Source: Roseofilum casamattae BLCC-M143 (GTDB lineage: Bacteria; Cyanobacteriota; Cyanobacteriia; Cyanobacteriales; Desertifilaceae). From it: DNA of 64,000 nt. The stretch lies in NCBI RefSeq assembly GCF_030068455.1, contig NZ_JAQOSQ010000004.1, forward strand, positions 186,001 through 250,000, written 5' to 3'. Below, piece after piece: positions 1 to 64,000 of the stretch. Numbering within the stretch: the first letter of the stretch is position 1; the number at the start of each line of letters is the position of its first letter. The position numbers and the translations under genes were made by a program. Under the pieces are notes generated by a model. The model made no database searches. It was not told where the DNA came from and saw nothing but the letters and a program-made list of their open reading frames with translations.

Positions 1-336
1 AATTTACTGGCCAATGGGATTGATGCGATTGACGATCGCATTCAAGAGGAGAGTGTTGCTGAGGTTGAAATAACTCCGGGAGCGATCGCGATCGCCACTG
101 AATTCGATGCAGAACGAGCGATTATCCGAATTCGAGATAATGGCATGGGAATGCCTGCAGAAGTCCGGGAAAAAATATTCCAGCAAGGGTTTACGACAAA
201 GGAGGTGGGCAAAGGAACGGGGTTGGGAATGGCCATCGCGCGATCGATTGTGGAGGATAAACATGGAGGGGCGATCGCTTGCAGGTCTGAGGTTGGAGTC
301 GGTACGGAGTTTGAAGTGACTCTCCCTTTATCTTAA
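1..336 (+). CDS. Sensor histidine kinase, C-terminal fragment (cut by window edge)
   Basis: The reading frame is open from the first base and ends at TAA 334-336, so only the last 111 residues are visible. They form most of a HATPase_c ATP-binding domain. The N-box remnant NLLANGIDAID opens the fragment, DNGMGMP is the G1 box, and GTGLGMAIARSIVEDKHGG is the G2 region, followed by the usual end strand VGTEFEVTLPLS. The kinase would autophosphorylate a histidine that lies upstream of the window. The sensory domains and the partner regulator cannot be seen. The family assignment is firm; the input signal is unknown. Confidence 0.9.
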   Translation, partial: NLLANGIDAIDDRIQEESVAEVEITPGAIAIATEFDAERAIIRIRDNGMGMPAEVREKIFQQGFTTKEVGKGTGLGMAIARSIVEDKHGGAIACRSEVGVGTEFEVTLPLS

Positions 337-861
337 CGGTAGTTTTGGATAACGTATTGGGGAATGGGCAATCGAGATGGGAGCGCGATCGCCTTAACCT
401 AACTCTCTGATGGCGATCGCATTTTTTTTGAATTTTGAATTGTCGTGATGTTATTTTAGAGTTGGGTTCGCCATACCATCTCTTCTCTCCTATGTCAAAA
501 TTTGCCTTTACATTGAGACGAAAAAAATGGTTAGCAATCTGGAAGAAATTCTAAAATTGAGGGAGATCGAGCGCGGCTTTATGGGAGTTACAGACGAGAA
601 TTGGAGAGATATTTGCTAATTGAATATAGAGAGGTGATTATGAAAATGCTAGCTCGGGCTGTAAGCTTTGTCAATAGGTTGCATAAATTCAGTGCCGAGC
701 GGGATGTAAAGTTGTGCAAAATTTTATGAAGATACAACATTTTAATCTAATTAGACTCTCGGATTAGTAAAACCGATGACTTCCCAAGCCTACCCTTGTG
801 CCGAGTTTGGCGATCGCGGTAAATTAACATACAGATCTTACTTCTACCAACCCTTGCATCC
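337..861. other. Intergenic stretch with two tiny possible ORFs
   Basis: No convincing gene lies in these 525 bases. Two short ORFs are visible: 527-619 (30 codons, beginning MVSNLEEILKL and ending ENWRDIC) and 640-729 (29 codons, beginning MKMLARAVSFV), the second preceded by AGAGGTGATT, which could serve as a ribosome site. I recognise neither. They could be gene remnants. The rest holds HIP1 copies and AT-rich DNA that may contain the promoter of the rhodanese gene. Confidence 0.35.
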
Positions 862-1731
862 ATGACTTCTCCCTCTCTGCTCGTCTCTCCTCAGTGGCTA
901 GCCGAAAATATTGGCAATCCGCAAATCGCGATCGTCGATTGTCGCTTTGCCCTAGCTAATCCACAACAAGGGCAAGACGAATACAACGCAGGTCATATCC
1001 CCGGAGCCTTTTATTTAAATCTCGATCGCGACCTCTCCAGCCCAGTCCAACCCCATGGCGGTCGCCACCCCTTACCCGACCCCGATCGCCTTTCAGCAAA
1101 ATTGGTTGAGTTCGGCATTCGCCAAGGAGAAACCTTAGTCGTCGCTTACGATAGCTCGCGCATGGCTTTTGCCGCTCGCTGTTGGTGGCTGTTGCGCTAT
1201 TTAGGTCACGAGAACGTTGCAATCCTCGATGGCGGATGGCCGCAATGGCAGGAGGGAGGCTATCTGGTAAGTCAGGAACAAGAGCAGGCGAAACAGTCCG
1301 GGATATTCGTGCCGCAACTACAAAGAGATTGGGTTGTCGATGGCGAGCAAATTCAGCAATTGGGCGATCGCGAGGATGTAGTTCTCGTCGATTCCAGAGA
1401 TTACGACCGCTATATCGGTAAAGTCGAACCCATCGATCCGGTAGCCGGACATATTCCCGGAGCGATTAACCAACCGTGGAAAGGAATAACCACCGAATCG
1501 GGTTGGAGCAAATCCGTAGCAGACCAGCAAGCACGGTGGCAGGATTATCAGAATACTAAAGAAATTTGGGTCTATTGCGGTTCTGGGGTCACTGCTTGCG
1601 TCAACTTATTCTCCCTCGCGTTAGCCGGGCGATCGCGGGAAAAACTCTATGCCGGCAGTTGGAGTGATTGGTGTTCCTATGGCGATCGCCCGATTGCTAC
1701 AGAATTTCCCGGCGAGCGAGCAAAAGCTTGA
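862..1731 (+). CDS. sseA: Sulfurtransferase, 3-mercaptopyruvate/thiosulfate type (two rhodanese domains)
   Basis: This 289-residue protein has the two tandem rhodanese domains of the TST/MST family. The N-terminal domain (about residues 5-135) carries VDCRFALANPQ and the AGHIPGAFYLNLDRDLSSP signature. The C-terminal domain (about 160-280) carries VDSRDYDRYIGK, a second AGHIPGAIN and the active loop WVYCGSGVTAC. The loop cysteine is the persulfide-forming residue, and CGSGVTA is the form typical of mercaptopyruvate sulfurtransferases rather than the CRxGxR/T of rhodanese proper. It moves sulfane sulfur from 3-mercaptopyruvate to cyanide or thiols, in the cytoplasm as there is no signal peptide. 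A hairpin terminator follows about 95 bases downstream. The substrate preference is inferred from the loop only. Confidence 0.9.
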   Translation: MTSPSLLVSPQWLAENIGNPQIAIVDCRFALANPQQGQDEYNAGHIPGAFYLNLDRDLSSPVQPHGGRHPLPDPDRLSAKLVEFGIRQGETLVVAYDSSRMAFAARCWWLLRYLGHENVAILDGGWPQWQEGGYLVSQEQEQAKQSGIFVPQLQRDWVVDGEQIQQLGDREDVVLVDSRDYDRYIGKVEPIDPVAGHIPGAINQPWKGITTESGWSKSVADQQARWQDYQNTKEIWVYCGSGVTACVNLFSLALAGRSREKLYAGSWSDWCSYGDRPIATEFPGERAKA

Positions 1732-1826
1732 ACTTTCTGTCATAATAGAACCTGAATTTAAAGAATCGAATTTGACTGGAGATTGCTCTCTTGTCAGTAC
1801 CGATGGTTTACTTTCGTATATTTTTT

Positions 1827-1851
1827 CGGCGAGTCAATCGCCGTGTTTTTT
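1827..1851 (+). terminator. Intrinsic terminator after the sulfurtransferase gene
   Basis: A perfect 6-bp stem, CGGCGA (1827-1832) with TCGCCG (1838-1843), encloses the loop GTCAA and is followed by TGTTTTTT. It lies about 95 bases after the stop of the upstream gene and reads on the plus strand. Confidence 0.6.
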
Positions 1852-2076
1852 CTATTAAAACCCTTACAACCCAACTTTTACTGTCAATTGTTTCTATTGG
1901 CTCCTCGTGCGGGAAAACTCAGTTTCTGAGTTCTCCTTATTTTACGTTCAATAGTACCTCCTGGAATGGGTAGATTAACTACTTAGCTAGTGGGATGGGT
2001 TTGGCCTGCGAACAGTCAGTTTATGGCTGTACGTCGGGCTGATTGTATGCTACCAAGAACTCTAGGATCGTTATTT

Positions 2077-2592
2077 ATGGGATATAAGAATCGATTATCA
2101 ATTTTTGTCGATGGGAACAATATGTTCTACGCTCAACAGAAAAATGGCTGGTTTTTCGACCCGAAACGGGTATTGCAATATTTTACAAATAAGGAAGAAG
2201 CGGATTTAGCAAATGCCTTTTGGTATACTGGAATTAAAGACCCGCAAGACCAACGAGGGTTTCGCGATGCCCTTATTAGTCTCGGTTATACGGTACGCAC
2301 CAAAATATTGAAGGAGTATTATGACGACCATTCCGGTCGCTATTCGCAAAAAGCGAACTTAGATATAGAAATTGTTATTGATATGTTTAATACCGTCGAG
2401 CAATACGATCGCGTAATTCTCTTTAGCGGCGATGGCGATTTTGAACGGGCGATCGAACTGTTGCGATCGAAGAATACTCATATTACCGTAGTCTCGACAG
2501 AAGGCATGATTGCCAGAGAGTTGCGCAATGTCACCGATCGCTATATCGATTTAAACGATATTCGCATTAGCATCGAAAAGACGGATCTTTAA
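2077..2592 (+). CDS. NYN-domain protein of the LabA/DUF88 family
   Basis: From ATG 2077 this encodes 171 residues forming a single NYN (PIN-like) domain. It begins LSIFVDGNNMFYAQQ, with the first acidic metal-site residue in FVDGNN, and continues to LFSGDGDFERAIELLR, where SGDGDF holds the second acidic cluster. The tail RELRNVTDRYIDLNDI is typical of LabA-like proteins. LabA of Synechococcus acts in circadian output, and others of the fold are RNases; which applies here is not visible. An upstream in-frame start at 1990 would add 29 residues with no domain character, so I prefer 2077, which has AGGA about 11 bases upstream. It converges on the next gene, with a hairpin between them. Confidence 0.85.
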   Translation: MGYKNRLSIFVDGNNMFYAQQKNGWFFDPKRVLQYFTNKEEADLANAFWYTGIKDPQDQRGFRDALISLGYTVRTKILKEYYDDHSGRYSQKANLDIEIVIDMFNTVEQYDRVILFSGDGDFERAIELLRSKNTHITVVSTEGMIARELRNVTDRYIDLNDIRISIEKTDL

Positions 2593-2608
2593 ATTGCGAT
2601 CGCAGATC

Positions 2609-2630
2609 GGGAGCGCTCTTGCCCGCTCCC
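2609..2630. terminator. Hairpin between convergent genes
   Basis: GGGAGCG (2609-2615) and CGCTCCC (2624-2630) form a perfect 7-bp stem with an 8-base loop, between the stop at 2592 (plus) and the stop at 2637 (minus). No clear T-run follows on either strand, so termination activity is a guess from position. Confidence 0.4.
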
Positions 2631-2636
2631 TCACCA

Positions 2637-2870
2637 CTACTTCTTCCGTTTCGGAAAGCTCGTTAGATTTTTGATGCCGCCGAATGTTTTACTATTGCGA
2701 TACAAGATATCGGCGATTTCCTCATCAGTTAATCCTTTTTTGCTGCTCTTGTAAATAAAATCAGCCACCTCTTTATCGTTCCACCCTTTTTCAGCAAGTT
2801 TGCTCGCTTGCGAAAGTCCTTTCGTTAGCTCTTTTGTTCCGGGGGCGTTCTTCAGCAGTTTGTCAAACAT
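2637..2870 (-). CDS. Small hypothetical protein with an internal duplicated helix motif
   Basis: This 77-residue, lysine-rich protein matches no family I recognise. It contains an internal repeat of about 17 residues: GWNDKEVADFIYKSSKK (about 29-45) followed by GLTDEEIADILYRNSK (about 46-61). Both units read as a short acidic turn, then an amphipathic helix ending in [FL]YxxS. No signal peptide or membrane segment is present. It could be a small DNA- or protein-binding module. No good ribosome site precedes the ATG, so coding status rests on the ordered repeat and the absence of an overlapping gene. Confidence 0.6.
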   Translation of the reverse strand: MFDKLLKNAPGTKELTKGLSQASKLAEKGWNDKEVADFIYKSSKKGLTDEEIADILYRNSKTFGGIKNLTSFPKRKK

Positions 2871-2937
2871 GGCGAATTTAAGAATACTGGAAGTTAGCCT
2901 AACATAGATATCAATACCGTGCTTTATTGGGTATCGC

Positions 2938-2975
2938 TTGTAGGTTAGGTTCCCTGAGTTTAACCCAACCTACAA
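2938..2975. repeat. Short palindromic repeat (TTGTAGGTTGGGTT type)
   Basis: TTGTAGGTTAGGTT (2938-2951) is inverted at 2962-2975 as AACCCAACCTACAA, with one mismatch and a 10-base loop. Similar TTGTAGGTTGGGTT palindromes are common between genes in cyanobacteria. This copy sits just downstream of argZ and may serve as its transcript end. Confidence 0.6.
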
Positions 2976-2989
2976 ATTAGGACTGCGAA

Positions 2990-5098
2990 CTAAGACACGA
3001 CTTCGTAAGGAATAGTTAGCTTGCGCAGTTGATTGACCAGCAAACTCAAGAACAGCCCTACATCAGTAACCACGCCAATCGACTCTAAGGAACCGCGATC
3101 GCTTAACTTAGTCACAACAGCCGGATTAATATCCACGCAGACCATCTTCACCCCAGCCGGAGTCATATTACCAACCCCAATCGAGTGCAGCATGGAAGAG
3201 AGCATTAAGACCATATCGGTATCGTAGAGCAGTTCGGCATATTCGCCCTGGGCGTCCACCATATTTACCTGGGTATCCGGTAGGGGGCCGTCATCGCGAA
3301 TGGAACCGGCGAGGACGAACGGTACATTATTCTGTACGCATTCATACATGACACCTTGAGTCAGGGTTCCTGCTTCCACCGCTTTGGCAATACTGCCATG
3401 ACTGCGAATTTTGTTAATGACTTTCAAGTGATGGCGGTGGCCGCCTTGCACGGCAACTCCTTGATTCATATCCACTCCCAGAGAAGTCCCCATCAGAGCT
3501 TGTTCGATATCGTGAACGGCGATCGCATTTCCTCCCAGCAGCACTTGCACGTAGCCTTCGCGGATGAGAGTGGCTAAGTGCTGTCCGCCACCAGTATGAA
3601 TAACCACAGGACCGGCCGTAACGACCACTTTACCGCCGCGATCGCGAATTTGGCGCAATTCCCAGGCCACTTGTTCCACCATCAGCTCGACGCGGCGTTC
3701 GCTAGACACTCCACCGCTCATAAAGCTAAACTCGTCCGGAGCCTTCTGATCTCGTTTTTCGACTTTGTGCAATGTACGAATACCGCGAGTCCCCAGAATC
3801 ACCTCTTCGCCAATTTCCAAGTCGCGCAAGAGCTTGCATTGGGCAACCGGCCCTTCCTCAGTATAAGTAACGGCGATCGAAGCATCCATCCGCTGTTTCT
3901 GCACTTTCACCCACTGTCCTTTCACGCGCACTTCCGTGGGATAAATCGTACTCACATAGAAATTATCTGGAGCCACTCCCGGTTGGGGAACTGGCTGGCG
4001 CAGGGCATCCTGTTGGTCGTCGGAAGCTGGCACCGCTCCCAAATCGATCAACTGCGCCATAATATCATCTAAGACCTCTTTCGAGGGTGCTGAAACCTTA
4101 ACATCTGCAGAAGAGAGGCTTTGGCGCTGCTCGCCTAAATTAAAGTTGAGAACTTTAAAGCTACCACCCCCTTCTATAATCAGATCCAAAGCGCGATTCA
4201 TCAATCCCGCATCGAGCAAGTGACCCACCATATGAATTGTCCGCGTGTCAATTCGCGTCGTGGCGTGCAACTCTTCGCGAATGGGTTCGGTAGTGCGCAA
4301 GGTCAAACATTTGGATGCTCCTCCGGCTTTAAGAAACTCGGTTAGCGGCGTTTCAATTAACCGAAATCCTGCTGATTTTAAGCGATCGCGCAGCTCCTGA
4401 CTGGCTTTATTCATAATCACGATATCGTTAATATTCACCGCGTTGCAGGAGAAGTTCACCGCATCGGCTTCGCTCAGCGCAATTCGTTTTTCCGCCGGAA
4501 CCCGCATTTCAATTAAGCGATTGGAATAGCCATCAAAGGCGGGAGGATAGTAGAGCAAATAGCCCCCACTCAACGGACAAAAACAGGTATCGAGATGGTA
4601 GAAACGCTCGTCCATTAACCGCAGAGAAAGCACTTCCACATCCAACCATTGGGCGATGGCCGGATGGGAGTCGAGTTCCGAACGGAAGCCATATCCGGCC
4701 CACAACCACCGTCCTTCGCGATCGAATAAAGCATCGCCGGCTCCTTCAAACGGAACCTCTTTCGGCAGTTCGTAAACCGTAAATCCTTGGGATTCAAACC
4801 AGGCTTTGAAGTGGGGTTCTTCCCCTTGTCGTTCCGGATGGTAAAATCGGCTGAGAACAACATTTTTCCCTAACACTAAACCGGCGTTAGCGGTGAAGAC
4901 CATATCCGGCCATCCTGGTTCCGGTTTGACTAAATCGACAATGGCATTGTCTTTAATAATCTTGTATAGGTTCTCCCATTGTTCTACGGCCAGGGAACGA
5001 GACGATTTGTGGATGTTGCCTTCCATCCAAGGGTTAATCACATAATCGACATCGTAGTGGTCGGGAGCGCACATCAAGAAGCGAATTGAATCGGTCAT
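2990..5098 (-). CDS. argZ: Arginine dihydrolase / ornithine-processing bifunctional enzyme (ArgZ/AgrE)
   Basis: This 702-residue protein is close in length to Synechocystis ArgZ and Anabaena AgrE. Residues 1-270 form the amidinotransferase-fold arginine dihydrolase, which converts arginine to ornithine plus ammonia and CO2. Visible key residues are N71 in FTANAGL, the EGAGD loop at 118-122, H168 in YHLD, and the nucleophile C264 in GGASKCLTL, which falls exactly at the ArgZ position. The C-terminal half (about 285-700) is the LOR/SDH-like domain with motifs such as SGGVSSERR, GGGQHLATL and VQGGHRHHLKV. In Anabaena it releases proline from ornithine. The enzyme opens the cyanobacterial ornithine-ammonia cycle and mobilises arginine from cyanophycin. 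The gene is monocistronic, and I saw no clear NtcA box upstream. Confidence 0.95.
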   Translation of the reverse strand: MTDSIRFLMCAPDHYDVDYVINPWMEGNIHKSSRSLAVEQWENLYKIIKDNAIVDLVKPEPGWPDMVFTANAGLVLGKNVVLSRFYHPERQGEEPHFKAWFESQGFTVYELPKEVPFEGAGDALFDREGRWLWAGYGFRSELDSHPAIAQWLDVEVLSLRLMDERFYHLDTCFCPLSGGYLLYYPPAFDGYSNRLIEMRVPAEKRIALSEADAVNFSCNAVNINDIVIMNKASQELRDRLKSAGFRLIETPLTEFLKAGGASKCLTLRTTEPIREELHATTRIDTRTIHMVGHLLDAGLMNRALDLIIEGGGSFKVLNFNLGEQRQSLSSADVKVSAPSKEVLDDIMAQLIDLGAVPASDDQQDALRQPVPQPGVAPDNFYVSTIYPTEVRVKGQWVKVQKQRMDASIAVTYTEEGPVAQCKLLRDLEIGEEVILGTRGIRTLHKVEKRDQKAPDEFSFMSGGVSSERRVELMVEQVAWELRQIRDRGGKVVVTAGPVVIHTGGGQHLATLIREGYVQVLLGGNAIAVHDIEQALMGTSLGVDMNQGVAVQGGHRHHLKVINKIRSHGSIAKAVEAGTLTQGVMYECVQNNVPFVLAGSIRDDGPLPDTQVNMVDAQGEYAELLYDTDMVLMLSSMLHSIGVGNMTPAGVKMVCVDINPAVVTKLSDRGSLESIGVVTDVGLFLSLLVNQLRKLTIPYEVVS

Positions 5099-5277
5099 AA
5101 TCTCATGTGGGGTAGTTGCGATCGGATGAACGGCATTAGTGGCGATCGAAGGAATGCGATAACCGCTTCATGCCAACCTTCGATATTACCAGAAATTATT
5201 AAAGTTCTGGATAATTATCAGGAAGTGCTGACGAAGGAGCGACCTTCTCAGTAGGGTGAATTTACCTAGCGATCGCT

Positions 5278-6432
5278 TTATGCTAGGGGCAGTTCGATAG
5301 TGACGGTTGTTTCTTGTCCGTAAATACTGGATAGGGAAAGTTTCCCTCCATAAAGTTGGACAACTTTTTGTGCAATTTTCAATCCTAAGCCTAAACCCTG
5401 TTGTTCGTAGCGCGATCGCTCGAATTGCATAAACGCACCGATTTTGGTAATTTGCTCTTCAGTCATTCCCCGTCCGCGATCGCTAATTTGCAGGAGAAAG
5501 ATACCATTCAACGCTTTCGCTGAGAGCGTTACGGGCGTTTTCGGTTCCGAAAACTTAAACGCATTATCTAATAATTCTTCGATTAACCATTGCAGATGCT
5601 TGTCCATCATCGCCAAGTCGGCCTTTTCAATGTCTAGAGTAAAGGTATCCAGGCGATCGACCAATTGAGCTTTGGTTTGTGCATAATCCTGCATAAAAAA
5701 GGTTGGAGTTTTAGCCGTTTTCCATTCCATATCTGAACTAGTCGGATCGTTGACTCGGTGAGTTTCTAACTCCAGATATAAATAAGCGAGCAATCGTTTA
5801 GAGAGCTTTTCTAAGCGTCTAGCCGATCGCGTTCCTATGGAAATAAACTCGCGAATTTCTTCTGGATCGGTATCCTCATCATCCCAATAACTATTAAGCA
5901 ACCAAAAGCTCGATAAAACCCCATTTAAAGGAGTATTTAATTCATGAGATAAGCTAGAAGCCATATTGCCGCGCAACTCATTTAAACTATGCTCTAGCAA
6001 TTGGATTGTATTTTTTTGCACGTGGGACCAACTCTGGAGTCGGTCGTACTGTTGTTTAATCCGCAACATCGACTGCACTCGCGCGCGCAATTCCAAACCA
6101 TTCAACGGTTTGCTAATAAAATCATCCGCCCCCGCACTCAAGCAGCGAGCCAAATCCTCCTTACTGCTCAATGCCGTGACCATGATGATGGGGACTGCCT
6201 GATATTCTGGCATGGCTTTCAGGCGATGGCATAGCTCAATCCCATCCATTTCCGGCATCATCACATCGAGCAAAAATAGATCGGGGTGAAAAAAACTCCC
6301 GAGAGATGCGATCGCCTCGGGCCCGTTCGATGCATAGTTGAGATCGTAATCTTGATTAAAGAGCAACCCTTCGATCGCCTCAAAGTTGTGTGGCTCATCA
6401 TCAACGACGAGTATAGAGAAATTATTGTTCAT
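5278..6432 (-). CDS. Receiver-histidine kinase hybrid (REC at the N-terminus)
   Basis: This protein has 384 residues from ATG 6432. Residues 5-120 are a response-regulator receiver with the phosphorylatable Asp in LFLLDVMMPEMDG and the conserved Lys in FISKPL. A linker helix leads to the phosphoacceptor region SSLSHELNTPLNGVLSS, then HATPase_c with the N-box EELLDNAFKFS, the G1 box SDRGRGM and the G2 box QGLGLGLKIA. It lies 17 bases after the 1594-residue kinase, so the two are almost certainly co-transcribed. The order REC-then-kinase suggests it receives a phosphate and relays it onward. An in-frame upstream start would overlap the previous gene. Confidence 0.9.
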   Translation of the reverse strand: MNNNFSILVVDDEPHNFEAIEGLLFNQDYDLNYASNGPEAIASLGSFFHPDLFLLDVMMPEMDGIELCHRLKAMPEYQAVPIIMVTALSSKEDLARCLSAGADDFISKPLNGLELRARVQSMLRIKQQYDRLQSWSHVQKNTIQLLEHSLNELRGNMASSLSHELNTPLNGVLSSFWLLNSYWDDEDTDPEEIREFISIGTRSARRLEKLSKRLLAYLYLELETHRVNDPTSSDMEWKTAKTPTFFMQDYAQTKAQLVDRLDTFTLDIEKADLAMMDKHLQWLIEELLDNAFKFSEPKTPVTLSAKALNGIFLLQISDRGRGMTEEQITKIGAFMQFERSRYEQQGLGLGLKIAQKVVQLYGGKLSLSSIYGQETTVTIELPLA

Positions 6433-6449
6433 CAATAAACATTCCGATC

Positions 6450-9400
6450 TTAAGCACCACAATACTGTTGAATTATTACCATTAATTGTCGCAATCGAAT
6501 CGGCTTGCTGAGATAATCATTGGCCCCAGCAGCCAGACACCGTTCGCGATCGCCCGTCATAGCTAAAGCCGTTAACGCCACAATGGGAGTTTTCTCTAAA
6601 CTCGGTATCTGGCGAATGGCTTGCATGGCTTCGAGTCCATCAACTTCCGGCATTTGAATATCCATCAGAATTAAATCGGGTTGTTCTGCCCGAGCTAGAT
6701 CGATCGCTTGCTGCCCATTGTAGGCTAGGATAACACTATAACCCTTCGCTTTCAGATAACCGGCGATGGTTTTGATATTGGCCAAATTATCCTCTGCCAG
6801 CAAAATTCGGCAGGGAACAATCTCGTCGCTAGTCTCGACGCGATCGGGCGAAGCCGATCGCGAGGCCGCAGCCCCTTTACCGGCTAACTCTCCACAAGGT
6901 AGAGCAAACCAAAACTGGCTTCCTACCCCTTCTTGAGAGCTGACTCCTAATGTCCCTCCATGCAGCTCAACAATTCGCTTCACCAGAGATAATCCCAATC
7001 CCGTACCAGAATAACTGCGATTCAGGGCGCTATCAACTTGCACAAAAGGTTGAAACAGCTTTTGCAAATTTTCTTGGCTAATACCAATTCCCGTATCGAT
7101 CGCCGTAAATTTCAGCCAGTAGGACGTTTGATGGGTTGCTTCATTGCGATCGCTTTCCAGATTCACTTGGAGAACGATCGATCCCCCTTCAGCCGTAAAC
7201 TTCACCGCATTATTGAGCAAGTTAATCAGAGACTGACGAATCCGACGTTCGTCGAGCATCACGTTGGGTAAATTAGGCGGGATTTGAATTTGGGTCTGAA
7301 TTTGTTTGCGATGAGCCTGCTGTTTAATAAAAACTAAACTGTTTTGACAGAGTGCCTCAATATTGCTCGGGCTATACTCGAGTTCCACTTGCCCCGATTC
7401 AATCTTAGCCAAATCGAGGATGTCATTAATCAGCTCCAGCAGGTGCATTCCGCTCTGAGTCACTACGCTTAAGGCTTTATTTTGCTGGGCATTAAGAGTT
7501 CCATAAGCTCCTTCTTGCAGAGCTTCCGTCATTCCCAACACTGCATTGAGCGGAGTGCGCAACTCGTGGCTCATATTGGCCAGAAATTGATCTTTGAGCT
7601 TCGTTGCTCTTGCCAGTTTAATATTGGTTTGTTGCAGTTCTTCTTCATAGCGTTTGCGATCGCTAATATCCACGCGAATTGCTAAATATTGAAATGGTTT
7701 TCCTTGGCTATCGGTAAACGGAACTAAAGTACTATCAACCCAGTAGAGACGGCCGTCTTTGGCTTTATTGCAAATTTCTCCGCGCCAGATTTTGCCGCTA
7801 GAAATGGTTTCCCAGAGATCTTGAAAAAAGCTAGAGGGATGATAGCCGGAATTAATAATCTGATGAGTCTGGCCGAGCAGTTCGTCTTTGGTATAACCGG
7901 AGATCGTACAGAAGCGATCGTTAACATAGGTAATGATTCCCTCTGTGTCCGTAATCGCAACGATCGCAGAACGGTCCAGGGCTTGTTTAAAGGAGACGAG
8001 TTCTTGAATGAGGTTATGACGTTCGGTGACATCGCGAAAAATAGCGCGAGTGGCAACCGGGAGACCATTTTCTAAACGACAATTGACACTCCCTTCCAAG
8101 CGGATTTCCCGTCCGTATTTGGTCAGAAAGATCAGTTCAATACGTTCGAGCTGACAGGTTTTTCCCTGACGCATTTCGCCAATCAAACCGATGCAATGTT
8201 GGTGGTAGCTGGGATGTAAAAGATCGAAGATGGTTAACTCTGCTACCTCTGCTTCTGAATACCCCAAAGCTTGCTGCCAAGCATGATTGACATACTCAAA
8301 TCGCCCATCTTCGAGTAAAACACTTTGGATGAGATCGTTGGCATTATCGAAAAAGTCTTCCAGCTGTGCATCTTTGACTCGTAATTCTTCCGTGCGCTGT
8401 TCGACTCGTTCTTCTAGCTCTCGGTTGAGGGCTTCTAAATCCGAGCTAACGCGCTGACGTTCTAATTCTGTGGTGCAGCGAGAGGCAAAAACGGTTAACA
8501 CTTGTTCGAGCCGTTGAATATTGTCTAACGGACGGCGATCTAAGATGCATAAATTGCCCATTATCTCACCTCGAGCATTGTGCATCGCAATACCTAAATA
8601 ACTTTCAGCACCCATCTGAGCTAATATTTTACTTTCCGGAAATTTGTGTTGAACTAAGGATTGACAGACAAACTTCCCATTTTTCAAGGTGTGTTTGCAA
8701 GGGGTTTGGGCAGGATTGTAAGAAATATTCTCTTGCAGAGCGTCCTCTGCCCACAAGGCAAGAGTATGCAGGCAATCGTCTACATATTCAGTGACTAGGA
8801 CGTAAGCCACATTCAGGGCTTCGGCAATGTGGCGGACTAAAGCCGGGAAAAAGTCTTTTCCTGTCGTGGCGGCGGTTCCGGCAATTAAGTGTTGTAGGGC
8901 GAGTTCGGCGGTGCGACGTTCGGTGACATTTGCCGCCATAGAAACGACAGAGCGACGGCCGTCGGGGAGCAGGCCGAGGGGGGAGGAGCTAAAGTGCCAG
9001 ATTTGTTGCGATCGCTCCCGAGTGGTAATGGTTAACTCGCCTTCATCCTGGCGCGATCGCAGATGATAGCGTCGATCGATGGTATTTTTCAGCACGTCCG
9101 AGGCGAGATCGCCATAGGCTTTTTCTGCCCATGCTGCGGTGGTGGGAATATCGGCGCGGGTGTATCCGGTGAGTTCGGTCCAGATATTGCTAATCTGCAA
9201 CACTTCCCCATCTTCGGCATGAATCATAATCGGGAATGGCGCTTGTTCGATGGCCTGGCGGAAGCGTTGTTCGCTGGCTTGCCGTTGTTGCTCGGCTTGC
9301 TTGCGATCGCTAATATCGGTAATGGTGCCCACATAACCAACGATCTGTTGCTGCTCGTTATATTCAGCCAGGGATTGCCCGTAAACCCAGGTGATTTGAC

Positions 9401-11234
9401 CGTCGGGACGTTGAAAGCGATATTCTAACTGGAAGGGGCGATCTTCTTGACTGGATCGATCCCACTCCTCGGCGATGAGATCGCGATCGTCGGGATGCAA
9501 GGCTTGTTTCCATCCTCTCCCTGTCGCCATTTCTGAGGTTAAGCCGGCAATTTGGCACCAGCGTTCGTTGACATAAATACACAATCCTTTTTCATCAGTG
9601 CGAAAAATGCCAACCGGTGCGGCAGCGGCTAAACTGGCAAACCGTTGCTCGCTCTCTCGCAGTCGGATTTCGGTTTGCTGACGTTCGACTAATTCTTCTT
9701 GCAGTCTTTGATAAGCGGTGGCTTGTTGAATGGCGATCGCCAATTGAGTTGCCAGTTGCTTTAATAATTCGGCTTCTTCTGGTTTCCACTGCCGGGGTCT
9801 AAAACTTTCGGTTGCCTCGAGCAATCCCCATAACGCATCATCTCGAACTATGGGAAATAACATTTTAGCTCGCATTTGCAACCGCTCTAGCAATGCTCGA
9901 TGGCAGTCGCTTATCTCGATAGTATGAATATCGGGAACAACGCGAATCCGACCTTTGTGGTAAGTATCGCTTAACTCAGCTCCAAAACAAGAATCGACAA
10001 CGCTTTGTCCGAGTAAGCAGTGGATTTTGCCGGAGGTGGCTTCTGCAATGCAGTGCATTTTGCATTCTTCTTGCAGTTGCCAAATGGCTACGCGATCGCA
10101 CCCTAAAATTTTTTGCAATTCCTCAACGGTTGTCTTCAGAATCCGATCCAAATCGAGGGTGGCGTGAATGGTGGAGGAAACCGTAGCCAGCAATTTTGCC
10201 TGGGTGGCTTTGGTCTTGAGTACGTCAATTTGTCGTGCTACTTCCTGCTCTAGTTGCACGGTTCGATTTTCCAGCAGTTCTAGTTTTTCGGCTTCGAGTG
10301 ATGAAACTTTCGTCTCTAACACTTCAGTGAGTTTATACAACTCCAATGGCGTGAGAATCTGCAATAAGCTACTTTGGCTGACAATTCCCAACATTTCGCC
10401 CTGAGGCCCGGTGACCGCCAATCGGCGTACAAAGCGCTGTTCCATTAGTTGATGCACAACCCAGAGTGAATCTTGGGGACGAACGGAGAATACCGGGGTG
10501 CTCATTACCGAACCCACCAAACAAGTTTTCAGGTTTAGGCCTAAGGCATGAAACTGGACGATATCGCGCTCGGTGATAATGCCAATGGGTATTTTTGGAG
10601 TGGGGTCAATGTTGCGATCGGGTTGAGTGTTGCGAGGATACTCGGAAAACTCTCGAACAATAACCACACAACCTACGCCATGCTGAGACATGAGGTTGGC
10701 AATCTCGAGCATTGTTACGTGAGGTTCGGCATAAACCACTGAAGTGCTCATCACTTCAGAGACCAGACGCAATCGAAGTAAATCTACCGGCCGGGAACTC
10801 TTGCGCAAACTCTCGTGAGTTAAGAGTCCGATAATCTTGTTCTCATTGAGGAGGGGAACATGGCGGATGTGATGCTGTTGTAGCAGGTTAATGGCAGTAA
10901 AAAAGTCCGTGAGTTCTGCCTGATGCAATGTCGTTACAGGATGACTCATGACATTCTGTAATGATAGATGGTCGAGAGTTGCATACTGGGCAATTAATCG
11001 GACGATATCTCGTTCGGTCACAATCCCGACTAATTGGCGATCGCCAACCACCAATACGCAACTCGAGCGCGCGTCAATATGGACTTCTTCCAGGGAACGT
11101 TCGGCCGTGTCAGTTGCCTGACAGGTGGCTCTCACAGCGCTCATTTGGGCGATCGCCTCTACCAATTTTGTTTCTGGAGAAAGAATTAGGGGATCGCGAA
11201 CAACAGCATTGTGAAATTGACTCGAAGAAATCAT
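6450..11234 (-). CDS. Giant hybrid sensor kinase: CBS-GAF-PAS-PAS-GAF-PAS-PAS-HisKA-HATPase-REC
   Basis: The protein has 1594 residues, no transmembrane segment and many sensor modules. Four CBS motifs fill about residues 8-300 (GIVTERDIVRLIA and GIITERDIVQFHA are CBS signatures), a form usually sensing adenine nucleotides. A coiled coil and a GAF domain follow (about 345-505), then two PAS domains with their PAC ends (ITDISDRKQAEQ), a second GAF (about 790-930), a coiled coil and two more PAS domains. The dimerisation motif [18 protein letters not shown], an ATPase domain (NLLNNAVKFT, GTGLGLSL) and a C-terminal receiver (LILMDIQMPEVDG) complete it. It is likely a cytoplasmic phosphorelay kinase working with the receiver-kinase 17 bases downstream. 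A CRP-like site lies about 103 bases upstream. Domain borders are estimates by eye. Confidence 0.93.
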   Translation of the reverse strand: MISSSQFHNAVVRDPLILSPETKLVEAIAQMSAVRATCQATDTAERSLEEVHIDARSSCVLVVGDRQLVGIVTERDIVRLIAQYATLDHLSLQNVMSHPVTTLHQAELTDFFTAINLLQQHHIRHVPLLNENKIIGLLTHESLRKSSRPVDLLRLRLVSEVMSTSVVYAEPHVTMLEIANLMSQHGVGCVVIVREFSEYPRNTQPDRNIDPTPKIPIGIITERDIVQFHALGLNLKTCLVGSVMSTPVFSVRPQDSLWVVHQLMEQRFVRRLAVTGPQGEMLGIVSQSSLLQILTPLELYKLTEVLETKVSSLEAEKLELLENRTVQLEQEVARQIDVLKTKATQAKLLATVSSTIHATLDLDRILKTTVEELQKILGCDRVAIWQLQEECKMHCIAEATSGKIHCLLGQSVVDSCFGAELSDTYHKGRIRVVPDIHTIEISDCHRALLERLQMRAKMLFPIVRDDALWGLLEATESFRPRQWKPEEAELLKQLATQLAIAIQQATAYQRLQEELVERQQTEIRLRESEQRFASLAAAAPVGIFRTDEKGLCIYVNERWCQIAGLTSEMATGRGWKQALHPDDRDLIAEEWDRSSQEDRPFQLEYRFQRPDGQITWVYGQSLAEYNEQQQIVGYVGTITDISDRKQAEQQRQASEQRFRQAIEQAPFPIMIHAEDGEVLQISNIWTELTGYTRADIPTTAAWAEKAYGDLASDVLKNTIDRRYHLRSRQDEGELTITTRERSQQIWHFSSSPLGLLPDGRRSVVSMAANVTERRTAELALQHLIAGTAATTGKDFFPALVRHIAEALNVAYVLVTEYVDDCLHTLALWAEDALQENISYNPAQTPCKHTLKNGKFVCQSLVQHKFPESKILAQMGAESYLGIAMHNARGEIMGNLCILDRRPLDNIQRLEQVLTVFASRCTTELERQRVSSDLEALNRELEERVEQRTEELRVKDAQLEDFFDNANDLIQSVLLEDGRFEYVNHAWQQALGYSEAEVAELTIFDLLHPSYHQHCIGLIGEMRQGKTCQLERIELIFLTKYGREIRLEGSVNCRLENGLPVATRAIFRDVTERHNLIQELVSFKQALDRSAIVAITDTEGIITYVNDRFCTISGYTKDELLGQTHQIINSGYHPSSFFQDLWETISSGKIWRGEICNKAKDGRLYWVDSTLVPFTDSQGKPFQYLAIRVDISDRKRYEEELQQTNIKLARATKLKDQFLANMSHELRTPLNAVLGMTEALQEGAYGTLNAQQNKALSVVTQSGMHLLELINDILDLAKIESGQVELEYSPSNIEALCQNSLVFIKQQAHRKQIQTQIQIPPNLPNVMLDERRIRQSLINLLNNAVKFTAEGGSIVLQVNLESDRNEATHQTSYWLKFTAIDTGIGISQENLQKLFQPFVQVDSALNRSYSGTGLGLSLVKRIVELHGGTLGVSSQEGVGSQFWFALPCGELAGKGAAASRSASPDRVETSDEIVPCRILLAEDNLANIKTIAGYLKAKGYSVILAYNGQQAIDLARAEQPDLILMDIQMPEVDGLEAMQAIRQIPSLEKTPIVALTALAMTGDRERCLAAGANDYLSKPIRLRQLMVIIQQYCGA

Positions 11235-11336
11235 ATCAATTTCGATACTTGAAAAATAAGTATTTATAGTTGTTTATATTACAGGCATTATACTTATAAG
11301 ATCGAGTTAGATCTTGCGATCGCGATCGACAAAATA

Positions 11337-11352
11337 CGTGATTTATATCACA
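11337..11352. promoter_or_regulatory. CRP/SyCRP1-like palindrome
   Basis: CGTGATTTATATCACA contains the perfect dyad GTGAT-N4-ATCAC and differs from the cAMP-receptor consensus TGTGA-N6-TCACA only at its first base. It lies between two divergent genes, about 103 bases upstream of the 1594-residue kinase and 164 bases upstream of the oxidoreductase start. Confidence 0.5.
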
Positions 11353-11515
11353 TTTTATGTAATATAAGAGTTATGACTGGCGATAATGCACCAAAAATAA
11401 CATCTATGACTCATGGGGGCTTCTTTACAATTGAACTTCCTTGTCATCCCTTGAAGTCCAAACCATTATTTAGCATTAGTACAATGGTGGAGGAAAATTC
11501 GGTTGAGGAAATCAC

Positions 11516-12634
11516 TTGGCTAGCGATCGCATTCTCATTCTCGGCGGAACCGGCCGCATCGGCCGCCATATTGCCTTGGATCTCCGGGGTCGCATTCCGG
11601 CAAAAATAATGCTTGCAGGTCGTCAAACTCCAGCAAATGAGAAGGATCTGCCAGGAGAGTTTTTACCGCTCGATCTCGAGGATATGCAAGGACTAAGGAA
11701 GGCGATCGCCAATAGTAGATTAGTTATTCACTGTGCCGGGCCGTTTCATTACCGAGATGCACGAGTGTTGCAGATTTGTATCGACTCGGGCGTCAATTAT
11801 CTCGATATCAGTGACTGTCGCACCTTTACACAAAAAGCTCTTAACTACGCTGAAACGGCAAGATCGGCAGGAGTTACGGCAATTATTAATACAGGAGTAT
11901 TTCCGGGTATTTCTAATGGTATGGTACGCCAGGGAGCGGACAAGCTGGATATAATTAATACAATTAAGCTGTATTATGGAGTAGGTGGCTCTGGTGGTGC
12001 TGGATTAACGGTGATGCGAACCACGTTTCTGGGATTGCAACATCCATTCCCTGCTTGGATAGACGGAAAATGGCAGACGATCGCGCCGTATAGCGATCGC
12101 CAATTGCTGAATAAATTTACTGATATTCCCGCTCCCTTCGATCGTATTGGAGTTTACTGGTATGATGTTCCGGAAACCTTCACCTTTGCCGAAAGTTTCC
12201 CCGTCCAAACCGTCGTGACTAAGTTCGGTTCTGCTCCGGATTTCTATAACTATTTAACCGGAACGATCGCGCGCTATTGTCCGACAAAGTGGTTGCAGAA
12301 TTCTTGGGCGATCGAAACTCTCTCGCAGATTAGCTATCGCATGACGCAAATTAGCGATCGCTTCAGCGGCATCGGGATTTTCATGCTCGCCGAACTCGAA
12401 GGGGAAGTCAACGGCAAACCCAGCATCTATCGCAGTCAATTCTATCACGAGAATACCGCGATCGCTGCTGGATGCGGAACCGGCAGTATCGCCGAATGGA
12501 TCTGGACGGGAAAGCTAGAGAAACCCGGAGTTTGGCCGGTGGAACGAGCCATTACCGGAGAGCAATTTACCGAGATGATGCGATCGCGCAGCCACCTATC
12601 GCGCAACCTAACCATTAAACAATCTTGGCATTAA
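11516..12634 (+). CDS. Saccharopine-dehydrogenase-like NAD(P)-binding oxidoreductase
   Basis: This protein has 372 residues and starts at TTG 11516, chosen because GAGGA lies 6 bases upstream and the Rossmann strand begins at once. DRILILGGTGRIGRHIA is the dinucleotide-binding GxGxxG. The next strand, IMLAGRQTP, carries the ribose-binding end, and VIHCAGPFHYRDARVLQ with SGVNYLDISDCR is characteristic of the saccharopine dehydrogenase NADP-binding family. The C-terminal domain, about residues 125-340, is hydrophobic in places (VGGSGGAGLTVMRTTFLGLQ). It is not a true lysine-pathway enzyme by context. Cyanobacterial members are mostly uncharacterised, so the substrate is unknown. It converges with the Uma2 gene, leaving only 7 bases between stops. 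Confidence 0.8.
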   Translation: MASDRILILGGTGRIGRHIALDLRGRIPAKIMLAGRQTPANEKDLPGEFLPLDLEDMQGLRKAIANSRLVIHCAGPFHYRDARVLQICIDSGVNYLDISDCRTFTQKALNYAETARSAGVTAIINTGVFPGISNGMVRQGADKLDIINTIKLYYGVGGSGGAGLTVMRTTFLGLQHPFPAWIDGKWQTIAPYSDRQLLNKFTDIPAPFDRIGVYWYDVPETFTFAESFPVQTVVTKFGSAPDFYNYLTGTIARYCPTKWLQNSWAIETLSQISYRMTQISDRFSGIGIFMLAELEGEVNGKPSIYRSQFYHENTAIAAGCGTGSIAEWIWTGKLEKPGVWPVERAITGEQFTEMMRSRSHLSRNLTIKQSWH

Positions 12635-12641
12635 TCCTAAC

Positions 12642-13325
12642 TCAAGTCTCGATAGAATCGGGATCGATGCCCAAACTCCTTAGCTTTTCCGCTAATTTAT
12701 CGGCTCTGCATCGTTCTGCAACCATCTTCTCTTCTGCCGTCAAATAGCGATCGCCATTTTCATCATACCAATACAACCACTCCCGAGTGATTCCTTGATA
12801 CGTTCCTTCCGCTCTCCCTATTCCTAAACCCAGAGACGATAACCATACGGGTTCTCCATCCAATAACCAATACTCTCCCCCTTGCAGCTCGTAAACTTCT
12901 AACTTTGCTTTCCGTTTCCGCAATGGATTATAGATGGCGTAATACTGCACTCCTAACTGTCGATAGTCTTCCTTCTTTTGCGTATATTCTTTGCGTCGCT
13001 GTTGGGAAACTACCTCTAAGACAAAAGTTGGCACCTGTTGTTCTTCCCACAATACATAGGAAAGACGCAAATCTGTATCGATAATTCTCGGAACTCCCAA
13101 ACTCAGAAACCCATCCGGAACGATCGCCGGTTGCCTCGGATCGTAATAGATTCCCATATCTACCCCAAAAAACCAATCCATCCGCTCCGGCCAAATCAAA
13201 GCTAGGATGGCTTCGAGTAAGCCAGGAATCAAGTGTTGTAATTGGTTATCCACAGGAGTATCGTCAGAGTCGGGTAAATCTTCGGCTGAAGGCAAGCATT
13301 GCTTGGGATGATAGTCGAGTAACAT
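12642..13325 (-). CDS. Uma2-family (DUF820) PD-(D/E)XK nuclease-like protein
   Basis: This protein has 227 residues from ATG 13325; a GTG 12 bases earlier is less likely. The core VPTFVLEVVSQQRRKEYTQ gives the Glu and spaced Lys of the PD-(D/E)XK fold, preceded by DTDLRLSYVLWEE and followed by KEDYRQLGVQYYAIYNP. The C-terminal LTAEEKMVAERCRADKLAEKLRSLGIDPD is the usual coiled tail of cyanobacterial Uma2 proteins. The family is multicopy and highly expanded in cyanobacteria, often linked to mobile DNA, and its physiological role is not settled. No transposase sits beside it here. Confidence 0.88.
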   Translation of the reverse strand: MLLDYHPKQCLPSAEDLPDSDDTPVDNQLQHLIPGLLEAILALIWPERMDWFFGVDMGIYYDPRQPAIVPDGFLSLGVPRIIDTDLRLSYVLWEEQQVPTFVLEVVSQQRRKEYTQKKEDYRQLGVQYYAIYNPLRKRKAKLEVYELQGGEYWLLDGEPVWLSSLGLGIGRAEGTYQGITREWLYWYDENGDRYLTAEEKMVAERCRADKLAEKLRSLGIDPDSIET

Positions 13326-13361
13326 AAGATTTCCCACTGTAGTCCTGATTCTTCCATCCTA

Positions 13362-13697
13362 CTATTCGAGATAAGTCGCCAGATCTTCAATGACGCGGGT
13401 TAACTCCATTTCTGCGGACACTCGCATGCGATCGCTTTTCACCGTCACTAACACTTTCGCCGCAAACGGAGTCGCCGAAATATTCGGATTACAGAAGACC
13501 TCTAAAAATACCTCTCCATTATGCCGATATTCCATAGACTCTTGGGGAACTTTCCTGCCTTTCCCCACCGGTTGCGCTGCAATAACTTTCAGTCGTTCCA
13601 TCAGTCGGTCGATTTCGCCTTTGAGTTCTGCGGCCGCTTCAGGGGTAAAATTAAACGAGACCGAGCCGCAAGCAAAATTAAGGGTTAGTTGCCTCAT
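13362..13697 (-). CDS. Conserved hypothetical protein, 111 residues
   Basis: I do not recognise this protein. It begins with beta-strand-like stretches (LTLNFACGSVSFNFT), then a helical segment AAAELKGEIDRLMERLKVI, and a further strand-rich part EVFLEVFCNPNISATPFAAKVLVTVKSDR. No signal peptide or membrane segment is visible. It is divergent from the CDF transporter (starts 58 bases apart), and its coding sequence contains long antisense readings that I judge to be shadows. The ordered alternation of strand and helix and the well-behaved codon use support a real gene; no function is proposed. Confidence 0.6.
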   Translation of the reverse strand: MRQLTLNFACGSVSFNFTPEAAAELKGEIDRLMERLKVIAAQPVGKGRKVPQESMEYRHNGEVFLEVFCNPNISATPFAAKVLVTVKSDRMRVSAEMELTRVIEDLATYLE

Positions 13698-13755
13698 AAA
13701 CCATAAACCGAGTAAGACTATACCATCTATATCATGCTTTGGGAGGATAGGAAGA

Positions 13756-14661
13756 TTGCCAGCAGATAAGGTTCGCGATATTCGTTTGCAAGTTCGTCAG
13801 GTTCTCCTGATTACCTTAGCGCTTAATCTTGTAGTTCTGTGCATTAAAACCTCTATTGGCTGGAAAACTGGTGCGTTAAGTTTGTTAGCCGATGCGTTGC
13901 ACAGTTTAACCGATAGTGCGAATAATATCTTAGGCTTAATTGCAAACCAGTTAGCTTCTCCTAAACCCGATCGCGAACATCCCTACGGACACCAAAAGTT
14001 CGATGCCATCGGCGCTCTCGGAATTGCGGCGTTCCTCGGATTTGCCTGCTTTGAAATTCTCTCTAGCGCTATAGGACGGCTGATATCTGGAGGCAATCTC
14101 CTCAAGATAAGTTCTGTAGATCTGTGGATTTTACTCTTGGTTCTCGGTATTAATATTTTCGTTGCATACTACGAGCGTTGGGTCGGCCGGCAAATTGGTA
14201 GCGGCATTCTCATCGCCGATGCCAAGCATACGATGAGCGATGTTTGGGTCACCGTTTTAGTTATTGGCGGCCTAATTGGAGTAAACTTAGGCTATCCTTG
14301 GCTCGATGTAGTGCTCGCTTTTCCCGTAGCGCTGCTGGTATTCCAAAGTGGCTGGGAAGTCTTGCAAGAGAATTTACCTTGGTTAACCGATGAAATCGCG
14401 ATCGCTCCAGAAGCTATTCACGCGATCGTCATGGACGTTCCTGGAGTTATTAACTGCCACGATATTGCTTCTCGCGGAATTGTCGGTCGGCAAGTATTCA
14501 TTGAAATGCACTTAATCGTCGATGCAGTCGATGTGGCCGCATCCCACCAAATTACAGAAGCCGTTGAAGAACGTCTCGAAAACGAGTACTATCCCGTTCG
14601 CGTTTTGATTCACGTCGAACCCCCCGACTATCAATCCGATCGCATTACGTTTACCCATTAA
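13756..14661 (+). CDS. Cation diffusion facilitator (CDF) metal exporter
   Basis: This protein has 301 residues. The frame is open far upstream, but the first 122 codons overlap the divergent gene and have no membrane character. I therefore start at TTG 13756, which has GGAGG 9 bases upstream. Membrane helices begin at VLLITLALNLVVLCI. Metal-site motifs are HSLTD in helix 2 (LADALHSLTDSANN) and HTMSD in helix 5 (DAKHTMSDVW). The HxxxD pair is characteristic of Zn/Co-type CDF proteins. HPYGHQKFDAIGAL is the loop signature. A cytosolic C-terminal domain (about 210-290) with GIVGRQVFIEMHLIVD follows. It should export Zn, or possibly Fe or Mn, by H+ antiport in the plasma membrane. Confidence 0.9.
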   Translation: MPADKVRDIRLQVRQVLLITLALNLVVLCIKTSIGWKTGALSLLADALHSLTDSANNILGLIANQLASPKPDREHPYGHQKFDAIGALGIAAFLGFACFEILSSAIGRLISGGNLLKISSVDLWILLLVLGINIFVAYYERWVGRQIGSGILIADAKHTMSDVWVTVLVIGGLIGVNLGYPWLDVVLAFPVALLVFQSGWEVLQENLPWLTDEIAIAPEAIHAIVMDVPGVINCHDIASRGIVGRQVFIEMHLIVDAVDVAASHQITEAVEERLENEYYPVRVLIHVEPPDYQSDRITFTH

Positions 14662-14679
14662 GAGCATTCTCCGGAAGAG

Positions 14680-14729
14680 TTTTCCACAGGATTGCCTGTT
14701 TTTCCACAATTTATTGGGCGTTTTCCACA
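14680..14729 (+). promoter_or_regulatory. Three evenly spaced DnaA-box sequences (TTTTCCACA)
   Basis: TTTTCCACA occurs at 14680-14688, 14700-14708 and 14721-14729, all in the same orientation and 20 and 21 bases apart, about two helical turns. TTTTCCACA is the DnaA-box form described for cyanobacteria. An AT-rich stretch follows at about 14970-15040. There is no dnaA or dnaN beside it, so this could be a replication origin, a DnaA-titration site or a DnaA-regulated promoter. Confidence 0.5.
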
Positions 14730-14766
14730 TTTGCCTCGCGATCGGTGGCGATCGCTCAGTCTACAC

Positions 14767-14967
14767 TCAAGTTAACTTTTCCGCGATCAGATTTTGGACA
14801 TATAAATAACTCTCCAGAGAATATCTGCTCTCTTCCGGACGATCTCGAGCCTCTAACTCCAGTTTTTCTAGCTCTAAAGTCGCCATCAAATCTAAGCAGT
14901 GTTGAAGAAAGACAAATTCTTCCAAAAAAGAATTAAATTCAGGGGGAGGGAATGACGATTGCATCAT
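14767..14967 (-). CDS. Possible small hypothetical protein, 66 residues
   Basis: This is a leucine/glutamate-rich helical protein (FLEEFVFLQHCLDLMATLELEKLELEARD is its centre, shown here as one long predicted helix), starting at ATG 14967 with a second ATG next to it. No Shine-Dalgarno sequence is visible and I know no homologue. It occupies an otherwise empty gap between the DnaA-box cluster and the cyclase promoter. It could be a chance ORF. Confidence 0.35.
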   Translation of the reverse strand: MMQSSFPPPEFNSFLEEFVFLQHCLDLMATLELEKLELEARDRPEESRYSLESYLYVQNLIAEKLT

Positions 14968-15033
14968 AATTCAAGGATAATTTACCGATATAACCTTTGC
15001 TATTTAAACTACGCTAACTTAGATAAGAATACA

Positions 15034-15074
15034 GTAAAGTTTGAGTAAAGATTGCCAAGTGACCTGTAAAGTTT
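15034..15074 (+). promoter_or_regulatory. Helically phased GTAAAGTTT repeats upstream of the adenylate cyclase
   Basis: GTAAAGTTT (15034-15042), GTAAAGATT (15045-15053) and GTAAAGTTT (15066-15074) are direct repeats 11 and 21 bases apart, i.e. on the same face of the helix. They precede a leader ORF and the cyclase, and look like a response-regulator binding array. The regulator is unknown. Confidence 0.4.
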
Positions 15075-15092
15075 ATATAAAGGGAGGTAACA

Positions 15093-15140
15093 ATGTGCAG
15101 CCCCCCAGAACCCGGTAGAATAGGGGAAATAAAGGAATAG
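15093..15140 (+). CDS. Putative 15-residue leader peptide upstream of the cyclase
   Basis: ATG 15093 is preceded by GGGAGGTAACA, one of the best ribosome-binding sites in the window. It opens a 15-codon ORF (MCSPPEPGRIGEIKE) ending TAG at 15138-15140. A second mini-ORF, MEDNS, runs 15146-15163, only 9 bases before the cyclase ATG. The cyclase itself has no such strong site. The two consecutive prolines (CCC CCA) could stall ribosomes. Translational coupling or attenuation is inferred, not shown. Confidence 0.4.
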   Translation: MCSPPEPGRIGEIKE

Positions 15141-15172
15141 GTATCATGGAAGATAACTCCTAAGCCGCGAAC

Positions 15173-17941
15173 ATGTCCCCAACCCCCCGCATTCCTTTAA
15201 TTCCTACCGCTAACTTGACCGTTTCACTGCGCTTTCTCTTGGTCATTCCCTTCATCGTGCAATTATTTTTAACAATTGCTTTGGTGGGTTTTCTCTCGTT
15301 TCACAACGGTCAACGATCGGTCGATCGCCTCGCGGCTCAGCTCAGTGAAGAAATTACCCATCGCATTGAAGAGCGCATTCAAACTTTTGCCGATACTCCC
15401 CATCTCTTTCTGCAACTCAATCAAGCTGCGATCGCTACGGGTCAATTCGATCCCGATAACTTCGAGACAGCCTTCGCCTACTTTTGGCAGCAACTGTCAA
15501 TCCATCCTTGGGTGCGATCGCTCTACTATGGCAATACCCAAGGCAACTTTATTCAGCTCAGCCGAGATCCCAACCCCGAACAAGGTAACAAACTCTCTCT
15601 TCGCGATCGCCAAACGGCTCCCCTACTCAATATTTACCGCTTAGACGATCGAGGCAATCGGACTGGGGAAAAACTCCTCAGCAACGAATACGACCCCCGT
15701 ACCCGACCGTGGTATCAAGCTGCTGTTACTGCCAAAACGGGAACTTGGTCGCCGATCTATTCGTTTGCCAACTCGGCAAGATTTGGCATTACCCCCACCC
15801 ACCCGATCTATGACGATCGCGGAATGCTGCGAGGAGTCTTAGCCATTGACTATACTCTCGATCGGATGAACCAATTTCTCGCCAGTTTGGAAATTGGCTC
15901 TTCCGGGCAAGCCTTTATCATGGAGCGCTCGGGGAAATTAGTCGCCACCTCCACCGCTCAATCGCCCTCCAACGAGAGTTTCGAGCGCTTAAGAGCCATT
16001 GACAGCCCCAATCCTCTCATCCAACAATGTGCCCGTTATCTGCAATCTCTCGGAGCCATTGACGGGCCGCAAAGTCAGCTCGCCATTTGGAATGGCAAAC
16101 GCTATTTAGTTCGCATCGATACTCTCAACGACGGCCGGGGACTCGATTGGATCTTAGTCGTAGCGATCCCCGAAGCCGACTTCATGACACAGATTCATGC
16201 CAATACTCAGATAACGATTGTTTTGTGCGCCATGGCCGTCCTGGGAGCAACCATCAGCGGCATTGTCCTCTGTAACTGGCTTTCGCAACCTATTGCCCAG
16301 CTCAGCCGAGGTGTTGGGGCGATCGCTAGAGGAGAAGAAGCACCTCGGGTTTATGGCGGCCCGATCCGAGAGTTAGTCGCCCTCGCTCGAGGCTTTAATC
16401 AGATGGCCTGCCAGCTGCGAGTTTCGTTTGAAGCGTGGGAACAAGCCCAGGCAAGCTTAGAACAACTTGTCGATAAGAGAACCCGAGCGCTATACCGGGC
16501 CCGCGATCGCTTTCACAAAGTCTTTCGTCTCAGTCCTCATCCTTTGTTTATTAGCGCCATCGCTGACGGTCGTTTGTTAGAAGTCAACCAGCAATTGTGC
16601 CAGACCTTAGAATATTCTCCAGATGCCTTGCTCGATCGTCGCGAAGGAGAGTTGCAACTGTGGGTGAATCCCCAAGAACATCAACAACTGGTGCAGGAGA
16701 TTGAAATTAAAGGAGTCTTGCGCGATCGGGAAGTCGAGATGCAAACTGCTTCGGGAATAACGAAAACCCTACTGCTCTCTGGCGAAAAAATTGGATGGGA
16801 TGGGTACGAATGTATTCTCTATGCCGCTCACGATATTACCGAGCGCCAACGCGCTCTGCTAGCCTTGCAAGAGAGCGAAGCCGCCTTGCGAGACCAGCAG
16901 AATTACTTGCACCTAGTTCTTAATAATATTCCGCAACAAGTCTTTTGGAAAGACACCAATTCGGTCTTTTTAGGATGCAATCGTAATTGGTCGGAAGCCG
17001 CCGGATTAGACAACCCGGAAACTGTCATCGGCAAAACGGATTTCGATTTACTTTCACCAGAACTTGCCCGCCGTTTCCGCGCTCAAGACCGAATGCTGAT
17101 GGAAAGCAATACTCCTGAATTACATATTCTTGCTCAAAAAGTAAATTCTGGAGACAATGGGGAGCCAATTTGGCTGGATATTAGCAAAATTCCCATTCAC
17201 GATACTAACGATCGCGTTATCGGATTATTAGGCGTGATTGAAGATATAACCTTGCGCAAAAAAGCAGAAGATGCTCTGCGCATCGAGCAAGCAAAATCAG
17301 AGAAATTGCTCTTGAATATTCTGCCAGAACCGATTGTCCAACAACTGAAAGACGATTATTTAGATCGTCGCGAGATGGGGGGGGCGATCGCCGAATACTT
17401 CCAATCTGTGACTATTCTCTTTGCCGATTTAGTCGGATTTACTTCACTATCTTCTCGCCTGAATGCCGTAGAATTAGTGCAACTCCTCGATCGGGTTTTT
17501 TCGGAATTCGATCGCCTCTCGAGCTACTATGGTTTAGAGAAAATTAAAACTATTGGCGATGCCTATATGGTGGCAGGAGGGTTACCGCTTCCTCAGGCAG
17601 ACCACGCCATCGCTATTGCCAATATGGCTCTGGAGATGCAAGAGGCCATCGGTCAAATTCAAACTCCGTTTCAGTATCCCTTACAACTTCGGATTGGGAT
17701 TAATACCGGGCCGGTTGTCGCTGGAGCGATCGGAACGCGCAAATTTATTTACGATCTCTGGGGAGATGCCGTGAATATTGCATCGCGAATGGAGTCACAA
17801 GGAAAGCCGGGGCGGATTCAAGTTACCCAAGACACTTATGAATTGTTAAGAAATAATTATTATTTTCAGGAACGAGGTAAAATAAATATTAAAGGCAAAG
17901 GAGAAATGTTTACCTATTGGCTGTTAGATCGATCTCACTAG
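15173..17941 (+). CDS. Membrane adenylate cyclase: dCache-HAMP-PAS-PAS-class III cyclase
   Basis: The protein has 922 residues. TM1 is about residues 20-42 (FLLVIPFIVQLFLTIALVGF). An extracytoplasmic dCache-type domain, about 45-340, includes TRPWYQAAVTAKTGTWSPIY. TM2 is about 342-367, followed by HAMP, two PAS domains (about 445-700) and a class III cyclase domain. In the catalytic domain FADLVGFTSLS provides the metal Asp. KIKTIGDAYMVAGG has Lys, and FIYDLWGDAVNIASR has Asp, at the purine-selecting positions, which indicates ATP rather than GTP as substrate. It should make cAMP at the inner face of the plasma membrane in response to a periplasmic ligand. It sits behind phased repeats and a short leader ORF. 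Confidence 0.93.
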   Translation: MSPTPRIPLIPTANLTVSLRFLLVIPFIVQLFLTIALVGFLSFHNGQRSVDRLAAQLSEEITHRIEERIQTFADTPHLFLQLNQAAIATGQFDPDNFETAFAYFWQQLSIHPWVRSLYYGNTQGNFIQLSRDPNPEQGNKLSLRDRQTAPLLNIYRLDDRGNRTGEKLLSNEYDPRTRPWYQAAVTAKTGTWSPIYSFANSARFGITPTHPIYDDRGMLRGVLAIDYTLDRMNQFLASLEIGSSGQAFIMERSGKLVATSTAQSPSNESFERLRAIDSPNPLIQQCARYLQSLGAIDGPQSQLAIWNGKRYLVRIDTLNDGRGLDWILVVAIPEADFMTQIHANTQITIVLCAMAVLGATISGIVLCNWLSQPIAQLSRGVGAIARGEEAPRVYGGPIRELVALARGFNQMACQLRVSFEAWEQAQASLEQLVDKRTRALYRARDRFHKVFRLSPHPLFISAIADGRLLEVNQQLCQTLEYSPDALLDRREGELQLWVNPQEHQQLVQEIEIKGVLRDREVEMQTASGITKTLLLSGEKIGWDGYECILYAAHDITERQRALLALQESEAALRDQQNYLHLVLNNIPQQVFWKDTNSVFLGCNRNWSEAAGLDNPETVIGKTDFDLLSPELARRFRAQDRMLMESNTPELHILAQKVNSGDNGEPIWLDISKIPIHDTNDRVIGLLGVIEDITLRKKAEDALRIEQAKSEKLLLNILPEPIVQQLKDDYLDRREMGGAIAEYFQSVTILFADLVGFTSLSSRLNAVELVQLLDRVFSEFDRLSSYYGLEKIKTIGDAYMVAGGLPLPQADHAIAIANMALEMQEAIGQIQTPFQYPLQLRIGINTGPVVAGAIGTRKFIYDLWGDAVNIASRMESQGKPGRIQVTQDTYELLRNNYYFQERGKINIKGKGEMFTYWLLDRSH

Positions 17942-18069
17942 CTGCCGATCGCTAAATTTCTCGATACAATCGAGCTGATTTTTGGAGTTAACTGCAATCT
18001 CGCTCCTCGATCGGCTCGGCTGTCACTAGGCAGTGCTGGGTTAACCTTGAATTGGCAGGTTATCGCGAT

Positions 18070-18099
18070 CGTTGCCCGATCGATAGCAATCGGGCAACG
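18070..18099. terminator. Strong hairpin after the adenylate cyclase
   Basis: CGTTGCCCGAT (18070-18080) pairs perfectly with ATCGGGCAACG (18089-18099) over 11 bp, with an 8-base loop, 130 bases after the cyclase stop. No T-run follows, so it may be a terminator, an RNA-processing hairpin or a binding palindrome. Confidence 0.4.
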
Positions 18100-18223
18100 G
18101 TCTCTAGCCTTTATGCAATTGTCATCCGATCTATACGTCAATAATGTAACTCGCTTGGGAATTGAGTTGGCATTCTGCCCATCCAGTTCGGGATAAGAAT
18201 CTTTATTAAAAGAAGGCTCTCAA

Positions 18224-21200
18224 TTGACTTCTACTCAAAGAGTATTTAGTACAAATTATGCTCCACCCAAAGATTATTTAGTACGACTTATGCTTCGAGA
18301 ACTCGGATGGATACAGATTCTAAAAAAGCGCTGTAAAAAACGATGGCTTGCGATCGCCTGCAGCCTTTGGTTGGTTTGCATCTATGGAACCCAAGCCGCG
18401 ATGGCAACTCCTAGACTACCTTCCATTTCCAACAAATTATCAAGCTTGGGGCCAACTTACCTGGCAATATTTGCTCTGCTGAATATCTTAGTTTGGCTGG
18501 TTTACGGGCGCAAGCAACGGGCCAAACAACACCAAGCCCAGCACCTACTCGATTTATGTATCGAGCACTCTCCAGCAGCGATCGCCATTTTCGATCGCCA
18601 CATGCGCTATGTTGCGGTTTCCCAGCGATGGCTCAGAGACTACAATCTTGAGGACGTTGATATCGTCGGTCGATCTCACTACCAGATTTTTCCCGAAATT
18701 CCCCAAGGCTGGACAACCATCCATCAGCAATGCCTTTCCGGCCGAGTCAAGCAATGCGATGAAGATGAGTTATATCGGCCCGATGGTTCTCTTGATTGGG
18801 TGCGATGGCAAATGCGTCCTTGGTACGATCGTAGCGGTCGCGTAGCTGGTGCCATTTTATTCACCGAAGTCCTCACCTCCCAGAAGAATACAACCGAACA
18901 GTTGCGGCAAATTGAGGCTCGATGGCAAACCCTAGTCAACAGTACTTCTGATGGCATTGCGATCGTCGATCGCGAAGGGCAGGTCAAATTTGCCAATCCG
19001 GCTGCTGAAAGTATTCTACGCAAAACCCAAGCCGAATTGATCGACTATCCCCTTGGCTTGCCCATGGTAGTTGGCAAAACTGCCGACCTGGAAATTACCC
19101 ATAGCGGTCAGTTGCTCGGTGTTGCAGAAATGAGCGTCGCCCCCGTGCAATGGGATGGGAAAGATGTTTTGGTCGTGTCCTTGCGCGATATTAGCGAGCG
19201 CAGAGCCACTCAGGTACAGCTGTGGGAGCGGGAAGAGCGACTGCAAGCTATTTTTGACCAAGCAGCCGTTGGCATCGCGGTTAGCTCTCCCTGTGGCGAT
19301 CTGTTGCAAGCCAATCAACGGTTTTGTCAGTTGCTCGGCTATAGCGAAGCGGAAGTATTAAGCATGACCTTTGAACAATTAACTCATCCGGATGATGTCC
19401 AGCACGAGACGCTCTGTATTGAGAATTTGTTGAGCGGTCAGAGCCAGAGTTATACCCTGGAAAAGCGATATTTGCGCAAAGACAAACAACTGCAATGGGT
19501 AGACATTGCCGTATCTTTGGTTCGAGATTGGATGGGAGAGCCACAACAATTAATTGTGGTGGTCACCGATATTCACGAGCGCAAGCAGATGGAAGTGGCT
19601 CTCTCTCAGGCCATGGAGGAGCGGGAAGAGGAGATTCAGCGACAACTGCAACAACAGGCAGAAACGGAACGGGCTGTGGATGCTGTGGTGGATAAAACCC
19701 GCGAGTTTTTGGATGTGGAGACGATTTTTCGGACGGTGACTTATGAAGCCAGACAACTGCTTCAGTGCGATCGCGTGATGGTGTATCAGTTTAATCCCGA
19801 TTGGACGGGGCAATTTGTGGCCGAATCGCGCCAAAGAAATTCTCCTTCTCTATTGACACTCTCCCAGACTCATTATGACTTAGTTAACCAACTCAATGGA
19901 TGTTTTATGATTAATAAGATTATCCATGGAAATTGGTCGAAGCACTATCTGAGTGAGGATATTTTAAACTCAAAATTTCCCGAATGCTATTTACGTTTTT
20001 TTGAAGGCAACAATATTCGGGCTTATTTAATTGCGCCGATTTTACAAGGCGATCGGTTTTGGGGGTTATTAGCTGCCTATCAAACCCAGGTTCCTCGGGA
20101 CTGGAAATCTTGGGAAATTAAGGCGATTATTCGCTTGGGAAAACAATTAGGGATTGCCTTGCAACAGGCTGAATCTGTCAAAGAGATCGAGCGCAAATCG
20201 GCACAAATTATTCATGTTTTGCAAGCGAAGGCTAAAATGAAACAGGCGAAGGAGGCCGCCGATGCTGCCAATCAAGCCAAAGGTGAATTTTTAGCCAATA
20301 TGAGTCACGAGCTGCGTACTCCATTAAATGCAATTTTGGGATTTACTCGATTGCTGTCGCGATCGCTCAATGGAGGCAGTCCTCTTTCCTTACAATCCCA
20401 ACAAGATTATTTACAAATTATTCACAATTCTGGGGAACAGTTACTAGAATTAATTAATGATATTTTGCATTTATCTAAAATTGAATCCGGAACAATTACT
20501 TTTAATCCCAGTGAATTCAATTTGTATAGAATGCTATATAAACTTAAAGAAATGTTTCTCATCAAAGCGTTAGAAAAAGGTTTAAACTTAAAGATAGAGT
20601 GGAGCGATGGCTTACCTAAATGGGTGATGACTGATGAGAAAAAGTTGCGACAAGTGTTAATTAACTTGCTCGGAAATGCAATTAAGTTTACGGTAAAAGG
20701 AGATGTGAGCTTGCGAGTAACCCAACCGAATCAGGGAAATTATTTGCGGTTTGAGATCGTTGATAGCGGACCGGGCATTCCTCCAGAAGAGGCTGGATTG
20801 ATTTTCCGACCCTTCGTGCAAACGGAATTGGGACGGCGATCTTCGGAAGGAACGGGCTTAGGACTATCTATTTCCCAACAATTCGTGCAACTTATGGGTG
20901 GCAACATTAAGTTTGCCTCTGCCGATAGTGGAGGAACTCGGTTTTGGTTCGATCTGCCCTTTGAGCCAGCAGACTCAGGAGAATCTGGAGATATGACCCG
21001 ATATCTTGAAGTTGATGATGCGAAAACTAGCACGTTGGCGATCGCTGGGAAAACCGGCCCGTCCGATCTCCTCGAACCGGAAGATCTCCAGAATTTATCT
21101 GCAGTATGGGTCCTTAAGCTTTATCACTGTGCTGCGGGAGCTGATGCAGAGGGCATTAGCAAGCTCTTAAGGGAACTACCAGAAGAGTCTCAGTTAGTCA

Positions 21201-21283
21201 GTCAGGCGATCGCAAACTTAATCGATCGATTCGATTTCGATCGAATCATGAATATTGCTCAATACAGTCTGAACCATGAATAA
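18224..21283 (+). CDS. Membrane sensor kinase with three PAS domains and a phytochrome-like GAF domain
   Basis: The protein has 1019 residues from TTG 18224 (AGAAGG 8 bases upstream). Hydrophobic helices at about 41-60 and 76-95 anchor the N-terminus. PAS domains lie at about 110-225, 230-328 and 335-455, then a coiled coil and a GAF domain at about 493-650. This GAF has the phytochrome/CBCR look: [21 protein letters not shown], and C588 in [21 protein letters not shown] falls where cyanobacteriochromes attach the bilin, though the usual next His is Tyr. HisKA follows with H695 in [14 protein letters not shown], then HATPase ([18 protein letters not shown]). A C-terminal helical tail ([14 protein letters not shown] onward) is shared by many cyanobacterial kinases. 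The gene overlaps the next one by 8 bases, so its product probably phosphorylates that regulator. Confidence 0.92.
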
Positions 21284-23138
21284 CTCTGGCCTCACTCCTA
21301 CTAAAGGCGATCTATTAATTGTTGATGATACTCTCAATAATTTGCGATTGTTGTGTAATAGTCTGATGGAAGAAGGCTATAAAGTCCGAGGCGTTACCAA
21401 TGGTCAAATGGCATTAACGGCAGCTCGCAAAATTCCACCAGACTTGATCTTGTTGGATATTAAAATGCCGGATATGGATGGCTATGAAGTGTGCGAACAT
21501 CTGAAATCCGATCCGAGCACTCAAGAAATTCCGGTAATTTTCTTAAGTGCTCTCGATGATGTTATTGATAAAGTGAAGGCATTTCAAGTTGGCGGACGAG
21601 ACTATATTACGAAACCCTTTCAGTTAGAAGAAGTCATTGCTCGCATCGAAAACCAATTAGCTTTAACTCAAGCCAACGCAAAAATTGCGCAACTCAATGA
21701 AAAATTAGAGTTACGAGTTCGGCAGCGAACTCAGCAATTGCAGGAGAAGAACGAGCAGTTAAAAGTTAGTAATAAAAAGCTCGAGTTAGAAATTACCGAA
21801 CGCAATCGAATGCAAAAGCAATTATTGCATATGGCCTCCCACGATGCCCTCACCGGATTGCCGAATCGCGTCTGGTTTATGGATTGTTTGATTCAAGCGC
21901 TTCATCATTTTGAATCGGATAAAAGTAATCAGTTTGCAATTTTGTTTCTCGATTGCGATCGCTTTAAAATGGTGAATGACTCTTTGGGTCATCTCGTGGG
22001 CGATCGGGTCTTGATTTCTATAGCTCGTCGCTTGCAATCCTGCTTGGAAGGGAGGCAAGTTCTGGCTCGATTTGGCGGAGATGAATTTGCGATTTTAGTC
22101 GATCGAATTTATGGGTTAGATATCCCCATTCAATTAGCAAATAAAATTCAGAAAACTCTAACTTGGCCGTTTTATTGGGAACGCCAAGAAATTTTTCTCA
22201 GCGCTAGTATTGGTATTGTTTTGAGTTCGAGAGACTATCGAGAAGCCGAACAACTATTACGAGATGCTGATATTGCCATGTATCGCGCGAAGGAAACTCA
22301 TAAAGGATATCAGGTTTTCGATTCCCGAATGCGTCAGATAACTCAAGAGAGATTTCAATTAGAAAACGATCTACGCTTGGCAATTGAAAATCAAGAATTT
22401 GTTTTACATTATCAACCCATTGTTTCTCTGAAAACGGGGGGAATTAGTGGCTTTGAAGCCCTGATTCGCTGGAGACACCCCCAACGAGGCTTTATTTCAC
22501 CTGGGGCATTTATTCCTATAGCAGAAGAGACGGGGTTAATTATTCCCATCGGCCTTTGGGTATTGCAAGAAGCTTGTACGCAACTGGAAATTTGGCGAAA
22601 CTTAAACTGGGTAAGGGATGGCCAAACCATGAGTGTTAATGTCTCAGTCAAGCAGTTTAATCAAGTCAATTTTATTGATGGAGTCGATCGGGTTCTGTTA
22701 AAAACTCACTTTGACAGTCGTTATTTAAAATTGGAGATTACCGAAAGTGCCCTCATGGATAATCCTAAGCTAGCAACTCAGATTTTGGACAATTTGAGAC
22801 AGCGCCATATTCAATTAAGTATTGATGATTTTGGTACGGGCTATTCTTCTCTGAGTTATTTACATGAGTTGCCGATTAATACATTAAAAATAGATCGTTC
22901 GTTTGTTAATCGAATTAGTAAAGAGGGCGAAAATTCAGAAATTGTTGAAACCATTATCACCTTAGCCAATCATTTGAATATTAGCGTTATCGCAGAAGGA
23001 GTGGAAACTATATGGCAATTACACGAGTTATGTCGAATGGGATGTGGAGAAGGACAGGGTTATTTTTTTGCCAAACCATTAGATAGTGAAGCTATTGGAG
23101 CATTACTCGCGAGCGATCCTCGTTGGGCGCTTGCATAG
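21276..23138 (+). CDS. Response regulator with GGDEF and EAL domains
   Basis: The protein has 620 residues; its ATG lies inside the last codons of the kinase gene (8-base overlap). The receiver occupies about 12-130, with Asp in [13 protein letters not shown] and Lys in YITKPF. A coiled coil links to a diguanylate cyclase domain with intact [11 protein letters not shown]. The inhibitory RxxD site is absent: EGRQ stands five residues before the motif. The EAL domain carries EALIRWRHP, the acidic [27 protein letters not shown] and AEGVET, all the residues needed for c-di-GMP hydrolysis. It therefore may both make and degrade c-di-GMP, with direction set by phosphorylation from the upstream kinase. 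A MITE begins 17 bases after the stop. Confidence 0.95.
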
Positions 23139-23154
23139 TTACTCCTCGTATCGT

Positions 23155-23305
23155 TATAGTCAATTCGATTAACAGTGAGACAAATAATTATGTGAGGACT
23201 GAGCGCAGTCGAAGTCCGGGTTGGTTGCGGTGTCCGAGCTTCGGCTCCGCTCAGCTCTCATTGGCTTTACGATTTTATGTTTCACTGTTATTGCAATCAA
23301 CTATA
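23155..23305 (+). mobile_element. 151-bp MITE-like element, copy 1
   Basis: This element starts TATAGTCAATTCGATTAACA and ends with the imperfect inverse, finishing ATCAACTATA. The terminal inverted repeats are about 28 bases. A copy of the same 151-base length lies in opposite orientation at 48326-48476 and differs at only scattered positions. It has no coding capacity. TA at the ends suggests insertion at TA by a Tc1/mariner (IS630-like) transposase supplied in trans, which is inference. The right end overlaps the 3' end of the next gene. Confidence 0.85.
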
Positions 23306-24229
23306 ATTGCTGATTTTTATTCTCTTTTGCCATATCCAAGCCAACAGAGCGCCGATAGCTTCTGCTAAAATACTAATGACTCGGTAGAGGGCTACAGTAC
23401 TGAGGATAATAGCCGGTTCGTAGATGCTATCTAATAACGCGATCGCAGTGGCTTCAAAAACGCCTAAACCTCCGGGTGCTCCGGGAACGACTAAACCGAG
23501 CAACCAGGCAAAGCTAAAGGCACTTAAGAGTAGAGGAATGCTGTTTGTTTCTACAGGAGTTAAGGCTGCGATCGCCCATAAAAATCCTAATCCTCGAATT
23601 AAGAGAAAAACTGTTTCTCCGAGTAAAGGGCGCCAAGGATAATGAGTGAGTTGCACCATCTCTTCTGCAGAACTTTGCTCGCTTCTCTTCTGCTTTTGTT
23701 TTGCCAGCTTCAGGACAATAGGGTTGAGAATTTTGGGATGAATTCCGATTAAAACTGCGATTAAAATAACCAGAGGTAAAACACCTCGAGTTTGGGGACT
23801 AGCCACTCCTGCAAGTACCAAGGCAGAAGCCGCCATTAACAGAGGTTCGAGTAACGTACTAATAATTGCGATCGCCCTCGAAATACCGACTTTTTCTGCC
23901 GCGCGAATTCGACCGTAAAAATGCCACACATTACCGGGCAAGTATTTACTAATATTAGTAATCAGATAAGTTTCAATACTCCATAATGCCGAAACTTTTT
24001 GTTTAAATTCCCATAAAATCCATCCCCACACCCATCCCGACCAAATATGAGCAATTAATGTTAATATTAGGGCAATAGCTAAATAGCTCCAGCTTTCAAT
24101 CCGAACTTCGAGAACCTCTTGCCAACGATCTTTCAGTGCTTTGGCGAGGAAAAATAATGTACCTCCTAAAATAAACCATCTGAGATAGGGTTTAGTGAGA
24201 GAGATTATCTGTTGCAACAATGATTTCAT
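23297..24229 (-). CDS. Flippase-like membrane protein (lysylphosphatidylglycerol synthase TM/UPF0104 family)
   Basis: This is a 310-residue protein with about eight hydrophobic helices and family features: LITNISKYLPGNVWHFYGRIRAAEKVGIS near residue 95-120 (part of the conserved KYxPG motif), PGAPGGLGVFEA near 255, and basic ends. Such proteins are proposed to move lipid-linked sugars or to regulate envelope glycosylation. It follows the GT39 gene by 17 bases, which supports a lipid-linked sugar role. The last codons (N-Y-S-stop) read through the terminus of the MITE: the element provides TATAGT and the TGA. The natural C-terminus may therefore have been trimmed. Confidence 0.85.
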   Translation of the reverse strand: MKSLLQQIISLTKPYLRWFILGGTLFFLAKALKDRWQEVLEVRIESWSYLAIALILTLIAHIWSGWVWGWILWEFKQKVSALWSIETYLITNISKYLPGNVWHFYGRIRAAEKVGISRAIAIISTLLEPLLMAASALVLAGVASPQTRGVLPLVILIAVLIGIHPKILNPIVLKLAKQKQKRSEQSSAEEMVQLTHYPWRPLLGETVFLLIRGLGFLWAIAALTPVETNSIPLLLSAFSFAWLLGLVVPGAPGGLGVFEATAIALLDSIYEPAIILSTVALYRVISILAEAIGALLAWIWQKRIKISNYS

Positions 24230-24246
24230 TATTTCTGGGGCTATCG

Positions 24247-25866
24247 TTAACTATCCTCAATTTTCCACAACCAGTTTAATCCAGTAAATGGACTTTTCTC
24301 TAGAATAACTGGTTTCAGATTAGAACCATATGTATTCTGCAACTGAGAATGAAGATCTGGCGATGGATCGTAAATAAAAATGGTTCGATCTTCGTCAGGA
24401 ATATTGGAGAAGCGATCGCCAACAATCCAGACGGGTATATTAGGATCGAGTTGATAGCTGAGAACGCCTAAACGCATTCCAGGATGGGCTTTCGCAATTA
24501 ATAAAGGCTGTTGGCTTGACTCGAGTATTGCTTTCACCTCTAAACTATGAGCATCGGCTCGTTTATTCCACCAAACTTGAGCTTGAGCGCTGAGACCAGA
24601 GGAAATAATTCCTAAGACGAGAACTAGCCCGAGAAGCGCAGTCCATAATCGAGAAGTAGCTTTCTTTTTCGAGCCAACTTGAGTCGCAAATAGATAGGTT
24701 ACTGAAAGCTGCATCCCGACAAATGTTGGAATAATATATCGCTGAATATTCGATCGCGTCGAGCCTAAAATAAGGTCGGGAATGGCGAGAATTAGCCAAG
24801 GGATAACTGTTAGAGTTATCAGGAACAGGAAAGTTTTGCGATCGCTTGTCTTATAAGCAAAGTAAAGAGAATATAAAACTAAGCCAACACAGCTTAATAA
24901 GATCGGAATAAATAATTTTAAGGCTAGAGATCCGCTATCGGAACTCAAGCCAAAATCAACAAACTGTCGGGCAATATTGCCCAACCAGCTTTTCAGATAG
25001 AATGTCAGATTCGGACGCTGGAATTCATTTTGCCAGGCGGCTGAATTTTGCACCCCACTCGGATTGAGTAGAATCACAATAATCCAAGGTGCAAATCCCA
25101 ATACTCCAACCATGCTTGCATCTCCATAGGCGCGCAGCATTCGAGTCCAGCGAACTCGTTCTAAAGCGATCGAATAGGTGGCATGAGCGAAGATAACTAA
25201 TCCAAAGAGAAGATGGGTATAGAGTCCGAACGATACGCTCAGGGCATATAATCCCCAGTTGTATAGATTTGATAATTTTAATTTTGATAAATTTAATGAG
25301 GTGAAATGCGATCGCTGAGAGAAGCGAATGGCCCGTAGGAGAGCAGCACTCGAGAATAAGATTGCAACCGTTAGTAAGCTATATTGTCGGGCTTCTTGAG
25401 CGTAGAGCACTTGAAACGGAGAAATAGCCAATAATGCCATACCCAAACCGGCGGCGAGCGAAGAAGAAAAGAGTTCCCGACACAACCAATACATGCAAGG
25501 GAAGGACAAGAGACTAATGACGGCAGATAAGCTGCGAGTTGCTGCCACAGAACTGCCAAACCATTCGCGCCAAAATCGCACCATAACGAAATAGAATGGA
25601 GCGTGTTCGGCGTGGCTAGCTAGAGCTTTCGACACATCCGAGAAATTGCGATCGCTGCTCGGGTGATAATAGCGTTGTACATCACCCATGGCGATAATTT
25701 TCTCCTGAGGAAGCTCCTCGACTAACTCCCTCGCTGAATACCCAGAAACTCGCAACGCAGTAAACGTTTCATCCAGCCAATACACTTTGCGATCGAGATG
25801 ATAAAACCGGAAGGCTATTCCTAAAATGAGTAGGAATGCGATCGCCAAATGAATTCCTTTTTTCAT
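24247..25866 (-). CDS. GT-C glycosyltransferase, family 39-like (polyprenyl-phosphate sugar dependent)
   Basis: This 539-residue protein has an N-terminal membrane anchor, HLAIAFLLILGIAFRFY, then WLDETFTALRVSG. The Asp-Glu of that first extracytoplasmic loop is the catalytic signature of PMT/ArnT-like GT-C enzymes. About ten further helices follow, and the C-terminal soluble part (about 440-539) contains HPGMRLGVLSYQLDP. It should transfer a sugar from a polyprenyl-phosphate donor to an acceptor on the outer face of the plasma membrane. It is first in a two-gene operon with the flippase-like protein. Confidence 0.85.
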   Translation of the reverse strand: MKKGIHLAIAFLLILGIAFRFYHLDRKVYWLDETFTALRVSGYSARELVEELPQEKIIAMGDVQRYYHPSSDRNFSDVSKALASHAEHAPFYFVMVRFWREWFGSSVAATRSLSAVISLLSFPCMYWLCRELFSSSLAAGLGMALLAISPFQVLYAQEARQYSLLTVAILFSSAALLRAIRFSQRSHFTSLNLSKLKLSNLYNWGLYALSVSFGLYTHLLFGLVIFAHATYSIALERVRWTRMLRAYGDASMVGVLGFAPWIIVILLNPSGVQNSAAWQNEFQRPNLTFYLKSWLGNIARQFVDFGLSSDSGSLALKLFIPILLSCVGLVLYSLYFAYKTSDRKTFLFLITLTVIPWLILAIPDLILGSTRSNIQRYIIPTFVGMQLSVTYLFATQVGSKKKATSRLWTALLGLVLVLGIISSGLSAQAQVWWNKRADAHSLEVKAILESSQQPLLIAKAHPGMRLGVLSYQLDPNIPVWIVGDRFSNIPDEDRTIFIYDPSPDLHSQLQNTYGSNLKPVILEKSPFTGLNWLWKIEDS

Positions 25867-25982
25867 AACCTTTAATATTCGGAGTCGATCGCCAATGGCA
25901 GTATTTATTTTAGCGACATGATGATAATGGTCTTATAATAGTGCTGATATTGCTAACCTGGCAAGCTAGTCCGATAAATATT

Positions 25983-26870
25983 ATGAACTGTAAAACCATC
26001 GCTGTCCTGTTGACTTGCCACAATCGAAAAGAGAAAACATTAGAGAGTCTACAAGCCCTTTTTGCCCAAAATTTATCCTCTGATTTTTCTCTAATCGTCT
26101 ACTTAATGGATGATGGCAGTACAGATGGAACCTCAACCGCCGTTTCCGAATGCTACCCTGGGGTGAAACTATTCCAAGGAGACGGCAATCTCTTTTGGAA
26201 TGGCGGAATGCGCTATGTCTTTGCCAAAGCTCTGGAGGTCGGTCATGACTTCTACTGCTGGCTCAACGATGATACTATGCTCTATCCTGATGCTCTGCAA
26301 ACCTTGCTCGATACCTATGCCAAAATGGTAGAACAAGGCTACCGTCAATCCATTGTTGCTGGCTCGACTCAAGATGCCCAGAGTAAAGAATGGAGCTATG
26401 GCGGATACCAACAACTCGGATGGTTTTATCCTCCGTTCAAAGGCAAACCGGTTATCCCTAATGGTACAGTACAATCATGCGATTTAATGTGCGGTAATAT
26501 CGTTCTCATTCCCACAGAAGTCACCGATATTGTCGGCAATCTCGACCCGGAATTAACCCACTATGCTGGAGATTGGGACTACGGACTGCGCGCCAAACAG
26601 CACGGATGTCATCTGTGGATTGTCCCGAACTATTTAGGCACCTGCGCGCAAAATCCCAAACCCGATCCCGCCAATAATCCTAACTTACAACAAGGGTTAA
26701 AAAAGATTGACCGACCTAAGGGTTTAGCCTTGCAAAGCGTGACCTTACAACCTTGGAGCGAATGGAAACTCTTAATGCAACGACATGGAGGATTGCTCTG
26801 GCCGATCTTTTGGTTACTTCCTTATCGCAAACTCATTTTACCCCGTTTATTTGACCGAGAGACAACTTAA
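25983..26870 (+). CDS. Family 2 glycosyltransferase (rhamnosyltransferase-like)
   Basis: This protein has 295 residues from ATG 25983. An earlier start adds 14 residues before the GT-A core and looks unlikely. The nucleotide-sugar fold opens with IAVLLTCHNRKEKTLESL, followed by LMDDGSTDGT, GDGNLFWNGGMR and the metal motif CWLNDDTMLYPDALQTLL. DWDYGLRAKQHG holds the likely catalytic base region. GNLFWNGGMR is usual in WbbL/rhamnosyl-type GT2 enzymes. It is first of a plus-strand series with the GT4, SDR and WecG genes, and is divergent from the GT39 operon. The acceptor is unknown. Confidence 0.88.
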   Translation: MNCKTIAVLLTCHNRKEKTLESLQALFAQNLSSDFSLIVYLMDDGSTDGTSTAVSECYPGVKLFQGDGNLFWNGGMRYVFAKALEVGHDFYCWLNDDTMLYPDALQTLLDTYAKMVEQGYRQSIVAGSTQDAQSKEWSYGGYQQLGWFYPPFKGKPVIPNGTVQSCDLMCGNIVLIPTEVTDIVGNLDPELTHYAGDWDYGLRAKQHGCHLWIVPNYLGTCAQNPKPDPANNPNLQQGLKKIDRPKGLALQSVTLQPWSEWKLLMQRHGGLLWPIFWLLPYRKLILPRLFDRETT

Positions 26871-26908
26871 GATGAAGAGTAACTAACATCAAGAAAAGAG
26901 GAGAGGCA

Positions 26909-28051
26909 ATGGAAGATATTCGTGTCGCGTGGCTGTTCCCCACAATTGTCAGAGGTGCTTACTGGCAACCGGTATTACGAGAATTTACCAAAATTTATCC
27001 GCAAACCCAGTTTTATACCGGCGAAACCTGGCCGGGATTCGATCCAAAAGCACCCGGTGCCGATGCGATCGTAACCATCGGAGAATATCATTTTCAAGAA
27101 CTGCAAACCGTTGAATCGGGATACAATCGAGGCATTATTTTTGTCTCCCCAGCAGTCATCTTTCCCTTACTCAAACTCAAGCCCAAGGTCGTCCTCGTGA
27201 GCAATTTTTCCATGTGGACTGTACTGGCAATTTTGCTCAAGCCGATCGCGCGCTGGAAATTAATTCTTGTCTACGAAAGCAGCTCTCCTAATGTGGATTT
27301 TCGCGATAATCCCTTTCGCTCCAAAGTGCGCAAATGGATGACCTATTTTATGGATGATTTTATTTCCAACTCCCGAGGAGGAAAAGGATATCTCGCTGAT
27401 GTTTTAGGAGTTAATCCAGACCGGATTAGCGCTCGCCCTTACATGGTTCCCGATGCCACCGCTCTTTTAGAGGAACAAAGCGAAACTGAAGCCACAGACT
27501 TAAAATTGCCGCATCCAATTTTCCTCTGCGTGGGCGTCTTAGTTCCGCGTAAAGGGATTACGCAACTGTTGCAAGCCTGTAAAATCCTGAAAGAAAAAGG
27601 ATATACCAACTATAGCTTAGTCTTTGTCGGAGATGGAGAACAACGAGACGAATTGCAAGCTTTTGCACAAGAGCATGATTTTGCCGAACAAATTACCTGG
27701 ACGGGATGGTTAAACTACGGCCAGCTCGGAGGTTATTTCCGTGGGGCAGATGTGTTTGTCTTTCCCACTTTAGAAGATACCTGGGGGGTCGTTTTGTTAG
27801 AGGCAATGTCGTTTGGTAAAGCGATTCTTTGTTCTAAATGGGCGGGGGCCGCAGAAATGGTGGTTGAAGGGGAAAATGGCTATATTATTGACCCTTACGA
27901 AACGGAAGCTTTTGCTGAAAAGATGATCCGGTTAATCGACCGTCCGGAAACGATCGAGTCGATGGGGAAAAAATCCCAAGAACTGATGGTAGAGCACAAT
28001 GCAAAAAATGCCGGTTTATTTTTAGCCGACCGAGTAAAATCGGTGATGTAA
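26909..28051 (+). CDS. Family 4 glycosyltransferase
   Basis: This 380-residue protein has the GT-B fold. The N-terminal domain begins VAWLFPTIVRGAYWQPVL. The C-terminal domain opens FLCVGVLVPRKGITQLLQA, followed by VGDGEQRDELQAFA, then DVFVFPTLEDTWGVVLLEAMSFGK, the EX7E-type nucleotide-sugar binding region. The ribosome site GGAGAGG sits a few bases before ATG. It retains the donor configuration. It stands between a GT2 and a nucleotide-sugar epimerase gene, consistent with building a surface glycan repeat. Confidence 0.9.
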   Translation: MEDIRVAWLFPTIVRGAYWQPVLREFTKIYPQTQFYTGETWPGFDPKAPGADAIVTIGEYHFQELQTVESGYNRGIIFVSPAVIFPLLKLKPKVVLVSNFSMWTVLAILLKPIARWKLILVYESSSPNVDFRDNPFRSKVRKWMTYFMDDFISNSRGGKGYLADVLGVNPDRISARPYMVPDATALLEEQSETEATDLKLPHPIFLCVGVLVPRKGITQLLQACKILKEKGYTNYSLVFVGDGEQRDELQAFAQEHDFAEQITWTGWLNYGQLGGYFRGADVFVFPTLEDTWGVVLLEAMSFGKAILCSKWAGAAEMVVEGENGYIIDPYETEAFAEKMIRLIDRPETIESMGKKSQELMVEHNAKNAGLFLADRVKSVM

Positions 28052-28118
28052 TGGGCGCGATCGCGTGCTTCTCGCAAAATGTTGATTATAATTAACCGTA
28101 ATTCAAGCAAGCAGACAT

Positions 28119-29195
28119 ATGAGTATCGCAATTATTACAGGTTCCGCTGGTTTAATTGGCTCGGAAGCGTCTAAGTTTTTTGCCGAAAAAGGATTAGATG
28201 TAGTTGGTATTGATAATGATATGCGTCGGGTCTTCTTCGGCGACGATGCCTCCACGACCTGGAACCGACAGAGATTGGAAACTGCTTTGGGAGGGAAATA
28301 CAAGCATTTAAGTATCGATATTCGCGATCGCGAGGCAATTTCCAAACTCTTCCAAGACTACAATAAAGATATCGCCCTCATCGTCCATACCGCCGCCCAA
28401 CCCTCCCACGACTGGGCCGCTCGCGATCCCCACATGGACTTCACGGTTAACGCCAACGGAACCCTGAATCTCCTACAAGCCACCCGCGACTTTGCCCCGG
28501 AAGCTCCCTTCATCTTCACGTCCACCAACAAAGTCTACGGCGACACCCCCAACCGCCTCCCCCTCGTCGAACAAGAAACTCGCTGGGAAATTGACCCCGA
28601 ACATACGTACAACACCGGTATTCGGGAAGACATGTCTATCGACCAAACCACTCACAGTCTCTTTGGCGCTTCCAAAGTGGCTGCCGACGTTTTAGTGCAA
28701 GAATACGGTCGCTATTTCCAGATTCCCACCGCCTGTTTTCGCGGCGGATGCCTCACGGGGCCGAACCACTCTGGAACCCAACTGCACGGGTTTCTCGCCT
28801 ACTTGATGAAATGCACGGTCACCGGAAAACCCTATACCGTCTTTGGTTATAAAGGCAAACAAGTCCGAGACAATATCCACAGCGCCGACTTAATTAACGC
28901 CTTCGATCAATTTTTCCAAGCACCGCGAGTGGCGGAAGTTTACAATACTGGCGGCGGACGTTACAGCAACTGCTCTATGTTGGAAGCGATTAAGATTTGT
29001 GAGAACATTGCCGGTAGGGAACTAAACTATACGTATTCGGAAACCAATCGGATTGGCGACCATATTTGGTGGATTAGCGACAATGCTAAATTTGCCAGTC
29101 ACTATCCCAACTGGAAACACCAGTACGACGTACCGCAAATTTTGCAAGAGATTTACCAATTCAATCAAGAGCGTTGGGAAAAGGAGACAGTCTAG
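28119..29195 (+). CDS. NAD-dependent SDR epimerase, CDP-paratose 2-epimerase-like
   Basis: This 358-residue extended short-chain dehydrogenase has the NAD site [11 protein letters not shown] at residues 6-16, then [19 protein letters not shown], a sequence typical of CDP-paratose/CDP-tyvelose epimerases. [16 protein letters not shown] and [13 protein letters not shown] are further family marks. The usual YxxxK reads [10 protein letters not shown], with Phe in the Tyr position, which I believe is common in this subgroup. [17 protein letters not shown] binds the nucleotide. It would invert C2 of a CDP-dideoxyhexose for surface polysaccharide. The next gene begins immediately after the stop, so they are translationally coupled. 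Confidence 0.85.
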
Positions 29196-30002
29196 ATGAG
29201 AGACGCGGGCAAGCAAAATATACTCGGCGTTCTGGTTAATGTTATCGACTATGAAGGAGCGGTAGCGCGCATTATCGATGCAGCCAAGGCAAAGCAAGGT
29301 CTCTCGGTTTCTGCTCTGGCGGTGCATGGCGTGATGACCGGAGTGATGGATAATACCCATCGCTTTCGCCTCAATCATATCGATTTAATTTGTCCCGACG
29401 GGCAACCGGTGCGTTGGGCGTTAAATTTAATTTACAAAGCGAAATTGAGCGATCGCGTTTACGGTCCCAATTTAACCCTCAAGGTCTGCGAACATGCCGC
29501 TCGCGAAGGGCTACCCCTGTACCTGTATGGCTCGCGCCAAGAGGTTTTGGACGCTTTTGCCCAAAATTTGCGCGATCGCTATCCAGGGCTGCAAATTGCT
29601 GGCTCTCAGCCATCGCGCTTTCGACAAACGACGGCTGAAGAAAAGCAGGAAATCGCACAAACGATTAAAAATAGTGGTGCGGCCATTACTCTGGTTGGTT
29701 TGGGCTGTCCGCGCCAAGAAGTCTGGGCTTACGAATACCGAGATAGCCTATCTATGCCACTGCTCGCCGTTGGTGCTGCCTTCGACTTCCATGCCGGACT
29801 GCTGCCGCAAGCTCCTCCCTCTTTGCAAGGAGCAGGCTTAGAATGGCTCTATCGCTTAATTCAAGAACCAAAACGACTCTGGAAGCGCTATGTTTTGTTA
29901 AATCCCTATTATGTTTGGTTGTTGAGTTTGCAGATGCTAGGACTCCGTAAATTCGACCCCGACAGCACAACAGTTCCGGAACAAGAACTGCGCTATGGTT
30001 AA
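29196..30002 (+). CDS. WecG/TagA/CpsF family glycosyltransferase
   Basis: This 268-residue protein has an ATG that directly follows the preceding TAG, with AAGGAG as its ribosome site. Family signatures are [29 protein letters not shown] (the PDG(x)P motif), [38 protein letters not shown] and [10 protein letters not shown]. Members attach an N-acetylhexosamine (for example ManNAc) to a lipid-linked sugar in enterobacterial common antigen or teichoic-acid-type assembly. Here it likely adds an early sugar in the neighbouring polysaccharide pathway. The tail after residue 225 is the usual basic membrane-associating part. Confidence 0.93.
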
Positions 30003-30008
30003 CGAACA

Positions 30009-30878
30009 TCAATGTGGATTGGGGATTGCATATAAATGGGCCCGCTTTTCAATCTTCGGTGGAGATTGGGGATCGAATTCAACCGGAGTTTTTGTATCGT
30101 CTAATTGAATCCAAGTTTTATAGCGACTGAGGTCGATCGCATCAAATAAATCTCGAACGGAAGTTCCATACATAAACAACTGTTCTGTATGAATTTCCAG
30201 CAAAATTTTGGGAGCCGTCTCCAATATTTTCTTTGCTCCTTTGAGGACTTCAAACTCATAGCCTTCCACATCAATCTTGAGAAAGGTTGGCACGACATTA
30301 TTTTGAGCCACATAGGTATCGAGATCGATGGTCTGGACTTCCTCTAAACCGTAGATGACATTAAAGAGCCGAGTCGATCGCAAGTTGCGCGGAATCAATT
30401 CTGGAATAATGGAAGCATTGGATTTCTTGAAGATTGTTATTGTGCCAGCTTCCGAACTTACGGCCTTATGTTCGACAACCACATTATCTAGGTGATTGAG
30501 ATCCATGTTTTGTTTAAGAATTTGGTAATTCTTCGAGTTCGCTTCAAAGGAGATGACTTTTCCGTCTTGTCCAACCCAATTTGCTAATTGGATAGCCGTC
30601 CAACCATGGTGACCTCCACATTCAAAGATAATATCGCCAGATTGAATTAAGTTGTTTCTGACGAACTCCATTTCTAAGATTTCCTTTGACCCCGTTGGGT
30701 TAGGCTCCTCATTCGGTTTCTTCTGCCCGTACCATCTTTCTCCCATCAAATCGCCAATGAGAAACTTAAATTCCATTCCCAATGTTTTTTTCTCGATCGC
30801 ATAGGGCTTGAAATTTTGTTCTCGGTAAATTTCATTGACCTGATCAATTCCAGATTTGATTTTGTTTAAGAATGACAT
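30009..30878 (-). CDS. FkbM-family SAM-dependent methyltransferase
   Basis: This 289-residue protein has a Rossmann core with IIFECGGHHGWTAIQLANWVG as motif I (the Gly-rich SAM loop), VISFEANSKNYQILKQN as motif II, and the FkbM hallmark PTFLKIDVEGYEFEVLKGAK. Such enzymes O-methylate sugars or polyketides. Beside five glycan genes, a methylated surface sugar is the likely product. It converges on the WecG gene with six bases between stops. The SAM fold is clear and the substrate is inferred from neighbours. Confidence 0.9.
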   Translation of the reverse strand: MSFLNKIKSGIDQVNEIYREQNFKPYAIEKKTLGMEFKFLIGDLMGERWYGQKKPNEEPNPTGSKEILEMEFVRNNLIQSGDIIFECGGHHGWTAIQLANWVGQDGKVISFEANSKNYQILKQNMDLNHLDNVVVEHKAVSSEAGTITIFKKSNASIIPELIPRNLRSTRLFNVIYGLEEVQTIDLDTYVAQNNVVPTFLKIDVEGYEFEVLKGAKKILETAPKILLEIHTEQLFMYGTSVRDLFDAIDLSRYKTWIQLDDTKTPVEFDPQSPPKIEKRAHLYAIPNPH

Positions 30879-31042
30879 ATTTTTTTATCGGATAAAATCA
30901 AAGGAATAAAGTTTGATTCTAGCCCGATCGGCAATTGACTGTCAATTTTACGATCGCTCGTTTCTGAAAGGAGATGCGATCGCCCTCTATGTCATTGACA
31001 AACCGATCGGTGCATGTTTCCAGAGCGAGTCGAGTCAGCCAG

Positions 31043-31624
31043 CTACGCCGAGTTATACAACTGAGTTTGTTGCAGGCGATGCATGTGCTGAAACAGCTCC
31101 CAACAATAGTTTTCTGGCAGTCCGCAGGTCACCGCACCGCGCATGACGACGGAAAAATACCAATCATTGGGGGCGAGTTCTTCCTTGAGTTTATCAACCA
31201 CAACATAAGTGCGCACGTTGCAATAGTGCTTTCCTTGACGGCGAACATCTACGATTTCGCGGCGGTATCCATTGTGGGGAATTTCTTCGCGAATGTCTAA
31301 CCGGTTGCTCAACCTCCAGGGAAGTCGATATAACACTCCTTCCACCGATCGCCCCGGATCGGGAACCACATCGAGAGCGCCACATTTGCGCTTAATCGAG
31401 CGACGATAAAACCCCAACCGATATCCGGGTAAGGTGGCATGACCGATCGCATACGGATAAACGGATTCTTGCATTGTTCGCTCGAGATCGACGGGACACA
31501 TGCAAGACCCATAAGCAAAATAATAGAAAAAGTCGGGATTGGTTTGTGACCCTGGCGAAATTAAAGAGAGGGCTGGCTGGCGATCGCGATCGTCTCCCGA
31601 ATCATACTTGTTTTCAACCGTCAT
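31043..31624 (-). CDS. Gamma-glutamylcyclotransferase-like (AIG2/GGCT fold) protein
   Basis: This 193-residue protein begins its fold at FFYYFAYGSCMCPVDLER; the YGS loop binds the gamma-glutamyl moiety. LPGYRLGFYRRS and VEGVLYRLP are the next family strands, then NRLDIREEIPHNGYRREIV supplies the conserved acidic position. The first 25 residues are low complexity and not part of the fold. It would release 5-oxoproline from gamma-glutamyl compounds in glutathione turnover; specificity cannot be read. It is transcribed alone. Confidence 0.82.
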   Translation of the reverse strand: MTVENKYDSGDDRDRQPALSLISPGSQTNPDFFYYFAYGSCMCPVDLERTMQESVYPYAIGHATLPGYRLGFYRRSIKRKCGALDVVPDPGRSVEGVLYRLPWRLSNRLDIREEIPHNGYRREIVDVRRQGKHYCNVRTYVVVDKLKEELAPNDWYFSVVMRGAVTCGLPENYCWELFQHMHRLQQTQLYNSA

Positions 31625-31747
31625 AAATTTATCAAAGACTATCTAATTTCAATGATGCAACCGATCGAGAATTTCAGTCTTTGTATCGTAAACCCAGATC
31701 TGAAATCGGATCGTTATTCGGGCTACAATACTGGCAAGTTTTGGATC

Positions 31748-32683
31748 TTAATCCTCATCATCCCAATCATCCTCTTCCTCAGACGCATTTTGTAACGTAT
31801 TAATTGCCAGTTTTATGACTTGCCCGACGGCGACTTCCGGTTCTTGGTTTAAAGCGGTTTCTAAAGGATCGATGCTGGAAACTTCGCCAATTTTCATTAA
31901 GGCGATCGCGGCTGTTTTCCGGGTTTCCATATCCTCATGATGCAATAACTGCAACACATTGGGAATACCGGGAACGTACTTGAGATTACCTAAGGCTGTA
32001 ATTCCCTCGCAGCGAACAATGGAGACCGGATCGCCCAAAGATTCTAGCAATAATTCGATTTCGCGATCGCAGTTATCCGGATTTTCTCGAGCCACCTGCA
32101 TCATCACTTCAATGACCATGGCTCGCACTTCTGGCAACTCCGATGTCATTTGTTCATAAACTAAATCTTTCGCTTCTGCTCCAATAAAGACTAAAGCCCA
32201 AGACACTAATCCCTTATAATTTTCCGGATGGTCGGGATTCGATAAAATATCGAGCAGAGCTGGAACCGCAACCTCTCCAGTTCGCGCCAGAGCACCCACT
32301 GACGACCCTTTCACCACCATATCCTCGTCATTGAGCATAGCCTCAACTAGGGTAGGGACAGCCGTTGGGTCGCCAATAAGGGTCAAGGTTTTCGCGGATG
32401 CCCTACGAACGACGACGTTAGGATGGTGTCGCAGAGCATCTTGCAGCAGAGGACTTGCAGGCAGACCCACCAGACCCAGAGTTTCCGCAAATGCCAAGCG
32501 CGTCATGCCTCTGGTATCCCCCAAACACTCGATCGTTTGCTTCAGAACTTTCCGGTCTCCGCTATTGAATGTACCATCCATAACTTGGGGTTGTACCTTT
32601 TGCAGAAAGGCATCCGTTTCTTCATGGGATAGGGGAGATTTCAGGCCGCTGCCTGCAAATTCTGAGGAAGATAGAGCGTTCAT
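31748..32683 (-). CDS. HEAT-repeat protein, phycobilisome-lyase/NblB-like
   Basis: This protein has 311 residues from ATG 32683 (a TTG 30 bases earlier is also open). At least six HEAT-like helical repeats are visible: MTRLAFAETLGLVG, VVRRASAKTLTLIGDPTAVPTL, VVKGSSVGALARTGEVAVPAL, then VRAMVIEVMMQVAREN, VRCEGITALGNLKYV and TRKTAAIALMKIGEV. The C-terminus is acidic (EEEDDWDDED). This scaffold occurs in CpcE/PecE bilin lyase subunits and NblB phycobilisome-degradation factors. Without a CpcF-like partner beside it, an NblB-like role is more likely, but that is an inference. It follows lysC by 66 bases and may be read with it. Confidence 0.75.
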   Translation of the reverse strand: MNALSSSEFAGSGLKSPLSHEETDAFLQKVQPQVMDGTFNSGDRKVLKQTIECLGDTRGMTRLAFAETLGLVGLPASPLLQDALRHHPNVVVRRASAKTLTLIGDPTAVPTLVEAMLNDEDMVVKGSSVGALARTGEVAVPALLDILSNPDHPENYKGLVSWALVFIGAEAKDLVYEQMTSELPEVRAMVIEVMMQVARENPDNCDREIELLLESLGDPVSIVRCEGITALGNLKYVPGIPNVLQLLHHEDMETRKTAAIALMKIGEVSSIDPLETALNQEPEVAVGQVIKLAINTLQNASEEEDDWDDED

Positions 32684-32749
32684 AGGATGAAGGAAAGGAT
32701 CGTCAGATAACAAGACTTATCCTATTATGAGACGCGATCGCAGTCGATA

Positions 32750-34585
32750 TCACTTGGGTTTGGTATACACGTCAGACGTAATTTTCTCGCCACTTCCCAA
32801 TCCAAATGCCGCATGAATGGCTTGCAGCGCCTCAATTCCAGACTCGCGATCGACAATACAACTAATCTTAATTTCGGAGGTGGCGATGGTTTGGATGTTT
32901 ATTCCGCGCTCCGATAGCGCTCGAAACATTTTTGCTGCCGTACCGGGATGATGAACCATTCCCATTCCCACAGCACTCACTTTCGCTACTTCCTCATCCA
33001 GCATCACTTCTCCTTGCGGCCACTCGGAAACCACCTCCTCCAGTAAGGTTTTCGCATTTTGAGCATCTTCTTGAGAGACGGTAAAGGCAAGATCCCGAGC
33101 AGTCGCACCGCCGATCGCGCGACACCGTTGGGATTGAATAATTGTATCGACGCTCACTCCGCGATCGGCCAGCAGTTGGAATACTCGAGCCGCAGATCCC
33201 GGACGGTCTGGAATATTGCGCAGAGCCAGTCTAGCTTGTTTTAGGTCTAAAGCAACACCGCGAACCGGTGGGGTATCTGCGGAAATGGCACATTGACCGG
33301 AATGGACTTCTACTTGAAAGGTACGACACAAAATTTCGACAGCGCGATCGCAATCTTTCGCTTTAACCACGCAACTGACCTTGACCTCTGAAGTTGAGAT
33401 CATCTGGATGTTTACTCCTTCTTCCGCCAGAGCGGTAAACATTTGTGCCGCGACTCCAGGACGGCCGATCGTGCCCGCACCAGCAATACTAACTTTGGCT
33501 ATATTATCTTCGGTCATCACTTCGGCTGGGTTCGGCGAATTTGAAGTCGAGAGGGCGGGTAACGCCGCTTCCGATATGGATGCGGCCCGTTGGAGATAGT
33601 TCGCCGCAACGGTGAAGGCAATATCATTGCTATTCCCTTCGTGGATCGATTGCACGATCAAATCTACATCTAAATCCTGGCTGCCAATGCACTCGAATAA
33701 CTGAGCAGCCACTCCCGGGCGATCGGGAACTCGCAGCAAAGACACTTTGGCTTGGTCGGTATCGAATTCTACTGCATCGACGGGGTGAACTAATTCCAAT
33801 CCTTCTAGCGGTCGGGGGAAGGGAACGGGAGAGATTACCGTGGTTCCGGGAGCGTCTTCCCAACTGGATTTCACGACTAAAGGAATGCCATAGTTGCGCG
33901 CAATTTCTACAGCGCGGGGATGGAGGACTTTTGCACCCAAGCTCGCCAGTTCTAGCATTTCATCGCTGGTAATCTCGCTCATTAACTGAGCGTCGGGTAC
34001 TAACCGAGGATCTGCTGTTAAAATACCGGGAACATCGGTATAAATTTCACATCTATCCGCCTTCAAAGCAGCAGCGAGAGCTACGGCTGAAGTATCCGAG
34101 CCTCCCCGTCCCAAGGTCGTAATTTCCACATCGGGAATCTCGCTATCTTCATCATTCGAGAGAGCAACCCCTTGAAATCCAGCGACAATAACCACTCGTC
34201 CTTCGCCCAAATGCCGTTGGATGCGATCGGGCTTAATCTGCAAAATTCGGGCGCGCATGTGGCGATCGCACTCCGTAACAATCCCTACCTGAGCGCCCGT
34301 CAAAGAAATGGCAGGTTGGGCAATTTCTTGCAGTGCCATACTTAACAAGGCGATGGAAACTTGCTCGCCCGTAGATAGGAGCATGTCCATCTCTCGCTGG
34401 CAGGGATTGGGCGAAATATCATAGGCTAATTTAACTAATCCATCCGTGGTTTTGCCCATAGCGGAGACCACGACGACGACGGAGTTATTTTCTTTTACCG
34501 TCTTGCGGACGCGCTCGGCTACGGACTGAATGCGCTCGACCGTTCCTACCGACGTTCCACCATACTTTTGTACAATTAAAGCCAT
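32750..34585 (-). CDS. lysC: Aspartate kinase with duplicated ACT regulatory domains
   Basis: This 611-residue protein starts [16 protein letters not shown], the ATP/aspartate-binding signature. It continues with [46 protein letters not shown] and [16 protein letters not shown]. Residues from about 275 on hold two copies of an ACT pair ([59 protein letters not shown]), making four ACT domains, the arrangement usual for cyanobacterial aspartokinases. It makes beta-aspartyl phosphate for lysine, threonine and methionine, with feedback by lysine and threonine on the ACT domains expected from the family. Confidence 0.97.
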
Positions 34586-34747
34586 ATCTTAATTTTCCTG
34601 CCAGACAGACCGACCCAGGCGAGATTGAAGGCGAACTCTACCCAATCGGTTTAACCAATGTACCAGATTTCGCGCAGCCACTTATTGTCCCAGCCATCGA
34701 CTCGACAGTCAAACTCGCTTTGTCAGACTTGCTGGTAGCATAGATCC

Positions 34748-35866
34748 ATGCATCACGACACTGACCCATCCGATCGCGACTATTCCTTAGACGCTTATAA
34801 CTATCATCTCCCCGAAGAGCGTATCGCTCAAGCTCCAGTAACTCCCAGGGATAGTTCCCGTTTGTTCGTGGTGGACTCGCAGAGCGCGCGCCATCACGGC
34901 CATTTTCGAGATTTGCCGCAATGGTTGCAACCCGGAGATTTGCTCGTGCTGAATAATACGCGAGTGATTCCCGCTCGCTTGTACGGGAAAAAGTCAACGG
35001 GAACGTCGATGGAAGCTTTGTTGCTGGAAAAATGCGATCGCAACTCCTGGTTATCTCTGGTGAAACCGGGACGGCGCTTAAAGGTGGGTGCAGACATTGA
35101 GTTTATTCCTCATGGGGATAAGGCAGAACTCCCAACCCTGAAAGCACGAGTGACTGGCGTCGATGAGGCGACAGGGGGACGGGTATTGGAGTTCGAGTTA
35201 CCCGCAGAGGAAACCTTAGAAGAGAAATTAGAAGATTACGGTCATATTCCGTTTCCGCCTTATGTGACCTCGCGCGCAGCCACCGACGACCAATATCAAA
35301 CGGTTTACGCGCGATCGCCCGGTTCCGTAGCCGCACCGACTGCCGGACTCCATTTTACACCGAGATTGTTAGCGGAATTGGAACAATTGGGAATCGAGCA
35401 AACCACCGTGACCTTGCATGTCGGAGTCGGTACATTTCGACCGGTGGAAACCGAAGACATTCGCACTCATCAGATGCACCAAGAATGGCTGGAAGTTTCC
35501 GCAGAAACCTGGCAAAAAATCGAGGAAACGAAAGAGCGAGGAGGACGGATTATTGCCGTTGGAACTACCTCGGTGCGATCGCTCGAAGGAGCCGCTCATT
35601 GGTGGTTTTCCGAGCCAAGAACCGTTGTGTTTCCCGGATTTTATGGAAAAACGAATTTATTTATTTATCCCGGCTACCATTGGCAAATTGTGGAGGGATT
35701 AATTACGAATTTTCATTTGCCGCGATCGAGTCTTTTGATGCTGGTAAGCGCATTAATCGGGCGCGATCGCTTGTTAGAATTGTATGAAGAGGCGATCGCA
35801 AAAGAATACCGCTTCTATTCCTTCGGAGATGCCATGCTCATTTTACCGCAATTCCGCGATCGGTAA
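34748..35866 (+). CDS. queA: S-adenosylmethionine:tRNA ribosyltransferase-isomerase
   Basis: This 372-residue enzyme forms epoxyqueuosine on tRNA by transferring the ribosyl part of SAM. Typical motifs are YNYHLPEERIAQAP, PGDLLVLNNTRVIPARLYG, GHIPFPPYV, GSVAAPTAGLHFT, LHVGVGTFRPVETEDI and the end GEDAM-like SFGDAMLIL. The length and motif order are complete. It is divergent from lysC, with 162 bases between starts, and converges on the carbamoyltransferase gene with 11 bases between stops. Confidence 0.97.
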   Translation: MHHDTDPSDRDYSLDAYNYHLPEERIAQAPVTPRDSSRLFVVDSQSARHHGHFRDLPQWLQPGDLLVLNNTRVIPARLYGKKSTGTSMEALLLEKCDRNSWLSLVKPGRRLKVGADIEFIPHGDKAELPTLKARVTGVDEATGGRVLEFELPAEETLEEKLEDYGHIPFPPYVTSRAATDDQYQTVYARSPGSVAAPTAGLHFTPRLLAELEQLGIEQTTVTLHVGVGTFRPVETEDIRTHQMHQEWLEVSAETWQKIEETKERGGRIIAVGTTSVRSLEGAAHWWFSEPRTVVFPGFYGKTNLFIYPGYHWQIVEGLITNFHLPRSSLLMLVSALIGRDRLLELYEEAIAKEYRFYSFGDAMLILPQFRDR

Positions 35867-35877
35867 ATCAATATTAT

Positions 35878-37848
35878 TTATTTTTTAGTAATGCGGTAAT
35901 TTTTGATATAAAGAGCATCCAGCTTAGTATTTAAAAATAAGTCGATCGCATGAGCTGGAGTTTCCACAATTGGCTCTCCACGTCTATTTAAAGATGTATT
36001 GAGGACTATAGGGCAACCATTTAACTGATGTAAATGTAAAAGCAACCGATAAAATTCTCCGCAACTTTCATCAACTGTTTGTATTCTCGCTGTGTCATTA
36101 ACATGGGTAACTGCTGGAATTTCAGAAGAAATAACTTTAGCAGTAAAAAGCATATATGGTGATGGCAAGGGAACTTGAGTAAACCAAGATGATGCTTCTG
36201 ATGCCAAAACAGATGGAGCTAAAGGTCTCCAATTTTCACGTTCTTTAATCAAATTTACTCTATCTCTATTCTCTTTGTAACGTGGATTAGCAAGTATCGA
36301 TCGATGTCCTAATGCTCTGGGCCCAATTTCACTTCGCTCTTCAAACCAACCGATAATTGTATTATTATTAATATCAACTGCTGCCATTTGTGCTGGATTT
36401 TTCAGAATTGAGTAATTAATTTCATTGCCAAAATCTTGTAAAGTGTCTGCCAGCTCTTCTGTTTTGCAAGATAGACCTAAATAAGGAAGAGTATTGTTTT
36501 TTAATTTTCTTTTGTTTAGTAAGTTATGATAAAGCCATAAAGCTGCACCAACTGATAAGCCACTATCATCACAAGCTGGCTCAATAAAAATATGCGAGAA
36601 ATCTGTTTCTTTCCATATTCTAGTATTTGATGGGCAATTAAGCATTACTCCACCGGAAAGACAAAGATTAGATGTATTGATCTTAAAACTGTGCAGCATT
36701 CTACTGAAGGTATGACAAGCTTTTAAAATTATCTCTTCACACAGTTTTTGCGTACTTGCTGCAATATCTGCATTGATTGGATCGGTAGCACAGGCTTGCT
36801 TGCCTAATTTATTCGTATCATAACCATTTTTGATAGCTTCAGATAAACAATGATTTAGCCAATCAACTACTTGATTATTTGTGCTAAATGCAAGATAGTC
36901 AAAATAATTTCCAACAAATTTCCGATCGAAGAATAATGGGTTACCATATGGTGCAAGTCCCATCATCTTACCCGGCCCATCTGTCCAGCCTAAACCTAAT
37001 GACATACTAGCACAACGGTATAGCATTCCTATTTCCATAAAATGAGGAGTAAGTGGAAATATTTCTCTATCGAGACCTAACCAAAATAAACCACTTTGCT
37101 CTCTGTGCAAACCATCATGGGTTAAGATTGCTGCACAATTGTAATTTGATTGAAAATATGCAGATGCAGCATGAGAGGCATGATGATTGATAAAGTAACT
37201 TGGTATCTCGTATCCGAGTAATCTAACAGTAACGGGATAATGGAATCCTTGTTTCGCTTTCTCTTTCTTAAGAAAAGACTTCAAGCTTATTTTTTGTATG
37301 TTATCAAGGGTTAAGTCTCCTTCAATCCATTCATGGTTAGGTGTATAATAGTTCAACCATTTCAGTGTTTTAAATTCAGACTTGATTGAGCCTTTTGCAT
37401 AAGGAAAGCATTCTTGAAATTCATGCTTTGGCTTACCAGATATGTAGGGGTATTCTGGATTAGTAAGATTATCTTGACAATCTTCAGAAAATATTGTGGG
37501 TAAAATAATTTCTCCAAAGGCGGTATCAAAATTATACTCAAGTGACTCAAGTTGATTGGCGATCGTCGATCCTAATTTATATTCTGGCAAATAAGTTAGA
37601 TTGATATCGAAAATATTGGGTTCTAACAGAATTATTTCATAGTACTGAGTAGAGGTTATTGCACAGTAATCTATTCGATCAATTTTAATATTAGCTGTCT
37701 CAATAGCTTTTAAAATAAGATTGGGATGGAGAGAGATACAGTGCTTGACTCTTTCATGTCTTTCTGCTATCAGAGTTACTATAACTATACCATCCTGAAT
37801 AATGCTAACAGAAGCATCATGGCCAAAGTGTAGACCTAGAATAATCAT
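35878..37848 (-). CDS. NodU/TobZ-type O-carbamoyltransferase
   Basis: This 656-residue protein transfers a carbamoyl group from carbamoyl phosphate, through carbamoyladenylate, to a hydroxyl acceptor. It begins IILGLHFGHDASVSIIQDG (Kae1-like domain). The metal-site motif HHASHAAS is at residues 222-229, followed by LSGGVMLNC and EPACDDSGLSVGAALW. The C-terminal YrdC-like domain has GWFEERSEIGPRALGHRSIL, ENWRPLAPSVL and LNTSLNRRGEPIV. The metal motif comes about 100 residues later than in TobZ, so residues about 65-210 hold an insertion. The gene is AT-rich with no GCGATCGC, unlike its neighbours. It follows the 97-residue gene by 106 bases across a terminator. The acceptor is unknown. Confidence 0.9.
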   Translation of the reverse strand: MIILGLHFGHDASVSIIQDGIVIVTLIAERHERVKHCISLHPNLILKAIETANIKIDRIDYCAITSTQYYEIILLEPNIFDINLTYLPEYKLGSTIANQLESLEYNFDTAFGEIILPTIFSEDCQDNLTNPEYPYISGKPKHEFQECFPYAKGSIKSEFKTLKWLNYYTPNHEWIEGDLTLDNIQKISLKSFLKKEKAKQGFHYPVTVRLLGYEIPSYFINHHASHAASAYFQSNYNCAAILTHDGLHREQSGLFWLGLDREIFPLTPHFMEIGMLYRCASMSLGLGWTDGPGKMMGLAPYGNPLFFDRKFVGNYFDYLAFSTNNQVVDWLNHCLSEAIKNGYDTNKLGKQACATDPINADIAASTQKLCEEIILKACHTFSRMLHSFKINTSNLCLSGGVMLNCPSNTRIWKETDFSHIFIEPACDDSGLSVGAALWLYHNLLNKRKLKNNTLPYLGLSCKTEELADTLQDFGNEINYSILKNPAQMAAVDINNNTIIGWFEERSEIGPRALGHRSILANPRYKENRDRVNLIKERENWRPLAPSVLASEASSWFTQVPLPSPYMLFTAKVISSEIPAVTHVNDTARIQTVDESCGEFYRLLLHLHQLNGCPIVLNTSLNRRGEPIVETPAHAIDLFLNTKLDALYIKNYRITKK

Positions 37849-37882
37849 AACTCAGTGTTGTAAAAGCCTATTTATAAAGGAA

Positions 37883-37919
37883 ATAAAAACCTTAGAGCCT
37901 AAATATTAGCTCTAAGGTT
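37883..37919 (-). terminator. Intrinsic terminator between the small gene and the carbamoyltransferase
   Basis: On the minus strand an 11-bp perfect stem, AACCTTAGAGC with GCTCTAAGGTT, and a 10-base loop is followed by the T-rich tract TTTTTATTT. It lies 36-70 bases after the stop of the 97-residue gene and 35 bases before the carbamoyltransferase ATG. Full transcripts of the enzyme would need read-through. Confidence 0.75.
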
Positions 37920-37954
37920 AGCTTGATTGAGGCATCAAAAGTTATATTCTATAC

Positions 37955-38248
37955 TTAAGTATGCCCACCACGTCCACAAGCACCAATTACAACTACTGAT
38001 TCAGAGTCAGCATCCCATACCCATGCAACAGGAACTTGATTAGCTACTTCAGATGCATCTACAAATGATACTTTTAGATTTTCTTCATAAGATACCATCC
38101 CTTTTGGGAGTTGAGAAAACTCTTCTTCTGCATTTTCATCATGCATGTGTGGCATACAAACACCTAAACCATAACTCGATAGTTCTTCGATCATCGCTTG
38201 GACTTTCGGATCTTGAACTGCTTTGGTTGCAGTTGCTACCATAGACAT
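37955..38248 (-). CDS. Small Cys/His protein, candidate precursor or partner of the carbamoyltransferase
   Basis: This protein has 97 residues from ATG 38248, chosen because AGGAG lies 8 bases upstream; a longer frame to 38311 lacks this. I do not recognise the family. An N-terminal helical part (about 8-27, VQDPKVQAMIEELSSYG) leads to GVCMPHMHDE with C31, H34 and H36. An acidic stretch follows, then strands VSFVDASEVAN and PVAWVWDADSESVVVIG, and the tail ACGRGGHT with C91 and H96. The five Cys/His residues could bind metal. A terminator follows directly, then the carbamoyltransferase. The layout resembles abundant precursor peptides placed before their modifying enzyme, but a folded partner protein is equally possible. 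Confidence 0.7.
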   Translation of the reverse strand: MSMVATATKAVQDPKVQAMIEELSSYGLGVCMPHMHDENAEEEFSQLPKGMVSYEENLKVSFVDASEVANQVPVAWVWDADSESVVVIGACGRGGHT

Positions 38249-38294
38249 AATCTTTTCTCCTGGCATTAGAGGCAGTGTATTGTGACCAATTATA

Positions 38295-38409
38295 AATATT
38301 TTGTGGATCACTTGTAAAGTAACAAAAAGTGTATTTTAGTATATATTTTGGCGAGCGCCCAAAAGTAATATTTTGTAGATCAAAGTCCAATTGAGTCTCA
38401 AAAAGTGTA
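38295..38409. promoter_or_regulatory. Duplicated element in a divergent promoter region
   Basis: AATATTTTGTGGATCA (38295-38310) recurs as AATATTTTGTAGATCA (38367-38382) with one mismatch, 72 bases on. CAAAAAGTGTA (38323-38333) recurs exactly at 38399-38409, 76 bases on. The two composite units lie between the 97-residue gene and the STAND ATPase gene, one nearer each start, so each promoter may carry its own copy of the same operator. Confidence 0.65.
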
Positions 38410-38448
38410 AAAATGTATAATGCCAACTAATTAGGATTTTGACTGCTG

Positions 38449-39807
38449 ATGGATGCACAACACTTGATGGAATGGCTTGATAAGCTAATGGTCGAGAAAA
38501 CTGGATCGCATTTAAATAATCTGGAACAGGTAGTGTTAAGGGGAGTATGGAACAATCAGAAGTATAAAAAAATTGCGGATGAATATCACTGCACAGAAGC
38601 AAATGTGAAGAGAGTTGCAAGTGAGCTTTACAGCTTCCTGTCAGAGGAGTTGGAGGAAAAAGTTAGTAAGTCAAATTTTCGTGCTGCAATGGAAAGATAC
38701 TATATCTCTAATTCAAGTGTTGGTAACTTTGCACAAAGCCAGTTTTTTGGAAGTGAGATCCATCTTTGTAGAGAAAATTTTAATTCCGGTAGACCTGAAA
38801 AACCAGACTTAAATCCTACAATTAACCAACTAGAAAAAATACATGATCGCACTCACATCCCCAAATACGATCGCCTTTACCAGCGCACAGACGAACTCAA
38901 TACCCTGAAACACTGGATACTCGACAAAAAGAGCGCTATTATCGCCATCTATGGGTTGTCGGGAATTGGTAAAACAGCTCTCGCAACGCAACTGGTAGAC
39001 GAAATAGAAGATAACTTCGATCGCCTAATTTGGTACAGTCACCGAACCTTCCCCCATCTTAACGCCTTAACCACACAATTAATCCAATTTCTCTCCCAAG
39101 GAGCAACAACAAAAAATTGCACCTTGCTCGACTATTTGCGATCTCATCGTTGCTTAATTATCCTTGATGACTTCCAAGAAACTCTTACTCCTAGGAAACC
39201 CGTCGGGCACTACCAACCTGAATACCAAACCTACGGTAAACTATTACAAGAGATTGGGCAATCTCCCCACAACAGTTGCTTGCTGCTACTCAGTTGGGAA
39301 CAGCCTGTAGAAATAGCAACTTTAGCCGCGAATCATAACTCTTGTCAGACCCTACATCTGCAAGGACTAGGAGAAACAGCCAAACAACTCTTGCAAGCCA
39401 AACAACTCACTCATGAAGAGCAATGGTTGGAACTGATTAATCTTTACAGTGGCAATCCCTCGTGGTTGAATATTATTACGTTCACTATTGCAGAATTATT
39501 TAATGGTAGTGTTGCTCAGTTCCTCTCCTACTCTCCTCTATTCTTGGGAGACATAAAATCATTATTAGATACCCATTACCAACGTTTATCCAGCTCCGAG
39601 CGATCCCTCCTCCATTGGTTAGCCGATCGCGAAATAGACTTCGACCTCAAGATTCAACCTACCGATATCCCAGAAAATATCAATATTCTCGACACTTTAC
39701 AGTCTCTGCTCAAACGAGATTTAGTTATGAAATTAACCCATAAAAATCAGTCTATCATTAGACTTTCGCCAGTGATTAAGCATTATCTTCAACAGCACAA
39801 AAACTGA
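38449..39807 (+). CDS. Compact STAND ATPase (HTH + NB-ARC + winged helix), candidate regulator
   Basis: This protein has 452 residues. Residues about 20-72 contain a helix-turn-helix-like region (QKYKKIADEYHCTEANVKRVASE) of the kind found in front of NB-ARC domains in cyanobacteria. The NB-ARC ATPase starts near 140 with RTDELNTLKHW, then the P-loop GLSGIGKTA (169-177), Walker B LIILDDFQETL, and GNPSWLNIIT near the GxP motif. It ends in a winged-helix segment, LSSSERSLLHWLAD to IKHYLQQHKN, with no WD40 or TPR sensor repeats after it. The first part is AT-rich like the island; the ATPase part uses neighbour-like codons with GATCGC words. It probably controls the divergent genes. Confidence 0.85.
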   Translation: MDAQHLMEWLDKLMVEKTGSHLNNLEQVVLRGVWNNQKYKKIADEYHCTEANVKRVASELYSFLSEELEEKVSKSNFRAAMERYYISNSSVGNFAQSQFFGSEIHLCRENFNSGRPEKPDLNPTINQLEKIHDRTHIPKYDRLYQRTDELNTLKHWILDKKSAIIAIYGLSGIGKTALATQLVDEIEDNFDRLIWYSHRTFPHLNALTTQLIQFLSQGATTKNCTLLDYLRSHRCLIILDDFQETLTPRKPVGHYQPEYQTYGKLLQEIGQSPHNSCLLLLSWEQPVEIATLAANHNSCQTLHLQGLGETAKQLLQAKQLTHEEQWLELINLYSGNPSWLNIITFTIAELFNGSVAQFLSYSPLFLGDIKSLLDTHYQRLSSSERSLLHWLADREIDFDLKIQPTDIPENINILDTLQSLLKRDLVMKLTHKNQSIIRLSPVIKHYLQQHKN

Positions 39808-39826
39808 CGTTATCTATACATAATTT

Positions 39827-39850
39827 GTGGAGATATTATTGTATCTCCAC
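39827..39850. terminator. Bidirectional hairpin between convergent genes
   Basis: GTGGAGATA (39827-39835) and TATCTCCAC (39842-39850) form a perfect 9-bp stem around TTATTG. It lies in the 54-base gap between the STAND gene and the convergent 395-residue gene, with AT-rich flanks on both sides. Confidence 0.55.
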
Positions 39851-39861
39851 CTTAATCAAAT

Positions 39862-41049
39862 CTACAATTTATCTAAGACTAATCTGCGGATAATTTCCGT
39901 GACTTCCGTTGCCATGCGCGCATCCAGTTCTACGGCTTCGCGATCCTCGTCTCCCACAGCATTAGCTCCCCGTAACGTCATCGTCAGCGACTTCAATTGA
40001 CCGCCATAGGAAAATTGCACAAAACAAGTATAGGTTAATTCCGTGCGATCGCGCGCCGAACTGCGACCGAATCCCATTTTCGAGAGAATGACTGGATTTT
40101 CAATTTCGATGCCTAATTTAGCGATCGCCACATCCACATAACGAGCGCAATCTTGTCCCAAAGCAGGCACTAATAGAGACAGCTTGTTCTCATCCAATCC
40201 CGGAATGCGAGCTGAGGGTGACAAGTGATGGTGCCAACCCACCATGGATAAAATCCGAGTCAGAACATAAGCAGGGATTAAGTTTTCTCCCGGTTGTGTA
40301 GCGCGAGCTTTAATCTCATCCACCGCCGAGAGCAAGACTTCCTCATTTCGGGTAATTTGCGGACGAGTGGTAAACGGTTCTTCCCCGTATAACCCTTGGA
40401 AATTCACATCCTGTTGTCCGCTCAGTTCCTTTACCCAAGTTTCCAGATCGGCATAGGTTTGGAAACACTTAAAAGCTGCCGCGATCGCATTAGAACTGGC
40501 ATACTTTTCCGCATAACTGACCAGATCCTCAATCGCGCCAACCAATGGATACACTATCTCTGAATCTCCAATCTGCGCGCCATCTAACTCCCCAGTTACC
40601 TGAGTTAGAGTATTAATCATCGGTAAAAACTTCGTCGCACTCCAAAACTCCACCTTTTCCAAGGCATTGCGACCCAACCATTGCGCCTTGAAGCTACCGC
40701 CACCGGAGCCGCCAATGCAAATACAGGCATTCTTAATATCGGGATGGAGAAAATCCAAGCGTTGCTCGTTAATCTTGGGTCGCTCGTTCGGAGACAAATA
40801 ATTCTTGCAGCCAGCATAAGATAAACTCGGACGCTGTTTCAGGCGATCGCAATAGAGCGGTAAATCCTGGTTGTAGGGAGAATTTTTGATTGTGCGATCG
40901 AGAAACGCCATTTTCCAACTGTTATATCCGGCTTCTTCCTGGAAAAATTCGGCATAGAGGCGATCGGAAGAAGCCGATAGAGGTAGGGAATTACGATGTG
41001 TAAATGGCATAAATGGTTCAACCAAACTTGAATATGTACCATCCCTCAT
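39862..41049 (-). CDS. Uncharacterised protein with serine-beta-lactamase-like motifs
   Basis: This 395-residue cyanobacterial protein has no family name I am certain of. The sequence EFWSATKFLPMINTL has S137-A-T-K140, matching the SxxK nucleophile motif of penicillin-binding and beta-lactamase folds. SSN at 185-187 in KYASSNAIA could be the SxN motif. No clear KTG triad is seen. A C-terminal segment (DEDREAVELDARMATEVTEIIRRL) looks helical. The N-terminal 100 residues resemble neither a signal peptide nor a lipobox. It may be a cytosolic serine hydrolase or an inactive relative. Coding is certain; function is inferred from two motifs only. Confidence 0.75.
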   Translation of the reverse strand: MRDGTYSSLVEPFMPFTHRNSLPLSASSDRLYAEFFQEEAGYNSWKMAFLDRTIKNSPYNQDLPLYCDRLKQRPSLSYAGCKNYLSPNERPKINEQRLDFLHPDIKNACICIGGSGGGSFKAQWLGRNALEKVEFWSATKFLPMINTLTQVTGELDGAQIGDSEIVYPLVGAIEDLVSYAEKYASSNAIAAAFKCFQTYADLETWVKELSGQQDVNFQGLYGEEPFTTRPQITRNEEVLLSAVDEIKARATQPGENLIPAYVLTRILSMVGWHHHLSPSARIPGLDENKLSLLVPALGQDCARYVDVAIAKLGIEIENPVILSKMGFGRSSARDRTELTYTCFVQFSYGGQLKSLTMTLRGANAVGDEDREAVELDARMATEVTEIIRRLVLDKL

Positions 41050-41320
41050 GTCTCCTCACTGAATATAAAGGGTTTGCAGAATATTCCGGATGAACCCTAA
41101 AGAGAGGAGCATAAGGGAATGGTAGATGCACCCTGATGAATTCCCTCGGTTGTTCGCAACTGGGGGATTACTTATTTAATTAATCTCAATTCAGGACAAG
41201 GAGCAAGAGCGCGAAGGAAGAGAATGTCTCTGACAGAGGTTCCCGAAGCTGATAAAGTAAAGAACTAGAGTATTATTGGCGCTAGTACTGCCCTCTATCC
41301 ATGAGTCTTAGATAGCGATC

Positions 41321-42226
41321 GTGTCTTCTTTGTTCCATACACCACCGCCTCTGCAACCTGGAGATAAGTTACGGGCGATCGCGCCGAGCGGGCCGTTGCA
41401 AGAAACCGAAGCGTTCCAAGCAGGTTTGAACTTATGGCAAGATCGAGGATACACGGTTGAAGTAGACCCGCGCATTTACGATCGCTGGGGATATTTAGCT
41501 GGAACCGATCGCGATCGCCGCGCTCAATTACTCGATGCTCTCAAAGACCCAGACTGTCGGGGAATTCTTTGCGTTCGCGGCGGCTATGGAACCACCCGTC
41601 TCCTCGATGGATGGGATAATAGTCCGGACTGGAAGGACTTTCCAAAATGGCTGATCGGATTTTCTGATATTACCGGTTTATTGTGGAGTCAATTCCACCA
41701 AGAATTTGCTGGTGGAGTTCATGCTCCCGTCTTAACCACTTTAGCTCGAGAACCGCAATGGTCTTTGGAACGCTTATGGAAAGCCGTTCGAGGAGAACCT
41801 TTAGAAACTTTGCAGGGAAATGGATGGGGAGGCGGACGAGTTGAAGGAGTATTGCTTCCCGGTAATTTAACCGTTGCCACTCACCTTTTAGGAACCCCAT
41901 GGCAACCCGATCTCGAGAACGTTATTCTCGCCTTTGAAGATGTTGGAGAAGCACCTTATCGGCTCGATCGCATGTTAACTCAGTGGCGCGCGAGCGGACT
42001 TCTCGATCGAGTTGGCGGAATTGCCTTAGGTCGGTTCAGTCAGTGCGATGTTCTGGAAGGTAAACTGAGTTTAACCGCCGAGGAAGTGCTTCGCGATCGT
42101 CTCAGTTATCTTAATTGCCCTCTAGCTTTCGATTTCCCCTTCGGTCATGATGGAGCAAATGCTGCTTTGCCTGTTGGAGCTTCGGTCTGCTTAGATGGAA
42201 ATGTCGGTACCTTAGAATTTGTTTAA
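41321..42226 (+). CDS. LD-carboxypeptidase (peptidase family S66)
   Basis: This 301-residue protein starts at GTG 41321. Family S66 cleaves the terminal D-Ala from L,D-linked muropeptides in peptidoglycan recycling. LQPGDKLRAIAPSG opens the fold and GILCVRGGYGTTRLLDGW follows. The nucleophile is S115 in LIGFSDITG, in the same position as S115 of the Pseudomonas enzyme. The catalytic Glu lies in AFEDVGEAPYRLD and the His in FPFGHDGANAALPVG. The triad is complete. No signal peptide is present, so it acts in the cytoplasm. Confidence 0.95.
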   Translation: MSSLFHTPPPLQPGDKLRAIAPSGPLQETEAFQAGLNLWQDRGYTVEVDPRIYDRWGYLAGTDRDRRAQLLDALKDPDCRGILCVRGGYGTTRLLDGWDNSPDWKDFPKWLIGFSDITGLLWSQFHQEFAGGVHAPVLTTLAREPQWSLERLWKAVRGEPLETLQGNGWGGGRVEGVLLPGNLTVATHLLGTPWQPDLENVILAFEDVGEAPYRLDRMLTQWRASGLLDRVGGIALGRFSQCDVLEGKLSLTAEEVLRDRLSYLNCPLAFDFPFGHDGANAALPVGASVCLDGNVGTLEFV

Positions 42227-42249
42227 ATCAGATGAAGCCGAACAAATTC

Positions 42250-42271
42250 GACCGATTTCTAGCAATCGGTC
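42250..42271. terminator. Hairpin between convergent genes
   Basis: GACCGATT (42250-42257) pairs with AATCGGTC (42264-42271) around a 6-base loop, in the gap between the LD-carboxypeptidase stop (42226) and the RRM gene stop (42312). A bidirectional terminator is likely; the flanking T-runs are weak. Confidence 0.45.
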
Positions 42272-42311
42272 AAATTCCCAGTTTTCCGAACAGAACGACA
42301 AGACTTAGAAT

Positions 42312-42617
42312 TTAGTATTCGCCCCGAGAACTGTTAGAAACTCCCCCATAATTTCCTTTATTGTTCGGACGGGGTTCTCGCGGTCGGGCTTTGTTTACCT
42401 TCAACTGACGACCCATCCACTCAGCGCCATCGAGAGCTGCGATCGCTGCTTCTTCTTCCGCTTCCGCTGACATTTCGATAAAAGCAAATCCCCTAATCCG
42501 ATCTTTTTCCCTATCCATGGGAACAGTCACCCGTTGGACCTGTCCGTACTCACCAAAAACTTCCTTCAGGTCATCTTCTGTAACCTTGTAAGGTAGGTTA
42601 CCAACATAAATCGACAT
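42312..42617 (-). CDS. RNA-binding protein with one RRM and a Gly/Asn-rich tail (cyanobacterial Rbp)
   Basis: This 101-residue protein is almost wholly one RNA-recognition motif. RNP2 is IYVGNL (3-8) and RNP1 is RGFAFIEM (about 42-49), with a short disordered tail, RPNNKGNYGG onward. Cyanobacterial Rbp proteins of this size bind U-rich RNA, many are cold-induced, and some help place mRNA at the thylakoid. About 225 bases of upstream DNA before the tRNA may hold a long 5' leader, as is usual for cold-regulated rbp genes. Which Rbp paralogue it is cannot be told. Confidence 0.93.
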   Translation of the reverse strand: MSIYVGNLPYKVTEDDLKEVFGEYGQVQRVTVPMDREKDRIRGFAFIEMSAEAEEEAAIAALDGAEWMGRQLKVNKARPREPRPNNKGNYGGVSNSSRGEY

Positions 42618-42842
42618 CGAGACTTTCCAAAATCAAACAAATGTATAGAGAATGAGATATGAGGGAAAAGGGGATCGATATTAAACGGGAGGTGCCTGCC
42701 AATATTCAAACATCTTTACCAATCTTTCTTCTCACTCCCCATATTAACAGCATCTTTTTGATTTTGGGAAGTGCCGATTCCTACTCAACCTACTGAATGA
42801 CTTCGGAATTCTACAGTATTTTTTCGCTAAACCCAGTTAAGA

Positions 42843-42916
42843 TCGGGATGACAGGATTTGAACCTGCGACATCCTGCTCCCAAAGCAGGCGCGCTACCAA
42901 GCTGCGCTACATCCCG
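42843..42916 (-). tRNA. trnP-UGG: tRNA-Pro (anticodon UGG)
   Basis: A 74-base cloverleaf reads on the minus strand. The acceptor CGGGATG pairs with CATCCCG, the D-arm is GCGCAGCTTGGTAGCGC, the anticodon stem CCTGC/GCAGG encloses TTTGGGA with anticodon TGG at 42880-42882, and the T-arm is GCAGGTTCAAATCCTGT. The 3' CCA is not encoded. TTCAAAT in the T-loop and the GG of the D-loop are intact. Confidence 0.97.
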
Positions 42917-43097
42917 AGGCAGTTTCTACTATCTTAGAAAAGTATAACCTATAGTTGCCCGATCTGACTACCCTAAATCTGATGAAGATGCCAACGAGCC
43001 AGTTAGAAACGATCGAAAAAGGACTAAGCCAAAGGATCGTTTGCCATCTGCTGACTCTTTTGACTGCCGAAGGTTCTGAGTAATCGAGCCAAATTTC

Positions 43098-43628
43098 CTA
43101 GTTAGGATACCAAAACATTCCTTTGATCCCCTCCGGGTCTTGCAGAAATCCGAGATTTTGATAAAAATCCACCACATGAGGATCGGCAAACAAGGTAATG
43201 TTGCTAATATCTTCACTACGGAGTTTCTTGATTGTATGCTTCATAAGAGCTTTGCCTAAGCCTTTTCCTTGGAATGCCGGATGAACTACTACATCCCACA
43301 GGGTCGCATTAAACGCATGATCCGAGGTTGCTCGAGCAAAGCCAACCAAACGACGATGGTTTCCTCGTAAGTCCCACATCGAAATAACCAGAAAGCTATG
43401 TTCGATCGCTTTTTTCACTTTCCGTAATGGACGGCGAGACCATCCTACTGCATCACATAGCTCCTCCAGTTCGTATAAGTCAATGTTTCGATTCGTACTA
43501 AAAACAATACGGGAGATCCTCCCAGAATCACTTTTAACATCCAACGCCGCAAAGTCTTCTAGACTTCGGGTTGGATGGGAGGTTATAGGAGCATCAGAGC
43601 TGCTAAACAAGCTTTTCCAAAAACCCAT
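43098..43628 (-). CDS. GNAT-family N-acetyltransferase (Ycf52/NSI-like)
   Basis: This 176-residue protein has its acetyl-CoA motif in [23 protein letters not shown] (the Q/RxxGxG/A pyrophosphate loop), followed by [18 protein letters not shown], the usual motif [25 protein letters not shown] at about 44-67 is the N-terminal signature of Ycf52 proteins, plastid and cyanobacterial GNAT enzymes of which the plant member is NSI. The substrate is not known. It is divergent from the ACT-like gene. Confidence 0.88.
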
Positions 43629-43708
43629 GCAGGTGTAGTAATTGAAGTCATCAAAATTAAATAGACAATATTAGCTTAGTATATCTCCCATAATCTTTTC
43701 CTTCCATT

Positions 43709-44434
43709 ATGGCTCAGGGATTAAAATCCTCTACCCTAGAATTGCTGAAACGCTTCAACCGAGCGTTTCCTCAGTTTTACGAACAGTTTGTTAGCTCCGA
43801 TATCCAATTACAGAACTTGAAGCTCGCCTATCAACTCTACAGAACCCAGCAAGCTGTGATTGAAATTCGTGCTGAGGGGTCGAAAAGTGCGCTCCACTTT
43901 GCTTATCGCAATCAGTCCTTTCTGTTAAGTGATATTTTTGGAGTGCTTGCTGCCTACGGACTCACCATTCATAGCCTGAGTCTGTACGGCCAAATTTTTC
44001 CGCCGATGCTGGTGTTTATCAAACTGGTAGTTTCCAGAGGGGGCAAATCCCTGATGGACAAAACGGCAGAAAATGTGTGCCGAGCGATTCAAGAAGCCTT
44101 GGCCGGGCATTTTGAGGTCGAGGAAATGCTGGCCGTTGAATTTAACCTCGATGCGGGGTTAGAGCAAGTGGACACTGAGTTTTATGTCGATCCGGTGTTC
44201 CATTTGCCTGCCTTGCTGATCGAGGCTGATAATCAACCCGGTTTATTCTACAAAGTGATGTATGCCATTTGGCAAGAAGATCTATTGGTGGTGAACGCCA
44301 ACTTGTTGGTCTGGCGCGGACGAACCCGTTTAATTTTGTATTTGCTCGGACCCAATGAAAACTTGATCCCGGAGTATCTGGGACAGAAAATTGCCGAAAG
44401 CGTCAAGCATCGATTATTGGGTTTGCTCAATTAG
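43709..44434 (+). CDS. ACT-domain-like conserved protein
   Basis: This 241-residue protein has two regions that look like ACT domains: about 60-130 (SFLLSDIFGVLAAYGLTIHSLSLYGQ) and about 165-240 (ALLIEADNQPGLFYKVMYAIWQEDLLVVNANL). The second has the DxPGLFxxV turn that binds amino acids in ACT proteins and lines up with the end domains of GlnD. No catalytic domain is attached. It may be a regulatory amino-acid sensor; ligand and target are unknown. Confidence 0.7.
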   Translation: MAQGLKSSTLELLKRFNRAFPQFYEQFVSSDIQLQNLKLAYQLYRTQQAVIEIRAEGSKSALHFAYRNQSFLLSDIFGVLAAYGLTIHSLSLYGQIFPPMLVFIKLVVSRGGKSLMDKTAENVCRAIQEALAGHFEVEEMLAVEFNLDAGLEQVDTEFYVDPVFHLPALLIEADNQPGLFYKVMYAIWQEDLLVVNANLLVWRGRTRLILYLLGPNENLIPEYLGQKIAESVKHRLLGLLN

Positions 44435-44496
44435 ATGGGGCGAACTCTTCGCTCTTAATTGGATCGGTAAGGACGCCCTTCGGATAGGATAAGAAT

Positions 44497-45387
44497 ATGG
44501 CAATCATCACTATCCTGGGCATTCCCCACAGTTACGAATTAACCGAAGGTCGAACGGCGGCTCCGACGCTGGTATTCTTGCATGGTTGGCTGTTGAGCCG
44601 AGAGTATTGGCAGCCGTTAATCGAGCGGTTGCGATCGCGCTACCAATGTTTATCCTACGATTTGCGTGGGTTTGGCGACTCGTGGCGGATTTCTCCCGAT
44701 GGCGAAACCGAAGAACATTATCCGGTTTTGGGATATACTCCTGGCGATTATGCGGCGGATTTGGGCAGACTTTTGCAAGGGTTGGAGTTAGAGAAGGTGT
44801 GGTTAGTGGGCCATTCTTTGGGAGGAAGCGTGGCATTATGGGCGGCGAGCCAGTTCCCGGAGCGCGTTGAAGGGGTGGTTTGTCTCAACTCTGGGGGCGG
44901 AATTTATTTGAAGGAAGAGTTCGAGCGGTTTCGCGCTGCGGGGACGCAGTTGGTAAAGTGGCGGCCGCAGTGGTTGACAGAGGTTCCTCTCCTCGATTGG
45001 TTGTTTACGCGATCGCAGGCTTATCAACCTCTAGCTCGGAAGTGGGGACGGCAACGGTTGCTGGATTTTGTCCGAGCTTCCTATCCGGCTGCTTTGGGTA
45101 CTCTACTCGATTCAACTACAGAAGACCAAGTCCACCAGTTGCCCCAGTTGGTATCCCAGTTGCTCCAGCCGGTACATTTTATTGCTGGAGCTGAGGATAA
45201 GGTGATGGAGCCGCGCTACGTTCGGCATTTGGCCAGTTTTCATCAGCTCTTTCGCTCGGGCTGCGATAATGTGGTCGAGATTCCCGAGTGCGGCCATTTC
45301 TCTATGCTTGAAGCGAGCGATCGCGTTGCCAGGGAGATCGATCGCCTGGTGAATGGTAAGGTTTATGACGATCGCCTGGCCAGTTAA
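44497..45387 (+). CDS. Alpha/beta hydrolase
   Basis: This 296-residue protein has an alpha/beta-hydrolase fold with the oxyanion strand LVFLHGWLLSREYWQ, the DLRGFGDSW loop, the nucleophile elbow GHSLGGSV and the catalytic His in PECGHFSMLEA. The acid is probably in IAGAEDKVMEP. No signal peptide is present. The substrate is unknown. It converges with tsaD, separated by the inverted AGAAACCCGGTTTCT pair. Confidence 0.85.
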   Translation: MAIITILGIPHSYELTEGRTAAPTLVFLHGWLLSREYWQPLIERLRSRYQCLSYDLRGFGDSWRISPDGETEEHYPVLGYTPGDYAADLGRLLQGLELEKVWLVGHSLGGSVALWAASQFPERVEGVVCLNSGGGIYLKEEFERFRAAGTQLVKWRPQWLTEVPLLDWLFTRSQAYQPLARKWGRQRLLDFVRASYPAALGTLLDSTTEDQVHQLPQLVSQLLQPVHFIAGAEDKVMEPRYVRHLASFHQLFRSGCDNVVEIPECGHFSMLEASDRVAREIDRLVNGKVYDDRLAS

Positions 45388-45399
45388 GTTAGGGTTCCC

Positions 45400-45463
45400 A
45401 GAAACCGGGTTTCTTACTCTATCTGAAGCCAGAAGTCCCATCAATTGCAGAAACCCGGTTTCT
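45400..45463. repeat. Inverted pair of AGAAACCCGGTTTCT repeats
   Basis: AGAAACCGGGTTTCT (45400-45414) and its exact reverse complement AGAAACCCGGTTTCT (45449-45463) face each other across 34 bases. A third copy is at 48290-48304. Each is nearly self-palindromic. Between two convergent stops, the pair can form one long hairpin and may end both transcripts. Confidence 0.7.
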
Positions 45464-45467
45464 CGCC

Positions 45468-46511
45468 TCAACGAGTGTAGAGGGTATTGAGATCGGATAA
45501 ATTCATGCGAGATCGTACGCCGAGGTTGAGGGGAGAGCGATGGCCTAACTCGAAGTGCGCCGCCGCCGCACAAGCAATCATGGCAGCATTGTCCGTACAG
45601 TATTTCATGGGTGGAAAAAGAATTTCAATCTGATGCTTGGCTCCAGCTTGGCTCAGATGTTCCCTCAATCCGCGATTGGCAGCCACTCCTCCACCGACAA
45701 CAATGGTGGAGAGGTTGGAGTCCAGTGCAGCGGCGATCGCCCGTTTGGCGAGCGCTCGAGCGACGGTATATTGAAAACTGGCGGCTACATCAGCCACGGG
45801 TAACTCTGGCTCTGAATCTTGTAGCTGTTTGACTAAACGCATGACGGCAGTTTTCAGACCGCTGAAGCTGGAGTCATAGGGATGGTAACCGCCATGAGGT
45901 AGGGAAATGCGTCCTTCGGGGAGGGAAAAGGCTTGGGGGTTGCCGGTTTCCGCCAGGCGATCGATGGCCGGTCCGCCGGGATAGCCGAGTCCGAGCAAGC
46001 GCGCTACTTTGTCAAAGGCTTCTCCAGCAGCATCGTCCCGAGTTTGTCCGAGAGTGGTATAGTCTCCGCAGCCACGGACGCGAACGAGGCTGGTATGACC
46101 CCCGGAGACCAACATGCAGAGAAAGGGTGGCTCCAGATCGGGTTTGGTGAGATAGGAAGCGTAGATATGTCCTTCCAGATGGTGAATGCCGAGAAAGGGT
46201 TTGTCGCGTACGAGAGCGAGAGTTTTGGCGGCGGTAGTACCTACGAGTAAAGCGCCGACGAGTCCGGGAGCGCAAGTGGCGGCGATCGCGTCAATCTCCG
46301 ACCAGGAGCAGGCGGCTTCAGCGATCGCGGCGGCGATGGCGCGATCGATCTGTTCCAAGTGCGATCGCGAGGCCACCTCCGGCACCACGCCACCATAAGG
46401 GCGATGTTCCTCGATTTGCGACGCCACAACATTACTCAGAACGTTACATTTTTTTACAATTGCCACGGAAGTTTCGTCACAACTTGTTTCGAGTGCGAGA
46501 ATAGTTGCCAT
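45468..46511 (-). CDS. tsaD: tRNA N6-threonylcarbamoyladenosine synthase subunit TsaD
   Basis: This 347-residue ASKHA-fold protein forms t6A37 on ANN-decoding tRNAs together with TsaB and TsaE. The first strand ILALETSCDETSVAIV is the Kae1 signature. HRPYGGVVPEVASRSH follows, and GIHHLEGHIYASYL has H111 and H115, the iron-binding histidines. LVSGGHTSL and GYPGGPAIDRLAE are further Kae1 marks. The gene is divergent from psaF, an arrangement seen in other cyanobacteria, and its first 70 bases carry an HLR1 box. Confidence 0.97.
   Translation of the reverse strand: MATILALETSCDETSVAIVKKCNVLSNVVASQIEEHRPYGGVVPEVASRSHLEQIDRAIAAAIAEAACSWSEIDAIAATCAPGLVGALLVGTTAAKTLALVRDKPFLGIHHLEGHIYASYLTKPDLEPPFLCMLVSGGHTSLVRVRGCGDYTTLGQTRDDAAGEAFDKVARLLGLGYPGGPAIDRLAETGNPQAFSLPEGRISLPHGGYHPYDSSFSGLKTAVMRLVKQLQDSEPELPVADVAASFQYTVARALAKRAIAAALDSNLSTIVVGGGVAANRGLREHLSQAGAKHQIEILFPPMKYCTDNAAMIACAAAAHFELGHRSPLNLGVRSRMNLSDLNTLYTR
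46443..46460 (+). promoter_or_regulatory. HLR1 box (RpaB site) upstream of psaFJ, inside tsaD
   Basis: GTTACATTTTTTTACAAT fits the HLR1 consensus (G/T)TTACA(T/A)(T/A)-NN-(G/T)TTACA(T/A)(T/A) at every position. It lies 198 bases before the psaF ATG, inside the start of tsaD. RpaB binding to HLR1 activates photosystem I genes in low light and is relieved in high light in Synechocystis, so this is a likely psaFJ control element. Confidence 0.65.
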
Positions 46512-46657
46512 TGCCTGCTAAGTTGTTCTAGGAAATCAAAGACTTTTTTAGCTTAATCTTTACTGAGACTCTCCAGTCCAGTATCATTGGCTCTCATAGA
46601 ACCTTTGGTTTCTTTGTACTATAAACTTTGCACTTCGTAACAAAAGGAAACATTTCC

Positions 46658-47152
46658 ATGCGACGATTGCTTGTTCTGGTTTTGATGTTTTGTTTGTGGT
46701 TCGGCTTTGCGCCTTCGGCCTCTGCGGATTTAGCCAATTTAGTTCCTTGTAGCGAATCTCCCGCTTTTCTGCAACGAGCCAAAACAGCAGTAGCCACCAC
46801 CGATGACCCCAACTCTGGGGCCAAACGCTTTGAACGCTATTCCGATGCCCTTTGTGGCGAAGATGGCTTACCTCACTTAATTGTAGATGGTCGTCTCGAT
46901 CGCGCTGGGGATTTCTTGATTCCCGGCATCCTATTTCTCTATATTGCCGGTTGGATCGGTTGGGTAGGTCGCTCTTACCTGACGGCTATCCGGTCTGAGA
47001 AAAATCCTGGAGAGAAAGAAATCGTTATTGATGTACCTTTAGCTATTAAATTCATGCTCGGCGGTTTTGCCTGGCCCCTGGTTGCAGCTAAAGATATGAT
47101 GAGCGGAGAAATGTTCGCTAAAGATAACGAAATTACGGTTTCTCCCCGCTAA
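46658..47152 (+). CDS. psaF: Photosystem I reaction centre subunit III (PsaF)
   Basis: This is a 164-residue precursor from ATG 46658; an upstream in-frame start would precede the signal peptide. Residues 1-23 (a basic start, a hydrophobic core and SASA) are a lumen-targeting signal, cleaved before DLANLVPC. The mature protein carries two conserved cysteines ([16 protein letters not shown]) and the membrane helix [40 protein letters not shown] ends the protein near the stroma. It docks plastocyanin or cytochrome c6 at PSI. psaJ follows 39 bases later and a terminator closes the operon. Confidence 0.99.
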
Positions 47153-47191
47153 TTTCCGTTTGAAGTCTATGTTTTGTATTGGAGTCTTAAC

Positions 47192-47317
47192 ATGGAAGGT
47201 TTACTTAAGTATCTGTCCACTGCTCCAGTTCTGATCATGTTATTACTAACTGTCACGGCTGGAATTTTAATCGAATTTAACCGTTTTTATCCAGACTTAC
47301 TATTCCATCCTTTGTAA
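47192..47317 (+). CDS. psaJ: Photosystem I subunit IX (PsaJ)
   Basis: This 41-residue protein is a single membrane helix. It begins [12 protein letters not shown], continues [18 protein letters not shown] and ends [11 protein letters not shown], the standard PsaJ pattern. It sits beside PsaF in PSI. GGAG lies 11 bases upstream of its ATG. It completes the psaFJ operon, which ends in an intrinsic terminator at 47397-47429. Confidence 0.97.
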
Positions 47318-47396
47318 GTCGGCGAGAACGCTCAATCTTACCCGGTTTCTGTGTTGGGAAGAAGAGATTAAATCGTGCAGCTGCCCTGCGGCAATG

Positions 47397-47429
47397 AAGC
47401 GCCTTTGGAGTATTCTAAAGGCGCTTTTT
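47397..47429 (+). terminator. psaFJ intrinsic terminator
   Basis: AAGCGCCTTT (47397-47406) pairs with AAAGGCGCTT (47417-47426) over 10 bp with a 10-base loop and runs into TTTTT. It is the strongest intrinsic terminator in the window, 80 bases after psaJ. Confidence 0.9.
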
Positions 47430-47446
47430 GCGATCGCTAGACCGAT

Positions 47447-47512
47447 GGGGATCGCCAAGAAAGCACCGATCCCCTCAGGTAAGTTAACCCGATTGGGGGA
47501 TGCGACCCCCCA
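47447..47512 (+). other. Two stacked hairpins in the leader of the next gene
   Basis: GGGGATCG (47447-47454) pairs with CGATCCCC (47467-47474). TGGGGG (47494-47499) pairs with CCCCCA (47507-47512). The second ends 7 bases before the ATG I choose at 47520, where it could mask ribosome access. No known riboswitch is recognised. Confidence 0.45.
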
Positions 47513-47519
47513 TACCTTA

Positions 47520-48275
47520 ATGAGATGGTTAGACAGTTTGACCTTTATTCTATCTCAATCGCCAATGCTTCCTCTCATGCAACCGTGGATAGTATTCTTG
47601 AGAAATCGTGGATGGCTGGTGGTTTGCTGGCTGCACGTTGCAGTTACCATCGGATTAATCGGTCGATTGTTTGCCATACCCTCAGTTCGGGACAAACCAG
47701 AGCGCGATCGCCCAATCATCGTCATTTCCCCATCACCTGAGTTGCGCCAACGAACCACAGAGAAGCTCTTTGCTCATGCCAATTCCATGGGAGCGATCGC
47801 TGTTGGCGTCGCCGAAGGAACCCGCACTGTCAGCGGCGGCTATACCTCTCTCTATTTCGGTCACAGCGATCCGGGCAATGCCAAATACAATTTAGGCACC
47901 TTTGCGTATCAGCATGGCGCTCATTCTCCCGAAGATGCCGATCGCCGACAACTGCGCCGCATTCATCCTTGGATCGTGCAACTGCAACAGGAAGCCAAAC
48001 TATTAGGCGTTCCTCTAGAAACCTTTGAACTGGTGGCTGGCATCGATCTGATGAATCAATCTCCTGCCGCTGGGAAAGACTACATCCATCACTTAAAGCT
48101 ATGTCGGGATTTTAGTCGCGATCGGGCCAATGCTATTCTCTGCGCTCGCATCCGCTCCTTCGTCAATCCTCAAACGGGCAAACTTGAAGCTGACGGACTC
48201 GGTTCGCGCCGGCGAGTGAAACAAGATCAAGAACGCCGTATCCGTGCCATTCAACAAGTTTTGCAATATCAGTAA
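47520..48275 (+). CDS. Membrane-anchored conserved protein with EGTRT and GHxDPGN motifs
   Basis: This protein has 251 residues from ATG 47520. A longer frame begins at 47394, but its first codons lie in the psaFJ terminator, so I reject that start; 47445 remains possible. One membrane helix is visible (WLVVCWLHVAVTIGLIGRLF, about 31-50). The part after it contains AVGVAEGTRTVSGGYTSLYFGHSDPGNAKYNLG, from which EGTRT and GHSDPGN look like active-site motifs, then GTFAYQHGAHSPEDAD. The pattern recalls muramidase-type proteins, which is a guess. I do not name a function. Confidence 0.65.
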   Translation: MRWLDSLTFILSQSPMLPLMQPWIVFLRNRGWLVVCWLHVAVTIGLIGRLFAIPSVRDKPERDRPIIVISPSPELRQRTTEKLFAHANSMGAIAVGVAEGTRTVSGGYTSLYFGHSDPGNAKYNLGTFAYQHGAHSPEDADRRQLRRIHPWIVQLQQEAKLLGVPLETFELVAGIDLMNQSPAAGKDYIHHLKLCRDFSRDRANAILCARIRSFVNPQTGKLEADGLGSRRRVKQDQERRIRAIQQVLQYQ

Positions 48276-48289
48276 CGTCAGTTAAGGCT

Positions 48290-48304
48290 AGAAACCCGGT
48301 TTCT
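48290..48304. repeat. AGAAACCCGGTTTCT repeat, third copy
   Basis: This 15-base near-palindrome is identical to the copy at 45449-45463. It lies directly after the stop at 48275 and before the second MITE, again at a transcript end. Confidence 0.7.
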
Positions 48305-48325
48305 GAGATCCCCCACTTCACAACT

Positions 48326-48476
48326 TATAGTTGATTGAAATAACACTGAGACATAAAATCGCAAGACCAATGAGAGCTGAGCAGAGCCGAAGCTCCGACA
48401 CCGCAAGCAACCCGGACTTCGACTGCGCTCAGTCCTCACATAATCATTTGTCTCACTGTTAATCGAATTAACTATA
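48326..48476 (-). mobile_element. 151-bp MITE-like element, copy 2
   Basis: This is the reverse complement of the element at 23155-23305, of the same length, with terminal inverted repeats that end TATAG and CTATA. It is inserted in the gap between the EGTRT gene and the CHAT gene, 18 bases from the CHAT stop at 48495. It carries no ORF. Sequence between the termini is strongly conserved with copy 1, including a GC-rich inner hairpin near GAGCTTCGGCTC. Confidence 0.85.
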
Positions 48477-48494
48477 TAATTAATTCGATAAAAT

Positions 48495-51400
48495 TTATTC
48501 TTGCGCGATGTTTTCCCATTCTCCTTGGAGAGTAAAGGCTGCCCAATAAAATGGCGCTTTCCATTGAGTTTCGGTTTGCATTTCCAGTTGTGCTGCTTGC
48601 AAAGCTTTCGCAGGCGATAAGTTTTCTTGCCACATCAGGCGATAAAAACGAGCCATTATTTCTGCGGTTGCGGCATCATCCACATTCCACAAACTCACGA
48701 GCACCCGAGGCGTACCCGCATACATAAACCCTCGAGTTAATCCGATTAAACCTTCTCCTTGAATTTCTTTCCCCAGTCCCGTTTGGCAAGCACTGAGAAC
48801 AACCAAATCGGCGGATAAATCTAAGTTGTAAATGTCGTGGAGGCGCAGAAATCCATTGTTGGGATTGCCTTGTTCGTCGATTAAGGACAGCACTAACCCC
48901 GACAGTTCGGGGTGGACGCTGTTGAGAATACCGTGGGTGGCGAAATGCACGGTGCGATATTGGTTTAATGGAGCATGGGTGGTAAACGTATAGTTAGCGG
49001 CAAAGTCAAAGGCTTGAATGCGTTGGGATTCCGGGATAAGTTTGGCGATCGCCTCTGCTTCTTGACGAGTTCCTGGAAGGCGTTGGAGTTGCAGTCCGAC
49101 ATCGGTTGTGGCACGGGAAAGTGAGGAAACGGGATAAGATGTTGCGGAAGAAGGATTATTCTCTAAGCGTTCGTCATCTCGCCCGAATACCGGATCGGCA
49201 ACGATCGCCAGTTGTTGAGGAGCGCTTTGGCGTTGAGAAACATCTTGACGCAAAATTGCCAGAGTCGAGAGGGAAGGAAGATGGACGAGTTCGTACGCTT
49301 CGACTAAGGAACTCAAGCTGTTTTCCCTCGCGTTGGGATTGGGGAGAGCGCTGAAGGGGATGTAGTGCAATGCTCCATCGGCAACGATCGCCAGACGCTT
49401 TTTATCCTTGTGTTCTTTGAGGGGTTGGAGGATGAGGGAATTTAATGCGGCACCGGAGGTCGCGATCTTTTGCGGTTGACGACGAGAGAGAGGATGACGG
49501 ATAGCGCGACGAAATTGTCTGGCTTTTTCCTCGATTTCTTGGCGAGAAGGAAGGATATAAGAGGTTAAGCTATCTTTGGTAATTGCCCAGAGAAAACTGC
49601 GTTCTTCACCGAAAGCATATTGAAGAACTAAAGTATCGCGATCGAGAAGTTGTTGCTGGATTTTTTCGAGAGTGATAGGTTTTGGTTGAGTTAATGCGGC
49701 GTAGCTCGGACTGGTTTCGCGGATCTTCGTTTGTAGGTTCTTGTAGCGATCCAGGAGATATTGGCGTTCTTGTCTGAGATTCATGACTTGTTCTTCCGTT
49801 AATTCTCCTCGATTTAGAGCAACTTCTCGTCGATCGAGGGCATCCAATTGTTGTTGCAAGCGACGTTCCTGAAGGACTAAATCCGGGTCAACTCCTTTAC
49901 GAATATCAGTATTCGCTTCCGTCAGAAGTTCGAGGAGACTTCGAGCGCGAGAACGTTCGTTAATATTTATCGCTCGCGCGTCGTAACCTTTCGTTGGCTC
50001 TTGTTGATGCAACTCCATTAACAGGTCAATATAGAACTCGTAATAGAGCTGTTTGGAAGCAAAAAAAGTTTGTCGTTCTTCGGGGGATTTTTTTCGAGCG
50101 CGTGCTTCTTCAATGAGGGCGATCGCCGCTTCAATACGATTTAAAGCCATTTCTAGGTTTTTGCGATCGCGTTCGACTCGCGCCATCCCCAAGAGCGCCT
50201 CTGCTTTCGTTTCTGGAACTCGATCTAATTTCACCGCTCGATTGAAAGCATCCCAGGCTCGGTCTACATTGCCTAATTCAGCATGAACTTTACCCAATTC
50301 CACATAAATAAAATCATAGGGTCTCTCGGCAATAGTTAATGCGCGATCGAGGAACTTCAAAGCCGATTCTAAATTCCCCAACTTAAAGTGGAGTTGACCG
50401 AGTTTTCTTAAGTTGGCACCGATTTCCCATTGCAGACCATTTTCTTGAAATATTTCTAGAGATTTTCCATAAAACTCCAGCGCTTTTTCTCCGTCTTGTG
50501 ATTGTTCGTAGATCGATCCCAAATTCTCCAGCGTCTCTCCTTCTCCTCGGTTATCTCCAAGATCGCGATAAAGTTGCAACGCTCTTTGATAGGATGCGAT
50601 CGCTTTTTGTACGTTCCCTAATTCTACATAAATTCCTCCCAATTTTGATCGTATACTCGCTTCTTTTTGAGGATTGTTAATTTGTCGAGCTAAAGTTAAT
50701 GCTTCGCTGTAAAAATCAAAAGCTTCCGAATAGTCTCCCGAACGAAAATAGATGCTGGCGATCGCAGTTAAAGTATTGACTTCTCCTTCAGCAAAATTGC
50801 TGGTTTGATAGATCGCTCTGGCTCGATCGAAAAAATCTAATGCCTGTTCCACATCTCCAAGTTCTGTATAATCTTGTCCGATGCGCATTAAACCGGTGAC
50901 TTCTTCATCTTTCCCAATTTTTTGATAATGTTCTCGATATTCATTAAATGCTTCTAATGCCCGATCTCGATCCCCAATTCGATTGCAAAATTTACCAATT
51001 TCTCGCAAAATCTCGGCACTTTTCATCTGTTTAGATTGGAGAAAGTCGCGAGCAGAACTGACGGAGCGATCGCAAAATTCTATGGCTTTCTCTTGCTCTC
51101 CCGAATACGCATAAATTCGACCGATTTGCAAGAACATATCTAGAGTTCTTTCTTCTTGGAATGGTGCATCGGGTTCTTGTTCGTAAAGTGCTAAAGATCG
51201 GTCATAAGAAACTAAAGCGCTCTCTAAATCTCCCAGAGTCGTGTAGCTTATTCCCGTCCGGTATAGCGTCCACGCTTCCCCAGAGCGATCGCTATTATCC
51301 CGGTAAACTTGCCGCGCTTGAGCAAAGATTGCGATCGCTTGTTGTACGTTGTCTAATTTGTAATAGAGTTCGGCAATTCGTCTCAAATTTGCGGCTTCTT

Positions 51401-53444
51401 TTTTATAGTCTCCTAATTTTTGATAAACTGGAGTTGCGCGCTGGTAAAAGCCTAATGAAATTTCCGGTTCTTCTAATTTTAGATAATCGTCGCCGATTTC
51501 AATTAATGTTCTCGCTTCTCGCTCTAAATTACCGTTTTCTCGGTAAACAACTGCGGCACGATTAAAAGACTCGCGCGCGCGATCGCCATCGCCGAGTTCG
51601 TATTCAATTTTTGCGATCGCTCTCAGATGAAATACTTCACTGATACTGTCCCCCAATTCGCGATCGATCGCAACCCTTTGACGATAAAATTCTAATGCGT
51701 TTTCCTTATCTTCTAAATCGTTTTCGTAGATAGAAGAAATTCGGTAAAGCGTTCTAGCTTCTCCAGGGCGATCGCCAAGATCTTGATAAATTTTTAATAC
51801 GCGATCGAGAACTTCTAATCCCCGCTCTAACTCTCCAAATCCATACAAATGGATGGTGGCAATTTTATCTAAAATCTTGGCTTCTCCTTCTCGATTACCT
51901 GCCTGTTGATACACTCGAACGGCTCGACTTAAGAACGTTAGCATTTCTTCCTGACGTTCTCCATTGCCGTAGCGTTCGGCGATCGCCAACAGAAATGTCG
52001 CCTCTCCTTGCAAATCGCGAACGGAGCGATAAAATGCTCGTCCTTTTTGATATTGCTCTAAGGCGGTTTCAGCTTCTCCTAGACCATCGTAAATTTGACC
52101 TAAATGACCGAAAATAATCGGTTGGCGATATTGGAAATCCAGAGATCGTTTTGTATCTGCGAGTTGAAGATAAAACTGACTTGTTTCTTCCAACACTTTC
52201 AGTTCTTGGGAATAGGATTCTAATGCTTCCGAGATTTCTCCCAACCGATCGTATATATTTCCTAAGTGCTCTAATATTTGCCCTTGCTTAACCCAATTTC
52301 CCAGATAGTCGTAAATGGCTAAAGCTTGTTGGTAAAATGCTAATGCTTTTTGCAAATTACCCGAAGCAAGATAGCGATCGCCCAACATTTCCAGGGTTAA
52401 AGCTTCTCCACCGAGATCGTCTATCTCTCGCGCCAAACTTAGAGCCTGCTGGTGAAATTCAAACGCTCTGGCTTGATTCTCATCCCACCAATAGCGAACC
52501 ATGGTATTTAAAAGCCGAACTTCCTGGTTTTTTGCCCAACGTCTATCTTCTAAGGACAATGCCGCAATTTCTTGGTAAATAGCTCGAGATTGCTTGAATA
52601 AGTCCAATCCCGCTTGCTCGTCCAGCCATTCAAATAAGCGTAATTGAGTTAAATTACTGAGAACAACCGCTTCTCCTTTGCGATCGCCAATTTCTCGATA
52701 AAGAGCCAAGGCTTGCTGGAATAATTCGTATCGTTCAGTGGTATCGGTTTTTGATTCTCCGAGCCAGTTGAGCAACTGTGCTTCTCCCTGTCGCGATGCA
52801 AAAGTTGCCGTTTCGGGAGATTGATTGATATCTCGATAAATAGTTAATGCTTGCTGACAGAATTCGGCAGGTTTCTCGGAGTCCCTGGAACGTTGTTTGC
52901 TGAGAGTTTCCGAGTGACGAGAAACTACTGAAGTAAAACCGCGATCGCGAGCAAATTTATGTTCTTTCTCCCATTGGTTCCCATCGGTTTGATAAATTCT
53001 CGCCAGTTGACTTAAAATCAATGCTTCTTGGAGCGGTTTGCCCAGCTCTTTCGCTAAAGTGAAAGCTTCGCTGTAATGCTCCCGCGCTGGTGTAGTGGCT
53101 CCCAAATTTTGGTAAATCGAACCCAGTTTAATTAATGTTGCTGCTTCTTGCTCGAAATTTCCCTCACTTTGCCAGATTAACCGCGCTTGTTCCCATTTGG
53201 CGATCGCCTGTAATTGAGCTGCGATCGTTGGTTGCTTGCTGAAGCGATCGCCTTCCTCTACTAGATCTCGCGCGGAAACCAGATGAGAGTTTTGAGCGAG
53301 ACTATATCTCAGGTTGCGTTTTGCGGCGATCGCCTCTGGCGAGGCTTTCCTGCGGACATGTTCCCGTCCGAAGGAAACGCCCATCCCCACAGATTCAGCA
53401 GTTACCAGCAACGTTAACCAGAAGGAAAACCAAAGACGATTCAT
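48495..53444 (-). CDS. Giant TPR-CHAT protease-like protein
   Basis: This 1649-residue protein begins with a hydrophobic stretch like a signal peptide (FWLTLLVTAESVGMGVSF). From about residue 60 to 1180 there is an almost unbroken array of more than twenty TPR units of the type LG.IY..LGD...AL..Y..AL, then a coiled coil (DPDLVLQERRLQQQLDALD). The C-terminal CHAT domain (about 1330-1649) has the caspase-like dyad: H1504 in VHFATHGILN and C1553 in LVVLSACQTGLG. The ending GTPRVLVSLWNVDDAATAEIM is typical. Most cyanobacterial CHAT-TPR proteins are uncharacterised; relatives are partners of effector proteins in cell-suicide or stress pathways. No effector is beside it here. Confidence 0.92.
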   Translation of the reverse strand: MNRLWFSFWLTLLVTAESVGMGVSFGREHVRRKASPEAIAAKRNLRYSLAQNSHLVSARDLVEEGDRFSKQPTIAAQLQAIAKWEQARLIWQSEGNFEQEAATLIKLGSIYQNLGATTPAREHYSEAFTLAKELGKPLQEALILSQLARIYQTDGNQWEKEHKFARDRGFTSVVSRHSETLSKQRSRDSEKPAEFCQQALTIYRDINQSPETATFASRQGEAQLLNWLGESKTDTTERYELFQQALALYREIGDRKGEAVVLSNLTQLRLFEWLDEQAGLDLFKQSRAIYQEIAALSLEDRRWAKNQEVRLLNTMVRYWWDENQARAFEFHQQALSLAREIDDLGGEALTLEMLGDRYLASGNLQKALAFYQQALAIYDYLGNWVKQGQILEHLGNIYDRLGEISEALESYSQELKVLEETSQFYLQLADTKRSLDFQYRQPIIFGHLGQIYDGLGEAETALEQYQKGRAFYRSVRDLQGEATFLLAIAERYGNGERQEEMLTFLSRAVRVYQQAGNREGEAKILDKIATIHLYGFGELERGLEVLDRVLKIYQDLGDRPGEARTLYRISSIYENDLEDKENALEFYRQRVAIDRELGDSISEVFHLRAIAKIEYELGDGDRARESFNRAAVVYRENGNLEREARTLIEIGDDYLKLEEPEISLGFYQRATPVYQKLGDYKKEAANLRRIAELYYKLDNVQQAIAIFAQARQVYRDNSDRSGEAWTLYRTGISYTTLGDLESALVSYDRSLALYEQEPDAPFQEERTLDMFLQIGRIYAYSGEQEKAIEFCDRSVSSARDFLQSKQMKSAEILREIGKFCNRIGDRDRALEAFNEYREHYQKIGKDEEVTGLMRIGQDYTELGDVEQALDFFDRARAIYQTSNFAEGEVNTLTAIASIYFRSGDYSEAFDFYSEALTLARQINNPQKEASIRSKLGGIYVELGNVQKAIASYQRALQLYRDLGDNRGEGETLENLGSIYEQSQDGEKALEFYGKSLEIFQENGLQWEIGANLRKLGQLHFKLGNLESALKFLDRALTIAERPYDFIYVELGKVHAELGNVDRAWDAFNRAVKLDRVPETKAEALLGMARVERDRKNLEMALNRIEAAIALIEEARARKKSPEERQTFFASKQLYYEFYIDLLMELHQQEPTKGYDARAININERSRARSLLELLTEANTDIRKGVDPDLVLQERRLQQQLDALDRREVALNRGELTEEQVMNLRQERQYLLDRYKNLQTKIRETSPSYAALTQPKPITLEKIQQQLLDRDTLVLQYAFGEERSFLWAITKDSLTSYILPSRQEIEEKARQFRRAIRHPLSRRQPQKIATSGAALNSLILQPLKEHKDKKRLAIVADGALHYIPFSALPNPNARENSLSSLVEAYELVHLPSLSTLAILRQDVSQRQSAPQQLAIVADPVFGRDDERLENNPSSATSYPVSSLSRATTDVGLQLQRLPGTRQEAEAIAKLIPESQRIQAFDFAANYTFTTHAPLNQYRTVHFATHGILNSVHPELSGLVLSLIDEQGNPNNGFLRLHDIYNLDLSADLVVLSACQTGLGKEIQGEGLIGLTRGFMYAGTPRVLVSLWNVDDAATAEIMARFYRLMWQENLSPAKALQAAQLEMQTETQWKAPFYWAAFTLQGEWENIAQE

Positions 53445-53680
53445 GGTAGTTATCCGCGTCCACCAATAATATTCTACTGTGGATATACGAACCTTCTGTT
53501 AAGGTTGAGATACTGCCATCTATCTAAGACTTGCTGAAAAAAATGAGAATTACGCGATCGCCAAAGGTAAGGCTTCGCTTATTAGAGAAGGCGATCGGTT
53601 TTCTGGAATGACTCTATTTTTCACGATCGCTTTCAATGGATCGTTTAAAAAATTAACTCTAGAAAGAATACATCATAATC

Positions 53681-54139
53681 ATGTCTGATGAAACAAAAGG
53701 AACTGGCTCTAATTCGAGATATGCTAAAAGGATGGAAATTATCCAATCTTTAGTTCAGCGCGACGATATTAGAGCAGATGCACGAGAAGCATTTCAGAAA
53801 GCTTATCCGGATGCACCGGATTGTATGATAGATGTTGCCATCTTTCATATCTATATAGATGGTATTGGTGCAACCCTAGACTGGCTCGTGGAAATTGAGA
53901 AATTCTTACGAGAACCAGACAATGAGATTGACTACAGTGCTAGCTTGCACTTACTTTACCACATCTACAACTGGCATCAACTTCTGGCATTGTTACCAGA
54001 AGGATATCCCAAAATGATTGAATTGATCGAAAAGATCAAAGCAGCGATTAATGATGACGATATTGAAGCAGCTTTAGATTCGGCTGAAGAGTTAGAAGAT
54101 AACTTCAAAGGTCACCGCAATTTCCCGAATTTTAGCTAA
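53681..54139 (+). CDS. Hypothetical protein, 152 residues
   Basis: This is an acidic helical protein with no known family visible to me. It begins MSDETKGTGSNSRYAKRM and continues with RADAREAFQKAYPDAPDCMID, IYIDGIGATLDWLVEIEKFL and MIELIEKIKAAINDDDIEAALDS. The second half looks like paired amphipathic helices. Codon use resembles neighbours. A 236-base gap separates it from the divergent CHAT gene, and it converges on the PEP-CTERM gene. Confidence 0.7.
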   Translation: MSDETKGTGSNSRYAKRMEIIQSLVQRDDIRADAREAFQKAYPDAPDCMIDVAIFHIYIDGIGATLDWLVEIEKFLREPDNEIDYSASLHLLYHIYNWHQLLALLPEGYPKMIELIEKIKAAINDDDIEAALDSAEELEDNFKGHRNFPNFS

Positions 54140-54215
54140 AACACTCTAACGTTCGCAATATACAGACTTTGGAGTCGCTTAATTGAAGGCGATCGCAAAT
54201 CCTCAGACTCAAACC

Positions 54216-54240
54216 AAAAAAAGGGAGCCAAAAGCTCCCT
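54216..54240 (-). terminator. Terminator of the PEP-CTERM gene
   Basis: AGGGAGC and GCTCCCT pair perfectly over 7 bp around a 5-base loop, and on the minus strand a T-run of seven follows (complement of the A-run at 54216-54222). It lies 75 bases after the PEP-CTERM stop at 54315. Confidence 0.85.
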
Positions 54241-54314
54241 AACTTAGTCTATGGTTTCGGAGAAAATTCGATCGCACTCGCGATACAATCCCTATCGTGT
54301 CTCTGACTGGCGAC

Positions 54315-55220
54315 TTAAGCGTTTTTGCGGCGTTTAGAAGCAACAACCAAACCGCCAATCGCAGCTAAGCCAAGCAGAGTAGAGGGTTCGGGCACTTTAG
54401 CCGCCTCGCCTACGGTAAATTTGAAGTTCCGTGCGTGAGAGTAATTATCATCGCCATCAACAACTCCAGAAGCGTAAGAGTTGCTGCCATTAACGGCATA
54501 AGTATAATCCCAGGTCTCGCCACCGTCGAGGCTATATTTAACCGCTTCACTCAAAACAATATTTTGGAAGAGAGCAGCAAAAGCGTCATTAGGATTCGCT
54601 AAATTAAAGCTATCTAAAGACTTTCCAGCCAGTTTGGTTGCCATGCTATCATGACCGGCAAGCTCGAAGGTAAACTCTCCGTTATTGCTAGTGACCGACT
54701 GGATATTCGGGTCGCTCATTTTCGCGAAGATGTCGATCGCATTCAGAGCGCCAAATATATCATTAACGCCATTGATTCCTTGCTGAGCTAATGCCCCAGA
54801 CGAAAGAGGGTTAGCAAACAGGCCATCAATCACTGCTTTATTTCCAGCATCGCCATAAACCGTATTCCACCAGGTGAGTTTGTTGGCATTTGTCCAGTAG
54901 TCTGCGCCCACACTACCGAGCATGATGCTGTAACCGCCATCAAAGTCTGCCGTTAAGATAGATTCGGTTTCGTTAACAAAGCCACCATCAATATTGTCAT
55001 CTAGCTCGACGTTTCCTCGAGAAAGCAGAGCGTCAACCAGCTGGTTGTTGCTGGGGTTGCTAATTAGCTCCAGAGTTGTGTCTCCATCATCCATAAAGAC
55101 GCGGTTCTCTCCAGTGACGCTAACTCCAGTTAACGAATTGGCTAATGCGGGTAAGCTCAGAAGGCTAACTCCAGCGACAACAGAGGCACCCATTGCAATT
55201 TTTTTAACGGTATTAAACAT
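54315..55220 (-). CDS. Secreted PEP-CTERM protein
   Basis: This 301-residue protein has a signal peptide (residues about 1-27, KKIAMGASVVAGVSLLSLPALA) and a PEP-CTERM tail at the end: VPEPSTLLGLAAIGGLVVASKRR, i.e. the VPEP motif, a hydrophobic helix and a basic end. The middle is glycine/asparagine/aspartate-rich with no domain I can name. Exosortase would cleave at the PEP motif, releasing or anchoring the protein at the surface; no exosortase gene is in the window. AAGGAG is found 12 bases before the ATG and a strong terminator follows. Confidence 0.93.
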   Translation of the reverse strand: MFNTVKKIAMGASVVAGVSLLSLPALANSLTGVSVTGENRVFMDDGDTTLELISNPSNNQLVDALLSRGNVELDDNIDGGFVNETESILTADFDGGYSIMLGSVGADYWTNANKLTWWNTVYGDAGNKAVIDGLFANPLSSGALAQQGINGVNDIFGALNAIDIFAKMSDPNIQSVTSNNGEFTFELAGHDSMATKLAGKSLDSFNLANPNDAFAALFQNIVLSEAVKYSLDGGETWDYTYAVNGSNSYASGVVDGDDNYSHARNFKFTVGEAAKVPEPSTLLGLAAIGGLVVASKRRKNA

Positions 55221-55613
55221 AATGGTTTCGATCTCCTTAGTGGACGTTAAGCGTGTTGATGTTTTGGTTTGCCGTTCCCACTATACCCAGTTTGAAAGTA
55301 GTGGGTGTCTCTGGCGATAGAGTTGAGTTACGGAAACAGAGCGCTCCTTGCAACTTGTTTCAATCGTAAGCTCGAACGTTGGGGAAAGATGCGATCGCGA
55401 TCGCCTTATAATTGCGATCTTCATCTATGTACAACCCCCTTGCCAATCGCAGTATTATCAGAGGTTAGTGGAACAACTGGCGCTCTCAACTTCTCCTAAG
55501 ATTATATCTGGCGAAACCCTCTCAATAGGTGAAGTTCCAATGAAGTTTACAACGGTTTTTGATAAAATTTTGATGGATCGTTGTACCGTGTATTCCGTAT
55601 ATTTTCGGGTTTT
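55221..55613. other. Intergenic stretch, no gene seen
   Basis: These 393 bases lie between the PEP-CTERM start and the end of the aminotransferase gene. They contain several short overlapping ORFs that lack ribosome sites and family character. The part next to 55221 should hold the PEP-CTERM promoter. I see no hairpin with a T-run and no repeat. Confidence 0.4.
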
Positions 55614-56789
55614 CTATCGTTGGAGAAATTGTCCGATTCTTGCAGCCGCTTGTTGCAGGATTGCGGGGTCGCGAACCAGTGCAAAGCGGACGTAACCTTC
55701 ACCACAGGAGCCAAAACCGGCTCCAGGGGAAGCGGCCACACCTGTAGTTTCTACTAATTGAGTGCAGAACTCAATTGAGTGTTTTTCCCAGGATTTCGGC
55801 AGTTTCGCCCAGACAAACATGGTAGCCGCAGAAGGGGCGATCGCCCAGCCAATGTCGTTCATCGCAGCAATAAAGGCATCTCGGCGCTGTTGGAATTGAC
55901 CGATGGTTTCTTGGATGTGGGTTTGCGAGCCTTGGAGAGCGGCGATCGCCCCGTTAAAAATACCTTGATATTGATTGAAGTCGATGGCAGATTTCACCTG
56001 GCGCAAGCCTCGGATAATTTCGGCATTACCGATAGCATAACCGACGCGAAACCCTCCCATGCTATAGGTTTTGGATAAGGAGAACAGTTCTATAGAAATG
56101 GCTTTCTCCCCATCGGCTTGAAAGACGGAAGGCGAGGCGGGTTTGCCATCATAGACAAATTCGGCATAGGGAGCGTCGTGAACTAAAATCACATTGTGGC
56201 GCAAGCATAACTCTACGGCATCTTTAAAGAAGGATAAGGGAGCCGTCGCAGCCGTGGGGTTGTGCGGGTAGTTCAACACCATCATGCGCGATCGCTCCCA
56301 GACTGAGGCAGGAATATCGCTAAAGTCCGGTAAAAAGCCGTTATCTTCGCGCAAGGATAACGGATACATCTCGCCGCCAGCAAAGCAAATTCCGGCATAA
56401 TGGGAGGGATATCCGGGGTCGAGAACGATGGCAATATCTCCCGGATTGAGAATCGCCAGGGGTAAATGAGCGGTTCCTTCTTGCGAACCAATCAGCGCCA
56501 GAACTTCCGTTTCCGGATCGACGGGAATCCCATATTTATCGGTATACCACTGAGCGCAAGCTTCTCGAAACGGCCGGGTACTGTTAAATAACTGATAGCC
56601 GTGAGTGCTGGTATCGGGAAGGGAACGAGCGATCGCATCCAGGACGTGGGGAGCTGTGGGACGATCGGAGGAGCCTAAGGACAAATCGATAACTTCTAAT
56701 CCGGCCCCTCGCGCTTTCGCCTTGCCCCGATCCATATCGGCAAATACATTATTTTGAAGGAAGTTGAGGCGATCGGCAAAACGAATCAT
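55614..56789 (-). CDS. PLP-dependent class I aminotransferase (LL-DAP aminotransferase-like)
   Basis: This 391-residue protein has the fold type I aminotransferase signature. GYQLFNSTRPFREACAQWY gives the substrate-binding part, VLNYPHNPTAATAPLSF the conserved Asn-Pro-Thr, and DAPYAEFVYDG the Asp/Tyr pair. The internal aldimine Lys is in SLSKTYSMGGFRVGYA. SSDRPTAPHVLDAI at the start and the overall order resemble LL-diaminopimelate aminotransferases and cyanobacterial aspartate aminotransferase-like enzymes. The exact substrate cannot be read. The thioredoxin gene lies 47 bases upstream on the same strand. Confidence 0.88.
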   Translation of the reverse strand: MIRFADRLNFLQNNVFADMDRGKAKARGAGLEVIDLSLGSSDRPTAPHVLDAIARSLPDTSTHGYQLFNSTRPFREACAQWYTDKYGIPVDPETEVLALIGSQEGTAHLPLAILNPGDIAIVLDPGYPSHYAGICFAGGEMYPLSLREDNGFLPDFSDIPASVWERSRMMVLNYPHNPTAATAPLSFFKDAVELCLRHNVILVHDAPYAEFVYDGKPASPSVFQADGEKAISIELFSLSKTYSMGGFRVGYAIGNAEIIRGLRQVKSAIDFNQYQGIFNGAIAALQGSQTHIQETIGQFQQRRDAFIAAMNDIGWAIAPSAATMFVWAKLPKSWEKHSIEFCTQLVETTGVAASPGAGFGSCGEGYVRFALVRDPAILQQAAARIGQFLQR

Positions 56790-56836
56790 GAGTACGCCAG
56801 TCCATTACAATCAATAACAATAGGAAGAGGAAAACG

Positions 56837-57160
56837 TTATAAGTTGGATTCAACCAGGTCTACCAATTGTTGCTTGGTTTTCGCCCCTTCTGTAGAAGCC
56901 GTTACTTCCCCGTGTTGAAACAAACGCAATCCGGGAACGCCTTCTACGGCATAGGCTTTGACCGTTTCTGGATTCGGATCGACCTGCATTTTCACCACTT
57001 TCAGGCGATCGCCATATTCAGCCGCAATCTGGTCAATCGACGGGGAAACCAATCGACAGGGGCCGCACCACTCATCCCAAAAATAGACCAGCACGGGACT
57101 CGAGGCATTTAAGACTTCTGCTGCAAATTCAGCATCAGTAATGGCGATCGGGGTACTCAT
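56837..57160 (-). CDS. Thioredoxin (cyanobacterial TrxQ-like)
   Basis: This 107-residue protein has the redox motif WCGPC (C32, C35) after VLVYFWDE. The cis-Pro loop is VEGVPGLRLFQHGE rather than the standard IRSIPTLLIF. This EGVPxLRLF form with the acidic FWDEW entry recalls the TrxQ type of Synechocystis, from memory, so I give no symbol. It reduces disulfides in the cytosol, taking electrons from a thioredoxin reductase. It is upstream of the aminotransferase gene and probably transcribed with it. Confidence 0.9.
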   Translation of the reverse strand: MSTPIAITDAEFAAEVLNASSPVLVYFWDEWCGPCRLVSPSIDQIAAEYGDRLKVVKMQVDPNPETVKAYAVEGVPGLRLFQHGEVTASTEGAKTKQQLVDLVESNL

Positions 57161-57240
57161 AACGAGATGGTGAAATGACCCATTTGAATTTATGCTGCAT
57201 TATTATACTCCGATTTCGCGCCATCCCTAGAACCGATCCC

Positions 57241-58188
57241 ATGAATCCGATTCTGACTGCAGCTTTGAACCCAACTAGCGGTATTACCGAAGCCACCTCC
57301 ATCGCCGCCATTCAAGCGATCCAAGAAACCGCTATTTCTACGCCTCTGAGTCCTAATCCCATTACCACCAGTACCATCCAGCAGGGAACAGGCGGCACTC
57401 CAATTGTCTTATTGCACGGTTTTGATAGTTCCCTGCTCGAGTTCCGCCGTCTGATTCCGCAACTGGCTCCTCACCGGGAAATTTGGGCGATCGATCTCCT
57501 CGGATTTGGGTTTACGGAACGACCGACAAATTTAGAGATTAACCCCGATGCGATTAAGCTTCATTTGCATTCGGTGTGGAAACAGTTAATTAACCAACCG
57601 GTAATTCTGGTTGGAGTTTCGATGGGAGGCGCTGCGGCTATTGAATTTAGTTTGAGCTATCCGGAAGCGGTGGAGCAACTGGTGTTAATCGACAGCGCCG
57701 GATTTGCGAAAAGCCAAGCCATCAAGGCGCAATGGCTGAAACCGTTGGTCTATGGAGCGGCGGAAATACTGCGCCAGGATTGGGTGCGACAGTCGGTTGG
57801 GGTAAAAGCCTATTACGATCGCAATTTAGCTTCAGTCGATGCTCGTCTGTGCGCCGCACTGCACCTCCAGATGCCGAACTGGAGAGAAGCCATGGTCAGC
57901 TTTACCCTCAGCGGTGGGTATAATCGCACGGAACAGTTCGTCGGTCGGGTCGCCCATCCTACTTTGGTATTATGGGGAGATAGCGATCGCATTTTGGGAA
58001 TTAAAGATGCACCCAAATTTCCGCAAGTCATTCCCGATTGCGAGTTAGTCTGGATCGAGAAATGCGGCCACGTTCCTCATTTAGAAAAACCAGAACGAAC
58101 CGCAGAGTTAATTCTCCAAGGTCTATCTCGTTCTACTGAAACGATGGCGATCGCCGATTGCACCGAAAACCCGAAAGTGAAACAATAA
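57241..58188 (+). CDS. Alpha/beta hydrolase
   Basis: This protein has 315 residues from ATG 57241 (22 further upstream codons are open but precede the fold). IVLLHGFDSSLLEFRRL is the oxyanion strand, AIDLLGFGFTERP follows, and the nucleophile elbow is VGVSMGGAAAI. LWGDSDRILG gives the acid and KCGHVPHLEKPE the histidine, so the catalytic triad is complete. The N-terminal 60 residues are low complexity. The reaction is not known. It shares the fold with the hydrolases at 44497 and 58708. Confidence 0.88.
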   Translation: MNPILTAALNPTSGITEATSIAAIQAIQETAISTPLSPNPITTSTIQQGTGGTPIVLLHGFDSSLLEFRRLIPQLAPHREIWAIDLLGFGFTERPTNLEINPDAIKLHLHSVWKQLINQPVILVGVSMGGAAAIEFSLSYPEAVEQLVLIDSAGFAKSQAIKAQWLKPLVYGAAEILRQDWVRQSVGVKAYYDRNLASVDARLCAALHLQMPNWREAMVSFTLSGGYNRTEQFVGRVAHPTLVLWGDSDRILGIKDAPKFPQVIPDCELVWIEKCGHVPHLEKPERTAELILQGLSRSTETMAIADCTENPKVKQ

Positions 58189-58210
58189 GGGATACTATCG
58201 ACTATCCCCC

Positions 58211-58242
58211 ATTATTAATTGTTCATTATTAATTATTAATTG
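58211..58242. repeat. Degenerate ATTAATT repeats before the ferredoxin gene
   Basis: Overlapping copies of ATTATTAATT fill these 32 bases immediately before the ferredoxin ATG at 58245. Pure AT DNA here could serve as an UP-like promoter element or a low-structure leader. Confidence 0.45.
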
Positions 58243-58244
58243 AT

Positions 58245-58604
58245 ATGCACACTGTTACTATTCACAACCGCCACAGCGATCGAACCCATACTCTGCAAGT
58301 TCCAGAAGACCGCTATATCTTGCATAATGCAGAGAATCAGGGAGTGGATTTGCCCTTCTCCTGTCGGAATGGAGCTTGTACAACCTGTGCCGTCCGAGTT
58401 CTCTCCGGAGAGATTTATCAACCGGAAGCCATGGGACTTTCTTTAGAACTGCAAAAGAAAGGTTATGCGCTCTTGTGCGTCAGTTATGCGCGATCGGATT
58501 TAGAAGTCGAAACCCAAGATGAAGATGAAGTCTACGAATTGCAATTCGGTCAGTATTTTGGGAAAGGTAAAGTCCAGCGAGGATTGCCGTTAGATGAAGA
58601 TTAA
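58245..58604 (+). CDS. Plant-type [2Fe-2S] ferredoxin with C-terminal extension (FdC2-like)
   Basis: This 119-residue protein has the cluster ligands C40, C45, C48 and C78 in FSCRNGACTTCAV and ALLCVSYARSD, the CX4CX2C...C pattern. Compared with the usual 97-residue PetF, a tail of about 25 residues (ELQFGQYFGKGKVQRGLPL) is added; this is the FdC2-type architecture. FdC2 proteins have more positive redox potentials and do not replace PetF in photosynthetic electron flow. Its partner is unknown. An AT-repeat leader precedes the ATG. Confidence 0.92.
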   Translation: MHTVTIHNRHSDRTHTLQVPEDRYILHNAENQGVDLPFSCRNGACTTCAVRVLSGEIYQPEAMGLSLELQKKGYALLCVSYARSDLEVETQDEDEVYELQFGQYFGKGKVQRGLPLDED

Positions 58605-58707
58605 TCGCAGTCGCGAATGGAATGAGTCGCGAGACAAGTAACCGGTGAAGATTGAGCGAAGCCGAAGTCCGGCTCCCTAGCGTTCCCCATTCCCTATTCC
58701 CCATTCT

Positions 58708-59610
58708 CTATAACTGACTGAGCCAGCGTAATATGAAGCGATTTACCTTATCTGGATGTTCGTCGTGGGAACAATGTCCGGCATTTGGAATGGAAATAAA
58801 CTGCACGTCAGCACGAGTTTGGGCTAAACTTCGATAGAGTCGAGCGGTGGCAATGGGAGTCCAAGGATCGTCCTCGCCCCAAAGAACCAGGAGAGGCTGT
58901 TTAATATGAGGAAGTAGCTCGTCCGGTTTCGGTCCGGGAGGTGCCGAGAGAATGGACGCAAAGACCTTTTGTGCTCCTGGATCGCAAGAGGGTTGGTGAA
59001 GGATATCGACTAATTCGTCTGTAATGGCTTCAGGCGATCGATAAATTTGGTGTAGGGTTCGGCGAATTCTGTGTTTTTTCCGAACTTGGTTAAATAAAAA
59101 GGGGCCGGTTACAGAAGAAGTTACCAGACGAGTAAAGGCGCCCATTACTATCCGGAGCGGGAAATTCAGTTCTTCGGGGCGATGGTTTAAACCCCCAGCA
59201 CAATTAATGAGAACCGCTCCAGTTCCCCGTTCCGGAGTGCGCGCGAGAATCATTAAACTCAAGAGACCGCCAATGGAATTGCCGATCCAAATTGCAGGAC
59301 GTTGCAGATGAGCTTCCCAGAAATCTTGCAACATTTCATACCAAAGATCCATGGAGTAGGCGATCGCCGGTTTCTGTGAAGCGCCAAACCCCAAGAGGTC
59401 GAGGGCAAAAACTTGGTATCCTGCTCGAGCCAGTATGGGAATATTTTTTCGCCAGTGGCCGATGGAACCGCCAAACCCATGGAGCAAGACTAAGGGAATG
59501 CCTACTCCTTGGCAAGTATAAGCAATCTGGAGATCGCGCCAGAGCCAGATTTTCCGATCCAATTTCTGCTCGAATCGGGATTGAGTCGTTACAAGGTTTG
59601 TTGGTGTCAT
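58708..59610 (-). CDS. Alpha/beta hydrolase
   Basis: This 300-residue protein has LVLLHGFGGSIGHWRKN (oxyanion strand), ALDLLGFGASQKP, and the nucleophile elbow IGNSIGGLLSL. LWGEDDPWTP carries the acid and NAGHCSHDEHPDKVN the histidine. No signal peptide or membrane helix is present. The motifs place it with cyanobacterial and plastid hydrolases of pigment or lipid metabolism, but the substrate is unassigned. It is divergent from the receiver-GAF-GGDEF gene. Confidence 0.88.
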   Translation of the reverse strand: MTPTNLVTTQSRFEQKLDRKIWLWRDLQIAYTCQGVGIPLVLLHGFGGSIGHWRKNIPILARAGYQVFALDLLGFGASQKPAIAYSMDLWYEMLQDFWEAHLQRPAIWIGNSIGGLLSLMILARTPERGTGAVLINCAGGLNHRPEELNFPLRIVMGAFTRLVTSSVTGPFLFNQVRKKHRIRRTLHQIYRSPEAITDELVDILHQPSCDPGAQKVFASILSAPPGPKPDELLPHIKQPLLVLWGEDDPWTPIATARLYRSLAQTRADVQFISIPNAGHCSHDEHPDKVNRFILRWLSQL

Positions 59611-59972
59611 CGCGATCGCAGGGTTATCCGCTATTATTGTAAGACTTGTAAAATAATTTTCACTTTTCTTTTATCTATCGGATTTTAACGCATTCATTGC
59701 AAATTGCAGGAGCGATCGCCATACTATCCAATAGCTCTCAGCCGCGATCGAGATAATAATGATACTCAATATAAGAATCTTTTCCGGTTTGTCGATCGCT
59801 GTAGCTGAATCCTTAAACATACAATATCATTAGGGTGAGAACCCCTACTTCCTATTATTACAGAGCAGATCGACTCCATTCTCGAATACTCCAGCGCTCT
59901 TCAGGCCTCGCCAAGCCTCAAGACCATTGCTGATGATTCGACTTGGCGAACTCTCTCGCGTTATACATACCA
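59611..59972. other. Divergent promoter region, no gene seen
   Basis: These 362 bases lie between two divergently transcribed genes. They are AT-rich, especially at about 59640-59690, and hold two HIP1 words. A 24-codon ORF at about 59760 has no ribosome site. I see no operator-like dyad. Confidence 0.4.
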
Positions 59973-61511
59973 ATGAGCAAGTCTACTGACTCTAAGTCAT
60001 CTCCTCAAGTATTAGTGGTTGATGATGTACCTGACAATCTACATTTGCTCAAAACGATTTTACAGCAGCATGGCTATCATGTTCGTGTCGCCGCCAATGG
60101 CCAATTTGCTCTGAGAAGTTTAGATTATTTTCATCCCGATCTGATTTTGCTCGATATTATGATGCCGGAAATGAGCGGGTATACCTTTTGCCAAAAGCTG
60201 AAAAATAATCCACGCACTTCAGATATTCCGGTTATTTTTGTCAGCGCACTTCAAGATGGCATTGATAAAGCCAGAGCATTTCAAATTGGAGGAGCAGATT
60301 ATTTAACCAAGCCATTTCAAGTGGAAGAGCTTTTAGCTCGAGTTAAGCATCATCTTTCTCTGCGCCACTTGCAAATCGAACTACAGAGAAAAAATCAAGT
60401 TCTCGAAGCTCAAAATGACCAATTACAACAAAATCAACGAGATATGAGCTTAATGCTTGATATCACTCGAATTATTAATAAAGTTTTTGATATTAACTCA
60501 GCGATTTCGGAAGTATTAGATCGAGTTCGTCAGCATATTGCTTGGGACTATGCTGAAGCTTGGATACCGAATCGGGAAAAAACCGAGTTAGGCTATATCC
60601 CCTGTCGAATGGCAAGCCATCATCGTTTTAAAACATTTCAGGCAATTAGCTCCCAGATGGTATTTCAGTGGAATCAAGGATTGCCGGGCAAGATCTGGCA
60701 ATCTCAAGAAGCTGAGTGGATTGAAGATTGTTGTTGTAAATACAATCCTGTTTTTTTACGTCAAGAAATAGCTTGTGAAGTTGGTTTTAAGTCATTGTTT
60801 GGCGTACCGATTATTTCTAATAGCGAAGTGTTATGTATTCTAATTTTTTATCAGACCGAGCAGCAAAGTTATCATCCTAATTTAGTGAGACTGATCCAAT
60901 CGGTAGTGACGCAACTGGCTTCTCCGTTGGAGAAATCAAAGTTGTATCAGAAATTGGAGGAAGCCAATCACGAACTAGAGCAACTGGCCCATCGAGATGG
61001 ACTGACGAAGGTGGCGAATCGGCGACGATTTGATAATATTATGGACAAAGAATGGTTGCGCCTGAAGCGCGAGAATGGATGGTTATCATTAATGCTATGC
61101 GATGTGGATTATTTTAAAAAGTATAACGATCGCTACGGACATTTGGCTGGCGATCGCTGTTTAATTGAAATAGCGAAAGTGTTGAGCGATTCTGCAAGAA
61201 GACCGGCCGATTTAGTCGCACGATATGGAGGTGAAGAATTTGCAATTATTTTACCCAATACCGATCGTAAGGGTGCCTTAACAGTCGCAATTTTGTTACA
61301 AGAGAGCATCGATCGCTTAAGCATTCCCCATCAAGATTCAGATGTGGCCAATCATGTTACCTTAAGTTTGGGAATTAATTGCGCGATTCCCTCAGAGAGC
61401 TTATCGATCGCGGAATTTATTGATGGAGCCGATCGCGCCCTATATCAGGCCAAACAATCCGGACGCAACCGATTTTACTGCAATAGTTTTACGCGAGAGA
61501 GGGATAATTAA
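59973..61511 (+). CDS. Response regulator with GAF and GGDEF domains
   Basis: This protein has 512 residues from ATG 59973 (an upstream TTG adds 10). The receiver, about 10-130, has Asp in LILLDIMMPEMSG and Lys in YLTKPF. A coiled coil (QRKNQVLEAQNDQLQQNQRDM) leads to a GAF domain (about 165-335, WIEDCCCKYNPVF) and a GGDEF domain with intact ARYGGEEFAIIL. The inhibitory I-site RPAD lies five residues before the motif, so c-di-GMP feedback is expected. Activity is probably controlled by phosphorylation and by the GAF ligand. No kinase gene is adjacent. Confidence 0.94.
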   Translation: MSKSTDSKSSPQVLVVDDVPDNLHLLKTILQQHGYHVRVAANGQFALRSLDYFHPDLILLDIMMPEMSGYTFCQKLKNNPRTSDIPVIFVSALQDGIDKARAFQIGGADYLTKPFQVEELLARVKHHLSLRHLQIELQRKNQVLEAQNDQLQQNQRDMSLMLDITRIINKVFDINSAISEVLDRVRQHIAWDYAEAWIPNREKTELGYIPCRMASHHRFKTFQAISSQMVFQWNQGLPGKIWQSQEAEWIEDCCCKYNPVFLRQEIACEVGFKSLFGVPIISNSEVLCILIFYQTEQQSYHPNLVRLIQSVVTQLASPLEKSKLYQKLEEANHELEQLAHRDGLTKVANRRRFDNIMDKEWLRLKRENGWLSLMLCDVDYFKKYNDRYGHLAGDRCLIEIAKVLSDSARRPADLVARYGGEEFAIILPNTDRKGALTVAILLQESIDRLSIPHQDSDVANHVTLSLGINCAIPSESLSIAEFIDGADRALYQAKQSGRNRFYCNSFTRERDN

Positions 61512-61597
61512 TCTTAAGGGCGATCGTACTCTCACTCCTTCGCTTAAAATAAGATATCATCTTTGATGCGATATTATATTAACTCTACTAGCTCTTC

Positions 61598-62734
61598 ATG
61601 CTCGATCGAATTGCTCAAGCGTTTGCAGATAAAGACTATCGCACGGCACAACGTTTGCTGAAAAATTTGTTGCACCAAGACCCGAAAAACCTCTGGGGAC
61701 AGTTCTATGCGGGACGATTATATGAAGAGCGAGGCAAACCAGACCTAGCCGAATCGATTTATCGACGACTTTTGCGCCAGGCAGAACATCCAAAACTCGC
61801 GAGTCAGGCTCGTTCTGGATTGAAGCGCATTCAAGATCGGCAGCAGCAAGCCGAGCGCAAACAGCGAGAGAATGCATTGTCACGAGCACGACAAGACCCG
61901 AACCAAAGTCAACCCGGACTCTTGATTATTGAGCCGGTTGTTGGGGAGGCTCGAAAAGCTGCCGTGCAAGAGTTTGCTCGGATTATGAAACTCGATCTGT
62001 ATGGGGCAGGACGACAGCTTCCCGGACGGTTCTGGCGTTTGCAGCGAACGGGAGCTGTGGGCGAGTTAGCCGTATACGGCCGTGAATTACAAGCAGCCGG
62101 AATTCCCGCATTTTGGGTCGATCTGCAAACGATTGAAAAGATTCGTGTCTTTCGCGTACAATCGATTCAAGAGATTGCAAGTGCGGTGAGCGTACTCTGT
62201 CGCGATGAATCCGACCGACTGGGCAGTTTTAAATTTAAGTGGTCGGAAGTTGCCCAACAAGTTCGGGGACGCTTGCCCATTTTTGAATCAGTGGCCGTGT
62301 TAGATGGCAAAGGAAAATACGATCGCGTCGAACAGACTCAAGATTACGTGTACTTGTGCGATTTGCACCTTCCCCATCGGAATTCTCTGTTGCGATTTTG
62401 CGATCGCGCGTTTGAATTCCATAATAGCCCTAGACTAGTGCCCGAAACCACTCCCTTAGCGCAACTGAGCAACCGCCTACAGTGGAATGCTTTAATGGAG
62501 TTTGCCGGCCGAGAATTGCCGGATATTCCGATCTGGTCTGAGTTTACGCCGTTTGCCGAAATGGTTTTACAAGAAGCTCAAATCATTGCTAACCCGAGAG
62601 ACTTATTTGGGGAGATTCAGCCTCATATTGACGTTATTCGCCGAGCCGAAACCGATTGGGATCGAGCCTTTGCTCTCTATACTGGCTCGGCTTATGTTCG
62701 CTATGGATTCAAAAACATGGATAATGGACAATAG
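61598..62734 (+). CDS. TPR-containing conserved protein of unknown function
   Basis: This 378-residue protein starts with two TPR-like helices (DKDYRTAQRLLKNLLHQDPKN, GQFYAGRLYEERGKPDLAESIYRRLL), then a charged linker. A larger domain (about 105-370) holds LLIIEPVVGEARKAAVQEFARIM and YVYLCDLHLPHRNSLLRFCDRAF. I know no family name. The last codons (M-D-N-G-Q-stop) read through an inverted repeat that overlaps the gene end, so the natural C-terminus may have been replaced. Confidence 0.75.
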   Translation: MLDRIAQAFADKDYRTAQRLLKNLLHQDPKNLWGQFYAGRLYEERGKPDLAESIYRRLLRQAEHPKLASQARSGLKRIQDRQQQAERKQRENALSRARQDPNQSQPGLLIIEPVVGEARKAAVQEFARIMKLDLYGAGRQLPGRFWRLQRTGAVGELAVYGRELQAAGIPAFWVDLQTIEKIRVFRVQSIQEIASAVSVLCRDESDRLGSFKFKWSEVAQQVRGRLPIFESVAVLDGKGKYDRVEQTQDYVYLCDLHLPHRNSLLRFCDRAFEFHNSPRLVPETTPLAQLSNRLQWNALMEFAGRELPDIPIWSEFTPFAEMVLQEAQIIANPRDLFGEIQPHIDVIRRAETDWDRAFALYTGSAYVRYGFKNMDNGQ

Positions 62735-62765
62735 ATTCCGCAACATACCATTGTCCATTATCCAT
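62717..62765. repeat. 16-bp inverted repeat overlapping a gene end
   Basis: ATGGATAATGGACAAT (62717-62732) is exactly inverted at 62750-62765 across a 17-base loop. The left arm encodes the last five residues and part of the stop codon of the preceding gene. It may act as a terminator or be a mobile small repeat. Confidence 0.7.
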
Positions 62766-62794
62766 TCTTTATTGTATTTCCGGGTTTCGCAATT

Positions 62795-63292
62795 CTAGGT
62801 TTTCACCTTACGAGCTAGCTCCAGGAAGCTACCCATATTCGCCCCCGGACGACGACGACCTTTAGTCCCAACATTCATAAACTTGCTGGCAAACATAGAC
62901 TCGGTGGTCAAGCTTACTTCTGCAACCGGTTGGGGAGGAGCGGACGCTGGAGGAATTACTGGAGAAGTTACTGGAGTTACAATAACCTCTTGAATCACAG
63001 GAGCTAGCTCTGGCTGTTTTTTCAAACCTCTAAAGGTTTTCTGTCTCTTCGGTGGTTCTACTCGAACAGAAACGGGAGTTGCCTCCTCTGCTGCTGGAAC
63101 TGGCACTAGAGCCGCAGTTGTTGCTTTTGCTACTGGAGCGATGTCAGTCGTTGTCGCTTTCACGATCGCAGCAGAAGCTTGCGGAACTTCGGGAGCCGGA
63201 GCAGTTGCAGTGCTGGTTGGAGCATCACCAATTTCAATCTGAAACTGCGAATCTTTTGTTTTGCCTCCCAATAAGTTTTGTAGGAATGCCAT
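62795..63292 (-). CDS. Low-complexity conserved protein with a basic C-terminal motif
   Basis: This 165-residue protein has a proline/alanine/threonine/valine-rich middle (about 25-130) that is probably disordered. The ends are ordered: MAFLQNLLGGKTKDSQFQIEIGDA at the start, and SMFASKFMNVGTKGRRRPGANMGSFLELARKVKT at the end, of which the RRRPG-xx-GSFLELARK part looks conserved. I recall similar endings in other cyanobacterial hypothetical proteins. An HLR1 sequence lies about 104 bases upstream. Function unknown, but the upstream box hints at light-dependent expression. Confidence 0.75.
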   Translation of the reverse strand: MAFLQNLLGGKTKDSQFQIEIGDAPTSTATAPAPEVPQASAAIVKATTTDIAPVAKATTAALVPVPAAEEATPVSVRVEPPKRQKTFRGLKKQPELAPVIQEVIVTPVTSPVIPPASAPPQPVAEVSLTTESMFASKFMNVGTKGRRRPGANMGSFLELARKVKT

Positions 63293-63395
63293 ATAAATTA
63301 AGTTCTCCTAATAATTTCGAGTTATCCATCAACAATACGCTTCATTACAAATTTTAAGTTTTGTTGGGATCTCGGACAAGATACGCTCATTTTTC

Positions 63396-63413
63396 GTTAC
63401 ATTTCTTTACAAT
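63396..63413 (+). promoter_or_regulatory. Second perfect HLR1 box
   Basis: GTTACATTTCTTTACAAT matches the HLR1/RpaB consensus at all defined positions. It lies 104 bases upstream of the minus-strand 165-residue gene, in the opposite orientation to the one usual relative to a target promoter. It is the only box-like site in this gap. Confidence 0.5.
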
Positions 63414-63506
63414 ACGGGGAAATAAGGTCTAATCTGCTGTAGTTTAGGACGGAGTTAGGAGCGATCGCATTACTTTATATAAGTAAGACATTCCCTATTC
63501 CCTCTC

Positions 63507-63551
63507 AAACTTCAGAGAGAGATCCGGCAAGCGAACCTCTCTCTGAAGTTT
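63507..63551. terminator. 15-bp perfect hairpin downstream of the ycf65 gene
   Basis: AAACTTCAGAGAGAG (63507-63521) pairs perfectly with CTCTCTCTGAAGTTT (63537-63551) around a 15-base loop, 50 bases after the stop of the minus-strand Ycf65 gene. It may end that transcript, though no T-run follows. Confidence 0.5.
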
Positions 63552-63600
63552 ATTCTGCCTGGGTCGATCGCCTAGCTGCAGCTGGCTATTGGACAAAGCT

Positions 63601-63900
63601 TCAACTGCTACCAATAAATTCCACTTCCGGAAATTTACTTTGAGCTTCTGACATGGGCCGTCTTTTGCCCTCCTCTTGCCAGTAGTTAATCACTTCCGTT
63701 GCTTTGTTGAGTAACCCGATGCGATCGGGTTCATTGATCCAGTTTTTCTCTTCTAGTTGACCTTTGAGTTCTTCCCAAGCGTCATTCCGGGGCCAAAAGA
63801 AATAGCAGGTGAGGGGGCTACTTCCCTTCCCAACTACGTGATCGACGGCGATGGCAACGTTATCCTCTAACCAAAGGACTTTTAATTGAAATTTTGACAA
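63601..63900 (-). CDS. ycf65: Ribosomal small-subunit protein PSRP-3/Ycf65
   Basis: This 99-residue protein starts at TTG 63900 with a GGAGG ribosome site five bases upstream, which decides the start. The family signatures are all present: [50 protein letters not shown] and [18 protein letters not shown]-3 is a conserved 30S component of cyanobacteria and plastids (ycf65 in red-algal plastids). The protein is full length. Confidence 0.95.
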
Positions 63901-64000
63901 TCAAGCCTCCAACAGTATATTTTCATTAAACAGATGCGATCGCTTATTTTACCGTAATTCGATCGCATTTGCTTCAGGAAATTGAGAATTGATTCGATAG

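What the first reader, a model, noticed from the sequence alone, without database searches (positions are those of the whole stretch)
35878..39807. Undescribed locus: small Cys/His protein, terminator, carbamoyltransferase and divergent STAND regulator
Three genes share a duplicated control region. The 97-residue protein has a strong ribosome site and is followed by a clean intrinsic terminator before the carbamoyltransferase, so the small product should be made in excess over the enzyme. That layout is typical of a precursor or carrier followed by its tailoring enzyme. No known family name fits the small protein. Possible roles are O-carbamoylation of a peptide-derived or glycan-derived product, or a metal-carrying partner of the enzyme.
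Basis: partly seen in the sequence, partly recalled or inferred. Interest (0 to 1): 0.75.

Follow-up and report, generated by a model that had tools for sequence, protein, structure and literature searches.

The report
Small-protein gene with divergent STAND regulator
A cyanobacterium carries a rare, unnamed small-protein gene facing a switch-type regulator gene across a duplicated control element; related small proteins often sit beside the same type of regulator, while the carbamoyltransferase next door looks like a local passenger.

Summary
In detail: a 97-aa protein, a strong terminator, a NodU/TobZ-type carbamoyltransferase and a divergent NB-ARC (STAND) gene lie in an AT-rich stretch of about 4 kb. 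The duplicated control region is real: two copies of a two-part element (38295-38333, 38367-38409), 0 of 120 shuffles as good, and no other exact match in the 5.1 Mb genome. One copy covers the small gene's promoter, the other lies just upstream of the STAND gene's -10 box. What recurs is the regulator: 6 of 11 cyanobacterial relatives have a divergent gene homologous to the STAND protein's N-terminal helix-turn-helix, in three lineages beyond the window. Best reading: the STAND protein controls the small protein and itself; the enzyme is a low-level passenger. The small protein's activity is unknown: no family match, and its fold model was poor. In passing: regulators with this helix-turn-helix often carry 10-bp-phased repeats upstream of their own genes, a trait the window does not clearly share.

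The parts
37955..38248 (-). 97-aa small protein: V16, Q17, Y26, G29, H36 and L47 invariant in 11 aligned sequences (window and 10 relatives), H34 in 10 of 11; variable Cys/Gly/His tail
   Evidence: no family match
37888..37919 (-). intrinsic terminator between the small gene and the carbamoyltransferase gene
35878..37848 (-). NodU/TobZ/GdmN-type O-carbamoyltransferase with extra residues in the N-terminal half (between about 60 and 211, against GdmN); probable passenger
38449..39807 (+). STAND (NB-ARC) protein with an N-terminal sigma-region-4/ECF-like helix-turn-helix; probable regulator
38295..38333 (+). control element copy 1, covering the -35/-10 spacer, the -35 box and the upstream flank of the small gene's promoter
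38367..38409 (+). control element copy 2, ending six bases before the STAND gene's -10 box
38289..38318 (-). promoter-like site of the small gene: TTTACA, 18 nt, TATAAT (11 of 12)
   Evidence: consensus match only
38416..38421 (+). probable -10 box (TATAAT) of the STAND gene; the nearest -35-like hexamer that I saw (TTGAGT, 38391-38396) is 19 nt away
   Evidence: direct reading

Best explanation
The working unit is the pair 'small protein + divergent STAND regulator'. The STAND protein's N-terminal helix-turn-helix binds the two copies of the two-part element, one in the small gene's promoter and one in its own, and its NTP-driven NB-ARC switch makes that binding depend on a signal, so that the small protein is made when the signal is present. 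The carbamoyltransferase downstream is transcribed weakly by read-through and is a local passenger, not a partner. The small protein acts on its own, possibly as a ligand- or metal-binding accessory protein (conserved HxH, Cys-containing tail). Shown by sequence: gene layout, element duplication and uniqueness, terminator, absence of the enzyme in the relative loci read, recurrence of the helix-turn-helix gene. Inferred: DNA binding to the element, direction of regulation, signal, activity of the small protein.
For: Duplicated element: 0 of 120 shuffles; its only two exact matches in the genome lie between these two genes; copy 1 overlaps the 11-of-12 promoter-like site of the small gene. A divergent gene homologous to STAND residues 1-95 lies beside the small protein in 6 of 11 cyanobacterial relatives (L023-L028), although such domains number only 122 matches in 59 genomes, about two per genome. 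On a tree of 38 domains the linked rows need 4 changes, 15 of 500 shuffles as low, so the pairing lies on several branches. The domain gives sub-threshold sigma matches: TIGR02937 sigma70-ECF, E 0.049, in the window protein; Sigma70_r4 families, E 0.00035-0.00055, in two relatives. 0 of 15 relative loci have a carbamoyltransferase. Terminator.
Against: 5 of 11 cyanobacterial relatives (L008, L009, L020-L022) and all 4 plasmid loci read lack the regulator. The window's element was not found in the relatives' intergenic stretches, and the relatives' phased repeats were not found in the window's (best site ranks 314th), so the operator is not conserved. No data show that this protein binds DNA; its own HTH matches are all below the curated cut-offs. 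Four of the six linked relatives belong to one genus.
Confidence: 0.5

Rival explanations
1. Conflict (defence or programmed-response) module: the STAND protein senses an invader and switches on the small protein as effector.
For: ECF-like HTH domains are listed among the N-terminal domains of bacterial TRADD-N proteins, whose C-terminal parts include STAND NTPases, in conflict systems of multicellular bacteria (PMC8195603, passages; I saw no example there with both in one protein). AT-rich stretch and patchy distribution.
Against: PADLOC gives only weak matches, best E 0.0004; no phage record matched the small protein; no toxic or enzymatic domain found in it; no C-terminal sensor repeats matched in the STAND protein.
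Confidence: 0.2
2. The small gene and the STAND gene are neighbours by chance; the two elements serve another regulator.
For: The element is not found in relatives; 5 of 11 cyanobacterial relatives lack the regulator.
Against: The divergent arrangement recurs in three further lineages; the two elements are the only exact ones in the genome.
Confidence: 0.15
3. One reading: the small protein is a peptide precursor or carrier and the carbamoyltransferase is its tailoring enzyme, or the enzyme carbamoylates a glycan-derived product.
For: Order small gene-terminator-enzyme; variable Cys-containing tail after a conserved part. For a glycan product: glycosyltransferase-like and FkbM-like genes, named by eye, lie 5-6.7 kb away at 29196-30878.
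Against: No carbamoyltransferase in 15 of 15 relative loci; the conserved part makes up most of the protein; I recognised no peptide-maturation cluster by eye in the ORFs of 29-46.5 kb.
Confidence: 0.05
4. The small protein is a metal-carrying partner of the carbamoyltransferase, whose active site binds iron (recalled for TobZ).
For: HxH and Cys in the small protein; one relative lies beside a heavy-metal P-type ATPase.
Against: No carbamoyltransferase beside any relative read; Cys31 is not conserved, and of the tail CxxC present in 6 relatives the window has only the second Cys.
Confidence: 0.05

Closest known systems
STAND/NB-ARC regulators of the MalT type; cyanobacterial sigma70 proteins with an NB-ARC accessory domain (PMC11119718, passages); ECF-like HTH domains of TRADD-N proteins (PMC8195603, passages)
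   Same: NB-ARC NTPase domain; sigma-region-4-like HTH; divergent from a possible target gene
   Different: HTH at the N-terminus without other sigma regions; only 452 aa; no C-terminal sensor repeats matched; private two-copy element
NodU/TobZ/GdmN/NovN O-carbamoyltransferases
   Same: Both Pfam domains; closest PDB chains are GdmN, a decarbamoylnovobiocin carbamoyltransferase and TobZ
   Different: Extra residues in the N-terminal half; best-scoring relative outside the own genome in 147 order genomes 39% identical over residues 219-653, shorter pieces up to 41%
Unnamed plasmid proteins of Polaromonas, Klebsiella/Raoultella and Methylophaga
   Same: Same small-protein family: 39-52% identity to the window protein for the first two groups; Methylophaga only through the Polaromonas protein and only in part
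   Different: Next to metal-resistance, mobile-element or glycogen genes; no HTH partner and no carbamoyltransferase in the 4 loci read

Membership tests
STAND (NB-ARC) regulator | NB-ARC P-loop NTPase domain | tested here: met
   PF00931, 40.2 bits, cut-off 23.5
STAND (NB-ARC) regulator | DNA-binding domain | tested here: inconclusive
   Only sub-threshold matches: GerE E 0.062 and sigma70-ECF E 0.049 in the window protein, Sigma70_r4 families in two relatives
STAND (NB-ARC) regulator | C-terminal sensor repeats (TPR, WD40) | tested here: not met
   No repeat family matched
NodU/TobZ carbamoyltransferase | N- and C-terminal carbamoyltransferase domains | tested here: met
   PF02543 123 bits and PF16861 196 bits, above their cut-offs
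NodU/TobZ carbamoyltransferase | HHxxHA motif (recalled as part of the metal site) | tested here: met
   INHHASHAASAYF aligns with HHEAHA of GdmN
NodU/TobZ carbamoyltransferase | O-carbamoylation activity | not testable with these tools
   Needs an enzyme assay
RiPP precursor with tailoring enzyme | Precursor and enzyme co-occur across genomes | tested here: not met
   0 of 15 relative loci
RiPP precursor with tailoring enzyme | Conserved leader, variable core | tested here: inconclusive
   Tail varies, but most of the protein is conserved
Type II toxin-antitoxin pair | Two small genes in one operon | tested here: not met
   Divergent genes, one of 452 aa

The most novel reading that the evidence does not exclude
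A widespread class of cyanobacterial regulators, in which a sigma-region-4-like HTH stands alone or is fused to a STAND NTPase, controls itself by binding arrays of GGAA-like units repeated every 10 bp across its promoter, and drives divergently placed mobile cassettes of undescribed small proteins, of which this one is a member with a diverged operator.
Probability: 0.3. Interest if true: 0.6.

Novelty: new variant of a known kind. Interest (0 to 1): 0.4.

Why it matters
STAND proteins are the bacterial kin of plant and animal immune switches, and the targets of the cyanobacterial ones are, to my knowledge, mostly unknown. Here is a compact case with one candidate target gene and a two-copy element found nowhere else in the genome, so target and operator can be tested directly. 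The small-protein family has no name in the libraries searched and spans cyanobacteria and proteobacterial plasmids.

Tried and rejected
Fold of the small protein: AlphaFold2 with three rows, mean pLDDT 41.3, pTM 0.33; too poor to search, so no fold search was run. PDB search by profile: best E 0.18, not used.

Relatives of the small protein: two genome-contig scans, the first found nothing, the second only L008 and L009; viral contigs with A2 and phages with P0001, nothing; E. coli genomes with the Raoultella gene DNA in near mode, nothing. Families of two relatives' genomes: 1 of 1 and 1 of 10, no new genome.

Idea that the window shares the relatives' phased repeat: not borne out. A 20-bp weight matrix from 22 sites that I picked by eye ranks the best site at 38250-38430 as 314th in the window; the window's lag-10 score is 13 of 20, shuffle p 0.065.

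Empty-site comparison in the genus: queA was found in 6 of 6 genomes (own included), but of 16 window proteins tried only queA itself matched the 5 relatives' stretches of 3.2-4.1 kb, so no empty site could be shown.

Spacing counts in 78 regions: GGAA pairs are few, 4 regions at 10 bp and 4 at 20 bp against 0-2 at other spacings from 5 to 25; GGA gives 12 and 15 regions against 0-7 elsewhere, while the complemented control reaches 7 at 10 bp and 0-6 elsewhere.

A note says 13 cyanobacterial genomes hold the small protein; recounted it is 12, window included.
Full report
What is there. On the minus strand lie a 97-aa gene (37955-38248), a terminator (37888-37919) and a 656-aa carbamoyltransferase gene (35878-37848); on the plus strand a 452-aa STAND gene starts at 38449. 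The 500-bp blocks from 36.0 to 40.0 kb have 34-43% G+C; the blocks from 29.0 to 35.5 and from 40.0 to 46.5 kb have 39-57%, mostly 46-57%. This suggests, but does not prove, acquisition. The terminator is strong (-21.2 kcal/mol for 81 nt, z -3.34, 2 of 200 shuffles as good). The carbamoyltransferase start has no visible Shine-Dalgarno sequence.

The duplicated control region. Two copies of a two-part element, AATATTTTGTRGATCA ... CAAAAAGTGTA, lie at 38295-38333 and 38367-38409. Their gapped self-alignment scores 35 against 17.1 (sd 2.6) in 120 shuffles, none of which reaches it. In the 5.1 Mb genome the exact pattern has two matches, both here; inexact copies were not sought. Copy 1 covers the spacer, the -35 box and the upstream flank of the small gene's promoter-like site, TTTACA-18-TATAAT, 11 of 12; copy 2 ends six bases before a TATAAT upstream of the STAND gene. 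This is the layout expected of a dedicated regulator acting on two divergent promoters; binding itself is inferred.

The small protein. It has no match in Pfam, NCBIfam, PADLOC or PHROGs, nor a meaningful one among PDB sequences. In cyanobacteria it is rare: 3 of 388 class genomes with the single sequence, 10 of 388 order genomes with profile A2, 3 of 386 phylum genomes with A2. The samples overlap; together they give 12 genomes, the window's included. It was not found in the five other genomes of the genus. It also occurs on plasmids of Polaromonas (beside a heavy-metal P-type ATPase), of Raoultella and Klebsiella (5 records, 2 of them read) and, as a partial match to the Polaromonas protein only, of Methylophaga. 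In an alignment of 11 sequences (window and 10 relatives; near copies left out) V16, Q17, Y26, G29, H36 and L47 are invariant and H34 is kept in 10; the tail is variable, with CxxC in 6 of the 8 relatives whose tail is present and only its second Cys in the window. The AlphaFold2 model is not usable (mean pLDDT 41.3).

Neighbours of relatives. tblastn of the carbamoyltransferase (E up to 0.001) finds nothing in 15 of 15 relative loci of 6-16.5 kb, 11 cyanobacterial and 4 plasmid. Several loci are cut by contig ends (L008 within 0.8 kb on one side), the Raoultella and Klebsiella loci are near copies, and the Methylophaga locus is not matched by the window protein itself in that call. A divergent gene homologous to STAND residues 1-95 is present in 6 of 11 cyanobacterial loci (L023-L028): full length in L023 (454 aa, 37% identity), ORFs of 116-173 aa in the others. 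L025-L028 are one genus, so this is three lineages beyond the window. In L023 and L024 two further small ORFs lie between regulator and small protein. The five without it are L008, L009 and L020-L022; L020-L022 have another gene divergent from the small gene, whose L020 copy matches XRE-type HTH families. A 124-135-aa protein without a Pfam match lies near the small gene in 5 of 11 (L008, L020, L021, L022, L024).

The regulator's domain. It is common in cyanobacteria: 37 of 59 class genomes, 122 matches at E up to 1e-8. By a mechanical count the nearest upstream ORF of at least 70 aa is divergent in 20 of 30 loci (the window among them), co-directional in 5 and absent in 5. On a tree of 38 domains (L025 left out) the small-protein-linked rows need 4 changes, 15 of 500 shuffles as low. 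The window protein and its relatives show only weak sigma-factor-like matches. ECF-like HTH domains among the N-terminal domains of bacterial TRADD-N proteins (PMC8195603, passages) and NB-ARC as an accessory domain of cyanobacterial sigma factors (PMC11119718, passages) are in print; PMC7159879 (passages) mentions HTH effector domains more generally.

Phased repeats in the family. I read upstream regions, with starts extrapolated from the match, for 73 match rows (30 returned loci including the window, 40 further stretches, and 3 own-genome paralogues) and for 5 small-protein-linked genes (L025 left out). Five rows of the same score range were dropped: three matches began deep in the domain, one lay near a contig end, one was overlooked. 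Weaker rows were not examined. One region was too short, leaving 77. At a lag of 10 bp, 8 of 77 regions reach 15 of 20 matches, against 0-1 at each other lag from 7 to 21 except 20 bp (3); 11 of 77 have a shuffle p up to 0.01. Close relatives are included, so the independent number is smaller; 66 of 77 do not reach that p. In a separate control on mechanical ORFs, 8 of 21 family upstream regions reach 15 of 20 against 4 of 434 others, of which one is a run of N and one overlaps a family promoter. Some arrays read like CGGAAAAAGT CGGTTATAAT and run into a -10-like box. The core GGAA resembles the -35 element of ECF sigma factors (recalled). The window does not clearly share this array. Three literature searches with terms for such repeats and STAND proteins listed no paper that by title or abstract start describes it (listings only); that is no proof of absence.

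The carbamoyltransferase. It has both family domains, is nearest in the PDB to GdmN, a decarbamoylnovobiocin carbamoyltransferase and TobZ, and has extra residues between 60 and 211 relative to GdmN. In the order 52 of 147 genomes, own included, have a match at E up to 1e-20; the best-scoring other one is 39% identical over residues 219-653. The own genome has a second, distant relative. None of the 308 plasmid and 134 phage records with a match covers 80% of it in one place.

Conclusion. The pair of small protein and STAND regulator under a private two-copy element is the best-supported unit (confidence 0.5). The enzyme is most simply a passenger. The activity of the small protein remains open; a ligand- or metal-binding role is a guess from HxH and Cys residues.

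Noticed in passing
L023:5363-5398, L024:8910-9076, L026:8578-8631, and upstream of the HTH genes of L028, L038, L040, L047, L061: Arrays of units repeated every 10 bp, many holding GGA or GGAA, at or near the promoter of regulators with the window's HTH domain; well above controls.
   Followed up: partly
L008:192-566, L020:7707-8114, L021:8744-9148, L022:6639-7022, L024:7236-7616: An unnamed 124-135-aa protein recurs near the small protein in 5 of 11 cyanobacterial loci.
   Followed up: partly
window 35878-37848: Carbamoyltransferase has extra residues in the N-terminal half (between about 60 and 211) relative to GdmN; function unknown.
   Followed up: no
L009:7131-8279: A small-protein relative that looks frameshifted lies downstream of what looks by eye like a cyanase gene and cyanate/nitrate transport genes.
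   Followed up: no
window 30009-30878: FkbM-like methyltransferase gene (named by eye) in blocks of low G+C (39-42%), possibly another acquired gene.
   Followed up: no
L124, L125, L126 (queA of three genus relatives): queA is split into two matches near residue 290 within an open frame of 393-411 aa, as if it carries a variable in-frame insertion.
   Followed up: no
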